From a virus, in IMG/VR virus record IMGVR_UViG_3300046010_000744, positions 1-28,870 of that record: a stretch of DNA of 28,870 bases; one strand, given 5' to 3'. Every line of letters begins with the position of its first letter. The stretch's first letter is position 1. Positions 1 to 28,870 of the stretch are shown here, piece by piece. The notes beneath the pieces were generated by a model that did not search any database, was not told where the DNA came from, and worked only from the letters and a program-made list of their open reading frames with translations. Position numbers and translations under genes: made by a program.

Positions 1-701
1 ATCTCAATCTCCGAGGCGTCCCATTGACCGATCGCCATCTTGTCTTTCAATAGGGTATTTTCTTCCTCAAGTTCCCGGATGGTGTCGGCTAATTCTCTGA
101 GCCTGTCATCCTCTTCCAACTTTTCGGCCTCTATTAACTTTCTATCTAGGGTTGGTTCTTCTTGGTTCTTAGAGAATTTTTTACCAAGATTCTTAGTATT
201 GATCGTGGATTCGTTGCCGTGCTTGTCAATATATTTCTTGGTGGTAGGTGCCTCTTCTGCGCCCTTCTCTGCCTCCAGCTGCGCCTTGATACGGCCCACC
301 GTCATCTTGGATACGCCAATGTGCTTGGCGATCTGGGCGTTAGTCCATTGGCTCCACTCTTGATCTTCCAACATCCGCTTGATAACGCTGCGTCGATCTT
401 CGAAGTTCATTGATAGGCCGCGGCGACCGTTGGCTCCGAACGAATAGAGCAACGCATCTCTTTGGGTGCCTTCTTTGACGTCTGCCTCGATGCTGACCAT
501 GCCATTGGCTTTGGTCGCAAAGTATCTGTGGAATCCGTCAGCCAACCAATATTCGCTGCCGTCATAGAACACTGTGATCGGGGGGAACTGATCCCCATCC
601 TTCATATGTTCCGCATATTCTGTGACTACGGCCTGATCAAGAGCGACACGGGCCTGTGTCCCGCCATCGATACGGATGACGAGAAGATTTAACTTCTTCA
701 T
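1..701 (-). CDS. ParB/Srx-fold protein, C-terminus cut by the window edge
   Basis: The reading frame is open from an ATG at 701 to the window edge (about 233 residues), so the end is missing. It is preceded by AAGGAG just upstream of the ATG, a strong ribosome binding site that also contains the stop of the gene before it. Residues about 8-65 look like the ParB N-terminal/sulfiredoxin-like fold, with a GGTQAR segment, a PPITVFYDG strand and the signature ADGFHR. Residues about 118-140 (NAQIAKHIGVSKMTVGRI) read as a helix-turn-helix. The tail is a charged coiled coil. Members of this fold bind DNA or act as nucleases, and some bind nucleotides. It is the third gene of a leftward trio with a PP-loop sulfur-type enzyme, which resembles the IbrB partner of IbrA. 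Fold assignment is good; the activity is unknown. Confidence 0.85.
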   Translation of the reverse strand, partial: MKKLNLLVIRIDGGTQARVALDQAVVTEYAEHMKDGDQFPPITVFYDGSEYWLADGFHRYFATKANGMVSIEADVKEGTQRDALLYSFGANGRRGLSMNFEDRRSVIKRMLEDQEWSQWTNAQIAKHIGVSKMTVGRIKAQLEAEKGAEEAPTTKKYIDKHGNESTINTKNLGKKFSKNQEEPTLDRKLIEAEKLEEDDRLRELADTIRELEEENTLLKDKMAIGQWDASEIE

Positions 702-710
702 TTTCTCTCC

Positions 711-914
711 TTAGTCCTTCAGTTTATAAAACTTTTGATTGCCTACCTTGATTACGTCTGCTAATTGTTTTTCGTGTAAATACCTTAAAGCGCTAGACAC
801 TGCACTGTCGCTAACTATAAACCTTTTTGCTAGAGTCTTGGCAAGTACTGGTGTCTTATGGTCCTTCAAATATATTAAAACTTTTTCTTGTAAGTTTGTA
901 AGTATTGCTGGCAT
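711..914 (-). CDS. Small winged-helix DNA-binding protein
   Basis: A 67-residue protein. Residues about 8-55 give a helix, then a helix-turn-helix (KTLAKRFIVSDSAVSSALRY) and a short beta wing (LADVIKVGNQKFYKL), the layout of MarR/ArsR-like winged helix domains reduced to the minimum. The gene lies one base after the stop of the PP-loop gene and ends 9 bases before the ParB-like ATG, so the three are probably co-transcribed. A local transcription regulator is the natural reading, possibly of this trio or of the palindromic operators in the window. No ligand-binding domain is present, and the target is not visible. The DNA-binding fold is inferred from the helix pattern alone. Confidence 0.75.
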   Translation of the reverse strand: MPAILTNLQEKVLIYLKDHKTPVLAKTLAKRFIVSDSAVSSALRYLHEKQLADVIKVGNQKFYKLKD

Positions 915-1700
915 TTAGTCCCCACAAAAGCAAGCAACAGATTCATCACCAAACAAGCTTCCCTGGTTGGCATGAAACTTTGCCATCTCTTTATACGACG
1001 GTCTGTCTGGTCTGAAGGTGGCACCAATCTTTTCTTCCATCTTCGCCCACCAAACCGCCCTCTCAGGCTTCTCTGAAATTAAACCTCCGATAATTCCAGC
1101 GCCCTTTAAAAAACACAAATCACAATTTGAAGCTCCTGATACCTTTGGAAGTTTCAGGTCAAACTCATTCTTGTTCCAGAAATCCCAAACAATTTTCTCG
1201 GTTATTCCATCATCAGCTAATGGGCAAAACTTATCCCCCTGAGTACGGATCTTTGCAACCCGCCTAGGCTCATCGGCTCTGACTCCCACGAAAGTAATGT
1301 ACTCATCTAATCCAATCGATTTTAAATACCGATCGATAGCCAGCACCTTTAGCTCCTGAGTGCAGAACCTCGCCACCATGTTTGGTAGGTAGTTCTTCTT
1401 TTCAATAAGCATCTCAAATGGTTCTCCATTCCGAGAAGCTGTGTCGTATGTGACCACCTCAAATCTTGGTTTGTCTGACCGATATTCCAGCCACACAATG
1501 TGTGCATTCCACTTTGTTTCACACTCATGCACGAAGTCTAGGGTTGCTTGCTCTTCCTTGCCAGTGTTAGCGAAACAAACTATTGCGTCCTCTGGTAGTC
1601 CGTCATTAGATTGCATAACCCTGTGCAGCATGTATGCCGACGTTCTTCCTCCCGAGAACGATATCACCGTGGGTTCGGTGATCCTGTATGGGTCTCTCAT
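915..1700 (-). CDS. PAPS-reductase-like PP-loop protein (IbrA/DndC-type)
   Basis: 261 residues. The N-terminus carries the adenylating PP-loop SFSGGRTSA (residues 14-22) of the PAPS reductase/ATP pyrophosphatase superfamily. It is followed by FANTGKEE (43-50), an FCTQELK segment (112-118), GVRADEPRR (139-147), a CDLC pair (193, 196) and a terminal CFC (257-259). The cysteines could hold a metal or an Fe-S cluster or act in sulfur transfer. True PAPS reductases serve sulfate assimilation. Phage versions next to ParB-like genes resemble IbrA and, more remotely, DndC of DNA phosphorothioation. The GGAGAAAG motif nine bases before the ATG supports this start. No other dnd genes are seen nearby, so the substrate is open: DNA or RNA sulfuration and a regulatory role are both possible. 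Confidence 0.85.
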   Translation of the reverse strand: MRDPYRITEPTVISFSGGRTSAYMLHRVMQSNDGLPEDAIVCFANTGKEEQATLDFVHECETKWNAHIVWLEYRSDKPRFEVVTYDTASRNGEPFEMLIEKKNYLPNMVARFCTQELKVLAIDRYLKSIGLDEYITFVGVRADEPRRVAKIRTQGDKFCPLADDGITEKIVWDFWNKNEFDLKLPKVSGASNCDLCFLKGAGIIGGLISEKPERAVWWAKMEEKIGATFRPDRPSYKEMAKFHANQGSLFGDESVACFCGD

Positions 1701-1980
1701 CAGATGATTCTTTCTCCAGTCATGTAATACATTCAGACTACTCTATCCCCAAGGGGTGGAAGCCGAAGCTTTTGCCCTGCCCGGAGGGCCACTCAAGGGG
1801 CCAACCCAGCAAACCCAGGGGGCAGCGATTCATTCACCAGGAGTCTTGTCCCACCACTTCCCTCCTGGCTACTCCAGTCCCTCGCTGACAGGCTGGAACC
1901 TAAACGGGGGGTGTAACCGCTAGGTGTCTTTTTGAGGATCTGCCGATTCAAGCAATTACTACGCGCCTCGGGCGGTCAGA

Positions 1981-2076
1981 GAAAAGAAAAAGCCCCATTA
2001 CGGCTGGGTTCCAGGTTCCGACGGAAGTGAGCTGCAAGGAAGCTCTCGACAACCGAAACCCATGCGTAATAGGGCT
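1981..2076 (-). ncRNA. Candidate structured RNA ending in a U-rich tail
   Basis: Arms at 1991-2013 and 2054-2076 pair over about 19 of 23 positions (for example AGCCCCATTACG with CGTAATAGGGCT). Read on the minus strand, the loop holds two small hairpins: GAGCT with AGCTC, and TTCC with GGAA around GTC. That gives a three-way-junction shape. The 3' arm is followed directly by TTTTTCTTTTC, as in an intrinsic terminator, while the plus strand has no T-tract after the repeat. This could be a small phage RNA, the terminated end of a longer leader, or simply an elaborate terminator. No known RNA family was recognised. Confidence 0.4.
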
Positions 2077-2089
2077 GGTCCTTGCTGTA

Positions 2090-2132
2090 TCACCCTTCCG
2101 AGGTGGCCTGATCTTTTTCTCAGACAAGGTGA
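2090..2132. repeat. Two-part imperfect hairpin
   Basis: On the plus strand, TCACCCTT near 2090 can pair with AAGGTGA near 2126-2132 with one bulge. Inside this, CTGA pairs with TCAG around a T-rich loop. It forms part of the chain of hairpins in the non-coding region. The stem is short, and no function can be assigned from sequence alone. Confidence 0.35.
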
Positions 2133-2167
2133 AGACTATCACAGTCCAATAAAGTTCCGCAAGGGGT

Positions 2168-2228
2168 GGAGGGGGGTGTGTACAACAACCGAACTCACGT
2201 TGCCGCAAATCCTGTTGTTACCCCCTCC
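2168..2228. repeat. GC-rich inverted repeat
   Basis: GGAGGGGG (2168-2175) is the perfect complement of CCCCCTCC (2221-2228). Inside it, AACAAC (2184-2189) pairs with GTTGTT (2214-2219), leaving a small inner AAC/GTT stem. The result is a long bulged hairpin lying just beyond the terminator in the leftward direction. There is no T-tract beside it, so it is not itself a terminator. Confidence 0.5.
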
Positions 2229-2255
2229 GATTCCATCCTACACCCGGCCGGCCAT

Positions 2256-2287
2256 AAAAAAACCCCCGGGTGTCTAGGCCGGGGGTT
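2256..2287 (-). terminator. Intrinsic terminator of the leftward early operon
   Basis: A perfect 9-bp inverted repeat, AACCCCCGG (2261-2269) and CCGGGGGTT (2279-2287), has a 9-base loop. On the minus strand the stem is followed by seven Ts, two of them in the stem. This is a textbook Rho-independent terminator for transcripts coming from the operon that ends at 2378. The plus strand has A residues on this side and no T-tract on the other, so termination is directional. Confidence 0.85.
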
Positions 2288-2296
2288 ACCACTGAA

Positions 2297-2338
2297 GGTG
2301 CCATGAATGGACCACTGCTAGGAGGTTTCATGGTGACC
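2297..2338. repeat. Inverted repeat between operon end and terminator
   Basis: CCATGAA (2301-2307) pairs with TTCATGG (2327-2333). GGT (2297-2299) and ACC (2336-2338) can extend the stem past a small bulge. The 7-mer ACCACTG also occurs twice (2288-2294 and 2311-2317). It could be a 3'-end stabilising hairpin or a protein-binding site. Confidence 0.4.
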
Positions 2339-2355
2339 GCGAGGAGAGTCGCAAT

Positions 2356-2381
2356 CTAGGCGGGTTATACACCCTGCCTAG
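2356..2381 (-). repeat. Hairpin overlapping the operon's last stop codon
   Basis: CTAGGCGGG (2356-2364) pairs with CCCTGCCTAG (2372-2381) over nine base pairs with one bulged base and a 7-base loop. The stem includes the TAG stop of the 72-residue gene. No T-run follows it on either strand, so it is more likely an RNA 3'-end structure than a terminator. Confidence 0.5.
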
Positions 2382-2596
2382 TTAACTGTCAACAAAATAG
2401 GGGCGCCCTCCTGGTCGATCTTCCAAGTCCTGTCCCCGGCCTTCAGGTAAATATCCGGGATGCAGGTGCAGTCCCGCTTATCAAAGACCCCGCAGTCATC
2501 GTCATGGCCGACCTCGACCTGCACCACCTCCCCGGCGGTGCTTTGGTATTTCTGTAGCTCAGCCACACCCTTGGCCAGCCTATCCTGATAGTTCAT
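2378..2596 (-). CDS. Small Cys-containing protein of unknown function
   Basis: 72 residues. The N-terminal part is helical (LAKGVAELQKYQ) and the middle holds GHDDDCGVFDKRDCTC, a cluster of one His and three Cys that could bind a metal. No family was recognised with certainty. It is the last gene of the leftward early operon: its ATG overlaps the stop of the 211-residue gene by four bases, its stop lies in a hairpin, and the terminator follows about 90 bases further on. It is probably a small accessory protein. The reading frame is supported by the tight coupling to its neighbour and the absence of any better frame. Confidence 0.65.
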   Translation of the reverse strand: MNYQDRLAKGVAELQKYQSTAGEVVQVEVGHDDDCGVFDKRDCTCIPDIYLKAGDRTWKIDQEGAPILLTVN

Positions 2597-3228
2597 TCTC
2601 CCCTCCCATCGTAATCAAAAGTCTCAGTATCTCCCAGGCGCCACTTGGCAAACTGCTCGACCCGGTATTTCTTGGTAGCCACCCTGAAGTCCGGCTTCTT
2701 CATAACATCTGGATTAAAGGCTGGGTCAAAGAACCGGCAGCGGTTATTCGGCTGGAGGGCAAACTGGCCATTGTCCAGCTTCAAAAGGTTGTAGCTCTTA
2801 TGCTCATCAATGGTCTCAGACAGGGTGAAGTCTGGAATCCTGGGATCTGGATTACAGGTATCCAGGGTAAACATGTACTCACCCTCATGGGTCTGACGGT
2901 CCTTGCCAAAGAACTCAGCCCGTAGCCCCTTAAGGAGCGGCTTCTCCACGACGGTAACGTAGTAGCTCAGGGCATCCCAGATCTGTAGGACGTCGAGCGG
3001 CAGCTCATCATGGATCGGTGCCCAGCAAAAGGCGTGGATCGGCAGCTTGTCGTATAAAGCGCCAGACTCAGGAAGGTAGGTCTCAAACCTAAAAGCCTCG
3101 CCGCGGATAGCCTTGACGCTAACCCATATTCCTTTGACCAGAGGAGTATCGAATGGACAAGTAAAGTCGTACAGATACTCAGGCCGAACCCAGACTTTGA
3201 CCGGGGGCAGCGGGCATACAAAGTTCAT
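2593..3228 (-). CDS. Conserved-type phage protein of unknown function
   Basis: 211 residues, soluble, with no signal peptide or membrane segment. It is rich in aromatic residues and Pro (PLPPVKVWVRPEYLYDF, HAFCWAPIHDELPLDVLQIWDALSYYVTV) and has a basic C-terminal third (KKYRVEQFAKWRLGDTE). No catalytic motif is recognisable. Start and stop overlap both neighbours by four bases (ATGA), which supports the boundaries and translational coupling. Its position between a YbcO-like nuclease and a small Cys protein suggests an accessory role in early phage functions, but no activity is claimed. Confidence 0.75.
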   Translation of the reverse strand: MNFVCPLPPVKVWVRPEYLYDFTCPFDTPLVKGIWVSVKAIRGEAFRFETYLPESGALYDKLPIHAFCWAPIHDELPLDVLQIWDALSYYVTVVEKPLLKGLRAEFFGKDRQTHEGEYMFTLDTCNPDPRIPDFTLSETIDEHKSYNLLKLDNGQFALQPNNRCRFFDPAFNPDVMKKPDFRVATKKYRVEQFAKWRLGDTETFDYDGRGE

Positions 3229-3515
3229 TTCACCTCCAAGTGTTCGTTATCAAATAGCCACCCAACAGTCTTTCGATGGGCCATCTCCCAAATATCAACC
3301 CGGTCTTCTTTGCTCATCTTGGACCCTTGGTCTAGGTCGAAATGGCAGCGATAACACAGAGCTGCAATCCGATAGTCATGCGCCTTGATCGAGCGGCCCT
3401 TCCCATCCCGCAGCTGATTGGAATGGGCGGCCACAATGGTCCCGTCGCTAGCGCCACAAAGCTGACATGGAGACTCCCGGACTATCTCCAAGAGCTTCTT
3501 GTTTCGGTAATTCAT
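3225..3515 (-). CDS. YbcO/DUF1364-like HNH-fold nuclease
   Basis: 96 residues. It shows the pattern of the YbcO/DUF1364 family of small beta-beta-alpha-metal nucleases found in lambdoid recombination regions: CQLCG (C17, C20), AAHSN (H31), GKGRSIKAHD (H46) and LCYRCHFDLD (C54, C57, H58). Two Cys pairs would hold structural zinc, and the His/Asn/Asp residues would form the active site. YbcO-like proteins are thought to cut DNA during phage recombination, which suits an operon with ERF, an exonuclease and an SSB-like protein. AGGGGA about ten bases before the ATG supports this start, even though the gene overlaps the previous one by 68 bases. Confidence 0.85.
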   Translation of the reverse strand: MNYRNKKLLEIVRESPCQLCGASDGTIVAAHSNQLRDGKGRSIKAHDYRIAALCYRCHFDLDQGSKMSKEDRVDIWEMAHRKTVGWLFDNEHLEVK

Positions 3516-3702
3516 TGATCATTCCCCTGACTTCGGACAGTGTCTGGCGGGCTTTGTATAAAGCCTCCAGGCTTGCGACTCGATCATCTTCAAGCATCTG
3601 CAACATCTGCGCTGCCTTGATCATCTCAATCCGCTCGTCTTCAAACTTCATGTGTTTGGCATTGGCCTTAAGCCACGCCGCTAATCTATGTGGCTCATTC
3701 AT
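3448..3702 (-). CDS. Small helical protein of unknown function
   Basis: 84 residues, almost entirely helical and charged, with a likely coiled coil over residues 20-60 (EMIKAAQMLQMLEDDRVASLEALYKARQTLSEV). A GGGGGG tract ten bases before the ATG can act as a ribosome binding site. The last 22 residues are encoded in the 68 bases shared with the start of the YbcO-like gene. That is long for this operon, so a shorter real product cannot be excluded. No family was recognised. It may be a small DNA-binding or adaptor protein. Confidence 0.6.
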   Translation of the reverse strand: MNEPHRLAAWLKANAKHMKFEDERIEMIKAAQMLQMLEDDRVASLEALYKARQTLSEVRGMINELPKQEALGDSPGVSMSALWR

Positions 3703-3716
3703 GCTTAGCCCCCCAC

Positions 3717-3749
3717 CATAACAAAATTGTTATGTAAGCCATCATGGCT
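3717..3749. promoter_or_regulatory. Two adjacent palindromes in an intergenic gap
   Basis: CATAACAA and TTGTTATG around AA (3717-3734) are followed two bases later by AGCCAT and ATGGCT around one C (3737-3749). The gap between the flanking genes is only 56 bases, and most of it is palindrome. This could be a repressor or activator site, or an RNA hairpin that controls translation of the 84-residue gene. The TAACA...TGTTA core is shared with the larger palindrome at 8784-8806, although the spacing differs. Confidence 0.45.
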
Positions 3750-3758
3750 ATGTAAAAC

Positions 3759-3977
3759 TTAGCCGGGCCCAAGCTGCTCCACTCCACCACTAGCACTGTT
3801 AAGTTCATTTATCTCCTCCATCTGTTCTTGGGTTAGAACATCTCCATCACAACACTCTGAGACTACATGCCAATTCTCATGGCTAGACACAGCGCCCCAG
3901 TATTCAGTACGCCCATACCCAAAGTCCCGCTTGACCTCTCGGCAGGGCTTTCTGCATTCGCTACAGATTCCGTCCAT
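3759..3977 (-). CDS. Small Cys-rich protein, possible zinc-binding
   Basis: 72 residues starting at MDGICSEC. The frame stays open further upstream, but the ATG at 3977 overlaps the stop of the preceding gene (TGATG) and has AAGGTG a few bases before it, so it is the better start. CSECRKPC near the N-terminus and ECCDGDVL near residue 50, with a nearby HENWH, make a plausible zinc-ribbon-like site. The C-terminal half is acidic and helical. The family is not recognised. It sits directly after a small membrane protein in the same operon. Confidence 0.65.
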   Translation of the reverse strand: MDGICSECRKPCREVKRDFGYGRTEYWGAVSSHENWHVVSECCDGDVLTQEQMEEINELNSASGGVEQLGPG

Positions 3978-4174
3978 CACCGCACCTTCTTGTTTTGTTC
4001 GCCCACCCACAGACCAGCACATGTCATCTCCAGCTCGTCTGATGGGGGATTGGTTTTCAATGCCGCTTTCATGCCGGCCTTGTAGCCATCGTCCCAAATG
4101 TCCTTAGAGGTTGGGCGGGTGGCGATTAGGATGCCAAGTATGGCGGCTAAGAAAGCTCCGATGATGTAGTTCAT
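3977..4174 (-). CDS. Small membrane-anchored protein
   Basis: 65 residues. Residues 3-19 (YIIGAFLAAILGILIAT) form one N-terminal membrane helix, followed by a soluble tail of about 45 residues (KDIWDDGYKAGMKAALKTNPPSDELEMTCAGLWVGEQNKK). The layout fits a signal-anchor protein of the inner membrane. Its ATG overlaps the glycosyltransferase stop by four bases, so it is translationally coupled. Small membrane proteins at such positions in phages sometimes block superinfection, but nothing in this sequence proves that. Confidence 0.7.
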   Translation of the reverse strand: MNYIIGAFLAAILGILIATRPTSKDIWDDGYKAGMKAALKTNPPSDELEMTCAGLWVGEQNKKVR

Positions 4175-4887
4175 AGTCCTGTTAACCTTCCTTCAAATGT
4201 GTATGTTCCAGTGTGATTCAACATTACCCAAGGGGCTAGATATACCTTGCCACCGTGCTGCCGCCACAACTTGCAAAATGAGTTGTCCTCTGAGTACAGC
4301 TTGGTGTTTTCTACCAATAACCTAAAAAAGTTTTTGATTGGGCGGTCCTTGTGGTCTGGGTGCCAATACTCATCAACCAAAGGGGCTAACTCCTCAAATA
4401 CCCGGCGCTTGATCAGCATGAACCCGGTGGCTACGGTCTCCACCTCCAAGGGGTTCTCAAACTTATGCTCTCCCTCTGTACCGGGGATGATGGCAAAGGT
4501 CGGGCGGCCAGTGTGATATTTCAACTGATCCACTGGGATGCCTGCTTTGACCGCCTTCTGAACCTCCTCCCAATCAATCATCTTCTTGGGATAGTTACCC
4601 GCGATCAGATCCTTGTTCTCCTCGATCAGGCTGAATACATGCTCAGGCTTAAAAGATACGTCCGCATCAATGAACATCAGATGGGTGAAGTCCGTCTCAG
4701 CCAGGAAGTAATGGGCCAGTAGGTTACGGGCATTCACAATCAGGGCATCGTTGTTGACCACCCGGATCTTAAGCGGCACGTTGTAATTCCGGCAGGCCAC
4801 AGACAGATCGGACAGAGCCAAGGCGTATGGTGAGTAACACATCCCGCCATACATCGGTGTAGCTACAAACAGTTTGGTACCTTTCAT
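4171..4887 (-). CDS. GT-A fold glycosyltransferase
   Basis: 238 residues. It has the GT-A layout: an N-terminal Rossmann-like start (KLFVATPMYGGMCYSPYALAL), the metal/sugar-nucleotide DxD motif FIDADVSF (D74, D76), an AGNYPKK strand and a hydrophobic VATGFMLIKRRVF segment before the C-terminal acceptor region (YSEDNSFCKLWRQHGGKVYLAP). The length suits a minimal, soluble or peripheral glycosyltransferase. The gene overlaps the SAM methyltransferase before it by four bases, so the two probably act on the same kind of molecule. Possible acceptors are phage DNA bases, host surface glycans or a virion protein. The gene is well supported; the acceptor is not known. Confidence 0.88.
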   Translation of the reverse strand: MKGTKLFVATPMYGGMCYSPYALALSDLSVACRNYNVPLKIRVVNNDALIVNARNLLAHYFLAETDFTHLMFIDADVSFKPEHVFSLIEENKDLIAGNYPKKMIDWEEVQKAVKAGIPVDQLKYHTGRPTFAIIPGTEGEHKFENPLEVETVATGFMLIKRRVFEELAPLVDEYWHPDHKDRPIKNFFRLLVENTKLYSEDNSFCKLWRQHGGKVYLAPWVMLNHTGTYTFEGRLTGL

Positions 4888-5447
4888 CTTTTCCTCACAA
4901 TGGTTTGCGCTCCCCAGCCGACTAGCTGGGCTTCCTCTGCGAAGATGTTGACAAAAGCATCAATGGCCATCTTGGGGCGATGCAGAATATCCCGGGAGTC
5001 ACCCCAGATATAGTCATCAAAGACCATCAGACCACCTTGACGCAGCAGCGGCCACGCCATACAAGCATCGGTCAGAACATCCTTCGCCACATGAGAGCCG
5101 TCGATGTAGATGAAATCCATCTCCGGAGCGCCTGTAATAATGGTGGCAAGCGCCCGGTAAGACTCATCTTTTAACTTGTAAATTTTTTGCTCACCGCGCT
5201 TGGCCTTTTTTACGTTGGCCTCAAACCTAGTCTCAACCTGCTCAAAGTCTATACCCTGGTGATCCTCGCCGCCGGCCCATGTATCCACACAGTACAAGAT
5301 CCCATCATCGGTCAACATGTTCTCAATGATCCACACAGCTGACTGACCCTCATACGATCCAATCTCCAGGACTCTGCCAGCCTTGGGAAACTGGGACCAG
5401 CCGTGAGCGGTACGCTTGAACCAGTCATTGGTGAACTCGTAGCTCAT
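4884..5447 (-). CDS. Class I SAM-dependent methyltransferase
   Basis: 187 residues, of the Methyltransf_24-like type. Motif I VLEIGSYEG is at 27-35, an acidic YCVDTW strand at 52-57, DFIYIDGSHV at 111-120 and GGLMVFDDY at 138-146. This order (SAM-binding loop, acidic ribose-binding strand, IDGSH, DDY) is that of small methyltransferases found beside glycosyltransferases, which methylate sugars or peptides. There is no DPPY or related DNA-methylase motif, so DNA adenine methylation is unlikely. ATGA overlaps on both sides tie it to the glycosyltransferase and to a secreted small protein. Confidence 0.88.
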   Translation of the reverse strand: MSYEFTNDWFKRTAHGWSQFPKAGRVLEIGSYEGQSAVWIIENMLTDDGILYCVDTWAGGEDHQGIDFEQVETRFEANVKKAKRGEQKIYKLKDESYRALATIITGAPEMDFIYIDGSHVAKDVLTDACMAWPLLRQGGLMVFDDYIWGDSRDILHRPKMAIDAFVNIFAEEAQLVGWGAQTIVRKR

Positions 5448-5731
5448 CGCGTTTCTTTCCGTTGGAACTCTTCAATCGGGTAAACACGGCGATTGTTGGT
5501 GTCTAGGAACAGGATGTGAACCATCCCATCAATGATCGTCCAGCACCCCTTCTCGTATGGAGATGACGGTGACCAGGTGTATGCCTCCCTAAGCTCGGAG
5601 TGATTCTGGCCCTTGACAATACATGGCCGAGTAGTAATCGTGATCTCTCCGCCACCTTTATTTGGCACCACGAATACTTGACTCATCGCCATAGACGGGG
5701 CCATCAATAACGCAATCAGTAGCTTTCTCAT
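5444..5731 (-). CDS. Small secreted/periplasmic protein
   Basis: 95 residues with a clear Sec signal peptide: MRK, a hydrophobic LLIALLMAPSMAM core, and likely cleavage near residue 17-18 before QVFVVPNKGG. The mature part of about 77 residues has two cysteines (in TRPCIVKG and YEKGCWTI) that could form a disulfide, and a beta-rich pattern. It would act in the periplasm of a Gram-negative host. The family is unknown. The gene is joined by ATGA overlaps to a single-helix membrane protein before it and the methyltransferase after it. Confidence 0.75.
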   Translation of the reverse strand: MRKLLIALLMAPSMAMSQVFVVPNKGGGEITITTRPCIVKGQNHSELREAYTWSPSSPYEKGCWTIIDGMVHILFLDTNNRRVYPIEEFQRKETR

Positions 5732-5934
5732 ATCTTCCTCTGGCAGTTATAAGCTTGGCTGTGAACCCGGAACGTCCCGGAGTACTTGCAGTCTTCCATG
5801 ATGTCCTCCTGTTTGTAAACAATTCCAAGCAAGATTCCCAACAAAAACGCCACAACTATTCCAAAAGACTCTGCCCAAGCTGCCCTGACCCACTGCTTAA
5901 TCTTTCTCCATTCGATTAATGGATGTCCGTTCAT
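5728..5934 (-). CDS. Single-helix membrane protein
   Basis: 68 residues starting at MNGHPLIEW. The frame is open upstream, but this ATG overlaps the preceding stop (ATGA), the arrangement used throughout the operon, and it avoids a long overlap. Residues 20-38 (SFGIVVAFLLGILLGIVYK) form one membrane helix between a basic N-terminal region and a short polar C-terminal tail (EDCKYSGTFRVHSQAYNC) with two cysteines. It is probably an inner-membrane protein with a periplasmic tail. It is adjacent to a secreted protein that could be its partner. Confidence 0.68.
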   Translation of the reverse strand: MNGHPLIEWRKIKQWVRAAWAESFGIVVAFLLGILLGIVYKQEDIMEDCKYSGTFRVHSQAYNCQRKI

Positions 5935-6212
5935 TTGATTGCAAGCTCCTTTATTTGATCTGACAAGAGCGCACCCACATCCCGACCGTTTACCGCCACC
6001 ATCTGAGCTTCCTTGCATTCGTAAACGATCTGAGCCGCATCCTTGATTGCGTTGTTGTATCCAGATTTGTATTGGTCATTACCATTCAGGATGATGTTGA
6101 TGGCATCCCGCACGAGCGCCGCGGCTTTACGGCTTTTGGCCAGCTGCTTAAGCTGATCATGCTGTTCGATCGGTATATAAACCGAATACGGAACTAGTTT
6201 TTTGCCTTCCAT
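5931..6212 (-). CDS. Ribbon-helix-helix-like DNA-binding protein
   Basis: 93 residues. The N-terminal 45 residues fit the Arc/MetJ/CopG ribbon-helix-helix plan: a strand VPYSVYIP, helix 1 EQHDQLKQLAKS, a turn, and helix 2 AALVRDAINIIL. The C-terminal half is helical (YNNAIKDAAQIVYECKEAQ). Such dimers bind short palindromes in the major groove, and the window offers candidate sites at 8784-8806 and 3717-3749. It is a candidate regulator of the early operon. The fold is inferred from the pattern and is only moderately sure. Confidence 0.65.
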   Translation of the reverse strand: MEGKKLVPYSVYIPIEQHDQLKQLAKSRKAAALVRDAINIILNGNDQYKSGYNNAIKDAAQIVYECKEAQMVAVNGRDVGALLSDQIKELAIK

Positions 6213-6631
6213 TTTTTGTAATCCTCGTTAACCTTCTTCAGCCTAAGTCGGGCTTCTTGATTGGTCTTTAATTCCGACCGGGACTGGACGCCAAGATACT
6301 CACGTACCCAGTTCGTAGCTTCTTCTTCATTGGCATCAAAGATCTGACTATCGTCGTGCAGGTATTCCCAGAATTCTTTTTCTCGGCACAGAACTCCAGC
6401 CAACCGTATGGCCCGATCTCCTTCAAACTCTTGATCGCGCTCCATGGGCTGATGGTCTTGGTTCAACCGAACCATGACCACCTGATAGTGCGAGCCAACA
6501 AAATCCCGCATCAGTTCATTCGGGATGTCATCCGGGTGGATGCACAGGGTCAGCACGAACCCTGTCTTGTCCTGCTTCAGAGCGACCTTGATTGCCTCAA
6601 ATTGAAGCGTAGGTATCTCAGAAAGGGACAT
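6194..6631 (-). CDS. Early phage protein of unknown function
   Basis: 145 residues from MSLSEIPTLQF. An ATG three codons upstream sits directly on AGGAGG, too close to be used, whereas the ATG at 6631 is nine bases from AGGAGG, so this is the preferred start. The N-terminal half looks alpha/beta (QFEAIKVALKQDKTGFVLTLCIHPDDIP, SHYQVVMVRL) and the C-terminus is basic and helical (EARLRLKKVNEDYKKWKAKN). No motif was recognised. It lies between the SSB-like gene and the RHH-like gene, overlapping both by a few bases. A role in recombination or replication is guessed from position only. Confidence 0.7.
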   Translation of the reverse strand: MSLSEIPTLQFEAIKVALKQDKTGFVLTLCIHPDDIPNELMRDFVGSHYQVVMVRLNQDHQPMERDQEFEGDRAIRLAGVLCREKEFWEYLHDDSQIFDANEEEATNWVREYLGVQSRSELKTNQEARLRLKKVNEDYKKWKAKN

Positions 6632-6917
6632 CTTCGTCATCCTCCTGGTCTAGCGCTTGTTGCTTGGGGGCTGGCTCAGCCTTCTTCTGAGGAATGAACG
6701 GTTCAGAAAAGGTAATAAAGGTGTAATCCCGGCCGGTATTGGTGGTCCGATTCCATGCGGCTACAGCTATCTTGACCGGATCTTCTCCCTTGGAAATCAG
6801 ATCCAATAGCAGGCGCTTATCAATCACCGCATCGCCACGCATATCGGGATGCTTGTCATCGGTCTTCTTATCGTTCTTCCAAAGAGACCCGGTGTTTGGT
6901 TTGGGTATAAAGGTCAT
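6618..6917 (-). CDS. SSB-like small protein with acidic C-terminal tip
   Basis: 99 residues. The start (FIPKPNTGSLWKNDKK) and a beta-rich middle (KIAVAAWNRTTNTGRDYTFITFSEPF) suggest a small OB-like or DUF736-like domain. The end is a Pro/Gln linker followed by EDDEDVPF. That acidic tip with terminal Pro-Phe is the hallmark of bacterial SSB tails that recruit repair proteins. It sits directly after ERF, whose substrate is single-stranded DNA, so a single-strand-binding or ERF-partner role is likely. Domain identity is tentative; the tail motif is plain. Confidence 0.65.
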   Translation of the reverse strand: MTFIPKPNTGSLWKNDKKTDDKHPDMRGDAVIDKRLLLDLISKGEDPVKIAVAAWNRTTNTGRDYTFITFSEPFIPQKKAEPAPKQQALDQEDDEDVPF

Positions 6918-7618
6918 GCTGCCTCCTTAAATTTGGCGCGGGCCGTAGAAAACTTATCCATCAGATCTTTAAAGAACACAGCGTCCTGAGCCTTTACCTC
7001 TTCGAATAGTTGCTTGTTTTTCTTGTAGATGGCCATGACATCTTCTTCGCTATTGGCAAAGTCTAGAAGCTTGTTTGCCGCTTCTTCGACCAGCTCCATC
7101 CAATCAGCATCGCCCGGGGTTCCTGTCACAACCATCTGCCAATCGCCAGACTTTCCTTCGATCGTTTCTTTCTTGGGGGCCGGCTTTGGCTCAGCAGCTA
7201 CAGCTTTGGGTACAGGCTTTGGTGCCAATGCTTCTTTCCCCGTTGTGGCATCGAGGGCGTCATGCTCCACGATCTCTAGGGCATTGACGTACAGATAGCG
7301 TCGGAGATACGAGATCGATGCACCCAGGTTTTGCACAGGGTGACATCCCTTGAGTTCTGCCGCGGCCATCGGGGCCGTGAACAAGACGTAGTCCTCCGGC
7401 TTCTCTACGTTATATACCGTCAAAGTAGCATCGTTAACACCACACCTAAACACAGGGCAAAGGCCAGTATCAGCAAAGATGGTTTGAACAGCCGGTAGAA
7501 AATCTTGAAGCTCGAAATATTCATAGCCTGCAAACTTGTTCTTTCCTGATTTATTAAGCTTTTTTTCCTGAAGCAGTAGTCTCGCTAATTGCAGCTTTTG
7601 ATACACGTTCTGTGTCAT
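6914..7618 (-). CDS. erf: ERF-family single-strand annealing protein
   Basis: 234 residues. The first 130 match the ERF family: KNKFAGYEYFELQDFLPAV, the strand-rich DATLTVYNVEK region, and the family signature GASISYLRRYLY followed by LEIVEHDALDA. ERF proteins such as that of P22 form rings that anneal complementary strands and circularise phage genomes. The C-terminal 100 residues are a Pro/Ala/Lys linker and a helical tail with LLDFANSEEDVMAIYKKNKQLF. GAGGTG seven bases before the ATG supports the start. The first 65 bases overlap the preceding gene. The adjacent exonuclease and SSB-like gene complete a recombination module. Confidence 0.92.
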   Translation of the reverse strand: MTQNVYQKLQLARLLLQEKKLNKSGKNKFAGYEYFELQDFLPAVQTIFADTGLCPVFRCGVNDATLTVYNVEKPEDYVLFTAPMAAAELKGCHPVQNLGASISYLRRYLYVNALEIVEHDALDATTGKEALAPKPVPKAVAAEPKPAPKKETIEGKSGDWQMVVTGTPGDADWMELVEEAANKLLDFANSEEDVMAIYKKNKQLFEEVKAQDAVFFKDLMDKFSTARAKFKEAA

Positions 7619-7820
7619 TTAAGGTCACCTCGATAAGTTTTTCTAAGTAATGGGAAGCTTTGATTAAATCCTCAACGCCGCCTTTCTCTTTGTAACGGGA
7701 TACGTACTTCACGATGTTGCCCTCAAGGTATCCCAGCTTGTTGGCAATGATGTAATCCCAAGGTTGGATGGGCTTTTCAATGTAATGCCGCCCACCCACC
7801 TGCTCCTCATTGGCTGTCAT
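7554..7820 (-). CDS. DUF3310 (SaV-like) protein
   Basis: 88 residues. It has the DUF3310 pattern: an N-terminal HYIEKPIQPWDYI, then a central GYLEGNIVKYVSRYKEKGG and a helical ASHYLEKLIE. The family is common in phage early regions and has been called a nucleotide kinase in annotations, but there is no P-loop and its role is not established. AGGAG six bases before the ATG sets the start. The C-terminal 21 residues lie in the overlap with erf. It comes between the exonuclease and the annealing protein. Confidence 0.88.
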   Translation of the reverse strand: MTANEEQVGGRHYIEKPIQPWDYIIANKLGYLEGNIVKYVSRYKEKGGVEDLIKASHYLEKLIEVTLNDTERVSKAAISETTASGKKA

Positions 7821-8689
7821 TTACTCTCCTGATACTCCCGCCATTGCTGGCAATAGTTGGAAACTGGGCAGAAAGATTCACATCGGGTGCGACTGCCCGG
7901 ACGCACTTCGATCTCGTAAGCTTTTCCTAATTTGGCGATCGTCTCTAAGGCTTCTTGGTTGGTTGTGTGAACCGATCTAGCCCTCGCACCACCGACTTTC
8001 TTCACCGCCCACATGGTCGGCTTCTCCCACATCTCCTCCGGGGTGCAGGCCGGCAGGTTGCCATCGGTCTCTAACTCAAACTCGCAAGAAGAATGAGCAT
8101 GGATACGCTCTTTAATGAACTCCTCCCGCTGCTCAAACGGCCATAGCTTGATGGGGATCTCCTTGACCGGGGCCTCTGGGTAGCCTTCCCGGGTAGCAGC
8201 ATCGCGGCGGCTCCAGTCCCGGATGATGGCCACAATGCCCAGGGAAATCACCGGTATCTTCTTGACCTGCTCCACCAGGTAGGCATACAGGTTCAGCTGC
8301 TGCTCCCACTCGATCTTTTCGTTCATCACGGCCCAGGCTGAGACGGTCTTGTAGTCCCGGATCTCGATGAAGTTATCCCCCTTGATCTGGAGGTCGATAG
8401 CCCCGGAGATCTTCCAGCCATCGATCTCGGTAGACAGGCGCTCCTCAACTATGTGGTTGTCATCTTGGCCATGCTCTAAGACCTTGTGGACAGCCGAGCC
8501 AAAAATCGACCAGACCATGTCCGAGACGTCCTGCTCAAGCTCATCCTCAAACTTCTTGGTCAGGGCTACGATCTTGGGGCTATTGATCAGCTGGGTAACA
8601 GAGAGATTCGCTTTGCCCTTGGAATAAGTCGGGCGCTCCAGTACATTGATAAATGTCTGGGGAATGTTGAACTTGTTGGTTAATTTCAT
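7817..8689 (-). CDS. Cas4/RecB-like PD-(D/E)XK exonuclease
   Basis: 290 residues from MKLTNKF. AGGAG a few bases before this ATG favours it over an in-frame ATG 13 codons upstream. The nuclease core is visible: GSAVHKVLEHG (H68), ISGAIDL (D99), EIRDYKT (E109, D112, K114) and the Q-motif EQQLNLYAYLVE (Q131), the order of the RecB/Cas4 PD-(D/E)XK family. The C-terminus has RCESFCPVSNYCQQW, three cysteines that with one further upstream could hold an Fe-S cluster as in Cas4/AddB. It probably resects DNA ends for ERF annealing. It is the first gene of the leftward operon, about 20 bases from the predicted transcription start. Confidence 0.9.
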   Translation of the reverse strand: MKLTNKFNIPQTFINVLERPTYSKGKANLSVTQLINSPKIVALTKKFEDELEQDVSDMVWSIFGSAVHKVLEHGQDDNHIVEERLSTEIDGWKISGAIDLQIKGDNFIEIRDYKTVSAWAVMNEKIEWEQQLNLYAYLVEQVKKIPVISLGIVAIIRDWSRRDAATREGYPEAPVKEIPIKLWPFEQREEFIKERIHAHSSCEFELETDGNLPACTPEEMWEKPTMWAVKKVGGARARSVHTTNQEALETIAKLGKAYEIEVRPGSRTRCESFCPVSNYCQQWREYQESK

Positions 8690-8715
8690 TTTTACTCCTA
8701 GCAGTAGACAATTGA

Positions 8716-8744
8716 ATTTTGGACCCAAAGAAATATCATGTCAA
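8716..8744 (-). promoter_or_regulatory. Leftward early promoter
   Basis: On the minus strand, a perfect -35 hexamer TTGACA (8739-8744) is followed, after exactly 17 bases, by CAAAAT (8716-8721), a four-of-six -10 match. Transcription would begin near 8709, about 20 bases before the exonuclease ATG with its AGGAG. It is well placed to drive the whole operon down to the terminator at 2256-2287. Confidence 0.65.
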
Positions 8745-8783
8745 TAGGTCATACCCATGTTGAATCATGTAATATATAAATTC

Positions 8784-8806
8784 TCAGTGTAACACTGTTA
8801 CACTGA
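8784..8806. promoter_or_regulatory. Perfect 23-bp palindromic operator in the divergent gap
   Basis: Arms TCAGTGTAACA and TGTTACACTGA flank a single central C with no mismatch. Such symmetry is typical of a dimeric regulator site. It lies about 40 bases upstream of the leftward -35, where an activator would bind. It also lies just downstream of an AT-rich TATAAA (8775-8780) that could be the -10 for rusA, where a repressor would bind. The cognate protein could be the wHTH or RHH-like protein in this window or one encoded outside it. Confidence 0.75.
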
Positions 8807-8844
8807 CATTCATCAATAAAATCAATAACTTAGGCTAAACGACC

Positions 8845-9198
8845 ATGCACATCCAGCTTGAACTACCGATGCCACCTAGTGTTAACCACTACTGGGGAGT
8901 CAATGGAAAGCAAAGATTTTTGGGAAAAAAAGGTAAAGAGTTTCGTGTTTCCGTGGCTGAAGCCTGCCTGGATGCAAACGTCCAGCCCCTCGATGGGAGG
9001 CTTTCTGTACACATAGCGCTGTTCCCAGCCAATCGCATAAGGTTCGATATCGACAATCGCATCAAAAGCCTCTTAGATGCCCTAGAACACGCTGGCTGCT
9101 TCCATGATGACGAGCAGGTCGATGAGCTGCATGTGACCCGCCAGGGGGTAAAAATTGGCGGGGGCTGTACCGTTGTGATCCTGCCGATTACAGGTTAG
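8845..9198 (+). CDS. rusA: RusA-family Holliday junction resolvase
   Basis: 117 residues, the usual RusA length. It starts with the family's LELPMPPSVNHYWG, and the active-site block FDIDNRIKSLLDALEHAG carries D68, D70 and K74, followed by DDEQVDEL (D88, D89). These match the acidic residues and lysine that E. coli RusA uses to cut four-way junctions. It would resolve recombination or replication intermediates before packaging. It is the only convincing rightward gene. Only a weak TTAGG-like ribosome binding site precedes the ATG. Its 3' end overlaps the convergent 1845-residue gene by 11 bases, with no terminator between them. Confidence 0.92.
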   Translation: MHIQLELPMPPSVNHYWGVNGKQRFLGKKGKEFRVSVAEACLDANVQPLDGRLSVHIALFPANRIRFDIDNRIKSLLDALEHAGCFHDDEQVDELHVTRQGVKIGGGCTVVILPITG

Positions 9199-12100
9199 CC
9201 ATCCGGCGCAGTTCTTTGATATCAATGTTCCGGAGCATATCCCGCTCCATCTCACGCAACTGATTGATCTCCGTCCGCTTTTCAGAGGCAGACATCTCAG
9301 AAGCTGGTAAGTTAGTAATCACTGATATACGGCGACGGATATTGCTGAGCGCTTCGGTGATGTTATTAACCGCCTTCTGCATCCCAACCCTGGTTGCCTT
9401 GTCCTCATTGGCCAAGAACTCCTCGATGTCGGCTGGGCTACGGCGCTTGATATCGTTGAAGGTATTGGCCGCTTTGGCCACCTCATCCCGAAGGACGTAG
9501 AAGTCATTCTTAAGCCCAGTCTCAAAGGGCCGGGAGATAAATCCACTGGTTCCTGGAAGGGCTGCTATGGCCTCCGTAAACGACAGCTCCGGCCGCGGAA
9601 CTCCAACAGCGTTATGCAGGATTGGGTTGGTTGCGTAAACGATCAACCCGCCCAGAGATCCCAGCATGCCGCGGAATAAGTGATCAGCTGCGATCGGGGA
9701 GATCAGACCAGTCTGACCAAATAGCTTGGCCAGCTCTGAGGTTGAATCGTTGAACTGCCGCTCTAACTCCAGACCTTTTTGGAACGTACCAATCAGCGGC
9801 CGGCCCTGGAAGAAGTTGTAGTTCACAGCCACCTCGACCGCGGGCTTGATTGCCTGGGGAACAGGGGTAGGACCAAGCAGGATATTGCCCAGAGCTGCCT
9901 TCATCGAATCCCGGAATTTGCGTCCATCGGCCATGCCCTGATCCGTCATCAGCATGTACATATGCTCGGTCAGGATCTTTGGCATCGAGAAGATGTCAGT
10001 ACGGATCGGGATCGTCATGCCCGTGCCTGGGATTATGAACAACCGATCACGCATTACGGACGGCTTATCGATGTAGTCCTCATCGTCATCCATGGCCATG
10101 GCGTAGATCAATGACAGCGCCATAACTGTGCCGGTCGTAGCAGCCAAGGTCTTCAATGCATCTTCCCGTGCAGATGGAGAGATGCCAACCCCAGAGATAG
10201 TCTTGATGGCCACATGCTGAGCTGCAAGGTAGGCGTTAAAGAACGGCACCACCTGGCCAAGCATCCGAATGGTCGGGCTGCTACCGCGGTTACGGAAGTT
10301 GATGATGGCAAAAGCTTTCTCAATCGCTTCGGCTGGAGACAATCCTTGAGCGATCGATGCGCTGTAAACGGCCTGACGAACAGCATTGTCAGAAGCCATG
10401 GAGATATGCTCAAGCATCCCCTTAACTTTGTTCCATATGCCAGGTGTCTTTTTCAGTCCAGCTGCTACTTCGGCGTCGTTACGAGCCACGGCAGCAGAAA
10501 AGTCACGGATGCCTACCGCACCGAACCGTTTTAATTCTTCATGCACCTTGCTTGACTTAGTCAGCGTCTGAATAAACTCCTTGACCGCCCTGGCTGGAAT
10601 ACTCAGAGCAAACCTAGTCTTTAGACCAGACGAGAACATAGCTGCAAAGGCGTCCTGCGGAACCTGAGATACCGAGAACAGCGGATACAGAACCACGGAC
10701 TGACGCAGGAAGTTAGACATCGAGGCGAACACTTTCCATATCGGAAGCGCAACGCTCTCCAGTCCAGCAAAGGATTCCATGAATAGCGGGTCTGCCATGT
10801 CGTAGAACCGTGGCTCACCGTTCTCCCATACTCGTACAGCGTTCGGACCTTTCTTGGCCTCGGTCACCGGGGTAGCCAAACCAAACTCAACAGCTGCGTT
10901 TACCTTGGCTTGAGCTAACTTATTCATCACAGACCGCTTGACCGCGTATTGCGTCCAGCGAACCATGTTGTCAAAGATATCTGCTACGGGTAAGTCAGAT
11001 CCCTTGAACTTCTTTTCTTTGGCCTGAACTTGGAGTCCACGAAGGATCTCTTTCGGGCCTAGATTCTTTTCAATCTGGTCTTCCCTGTAGAACGGCACAT
11101 AGTCGATGTTTGAAAGCATGACCTCTGCTTCGTCTTCCGACCACAGCCCGCTGTCTACCAGAACCCTTATCGCGTTCTGACGGATACCGCCCCAGATATC
11201 TGCAACCTTTTCCAGCTCAGGAATTGTCTTAGCAAGTTCAAGACCGGCATCGATCTGATCCCGATCCATGTGAACATACTTGTATTTTTTGGTTGCCTTA
11301 CGCAGCTCTTGTTCAGCTATCTTTTCAGCATTTGCATCGCCATCATCGATGGCTTTCTGTAACTTGTCCCGGGCATCAAATACCTCAGCATCGATGCGTT
11401 CGTTATATTCCATGACGCCATTTAGACGCCTGGCTTCGAAGAATGTGTGACCAACCCGCTCTGCCTCTTCCTTGGTCAGGCCATGGTTCTTGGCAATCTC
11501 ATCAAGAGATTTTGAAAGCTCAATGAAATTATTTGGATCGTTGACCGCCTCGTATTTGTATAACTTTGGATCGTAGTTGATGCTGCCATACTGGATGAAC
11601 AAGCTAGCCAAGGCGTCGGCGTGTACAGCTTGGTTAGAACTAATGCTGAGCAAGAGTCCAATCTTGTCTTCTTGACTCATTGTTGTGTCATCGATCATCC
11701 GACGGATGGCATTGTTCAACGCTGCATCGGTAGCAAATGCCTTGGTCTCAATCTTGTCCAAGAAAGTAATGATTGCTTTTTTGGTAGCTTCTTTGGTCAA
11801 AGATGGATTCTCAGAAGCCTTTTTAAATAGCTCGTTAGCTTTTTCAACCAGTGTGGGTTCGACCTTTTGTTGACGGCCCAAGGATTCCACAGTATCCATA
11901 GCTGCCTGACCAGCAGAGCTACGCTTGGCAGCAGGCTTTTTGGCTTTAGCGAATACGGCCCGACCCTCAGCTGATGGAGCAGCAGCCTTAGATCTGCCCT
12001 CAATCACGTAGTCACGGGCAGAATCGAGGAGACTTTGTACTTCTGCATCATTCAACGTCTTGACGCCAAGCATCTTGGCAAACTGACGGATGATGTTTTT

Positions 12101-14725
12101 GAGCATTTGGATAGCTTTACCAAGAGTCGTGTCCTGCGGTATGCGATCCTCAATAGCTTCAGCCAGCACCTCTTCAACAGCGGTAGCTTTGTCTAGACCT
12201 TCCTTGATCTTCTTATCAGCTAACTTCTTAACCTCTGAATTGGTTTCATAGAAGTTTTCCATGACTGAGTTGTATCTATTGCCAAGAATAGACCGTAGAC
12301 CAAAGTGACCAAGAGCTTCGTGAGTCAGAGTAACAAATGCATCTCTATACCCAGCGATATTGTCAGAAATGATATAGACCGTATTAGTTGGTGGATGATA
12401 TGCACCGCGGGGGTTCACACCATCTTCCTCAATTTGCTGCTGTAAATCGGCCGGCAACTCACTGATAGATTGAACAACCTCTGTGTTAGGTGCGTTAACC
12501 CAGCCCTCTTTAACCTTATTAATCAGCGCTTGAACCGCAGCTTTAGGATTGCCTTTGGTTCCGGGCTTAGTTTGTGCGTACAAAAAGTTATTACGATTGC
12601 CAAACTTTGCATTCTTAGCCAAAACAAATCGGCCGATCTGGTACACCTCATCAGCAGCAACGACTGGGCGTAGAGTCTTACGATCGTAGAAGAACGAATG
12701 ACGATTGGGATCTAGGCTGACCTGAGTCCACTCAGGATCCTCCATTAACTGTTGTACCCGGGAATAAATTTCTTCTGGAGGGGTATTGACCCATTTACCC
12801 TCAATGGTTTGCTGCGGCTTCTTTTGCCCAGCTCGACCCTCTTCAGACTTTGCTACATCAAATGCTGCCTCTTCGCTACGGATAGCCATTTTGGCATCGG
12901 TAATATGGCCAGCACTCTTGTAGCTTATGTTATCACCAGTGCTTTTCTTTTCAGGGTCTGCACCCTTGTGAACAGATACAACGCTACCCCGAAGACCAAC
13001 CTTTTTAGACTCTTTCAGGGCCGGAATATCCATGCGCAAACCAACCCGAGTGCCATCCTCTATCGGTGCATCGATCTTGGCCTGGTCTTTTTGAACCTTT
13101 GGAAGAGTTAAAACCTTTTGAAGTTCCTCGGAAGACAAGGGACTCTCAATAGCATCTGACTTTAAAGCTGGAACCGGTGTGTAATAATTTACATATCTGT
13201 CGTATTCAGCTTTAGCTGTAGCTTTTTCTTCCTCTGTTTTAGCAGCGGCTAGTTTTTCTTCAAGTTGACGGGCAGCAAGAACTACTTGCTCGTTACGCCC
13301 TTCTTTGAGTTTGAACCCTTCAGGAGCGGTTAATTTTGGAGGAGCCTCAGTCTCAGGCTCAGCAGCCTTAGTTATTTCAGGAGCTGTCTCAGCTTCCACC
13401 GGAGGGACTACTTTTGCAGGCTCTTCAACCTTAGCCTCTTCCTCAACCTCTTCGGTCACAGGCGTGGCCATCTTGGCATTCTTGCGGGCAAAGGCTGCGT
13501 TGACCGCCTCAGGCACAGACATGCCGCGGTTCAAGAAAGGATCTAAATCAAAGTCCGTGCCATCGCTACTCTTGGCCATGATAGTCCCATCGGGATTCTC
13601 AGTGACATCTACAGTGATAGGTTGGCCGCGGCGATTAACCGTGGAGTATTTGGTAATGGTTGGTTCAGCCGGTTTCTGTTCGGCCGCAATCTCCTCGGGC
13701 GTCTTCTTCTCAGCCGCTACCCGTGGCCCAGTGATTGCGCCAACTCCAGCACCAAGACCAGCACCAGCTAATCCTTCCAAAGTACCAGCAGCTACAGCTC
13801 CGCGAATGGCATCTACATCTAGACCCTCACGCTGCTGGGCAATGTTCGATGCAACTTGCTCTTGGAAGGCTTGTAGAAATTCTGGGCCAGCCTCAGTAGC
13901 GCCGGTAGTAACAGCCCGTCTGGCGACAGATTTTGAGGCTTCTTTAGCAGCTGCCTCAGCAGCTTTCTCAGTTGCCTCTTTGGCCAATATACGTTTGGTT
14001 AAAGCACCTATTGCAGCAGGTTCGACACCAACTACCGCAGTCAATCCACCCAGTGCTGATCCTAGTAGGATCTGGTCTAGATTTTTGCCGCCGTAGGATT
14101 GAGCTAGCTGCGCCCTTGCTTCCGCCTGATCTTCAGATACGCCGGCATCTTTAAGAGCTTGCTTGGTCTCTTCATAGATTGTTCCCTTGACCACGCCGGT
14201 ACCCATACCAACACCGGTCAATCCAGCGGTAACCTTTGGAGCTACTTTAAGAATTGTTCCTGCTAGGCCACCAGCAATGGTTGGAATAGCTGTGCCTGCT
14301 GCTTGAGAAAGCATATCGACCGGGGCTGTGGCAAAGGCTTTGACACCAGCTATCACCTGATCTAAGACGCCCTTGTCCTCAGCTTCTTTCATAATCCGCG
14401 CGATCTCTTTCTGATCGTTGCGGGCCTGGGCTGACATCAAATCATTGAGATATCCTTCGGTTCCCTTGAGTGCCTGGCTAACGGGGTTATCTGCACCAAA
14501 GATGTCGGACAACATCCGAATGCCGGATGTAACGCCTTTGGCTACACCTAGCGGAACGTCTGCTATCTGACGTAGAACACCGCTTTCCGGTTCTTTCGGA
14601 GCAGCCGCGGGGGATGCTAGCGGCGTTGGTGATCCACCGTATTTGCGAGCCAAATCCTCAAGAGGATCGGCAGCTAATGGCGCAGGACTACCGCCATACT
14701 TCCTTGCCAGGGCTTCGTAATCCAT
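9188..14725 (-). CDS. Giant polyvalent inner-virion-type protein with metallopeptidase motif
   Basis: 1845 residues. The N-terminus repeats ARKYGGSP twice (about residues 7-33). Residues 60-340 are Gly/Ala-rich amphipathic segments of the kind seen in ejected or membrane-inserting phage proteins. A Glu/Pro-rich linker follows. Around residues 640-860 there is a polyvalent-protein region (RHSFFYDRK, then ADEVYQIGRFVLAKNAKFG) ending in THEALGHFG, an HExxH zinc-protease motif at H802, E803 and H807, with Glu residues near 850-860 as possible third ligand. The long C-terminal half is helical, with one hydrophobic segment (TTGTVMALSLIYAMAM). Such giant proteins are delivered into the cell with the DNA, as in podovirus inner cores. 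It ends the late operon. Its start overlaps the stop of the preceding gene (TAATG). Confidence 0.85.
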   Translation of the reverse strand: MDYEALARKYGGSPAPLAADPLEDLARKYGGSPTPLASPAAAPKEPESGVLRQIADVPLGVAKGVTSGIRMLSDIFGADNPVSQALKGTEGYLNDLMSAQARNDQKEIARIMKEAEDKGVLDQVIAGVKAFATAPVDMLSQAAGTAIPTIAGGLAGTILKVAPKVTAGLTGVGMGTGVVKGTIYEETKQALKDAGVSEDQAEARAQLAQSYGGKNLDQILLGSALGGLTAVVGVEPAAIGALTKRILAKEATEKAAEAAAKEASKSVARRAVTTGATEAGPEFLQAFQEQVASNIAQQREGLDVDAIRGAVAAGTLEGLAGAGLGAGVGAITGPRVAAEKKTPEEIAAEQKPAEPTITKYSTVNRRGQPITVDVTENPDGTIMAKSSDGTDFDLDPFLNRGMSVPEAVNAAFARKNAKMATPVTEEVEEEAKVEEPAKVVPPVEAETAPEITKAAEPETEAPPKLTAPEGFKLKEGRNEQVVLAARQLEEKLAAAKTEEEKATAKAEYDRYVNYYTPVPALKSDAIESPLSSEELQKVLTLPKVQKDQAKIDAPIEDGTRVGLRMDIPALKESKKVGLRGSVVSVHKGADPEKKSTGDNISYKSAGHITDAKMAIRSEEAAFDVAKSEEGRAGQKKPQQTIEGKWVNTPPEEIYSRVQQLMEDPEWTQVSLDPNRHSFFYDRKTLRPVVAADEVYQIGRFVLAKNAKFGNRNNFLYAQTKPGTKGNPKAAVQALINKVKEGWVNAPNTEVVQSISELPADLQQQIEEDGVNPRGAYHPPTNTVYIISDNIAGYRDAFVTLTHEALGHFGLRSILGNRYNSVMENFYETNSEVKKLADKKIKEGLDKATAVEEVLAEAIEDRIPQDTTLGKAIQMLKNIIRQFAKMLGVKTLNDAEVQSLLDSARDYVIEGRSKAAAPSAEGRAVFAKAKKPAAKRSSAGQAAMDTVESLGRQQKVEPTLVEKANELFKKASENPSLTKEATKKAIITFLDKIETKAFATDAALNNAIRRMIDDTTMSQEDKIGLLLSISSNQAVHADALASLFIQYGSINYDPKLYKYEAVNDPNNFIELSKSLDEIAKNHGLTKEEAERVGHTFFEARRLNGVMEYNERIDAEVFDARDKLQKAIDDGDANAEKIAEQELRKATKKYKYVHMDRDQIDAGLELAKTIPELEKVADIWGGIRQNAIRVLVDSGLWSEDEAEVMLSNIDYVPFYREDQIEKNLGPKEILRGLQVQAKEKKFKGSDLPVADIFDNMVRWTQYAVKRSVMNKLAQAKVNAAVEFGLATPVTEAKKGPNAVRVWENGEPRFYDMADPLFMESFAGLESVALPIWKVFASMSNFLRQSVVLYPLFSVSQVPQDAFAAMFSSGLKTRFALSIPARAVKEFIQTLTKSSKVHEELKRFGAVGIRDFSAAVARNDAEVAAGLKKTPGIWNKVKGMLEHISMASDNAVRQAVYSASIAQGLSPAEAIEKAFAIINFRNRGSSPTIRMLGQVVPFFNAYLAAQHVAIKTISGVGISPSAREDALKTLAATTGTVMALSLIYAMAMDDDEDYIDKPSVMRDRLFIIPGTGMTIPIRTDIFSMPKILTEHMYMLMTDQGMADGRKFRDSMKAALGNILLGPTPVPQAIKPAVEVAVNYNFFQGRPLIGTFQKGLELERQFNDSTSELAKLFGQTGLISPIAADHLFRGMLGSLGGLIVYATNPILHNAVGVPRPELSFTEAIAALPGTSGFISRPFETGLKNDFYVLRDEVAKAANTFNDIKRRSPADIEEFLANEDKATRVGMQKAVNNITEALSNIRRRISVITNLPASEMSASEKRTEINQLREMERDMLRNIDIKELRRMANL

Positions 14726-16410
14726 TACCTGATTCCGGCTTCACGTTTAAATTGATCTGCTGCCTGTTGATTGGGGAAATACATTGACCTGCCATTTGGT
14801 AACTTCACCTCTACGTTGCCTCCGGCCGCTTGGGTATCCGCCGCAGGTAATGAACCAACGCCATATCCACGCAGTATGCGATTACGTGCCGCCTCTACTT
14901 GCTCTTCAATGTAGTTTGGATTGGCCTTAATTTTTTCGTTCAATCCCTTATCCATCATACCTTCGGCCCGCTTACGAAGATCACTACGAACCCGTTCTGC
15001 CTCAAGATTCGCCGCGGTCATTGCACGATTGAAGTTATTTATGTCTCGACTTTCAACAAGTTTTGCTGATTCGATGTCACCTGAACGACGACGATACTCT
15101 TCTAAGCTACCAAGCTCACCCTGTTTAAGTTTGATATCAGAACGAATCTTGGCAAGATCTTGACGCAATTTTTTCTCCTGAGCTTCGAAAGCTTCAGCAG
15201 CAGTCATATCACCACGACGGATAGCATCACGCTTGGCAGCAACAGTAAACTTCAGATCCTCCATCTCCATGTCCTGCTTATCACGGAGAGCGCGTTGCTC
15301 CTCACGATACTTAGACGAAGCAGCTACACCGGACGCACCTTGCGTACCAAAGGTACCGCCACGAGGACCGGCTGCAACGCCCTGGAGAAACCTAGTAAGT
15401 TCCGTCATAGGTTGATCAGCTCTCTCCGCTTCACGACGACGTTGAATATCACCAAGTCTTTTTTCGCGTTCATCAAGGTATGCTTCACTAATTCCCATAG
15501 CTTTCTGACGGCGTCGCTGTTCATTAATGATTTCATCAAAACTGCGAGCTGGCGTATCGGGAAACATTTCATCCGCGCTCATACCAAGCGCACTGACTAC
15601 TGCTTGTGAAAGCGCTCTGGGAGTTGTGGGAAGTGACCCAATACCAGTTCTTGAAGCGACACCCGGTGCAGCTGCGGCAGAAGGAGCTGCCGATGGCGGT
15701 GGTTCCGTTGGCGATACTTGACGAGGAGCAGGAGTAGGCTGTGCTTTAACCCGATCAGGAATTTTACCGGATCGGTTGTACTCTTGAAGTTCAGAAAGAG
15801 TCATAAGTTCTTTTTCTTCAGGAGTTGCTTCACGCTCTTTGGTATCTCTGGGACTTGTTTCTTGCACAAAAGAATCAAACGTACCATTGAATGCTACGAT
15901 TCCGCCGCCTGCGTAGTCGCTGCGTTTAAACATGTTTTGTATTGGAATACCGGCGACTCCTGGACGACGCTTTTGCATCATCTTCATCATCATCAACTTC
16001 TTCATCATCTCAGGATTAACCTGACCGCCAGCCTGGTAGTCCCGGGGAACCACGATGTCATCAATGAATCCACCACCCGCTAACTGAGCTGGCTCAGAGG
16101 TTGTCGTATTCGGTGCGGCCATAGGCATATTTGCCTGAATGCCTTGTTGCTGTTGAGCGGCTTGCCGCTGACGGCTGCCCTGAAGCGCCATGAGTCCAGT
16201 GGCCTGCTCGATCTGCTGCTTAACCGTGGGCGCACCTTCCATCTCTTGAGCTTGATCGGCAGCGGCTGACTCTTGCATCTTCTTGCGGCGGTTCAGTTCG
16301 CCCAAGGCAAGGAACGGGGGAACCTGTGGGTTTGACCCGTTGGCGTACTGCATCAGTGCCTGCATCGGAACGTCTTTAAGACGTTCTTGAAGTTGAACAA
16401 GATTCATCAT
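14725..16410 (-). CDS. Internal virion-type protein, coiled-coil rich
   Basis: 561 residues. Order: a short helical start, a Gln/Ala-rich tract (RQRQAAQQQQGIQA), glycine motifs LAGGGFIDD and YAGGGIVAFNG (about 110-170) around a Met/Lys-rich MMKKLMMMKMMQKRR, a Pro/Ala linker (210-260), then a long charged coiled coil (about 300-500) and a C-terminal KLPNGRSMYFPNQQAADQFKREAG. The composition resembles internal or ejection proteins of podoviruses; no enzyme motif is seen. GGAAGA before the ATG supports the start. It overlaps both neighbours, so the three genes 14725-17288 and the giant protein are probably made together. Confidence 0.75.
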   Translation of the reverse strand: MMNLVQLQERLKDVPMQALMQYANGSNPQVPPFLALGELNRRKKMQESAAADQAQEMEGAPTVKQQIEQATGLMALQGSRQRQAAQQQQGIQANMPMAAPNTTTSEPAQLAGGGFIDDIVVPRDYQAGGQVNPEMMKKLMMMKMMQKRRPGVAGIPIQNMFKRSDYAGGGIVAFNGTFDSFVQETSPRDTKEREATPEEKELMTLSELQEYNRSGKIPDRVKAQPTPAPRQVSPTEPPPSAAPSAAAAPGVASRTGIGSLPTTPRALSQAVVSALGMSADEMFPDTPARSFDEIINEQRRRQKAMGISEAYLDEREKRLGDIQRRREAERADQPMTELTRFLQGVAAGPRGGTFGTQGASGVAASSKYREEQRALRDKQDMEMEDLKFTVAAKRDAIRRGDMTAAEAFEAQEKKLRQDLAKIRSDIKLKQGELGSLEEYRRRSGDIESAKLVESRDINNFNRAMTAANLEAERVRSDLRKRAEGMMDKGLNEKIKANPNYIEEQVEAARNRILRGYGVGSLPAADTQAAGGNVEVKLPNGRSMYFPNQQAADQFKREAGIR

Positions 16411-17288
16411 GACTGTCTTCCGATCTGTCCAAGAATTTTGAGAAGTTCTAAAGTGGTTCCAGCACCGCCTGCGGCAGACTGGAATGCGCTTGGTGCAGGC
16501 TGGTAGAAGCTAGCTGCGGCAATTGGCAGACCAGCAAGCATATTTCTTTGGAACTCAAGCTGTTCTCTTGGGTACTGAATCTCGCGCAGATATTGGTTGT
16601 AGTCTGCGGTCAGTCCAGCCTGCTCGATGTCACGCTGAGCTGCACCAGCGGAAAGCTGTTGTTGGAGACCTCTTAGTCCATACTCGCCCTCTTGAGACCC
16701 AGCTTGAGTCAGTGCTTGGGTTGCGGCAGTTTGAGCGGCAAGCCCACGAAGCCCTGCGTCAATGTCAGCTTGGCGTTGTTTCTGTGCGGCTTCAAACGCT
16801 CCGGCGTATCCCTTGCCAGTAACGTCGCTTAATAAGGTTTGAAGGTTGCGCTGTGCTTCTGCCTCCATGATCGCCTGACGGGAACCGCCATAAGCCCCTG
16901 CTTGAGCCATACGGCCTTGCATCTGGTTACGAGCAATCTCAGCCTGACGGTTTGCCTCGCGGCGCTGTGGTTCTAAAACAGCCTCAAGGTACGGATTCAT
17001 GTAGGACTGAACCGTTCCAACCGTAGGCATGTATTGTTGGCTAGTGCCAAATGTCTGCTGGGCCTGCTGTCCTGCCGTGGTCAGAGCCGTGGGTACAGTC
17101 AGTCCGCCTATTCCCTGGAAGGCTTGCGTCTGTAGCGCAGATGGGCCGCTGGTTAATTGACCGGTGTAAGGTTGATAAGGAAGCTCAGAAAATGCCTGAG
17201 CCTTACCGAGCATGTCGGTTACATACGGGCCAGCCCACGTTGATAGTGAGCCTTCTTGACCGCCTGTGGTTTCCATTCCTGTTGCCAT
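16407..17288 (-). CDS. Ala/Gln-rich virion or ejection protein
   Basis: 293 residues, rich in Ala, Gln and Gly. An N-terminal WAGPYVTDMLGKAQAFSELPYQPYTG leads to a repeated helical middle (NRQAEIARNQMQGRMAQAG, AFEAAQKQRQADIDAG) with the phrase GAYGGSRQAIMEAEAQRN, typical of phage internal proteins that line or pass through the tail. It has no signal peptide or catalytic motif. AAGGA six bases before the ATG fixes the start. It lies between two other putative internal proteins. A structural or DNA-ejection role is inferred from composition and context. Confidence 0.72.
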   Translation of the reverse strand: MATGMETTGGQEGSLSTWAGPYVTDMLGKAQAFSELPYQPYTGQLTSGPSALQTQAFQGIGGLTVPTALTTAGQQAQQTFGTSQQYMPTVGTVQSYMNPYLEAVLEPQRREANRQAEIARNQMQGRMAQAGAYGGSRQAIMEAEAQRNLQTLLSDVTGKGYAGAFEAAQKQRQADIDAGLRGLAAQTAATQALTQAGSQEGEYGLRGLQQQLSAGAAQRDIEQAGLTADYNQYLREIQYPREQLEFQRNMLAGLPIAAASFYQPAPSAFQSAAGGAGTTLELLKILGQIGRQS

Positions 17289-17297
17289 GTCAGTTCC

Positions 17298-18569
17298 TTA
17301 CGCCGGGGTGTATTTCCGGGGGTTAATCTGCTTACCTTGTTTAGTTGTTCCAGTCCGAGCATTACGAATCTTGTCCATCATGTCATATAGCACATCCGCC
17401 CCAGCATCGGAGTTGCCGTTGCCAAGGTGCGATACCACATCTGCTGGAATTACAAACTCGCCATGACTGAGCCGAGCGGGTTGCTTGCCATCAATGTCGG
17501 TCTTGATCTTGTCGGCCATACCGTCTGTGCCGCCACGAAGATACCGAGCTGGGCGTCCACCAGCGGCCATTGACATCAAGCCGCCTTGAGCTGCACGTTG
17601 ATAGGTTACCCCTCCGGTTAAAGATGGGATGCCTGCGCCACCAGGACGACGGCCTCCAGCTGTTGGGGATGTCGGAGTGCCACGAGTTGCGGTGTATTTG
17701 GGGATACCACCGGTGTATCCAACCGGCCCTTTAGGTGCCGAGCCTTTGCCAAGCAGTCCAAGCAGACCACCAAGAAGGGCCATTAGGAGGGCATTGTCTT
17801 TGGATGTCAAAGTTTTTAACAACTCTGACTGCTCTTTAACGGTATCGGTTTTTTTAGTATCTGTCTTGGTATCAGTTTTTGTTGTCGTTGTTGTACCAGT
17901 ACCACCTGATCGACTGCCTCCTACTTCATCGGCAGCCTCCCCAAATCCTTCTATGCCAGGAATATAAGTTCCAGAACGCGAACCGCCAACTTCATCTGCG
18001 GCTTCCCCAAAACCTTCAATTCCAGGAATGTAGGTTCCGGAACGCGAACCACCAACTTCGTCTGCGGCTTCACCAAATCCCTCTATTCCAGGACTTATGT
18101 CTTTTAAAACGTCACCAAACGTCTCACTATAATCAACACCGCCACTTAAACTTCCGCCAACTTCGTCTGCTGCTTCACCAAATCCCGATATTCCAGGAGT
18201 AATATCTCGGAGAACATCACCAAAAGTTTCACCATAATCAATACCTTCGCCATATCCAAAATCAAACTGTGGTGTGTCGCCAGCAACAAATGGAGTTTCT
18301 TCGAATGTGTATGTAGTCTCTGGAATAAGATCTGAAATTCCTCCTGGAATTCCATACCCATAGTCTAGATTTGATAAATAGTCATAATTTAAATTACCAA
18401 GATCAACTATCCCGCTTAAGTCGCCAAAACTAATAGCGTCACTAAGATCAGTTATATTTCCAAGATTGTTAAACAAATTACTTACTGATATATCTGGTAT
18501 GTCAACAGGCATTCCTGCGTCCACAAAGGAGCTACCGGTCCACCAATCTTCAATATCTAAATCATCCAT
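17298..18569 (-). CDS. Virion-associated protein with tandem Gly/Glu repeats
   Basis: 423 residues. The first 120 are acidic and Gly/Asp/Tyr-rich (DIPDISVSNLFNNLGN). Residues about 125-225 carry four copies of PGIxGFGEAADEVGGSxSG, the first two preceded by DYxETFGDVLxDI. A Thr/Lys tract (TTTTTKTDTKTDTKKTDT), a short hydrophobic NALLMALLGGLLGLLGKG and a Gly/Pro stretch follow. The C-terminal 60 residues (ARLSHGEFVIPADVVSHLGNG, then VLYDMMDKIRNARTG) form a compact domain of a type I have seen in other phage virion-region proteins. Role unknown; a structural protein made with its neighbours is most likely. It starts 7 bases after the DUF4214 gene. Confidence 0.75.
   Translation of the reverse strand: MDDLDIEDWWTGSSFVDAGMPVDIPDISVSNLFNNLGNITDLSDAISFGDLSGIVDLGNLNYDYLSNLDYGYGIPGGISDLIPETTYTFEETPFVAGDTPQFDFGYGEGIDYGETFGDVLRDITPGISGFGEAADEVGGSLSGGVDYSETFGDVLKDISPGIEGFGEAADEVGGSRSGTYIPGIEGFGEAADEVGGSRSGTYIPGIEGFGEAADEVGGSRSGGTGTTTTTKTDTKTDTKKTDTVKEQSELLKTLTSKDNALLMALLGGLLGLLGKGSAPKGPVGYTGGIPKYTATRGTPTSPTAGGRRPGGAGIPSLTGGVTYQRAAQGGLMSMAAGGRPARYLRGGTDGMADKIKTDIDGKQPARLSHGEFVIPADVVSHLGNGNSDAGADVLYDMMDKIRNARTGTTKQGKQINPRKYTPA
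17905..18200. repeat. 66-bp tandem coding repeats
   Basis: The segment starting CTTCATCGGCAGCC (17924) recurs at 17990 and 18056, exactly 66 bases apart, and again at 18161 after a 105-base step that contains an extra module. Each unit encodes GFGEAADEVGGS. Copies differ by several silent changes, so they are not very recent, but the frame and period are exact. The units are in-frame coding repeats, not a CRISPR array. Confidence 0.9.
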
Positions 18570-18576
18570 GTCTATC

Positions 18577-21174
18577 TCATTTCTTTGGTGGCGGATTTGT
18601 TACTTGAGCAATACGCATTAAATCTGCTGGAGTAAGTCTTCCGCTCAAAATTGCAGGTGCAAAAGCTGCGAGTAAATTTTTATCAAAATCACCGGTTGGG
18701 ACATTTTGTAACAACGCACCAATTCCCTCAGATGTTCCTAATCTTGTAAGTGCATCCACTACATCACGATCTGAAAGCGCAGCGGTCGTTGCTGTGCCAA
18801 GTCCTCTGGATACTATTGATGGTGCGCCTAAAGCAGAGGCTCCTAGTTGAACACCAGATCCGGCTAAGTTAGTTCCAAATGCTTTTAAATAATCATCAAG
18901 ACCACGAGTACCAGCAGGTAATGCTCCAATACCAGAACTGATTATTGATTTTGCAATCATATCTGGCGTGATAGAGGCCGGAAGAATACCTGTTAATCCG
19001 CTTGGTAATAAGTTTGCCACTGATCTAGTTGCAGCTGACAACGGCGCAGGTGTTGCGGCTCCAGTTAGTGCATCAATTCCAGGGGTAGTTAAATACGCAC
19101 CAAGGGCCATTGATATTGGCTTGATTGACAAGACTTCCATGATGTTGTTAAAGAGATCACCAAAGAATCCGCTACTTGTATTGGGATCTTCAAAGTCATA
19201 CACACGCTGAACTTTGACCGGTACCAGCTTATCGTTAGCTGATGTGTACAAAATTGATGCGTGTTTGGAGTTTTCTTTAACGTCGTCAATGCCCAGCGTC
19301 TTGGCTGCTGCTGGATCTAGGGTATCGGTACGGCCCTGCCAAAGATAAAGATCTTTGTATTTATTGTTTAGATCTTCATAAATATCTTTGATGTCTTTGT
19401 ACTGCGGTGTTTTAGACGGATCTTTGTAAGTGTCTTTTGCAATTTCATCAAGCCGTGCTTTGGTGTTTTTGTAGTAGTCGTATGCCGATGTTGACTCAAA
19501 GTTTCTGGTGTACCTGGCTACGCTTGATGGATCTTCGGCACCGGAATACTTATCGCCAGCCATTTGCATAGCAAAGAATTGTTCGGCTGTAACTGGTACC
19601 TTATAAGTGCGCTCTGGATTGTCAGGATCTTTTCGTTCTACATAAACAACATCCATCGCAGATCCAGTTTCCGGATCAACTTGTCTCTGAACACCACCAA
19701 GCCTGTTTAGTTCTTTCTCAATTCGTGCAAAGTCACTTATGTCATCTTTGCTTGCGGTTACTCCGAAAACACCAGTTCCTCTGGCTAATGCACCTTGCCA
19801 TTTACTGTGTGGGTCTGCTCCAACATATTGATGACGGATGTTATCTGTCATGTCCTGCATTCCACCAATAAAGACTTCACCGTCTTTATCAAGCATGTTA
19901 TCAAATGCTTTTTTGTGGAGGATTGGCAGGTTTGTGCGTGGGTCAACACCGTAAGTGTTTGATGTTTCCTCGCCACGCTTAATTTCTCCAATAGGAGAAT
20001 AAATCGTTAATGCCGTTGGATTCTTTTTGAAAAATTCAGAATTAGGAGCGCGAACAGCGGCGTCTTGAAGAATGTTTGTTTTTACATCCTCTGTCAGACC
20101 ATATTTCAAAAGCTGGTCATATAAATTTTTTGTTTTTTTATCAACTTCTTTATCTTGCAATAAATTCTTAGCAGTATTTAAGGCGTCTTCTTTTGAAGCA
20201 CCATAAATGTTTTGCATAATATTTGCTGCACGATTGGCTTCCTGATACCGATTAGCCGGAGAATTTTCAAGAGTTTTTTCAATATTCTCAATGCTTAAAT
20301 TTGAAAACTTTTTTGGATCAAAAACAGTTTTTGATAAGTCACCTGCTTTAAGGCTTAAGAACTTTTCAAGGGTCGCTTGTTCTTCAGTATCGCCAATGGT
20401 AGAAGTGACTATGTCTTGGAATCGAGTTCCAAACCCTTCAGATCCTTTTGTTAAGTAATCTTGAATCTGTTGCAGTGAGTACGGAGACTTGCCCTGATAA
20501 GCCTGCATTATTTCATTTGGATCAATTCCATACTCTTTTGAAGCTTGGGCTATCTTGACAGGGTCTTGGACATTTGCATTGATGTAATCAACGATGTCTT
20601 TGTATCCAAATCCGCTAGTGCCTTTTAAGTATTCTTCAGGGGCAAAAATGTCTTTTCCAATAGCCTTTTGTGCGGCCAAGCGATCTTCTAAACCTTGCGC
20701 ACCATAAGCCAAAGCATCGCGAAGTTGATCTGTTGTCAAAGCCCCGCTTTGTAACTGACTGGTGTAATACTCAGCGCCTGGCTTATCAGCGGCTCGACCT
20801 AAAACATTTTGATAAGCTGAGCTAACTAACTCTGGTGCGGCAGCTGCACGAAATTCAGCAATTTCTGTTGGATCAATTGTTTCTCCAAATTTGCTTGCCC
20901 AGAATTTTTGTCCCTCTACATCAGGAGCGCGACCCAAAACATCTGTGTAAAGTTGTTGAACTGTAAACGGCTGAAGACTTGGAAGGCCAGCTCCTCCTAG
21001 GTATTCCGCTTGCTGGGTTGGCGTGTACCCAGCGGCTTTTTGAATATCAGACGAAGAGATGCCATACTGCTGTGCAGCCTGCGCAATCGCCTGTGGGTTG
21101 TTAATATTTTGAGCGATAAAGTTACTTATATCGCTTGATGTAAATTGCCCTTGATTTCCGAAGACGTCAGCCAT
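18577..21174 (-). CDS. Large virion protein with DUF4214 repeats
   Basis: 865 residues from MADVFGNQG. An in-frame TTG two codons earlier is possible, but AGGG eight bases before the ATG favours this start. Two DUF4214-type motifs, LYTDVLGRAPDVEGQKFW (about 76-93) and AYQNVLGRAADKPGAEYY (about 120-137), are found in adhesive or matrix-like proteins. Other repeats share IVDYINANVQDPVKIAQASKEYGID with the N-terminal FIAQNINNPQAIAQAAQQYGIS. The central part is charged and helical. The last 180 residues are hydrophobic and Gly/Ala-rich. It is the first gene after a strong internal promoter. It is probably a structural or ejected protein. Confidence 0.78.
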   Translation of the reverse strand: MADVFGNQGQFTSSDISNFIAQNINNPQAIAQAAQQYGISSSDIQKAAGYTPTQQAEYLGGAGLPSLQPFTVQQLYTDVLGRAPDVEGQKFWASKFGETIDPTEIAEFRAAAAPELVSSAYQNVLGRAADKPGAEYYTSQLQSGALTTDQLRDALAYGAQGLEDRLAAQKAIGKDIFAPEEYLKGTSGFGYKDIVDYINANVQDPVKIAQASKEYGIDPNEIMQAYQGKSPYSLQQIQDYLTKGSEGFGTRFQDIVTSTIGDTEEQATLEKFLSLKAGDLSKTVFDPKKFSNLSIENIEKTLENSPANRYQEANRAANIMQNIYGASKEDALNTAKNLLQDKEVDKKTKNLYDQLLKYGLTEDVKTNILQDAAVRAPNSEFFKKNPTALTIYSPIGEIKRGEETSNTYGVDPRTNLPILHKKAFDNMLDKDGEVFIGGMQDMTDNIRHQYVGADPHSKWQGALARGTGVFGVTASKDDISDFARIEKELNRLGGVQRQVDPETGSAMDVVYVERKDPDNPERTYKVPVTAEQFFAMQMAGDKYSGAEDPSSVARYTRNFESTSAYDYYKNTKARLDEIAKDTYKDPSKTPQYKDIKDIYEDLNNKYKDLYLWQGRTDTLDPAAAKTLGIDDVKENSKHASILYTSANDKLVPVKVQRVYDFEDPNTSSGFFGDLFNNIMEVLSIKPISMALGAYLTTPGIDALTGAATPAPLSAATRSVANLLPSGLTGILPASITPDMIAKSIISSGIGALPAGTRGLDDYLKAFGTNLAGSGVQLGASALGAPSIVSRGLGTATTAALSDRDVVDALTRLGTSEGIGALLQNVPTGDFDKNLLAAFAPAILSGRLTPADLMRIAQVTNPPPKK

Positions 21175-21253
21175 GCTCAATCCCTAAGATTGGTTTCACT
21201 ACGGAATGCGCACGGCTGGGCGGGGCCGGAATTAACCCTACAGATTGGTCGGG

Positions 21254-21282
21254 ATTATATCTCTGGGTCATATCTGCGTCAA
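21254..21282 (-). promoter_or_regulatory. Near-consensus sigma70 promoter inside the late operon
   Basis: On the minus strand, TTGACG (21277-21282), exactly 17 bases, then a perfect TATAAT (21254-21259). Transcription would start near 21247, about 70 bases before the DUF4214 protein's ATG. The -35 hexamer contains the TGA stop of the tail gene upstream. It would give the block of internal virion proteins its own transcript. Confidence 0.75.
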
Positions 21283-22442
21283 GCCGTGTTGTTAACTATG
21301 TCAATGACAGGAGTGCCAATCCTGCCGGAGCCAAGCACCCCAATCGGTGTGATTTGAGTTTTAGCTACCACCGGGGCAGAAACATAGGACACAGTGGCTA
21401 TTATTGACGGGGTCGCTGGAATGTCCGGGGTTGTGCCAGATGCTGCAACTGCTGGAAGAGCTTGGACGGTTGTGGCTGTATTGTAGGTGTGCCACATGAT
21501 CTCTATGTAATCGTTTGCCTCCAAGTCAATAAAAAAGTTCAAGGCAACAATTAGGTGACCATCAATACTTCCATGTTTGTTCGGAACCGAAACCCGGCTA
21601 TTGCTATTGGCTATGTCCGCTGAAGAACTAAGAACCCCGTTTTTCCTAAACCAAATATCTATGTCATGGATCTGCGAATCGGTGTTTACCAGCTGGGCGC
21701 TAAACTGAATGTTGTATCTTCCAGCGTAAGTGGCTACTAACTTTGATGATCTAGTTCCAGTGATTGTGGTGCTGGCTACAGTCTGGGAAACACTTACGGA
21801 ATAGGTTCCAGTACCGCCTGCCGTGCCGGTTATCTGTCTAACAATATACGTATTAGCCGAAACCCCTGTCCCTGTAATGATCATCCCCGGCAGGATTGAC
21901 CCAGCGCTATTGGCTGTAACCGTCAGGGTGGTTGTGGCTATTGAGCCAGTAAATATGGCCGTATGACTGCCAATGCTGACCCCGTAAGAGTAGTCTGTGG
22001 TGTCATAAGTCATGGCATAGGCCGTGGCTATGTTGCCATCAGCTTGGTTTAAGGTGCTAGAAAACGCCCCGTGCGGGAAGTTGATCTGTCTTCCAGCCCC
22101 TGTAAACAGGCTGGCGTTGACGTTTGACCCGGTCAGCTGATTAAAGACCCCGTTCCCACCCTGTATCCCTGGGCTGTTCAGGATAGGGAAGTTGGCGTTA
22201 GTAACAGTGATATTGTCCCCAACGAAGTCCCCGCCTATAAAGTCTCCTGCCGTGACCGTCCCAGCCGTAATGCTTGGGAAGTACCCTCCGGCGTTTAGGA
22301 GGGCGATGATGGCGTTTACGGTTGAGTCGTTGTCATTGAAGTAGAGACGGAGAATCTTGATTAGCTCGTTGCCGTAAGTCTGAGCGTAATCCTGTGGGGG
22401 AAGCGGTAGAGTTGGAGCGGTATACCGCTTAAATATGGTCAT
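21279..22442 (-). CDS. C1q-like tail/virion protein with nested beta domain
   Basis: 387 residues. An N-terminal helical region (about 15-50) and a short collar of Gly-rich strands are followed by a C1q/TNF-like jelly-roll: an [18 protein letters not shown] strand, then [26 protein letters not shown] and [22 protein letters not shown]. Between the first and second strands sits an extra domain of about 60 residues, [21 protein letters not shown] to [11 protein letters not shown], a Thr/Gly-rich module widespread in phage tail proteins. It is probably a trimeric fibre or head-tail decoration that contacts the host. It overlaps the gp10-like gene before it by ATGA. Confidence 0.78.
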
Positions 22443-24343
22443 CGTCTGCCGTCTGGCCTAATGTCGATACGGGGAGCGCCAAGCTGCCAGGTCACATCCA
22501 AGGTATTAGAGTCCACCCTAAAGATGAGCTGCCGCGCCCGAACCCGGGTGTAGACAATATTGGTAAATGCCTCAATTGGAACCGTAGCCGTCCGGGTAAC
22601 CGTGGCCGTGTTATCTCCGCCAACTGAAGCAGGGGTGGTGAATCCTGAACCAGACCCCTTCATGGGCTTCAAAGTAAATGTCGCACTTGGGCTTCCAGCC
22701 CCGGAACCGTCAAATGTAATGTCGGGCAACATCCTCCAGATAAAGCCAAAGTTATGGCCGTCATCAATGTCAAACTCTGACGATCCGATGTATGCCTCGA
22801 TGGCAACAGGAGTACCGGTCTCGTTGTTGTTTACACCGTTTTCATGTTGAACCAAGTTATAGGTGTAGGTCGCAGCTATCGGGAAGTCTTGAAGTCCGCT
22901 GTCAAGCCAAGCTGTCCTAGCCATCGTACCGTAGTACCAGCACTTTTCACCGTAGTTATAAATTACGTAACGGTCAATAGCCGTAGCTCCTGCCGACGGG
23001 TAGAACCACCAGACTTCAGTAAAGCCCTCGTTAGTTCCAGCAAAGATCTGCTCTTTCTGACTGTTATTGATGTCGTTAAAGATATACCGACGCAGGTCAC
23101 ATGGCAGGGTCTGAACCCGACCATCGTAGAAGTAGAACTTATCCACGCCCATCCAGTACACGATACCGGAGGCAAACGCCACGGCGTTCGGGCTTTCAAT
23201 GGAGATGTTGTCTGCCAGAAGCGTTGCTCCCCAAACGCCTGCCGATGGGCCGAGGTACTGGAGCGAATAGACCGCTGAGTCTGTAAAGACAATAATCTCT
23301 TGGCGTGACTGAATAACAGTTACAATTTCAGAGCCAGATGACAGGCGCAGACTACCGGCCTGATTGGTTGCACTTGGCGTCCAGTTAACTGCGGACTCCT
23401 GATCAGACCAACGAATCAGCATTGGGTCGATCCCAGCCGCTCCAATATCATTACATCCAAACGCCATACAGAAGCGGAAGATGTCTGACACGAATACTTC
23501 ATTTACTATGGTCGGCACATCGGAAGCGCCTACCTTGCTGCTTAGCAACACTCCACGATTATTGGTAGTTCCAGCTGACGAATCCCAGTAGTAAATAGGA
23601 CTGCCGCGATAGGCAAAGATCAAGTCTTCGCCAAAGTTAGATTGGCTCCAAAGTCTTATTCCGGCTAGCGTGGTACCACCAAATCCCCAAGTTCCAGATC
23701 CCCAGCCACCAGCACCCCAGCCTGACAACGGAACCTGAATATCCGAACCTACGGGGATTTCATAAGCACCGACTACAGAAGCTCCACCATTACCCGAGTC
23801 GCTAGCGTTTGAGGTTACTGCAGCCCCGGTCGTGGGATTCTTGGCAATAATCGTGTACGAGTTTGCAGTAACTACGTTTGCAATCTGGTAGTTCTGGTTT
23901 AAGACCGCAGCGGTGATATTGCCGCCAAGGCTTGCCGCTCCAGAGAAGGTTACAAAGTCTCCGGTTAGCGCGCCGTGGGCTGTGTCGTTCACCGTAATGG
24001 TTGAGCTAAACGGAGATGAAGTGACCGCTGAAAAAGTGATTGCTCCAGCCGGGGTCGTAGACCTAATCGGAGTAACGTCGTAGTACGCCCCGCCACGCTC
24101 GATGTAATACTTTAAGTTAGTGCCTACTGCTATAAGGTTTAAGAAACCCAAAGTCACCCAGTTAAAGAGTGACCGGCATACCCCTAAAAACCTGCTAGAG
24201 GAGATCTGAGTCCAGCCGCCAATCTTCTCAGGGCTACCTTGACGGAAGCGGACTTTGTCGCACTCATACCACCCACCCTCGGTGGTATATCGGGTGTTTT
24301 CTTTGTTCACCCCGGGTTTAAACAGTATCTTCTTTAGAGGCAT
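22439..24343 (-). CDS. P22 gp10-like tail/DNA-stabilisation protein
   Basis: 634 residues. It opens with [20 protein letters not shown] and [15 protein letters not shown], then repeating beta strands with [19 protein letters not shown], as in packaged-DNA stabilisation proteins that close the portal with a beta-propeller. A second beta domain is inserted at about 100-185 ([22 protein letters not shown]). Later blades include [14 protein letters not shown] and [18 protein letters not shown]. The C-terminus ([36 protein letters not shown]) is a beta-sandwich-like end. The family match is by overall plan, not a diagnostic motif. A tail-hub or head-tail role is likely. Confidence 0.7.
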
Positions 24344-24345
24344 GA

Positions 24346-24822
24346 TCAGCTCAAATAAAGGTTACGTTCATCCTTACGACGCTTGACTAGTCCGGGCAGC
24401 TCTTTTCCCCCTGCCTTAGTCCACATCATAAAAGCCTCTGCCGCCCCTTCATAGTCCTCCCGGTTATGTTTCATCCGGATGGAAGACCGCTGGAGGTTAC
24501 CGAGACCAACATTGAAAGCGAAGCTGACGAGTGCGCCAAAGCGACCAGGAGTAAGCCCATTAGGACATAGTCGCAGTACCCCTGCCTCAAACCGGCCCAG
24601 ATCCTCAGAAAGAATCTTGTTGACTTCATCCATACTGAGGGTTCTGTCCCAGCCGTCCGGGATGGGTAGGTTTTTGCGGTCTTCAAGCTTCACTCCAATA
24701 TGTTTGGGGTCTATGACATGGCCTACACCGACTGTCCAGAGCAGAGCAGGACACCTGTAACAACGCACCCGGACGCCCTCGTGGTGCTTAATCATTTCAA
24801 TGACCCGCTCTTCTACTTTCAT
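24346..24822 (-). CDS. GH24 lysozyme (endolysin)
   Basis: 158 residues, the full length of a T4/P22-type lysozyme. E15 in HHEGVRVR is the acid catalyst. C24 stands eight residues after it, where T4 lysozyme has Asp20, and T30 (LLWTVGVGH) follows after five. The spacing Glu-8-Asp/Cys-5-Thr is the accepted GH24 triad, and a Cys is tolerated there. The end has the typical AFMMWTKAGGKELPGLVKRRKDERNLYLS. There is no signal peptide or SAR helix, so it needs the holin to cross the inner membrane. It overlaps the holin stop by four bases. Confidence 0.92.
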   Translation of the reverse strand: MKVEERVIEMIKHHEGVRVRCYRCPALLWTVGVGHVIDPKHIGVKLEDRKNLPIPDGWDRTLSMDEVNKILSEDLGRFEAGVLRLCPNGLTPGRFGALVSFAFNVGLGNLQRSSIRMKHNREDYEGAAEAFMMWTKAGGKELPGLVKRRKDERNLYLS

Positions 24823-25301
24823 TTCTTAAAGGACTGACTTCCAAACCAAAACGCGATCACGCTTGAAAAGATGATGGCCGAGTCCTCATCCCAGAGGATT
24901 GCCATAGCCTGGTCAAACGGCACCCCGGTCTTCCAGGCGTAGAAGAACCCGAAGATGTTTACAAAGAGCAACATGCAGAACATGCCGTAGGTAATGACCG
25001 GTCGGACGGATGCCCGCATATTGACCACCCACTGGGAGGCTCCCTTGCCGATCTCGATGTCGTGGGCGTAGAGTGCCTGGCGTTCTTGGACGGCGGTCTG
25101 CATAGCAACCTGGTCAGTCCGGATCTCCTCAACCCTAGCCTGGGCGACAAAGCCTCTCTCCAGCATCTGAAGCTCCCGCTCCGTCTGCATCTTGGCTAGT
25201 TCTAGCTCATGGGCCTTATCTGACCGATCTTGGAAGAAATCCAACACCTTGGGCAGACCGCCCATCAGGAAGGAAACAAGGGTAGAAAGCAGGGTAATCA
25301 T
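24819..25301 (-). CDS. Holin, GTA-type three-helix family
   Basis: 160 residues. Membrane segment 1 is near the N-terminus (ITLLSTLVSFLMGGLPKVLDFF). A long charged amphipathic helix spans about 27-80 (KAHELELAKMQTERELQMLERG). Segment 2 is VITYGMFCMLLFVNIFGFFYAW and segment 3 is SAIIFSSVIAFWFGSQSF. This is the pattern of the three-TM holins first described in gene transfer agents. It would open the inner membrane and release the lysozyme encoded next to it. ATGA overlaps on both sides couple it to the lysozyme and to a small coiled-coil membrane protein. Confidence 0.88.
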   Translation of the reverse strand: MITLLSTLVSFLMGGLPKVLDFFQDRSDKAHELELAKMQTERELQMLERGFVAQARVEEIRTDQVAMQTAVQERQALYAHDIEIGKGASQWVVNMRASVRPVITYGMFCMLLFVNIFGFFYAWKTGVPFDQAMAILWDEDSAIIFSSVIAFWFGSQSFKK

Positions 25302-25558
25302 CGCTTAGACCTTTCTTCAAGGAGTTTTAGACGAACCTGAAGGTCGTGAATATCTTTGTAGATCTCTTCTTTAAGCTTGTGCCGGGCCTCAGCTGAAATC
25401 GGAGAATCGGTTGGGGTGCCGCTGGGGGTAATCAGGGCTGGCATTTTAGACTTGATGTCTACCAGATCGTGCTGAATATTGGTCACGGCGCTGATCATCC
25501 AAGTAATTGCAGCCACAATCACCGGAAACGCCATCTGAATTACTTTTGTCCAATCCAT
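25298..25558 (-). CDS. N-anchored coiled-coil membrane protein of lysis cassette
   Basis: 86 residues from MDWTKVIQM. The ATG at 25558 overlaps the stop of the gene before it (TGATG) and is preferred over two GTG codons in frame. Residues 5-26 (VIQMAFPVIVAAITWMISAVTN) form one membrane helix. The rest is polar, with a predicted coiled coil at the C-terminus (KLKEEIYKDIHDLQVRLKLLEERSKR). The shape is that of an inner-membrane spanin or holin partner, and its position next to the holin fits either. No outer-membrane lipoprotein partner was seen, so the role stays open. Confidence 0.7.
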   Translation of the reverse strand: MDWTKVIQMAFPVIVAAITWMISAVTNIQHDLVDIKSKMPALITPSGTPTDSPISAEARHKLKEEIYKDIHDLQVRLKLLEERSKR

Positions 25559-26013
25559 CACCACACCTTTGCAATTTTAAGAACCGCATAAATAATTAAA
25601 GCCAAGACTCCCAGCACCAGCCACTCATTCCGTGTTGCCTGTCGGTCGGAGTCGTACTCCTTTTGCAACTCCTTGCGCTCCTTCCGAAGCCTGACTTCTA
25701 ATGCCTGAACCTCATCTATCGCCCGCTTGCCAAACTCTTTCTCAATCTGTTTAAACGCATCCTCTTTGTTGCGCCGCAGGTTGTACAGCACCCGATACTC
25801 GTTGATGGCGTCCACGTACATCATGTCGCCACGGCGTTGAACTTCCTGTTGTTTCCTGCGCCACGCCACACGGGCGCGAGCTTCCTCGTCCAGAAAAGCA
25901 TTGACTTCTTTGGCTGTCTCTTTGATGTCCCGCCCGGCTTTGATTGCCTCGCGGATACCACCTAAAGCAGTCTGAACGACCTTGGACGGGTCGGTAGGAT
26001 CGGGCAAGCCCAT
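25558..26013 (-). CDS. Coiled-coil protein with C-terminal membrane anchor
   Basis: 151 residues. Residues about 30-125 form a long basic/acidic coiled coil (EEARARVAWRRKQQEVQRRG; EVRLRKERKELQKEYDSDRQ). Residues 130-147 (WLVLGVLALIIYAVLKIA) make one C-terminal membrane helix, so it is a tail-anchored inner-membrane protein. GGAGG six bases before the ATG is a strong ribosome binding site. It lies in the lysis cassette, between the Ca-loop protein and the short membrane protein. It may be part of holin timing or a virion protein. Confidence 0.72.
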   Translation of the reverse strand: MGLPDPTDPSKVVQTALGGIREAIKAGRDIKETAKEVNAFLDEEARARVAWRRKQQEVQRRGDMMYVDAINEYRVLYNLRRNKEDAFKQIEKEFGKRAIDEVQALEVRLRKERKELQKEYDSDRQATRNEWLVLGVLALIIYAVLKIAKVW

Positions 26014-26250
26014 CTACTGCCTCCATGCGACTATCAGCAGGGAACATATCAGAGACGCCCCAAAAAGCAATAGCCCGAACTTAGGGGCTACTTGAGCTTT
26101 GACAAGGTCTTGGCTAGCCGCGCTCTTTGCCCCAGTTTCCCGGGTGCTTTGGCTGCGGCTGATAGCTTTTTTGCGGGGATTTTCTCTCCGCTTTTGACAC
26201 CAAGAGATTTTCGTAAAGCGCCTGGCTTTTTGATGGCTGACTGAATCCAT
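26014..26250 (-). CDS. Possible overlapping small membrane protein
   Basis: A 78-residue frame that overlaps most of the next gene in another phase but ends exactly at the base before the following ATG (TAG then ATG). It includes the 74 bases between genes that no other frame covers. Its basic N-terminal 50 residues look like a by-product of the other frame, but the C-terminus KFGLLLFGASLICSLLIVAWRQ is a well-formed membrane helix. It may be a real tail-anchored lysis protein or a chance frame. No good start codon close to the hydrophobic part was found. Confidence 0.3.
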   Translation of the reverse strand: MDSVSHQKARRFTKISWCQKRRENPRKKAISRSQSTRETGAKSAASQDLVKAQVAPKFGLLLFGASLICSLLIVAWRQ

Positions 26251-26357
26251 TTCTCACCTACCTTGCCACCTTTTTTTGCAATAACGCCGCGACCCTTAAG
26301 CACATCAGCTTTGGTCACTTGGCCGTCGCCTGTCAGGTCTGGGAAGTCTTTAGCCAT
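26088..26357 (-). CDS. Small basic protein with dockerin/EF-hand-like loop
   Basis: 89 residues, strongly basic after residue 20. The start contains DLTGDGQVTKADVL, which matches the calcium-binding loop of EF-hand/dockerin modules (D-x-x-G-D-G-x-V-x-x-x-D). It is followed by KWIQSAIKKPGALRKSLGVKSGEKIPAKKL, a phrase I recognise from small proteins in the tail/lysis regions of other phages. GGAGG five bases before the ATG fixes the start. It could be a small virion protein or a DNA-binding basic protein. Calcium binding is suggested by the loop only. Confidence 0.78.
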   Translation of the reverse strand: MAKDFPDLTGDGQVTKADVLKGRGVIAKKGGKVGEKWIQSAIKKPGALRKSLGVKSGEKIPAKKLSAAAKAPGKLGQRARLAKTLSKLK

Positions 26358-26358
26358 C

Positions 26359-26889
26359 TTATCCTCCGCTTACAGCTGTTATCAGTTGTTCAACGGTTGT
26401 ACAGGCGGTAATCGCGGCCTCTTTAGCGGCGCAGTCAGAAATAATCTTAGCCCTGGCGGCGGCCACATCGGCAGGAATATCCACCCCGCGCTCGGCCTTG
26501 CGGATCACCATCCAGTCGGTTTGGGCGAGTTGGGAGTTAGCTGCGGCCTTGATTTGGGCGATCCACTGAGACTTTAGCCCCTTGGTGACTACCTGCTCGG
26601 CGGTGTCTTCCATCTTCTGGGTGTCGCGGTTATAGGTCTGGACGTACAGGGGTGTGCCGTCTTCTTTAACCTCTGGCCGATCATTTAACAGCTTTGGATT
26701 GTTTACGCCCCAGTAGAACCGCTGGTCGTACCACGGTTCATTTGCCTCAAATGGGTCTGGGTCGTTGGTTTCAACCACGCCAAGTTTTGCCCTGACAGCA
26801 GGATTAAGCAGGTTTTCATATCGAACCCCATCGGCACGGAAATACTCCCTGCGGATGTTGACGGGCTGTCCGTTAATTAAATAAGCCAT
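26359..26889 (-). CDS. Tail fibre assembly chaperone-like protein
   Basis: 176 residues. The N-terminal two-thirds (AYLINGQPVNIRREYFRADGVRY, PWYDQRFYWGVNNPKLLNDRPEVKE) resemble short tail-fibre-associated proteins. The C-terminal third (WIAQIKAAANSQLAQTDWMVIRKAERGVDIPADVAAARA) follows the pattern of phage tail assembly chaperones (an SQLAQTDWMVIR-type motif, then a helix). It would help fold or attach the LamG tail protein encoded just before it in the operon, eleven bases away. GGAG six bases before the ATG fits. No membrane segment or signal peptide is present. Confidence 0.72.
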   Translation of the reverse strand: MAYLINGQPVNIRREYFRADGVRYENLLNPAVRAKLGVVETNDPDPFEANEPWYDQRFYWGVNNPKLLNDRPEVKEDGTPLYVQTYNRDTQKMEDTAEQVVTKGLKSQWIAQIKAAANSQLAQTDWMVIRKAERGVDIPADVAAARAKIISDCAAKEAAITACTTVEQLITAVSGG

Positions 26890-26900
26890 GTATTTCTCCG

Positions 26901-28870
26901 TTATCGTGCGAGAGTATATTTGAAGGGGAACTCAGCGAAGGCGGCGTAGATGTAGGTTGTCCCGTTTCCATTTACACCGGTGTTAGTGCCACGAATCTTA
27001 AATCCGTTAGAAACAAAATCTGTTTGTCTTGTTGCGCTATCTACCTGTTCTGCATCTGAAAGATTAGGCCATAACTGGTCATTCACGACGTTGAATGGGC
27101 TTCTAGCGGCATCTTCAACCTGCCAAGAATCAACAGCACTTGACGGTTTGATCAGAACATACTTTGGCCTAAAGCCCGTGTATATGAAGGGGCCGTCACT
27201 AGAGCCATTACCTGTATAGGAGCCAAAGGCAGAGTAGCCCGTAACAGCAGCAAACACATAAGCAATGTATGTGTTGCTACTTACGTTTACCATGCCGTCC
27301 GTACCCAACGTAAATGTTGTTGAAGAAAGCGACTTAACTGTGGACGTATTGGATGACTCCGCATCAGTCTTGTTAAGTCTCAATCCGTAACTAATTGATG
27401 TAAGTCCTGTTTGGTAATAATACCAATCGTCACCGCTTCTTCTTCGTACAATAATCATGCTTGGAGTAACCCCAAGGCCATGCCCTACAGTTGCATTATC
27501 GTTTCCATCTCCGGTATAACTAACAATACTAAAGCCAGCAGTTGTGTTTGCGCTTACTGTGCTGCTTATCGTTCCGGCTGTATTAGATGAGCCAGCGCCG
27601 TTGCCTTTCCAGTTCCATGCAACGTAGGTGTCGGTGTTAGTGTTAAGTTGTGCAAGCGCACCTACTGTAAAGCCGTCTGTTCCAAATGCAGTTAGTCCGG
27701 TTGATTCAGTTGTTTCAGCGGTTGCTGTGTTGCTTTCTAACTGCTTTTGCACACCCCTAACTGCATCGTATAGTCCGTGGTCAGCCGCACCGGAACGCTC
27801 TTTAATCCACACCCAATCCGGCTGGAATCCCACACCTGTTACGCCGAGGCTTGAGCCAGTTCCGGTGTAGAGAACGGTGTTGAAGTAATCATTCGCCTGT
27901 GTAGTGCTAGTAGCACCGATGGTCGGCGTAGGCAGATTAGTTGTTACCAATGCCTTAAAGCCAGAGGGGGCTGTTGCCGCAAAAGGTCTTTGCCCAGTAT
28001 TTAATGACCCTGTTGTTGCAGATGCAGCACTTGCATAAATAAATTGTTGCCCCGTTAATCCTGTTGTAATGTTTGTAAACGATCCAGCATCAGTAATGTT
28101 TATATAGTCTAGTGTACCTGCGGCGGTTAATCTAAATCCGTATGTTTTACCGTTTGCAATAGTAGTTGTATTTGTTGTGCCAGTTGACGATACCGTTCCG
28201 GCAGTTGTTGTGCCACCAGTAGATGTAATTTCCCAATAAGTATCAAACTGCAACAAGGTTTGCGTACTCCTTGCTGTGTCATTAGTAACATCAAGGTTTC
28301 CATTTGCGGCAGAATCACCGTTTATTAGCGGATTCCAAGTGGCGTAGTTACCACGCACCTCACCACCAGCACCTGTGTCTGTGCCGTACTGGGTTGGGCT
28401 GTCTACTAGGCTGTCATTACCAGCGCCAGCGGTTACAGAGAAGTTGTTAGGCGTCCAGTTATTGCCGTTACCCGATGTGTCCTTACCAAGCGTTGTGCTG
28501 GTCGTGCCTGAGTTATCGGCAAACTGTAAGAAAAAGCCGTTAGTGCCGTATGTGCCGGTGTACTTAATCGGCTCCCATACGCCCGTGGCTGAGTTTGTCT
28601 GGCCGAAGGAGGATGGGGTTAGTGCCTGACCGTCGATGAAATTGATTTCGGTCATGTAGCCGTTGAAATTACCTGTTGGCATAAATTGGTTTGCGTATCT
28701 ACCAATAAAATGCTCTAGGGCAGTATTAAAGAAAGGCGTAGCATTTTGCGATGGGTAATCAGACCCTGTAAACGTCTGTTGAACACCATTTACATACATT
28801 TTTACCCGATTACTTGCGGTTGCTTGAGTAGTGTCAACCGCCAATACGATGTGATACCAAGCCGACCTCT
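26901..28870 (-). CDS. LamG-domain tail protein, N-terminus cut by the window edge
   Basis: The frame is open to the window edge, so the start is missing; a TTG at 28844 is internal, because the residues before it (SAWYHIVLAVD) belong to the same LamG domain. The visible part is about 656 residues. The LamG/concanavalin-like sandwich WYHIVLAVDTTQATASNRVK, YVNGVQQTF and IGRYANQFMPTGNFNGYMTEINFIDG lies at the beginning. It is followed by Thr/Gly/Asn-rich beta repeats, including GVTGVGFQPDWVWIKERSGAADHGLYD and GLGVTPSMIIVRRRSGDDWYYYQ, a module that recurs in phage tail spike/fibre proteins. It is probably the receptor-contacting tail protein. Confidence 0.85.
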   Translation of the reverse strand, partial: RSAWYHIVLAVDTTQATASNRVKMYVNGVQQTFTGSDYPSQNATPFFNTALEHFIGRYANQFMPTGNFNGYMTEINFIDGQALTPSSFGQTNSATGVWEPIKYTGTYGTNGFFLQFADNSGTTSTTLGKDTSGNGNNWTPNNFSVTAGAGNDSLVDSPTQYGTDTGAGGEVRGNYATWNPLINGDSAANGNLDVTNDTARSTQTLLQFDTYWEITSTGGTTTAGTVSSTGTTNTTTIANGKTYGFRLTAAGTLDYINITDAGSFTNITTGLTGQQFIYASAASATTGSLNTGQRPFAATAPSGFKALVTTNLPTPTIGATSTTQANDYFNTVLYTGTGSSLGVTGVGFQPDWVWIKERSGAADHGLYDAVRGVQKQLESNTATAETTESTGLTAFGTDGFTVGALAQLNTNTDTYVAWNWKGNGAGSSNTAGTISSTVSANTTAGFSIVSYTGDGNDNATVGHGLGVTPSMIIVRRRSGDDWYYYQTGLTSISYGLRLNKTDAESSNTSTVKSLSSTTFTLGTDGMVNVSSNTYIAYVFAAVTGYSAFGSYTGNGSSDGPFIYTGFRPKYVLIKPSSAVDSWQVEDAARSPFNVVNDQLWPNLSDAEQVDSATRQTDFVSNGFKIRGTNTGVNGNGTTYIYAAFAEFPFKYTLAR

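Follow-up and report, generated by a model that had tools for sequence, protein, structure and literature searches.

A structured RNA common to dozens of uncultured bacteriophages and absent from the Rfam catalogue

As far as we know, few small RNAs of phages have an elaborate tertiary structure. GOLLD and ROOL are associated with phages and are several times longer than the RNA discussed here. The ToxI and AbiF RNAs, antitoxins of type III systems, function alongside a toxin gene; in the case of ToxI, the RNA is produced as tandem repeats. The account in PMC12373285 presents AbiF and ToxIN as systems that use small RNAs, with a role in phage-host conflict, and ToxI as pseudoknotted; GOLLD and ROOL are introduced as structured RNAs in PMC12286853. 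The RNA that we call type A1 lies in a virus record of 28,870 bases, analysed over its full length (the window). It is common to dozens of uncultured bacteriophages and absent from the Rfam catalogue. A1 resembles GOLLD and ROOL in being structured, and the type III antitoxin RNAs in being small and, as far as ToxI is concerned, pseudoknotted. The window gave no match at the gathering threshold of Rfam 15 and hence none that would assign the RNA to the GOLLD or ROOL type, while a permissive search of positions 1960-2145 up to E 10 returned chance-like matches only. No description of the A1 RNA was found in titles and abstract openings of the literature; one survey of 224 candidate structured RNAs may list the motif.

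It is extremely unlikely that A1 is the antitoxin or guide RNA of a known RNA-protein system, whether type III toxin-antitoxin, AbiF or TnpB/IscB-like. The idea draws on the occurrence of a pseudoknotted RNA in phages and on the precedent of AbiF and ToxIN, which employ small RNAs (PMC12373285). However, unlike ToxI and the AbiF RNA, A1 was seen neither with the toxin gene, Abi_2 being found in none of 24 records (some of them fragments), nor as tandem repeats, the region 1700-2400 of the window holding no array of ToxIN-like units. A constant protein neighbour was not seen either. The 25 PHROG families listed, of 119, for 74 proteins encoded beside A1 include no TnpB/IscB-like nuclease gene.

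Among catalogued RNAs, RF02932 (Betaproteobacteria-1) is, like A1, structured and of similar size, and at some loci it adjoins the A1 3' end. It differs from A1 in that the two have no sequence or model match (the matches of RF02932 lie beside A1) and in that it occurs without A1 in Acidovorax phage AP1 and in L121; in both of these, R1, a covariance model built from 32 A1 copies, finds nothing up to E 10.

The first-pass annotation had drawn attention to a minus-strand stem with a U-rich 3' end at 1981-2076, and this stem is borne out: AGCCCUAUUACG (2076-2065) pairs with CGUAAUGGGGCU (2002-1991), and the U-rich UUUUUCUUUUC (1991-1981) follows directly 3'. The proposed comparison with shuffled sequence also favours it, as the minus strand of 1970-2080 folds with a minimum free energy (MFE) of -44.4 kcal/mol against a mean of -29.8 for 200 dinucleotide shuffles, none of which is as good (z -4.2). 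The 560-nt region folded whole is unexceptional (z -1.27). Energy by itself cannot choose the strand, because 1981-2076 is just as stable when read on the plus strand (z -4.29). The strand predicted to be transcribed is the minus one, chosen by the U-run, the promoter-like elements and the G-U pairs in the alignment, the G-U cells at several pairs becoming A-C mismatches if read on the other strand. What did not survive is the three-way junction enclosing two short hairpins, which is ruled out by the predicted fold together with covariation. Both the MFE and the centroid structure of 1970-2080 are a single long hairpin broken by internal loops, and the conserved fold consists of a terminator hairpin, two covarying pseudoknots and two 5' hairpins. 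The conserved structure encloses one hairpin (P3), and its two pseudoknots use bases 5' of the start originally reported.

The interval 1981-2076 does contain the 3' part of the RNA but misses its first ~50 bases, the full RNA running from ~2125 to 1981 (Table 1). L042, the closest relative outside the window's own contig, resembles the window over 2128-1980 and no further, so that the unit must be larger than first reported and its start must lie upstream. The spacing of the promoter places the 5' end near 2125, and R1, of which the window is one of the seeds, matches it at 1987-2125 with 104.4 bits (E 5e-27).

Table 1. Positions of the predicted A1 RNA, its parts and its flanking elements in the window
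Feature	Position	Strand	Basis or remark
-35-like element TTGCGG	2157..2162	-	putative promoter of A1 RNA
-10-like element GATAGT	2135..2140	-	weak copy; 16-base spacer from the -35 element; first base at -15 instead of -12
Type A1 RNA	1981..2125	-	~140-145 nt, first hairpin to end of U-run; R1 match and relatives
P0, 5' hairpin UCUGA(GAAAAAGA)UCAGG	2107..2124	-	helix 1: 97.3% paired; two-sided changes at 3/4 pairs
Pa, second hairpin CACC..GGUG	2091..2105	-	helix 2: 2 pairs modelled, 96.1% paired
Pa loop CGGAAG, one half of PK2	2095-2100	-	partner-swap test
PK2, other half, CUUCCG	2022..2027	-	partner-swap test, 0/5000 permutations
PK1, 5' half, GCAAGGA	2079..2085	-	partner-swap test, mean 8.8 bp in 38 RNAs, 0/5000
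PK1, 3' half, UCCUUGC in apical loop	2034..2040	-	partner-swap test
P1, 5' arm AGCCCUAUUACG, terminator stem	2065..2076	-	helix 3: 100% paired; two-sided changes at 8/10 pairs
P1, 3' arm CGUAAUGGGGCU	1991..2002	-	helix 3 covariation
P2, 5' arm GGGUUU	2056..2061	-	helix 4; partner GAACCC (2011-2006) across CAU/AGC internal loop
P2' CGGU, partner GUCG (2022-2019)	2052..2055	-	helix 5: 100% paired; C-G to U-A in 6/38
P3 hairpin GAGC...GCUC, bears PK1 loop	2029..2045	-	helix 6: 91.2% paired; two-sided changes at 3/3 modelled pairs
U-rich tail UUUUUCUUUUC	1981..1991	-	at least 4 U in a row no more than 25 nt beyond the core, 38/38 copies
Block B, conserved noncoding neighbour outside the RNA	1746..1956	-	also in L003, L050, L051, L052 (A2-carrying contigs)

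Comparison of the copies shows a body in which compensatory change maintains six nested helices and two pseudoknots. The model was used to align 38 distinct copies, and the alignment is therefore fitted to the structure. Its 29 nested pairs comprise 1097 cells, of which 98.3% are paired, and 16 of the 29 pairs show two-sided changes, counts that come from related sequences and are not independent events. None of 500 shuffles reaches any of five measures, and sliding the helix partners lowers pairing to 32-51%. (L093, a near-duplicate of L057, was left out of these counts.) With a plain MAFFT alignment of 32 copies the outcome is alike: 96.0% paired, two-sided changes at 14 pairs and again none of 500 shuffles as high. 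The proposed stem thus holds up in homologues, P1 being kept with compensatory changes. The copies were gathered with patterns that fix the core, and the invariance of inner P1 and of P2, in which five of six pairs do not vary, is partly built in by patterns that required those pairs.

The pseudoknots were tested for each sequence separately, own against swapped partners, without recourse to alignment columns. PK1 joins the strand before P1 to the apical loop (GCAAGGA/UCCUUGC in the window), with a range of 5-15 bp among the copies, while PK2 joins the Pa loop to the strand after P3 (mean 6.9 bp, range 4-9; CGGAAG/CUUCCG). For both, own partners outscore swapped ones in the mean, a result reached by none of 5000 permutations in either case. 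As related copies share partners, a copy's own partner stands alone at the top in only 19 of 38 copies for PK1 and in only 5 of 38 for PK2. By column, PK2 is 68.8% paired and poorly aligned, a slide of -1 scoring higher on several measures, and its support therefore comes from the per-sequence test. A third long-range pairing, PKx (CAGG with a 3' CCUG), is weakly supported and is not claimed.

The comparison extends upstream. Counted from base 1 and averaged over the 38 copies, similarity to TATAAT is highest at -12 (3.89/6) and similarity to TTGACA at -35 (3.39/6), values elsewhere being 0.8-2.7. TTG is present at -37 to -33 in all 38, and at least four of the six TATAAT bases fall at exactly -12 in 29; in 2000 mononucleotide shuffles the corresponding maxima were 12 and 10, and none reached the observed counts. 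This argues for a sigma-70-like promoter at a fixed distance from the A1 5' end, of which the window's own copy, TTGCGG-16-GATAGT, is a weak match. With such a promoter and with a U-run in 38 of 38 copies, it is very probable that the RNA extends from the first hairpin to the U-run. The G+C-rich stem followed by a run of U is that of a predicted intrinsic terminator, and the original suggestion of a small RNA that stops at a terminator of its own has good support from the fixed-distance promoter, the covarying terminator stem and the loci where neighbouring ORFs lie on the opposite strand. A strong stem and a U-run would also befit an elaborate terminator that does nothing but insulate transcription units, its 5' half being incidental. 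This reading is already disfavoured and very unlikely: conservation extends beyond stem and U-run to the 5' half and the pseudoknots, the unit has its own promoter at a fixed distance, and covarying pairs lock the 5' half to the terminator loop.

As to coding, the three forward frames are free of stops in 3, 11 and 1 of the 38 copies, and copy lengths, 136-152, fall into all three classes modulo 3. An 86-aa mechanical ORF over the RNA (1948-2208, TTG start) was rejected as coding, its frame not being kept in the 38 copies.

Relatives of A1 were gathered with successively different patterns. An exact 16-base pattern matched eight IMG/VR stretches, four of them real (a contig identical to the window here, L042, L046 and L047); L043, L045, L048 and L049 were discarded by eye as chance. 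A two-part core pattern matched 48 stretches in viral_contigs, corresponding to 35 distinct sequences with the layout present by eye, and eight in genome_contigs, none of which has the layout or the U-run by eye. With the six new stretches among the 41 matched by a looser pattern, A1 is found in 54 viral stretches. Variants include a change from G-C to U-A at the P1 pair beside the internal loop (L116-L118) and from AGC to AGU in that loop (L115, L119, L120). Applied to 100 sources, R1 matches 48 on the expected strand (E <= 3.1e-20) and gives nothing better than E 0.088 in the other 52; its weaker reverse-strand echoes at the same places as the true matches were disregarded. A whole-record search with R1 gave matches in 6 of 27 records, all of them carriers already known. 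Among 16 records chosen, from 34 loci, for a relative of the ferredoxin-like gene, plus L003, only that of L010, which lies in the same contig as L042, has A1.

Outside IMG/VR, five blastn queries representing A1 or the window, and thus few copies, found no homologue in isolated phages and plasmids, the rows returned being pieces of 21-27 bases. R1 found nothing in 399 genomes from the order of the Limnohabitans genome G028, Burkholderiales, nor in a further four genomes, empty results that are uninformative in the absence of a positive control. MW202545 likewise gave no R1 match, nor did the portion of Caulobacter phage GB2A that was scanned. In the collections searched, A1 was seen only in IMG/VR contigs.

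At the same place, a second RNA can be present. L003 is 97.8% identical to the window upstream of A1 and 92.5% downstream, the RNA in between being replaced. The replacement, type A2 (3319-3445 in L003), also occurs in L050 and L052, with matching promoter-like upstream sequence and the same layout of 5' hairpin, strand-to-apical-loop pairing and terminator; CTTGCGGAACTT...GGACTgTGATAGTCT is kept upstream of A2 in all three. L051 ends before the slot, and L141, another piece of its contig, has the RNA core of L003. A pattern for A2 matched 69 viral stretches, and 51 distinct sequences were analysed. Over all 51 copies the analogue of PK1 passed the swap test (0 of 5000 permutations), and for the analogue of PKx own partners were no better than swapped ones (3580 of 5000 reach the score). 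The -10 peak lies likewise at -12 (4.06/6), and the -35 peak is weaker, at -34/-33 (2.68). In 44 of the 49 extracted copies, L148, L164, L177, L182 and L183 having been omitted without a stated criterion, 30 nested pairs are 97.8% paired and 12 show two-sided changes. None of 500 shuffles does as well on four measures; the fifth, further pair types, is reached by 219 of 500. Of the omitted copies, L148 formed a PK1 helix of just 5 bp in the swap test and L177 one of just 6 bp.

R1 has no match up to E 10 on L003, L050 and L052, so that A1 and A2 share no more than layout and slot. The exact A2 core occurs in none of 19 A1 records (the window and 18 others), and none of seven A2 loci scanned has an Rfam match at gathering on the RNA. 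Since either A1 or A2 may occupy the one slot, the pair would lend itself to a natural complementation experiment. In L003 and L050, a 76-aa ORF starting MPIVYSRKYLPMNGRFYCVTNQEQ is found between A2 and block B.

What might such an RNA do? With a probability of a little under 0.6, we favour the view that A1 is a phage gene in its own right whose product is a highly structured small RNA acting in trans, likely a shape that binds protein. The anatomy of a gene, with a putative promoter, a knotted body and a terminator within the fold, emerges from the comparison of copies. Independence is indicated by the single place per record in the six records matched by R1 and by variable gene neighbours. 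We think that A1 acts in trans and that it probably binds protein; RNAs so constrained usually do something specific with protein. A1 would be transcribed early and would fold during transcription, the 5' hairpins forming first and the terminator hairpin then. The upstream strand would capture the apical loop and the 3' inner strand of the terminator hairpin, and the folded RNA would bind a protein as a shape, either as a scaffold or as a decoy for a host or defence factor, and act neither as a riboswitch nor by antisense pairing. ProQ, considered as the partner protein, was found in none of 24 records.

A regulatory sRNA working by base pairing would instead bind phage or host mRNAs through a short exposed segment, either the A-rich P0 loop or the bases that follow CGGU, and its terminator and knots would only stabilise it. 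An own promoter, a terminator and a U-tail are typical of such sRNAs, and 31 of 38 copies have AAAA in the P0 loop region, among their first 18 nt. Nevertheless we regard this as unlikely, and judge a protein-binding shape preferable, because most conserved bases are paired, in helices or pseudoknots, and the variable segments pair within the RNA itself; inspection by eye turned up no long conserved single-stranded seed. Moreover, the sequence of PK1 drifts yet stays paired, which makes a target-reading guide role unlikely. PK1 lends itself to a ready compensatory-mutation test, and A1 is compact (~140 nt) with a clear promoter and terminator in most copies. If the RNA is a decoy or scaffold, it would open a way to study host control by the phages of uncultured bacteria.

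The surroundings of A1 bear on another possibility, that of a regulated attenuator or riboswitch-like leader that governs whether transcription continues into the structured block B and on to the genes beyond. Taking as neighbours mechanical ORFs of at least 70 aa that overlap the RNA by 60 nt or less, the gap from A1 to the next ORF is 170-525 nt in 26 of 35 loci, a point in favour of a leader. In addition, RF02932 starts 7-11 nt after the R1 3' end in 6 of 31 A1 loci scanned (L046, L072, L080, L084, L085 and L092), leaving no room for a promoter between the two. Yet attenuation is quite improbable. A conserved antiterminator was not found, pairing from upstream to the two P1 arms being no better than shuffled (10.9 vs 11.9; 10.6 vs 10.7) where true P1 scores 25.5; the lack of an upstream competitor for the P1 arms speaks against an attenuator. 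Nor was a constant, co-directional downstream gene seen, since downstream ORFs differ and can be on the other strand. Of the nearest ORFs, the upstream one is opposite in strand to A1 at 12 of 37 loci and the downstream one at 11 of 35; at L068, L070 and L080 both are. L061 and L076 have a 260-aa ORF right behind the U-run and no block B, and in L003 and L050 an ORF separates A2 from that block.

RF02932 is also found 20 nt behind A2 in two of seven loci scanned (L137, L144). A blastn query spanning A2 and RF02932 matched one phage record, on the RF02932 part, and no plasmid. Among 150 genomes from the order of G028, RF02932 occurs in one, where A1 does not accompany it. In phage AP1 it lies 34 nt behind the primase gene, in an unannotated place before the next CDS (L192:2919-3042).

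Beyond the preferred reading of A1 as an independent gene, we tentatively raise the possibility, itself rather doubtful, that the 54 A1 stretches and the 69 A2 stretches represent two lineages of one phage RNA machine. Its marks would be the shared -10 distance, the 5' hairpin, the strand-to-apical-loop pseudoknot and the built-in terminator, the two lineages being exchangeable in one slot that is followed in some loci by RF02932. It would be a dedicated and widespread RNA used on a host or defence factor by phages of uncultured, probably proteobacterial, hosts, unseen because the phage isolates searched did not reveal it. That the A1 phages have proteobacterial hosts is likely from their terminase relatives: for the L042 and L085 contigs, the nearest terminase is that of an uncultured Manatee Spring phage (66% and 69%, respectively), followed by those of Caulobacter phages (44% and 42%). 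The most numerous matches of these terminases are to Microbacterium phage records.

In the window the stem sits in a 677-base minus-strand stretch, overlapped by mechanical ORFs of 66-86 aa, between a 72-aa ORF (2378-2596) and a phosphoadenosine phosphosulfate reductase-like gene (915-1700). The latter and a gene annotated 'ferredoxin' (2593-3228), both PHROG auxiliary genes, flank the region. Across the A1 loci, among 74 neighbour proteins scanned of 167, eight match an Erf-like annealing family and four each match methyltransferase, primase and replication-initiation families.

Block B precedes the reductase gene. Judged by eye, L058 and L066 have something similar to it, and at other A1 loci its place is taken by different structured-looking blocks. 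Upstream of A1, a small-RNA-like unit is discernible at 2392-2256 of the minus strand, where TTGACA-17-TATAAC overlaps the end of the ORF 2378-2596. These elements are followed by ~100 nt that contain a CCUCCU stretch as well as a simple terminator (AACCCCCGG/CCGGGGGTT-T), and the unit is kept in L003 and L052. This upstream unit, and not A1, bears at 2254-2336 a weak likeness to RF02837 anti-hemB (23.9 bits, E 0.0029, gathering threshold 49.5). Between it and A1, the minus strand at 2168-2228 contains a long stem, GGAGGGGG-UAACAACA...UGUUGU-CCCCCCUCC, which is also present in L003 and L052.
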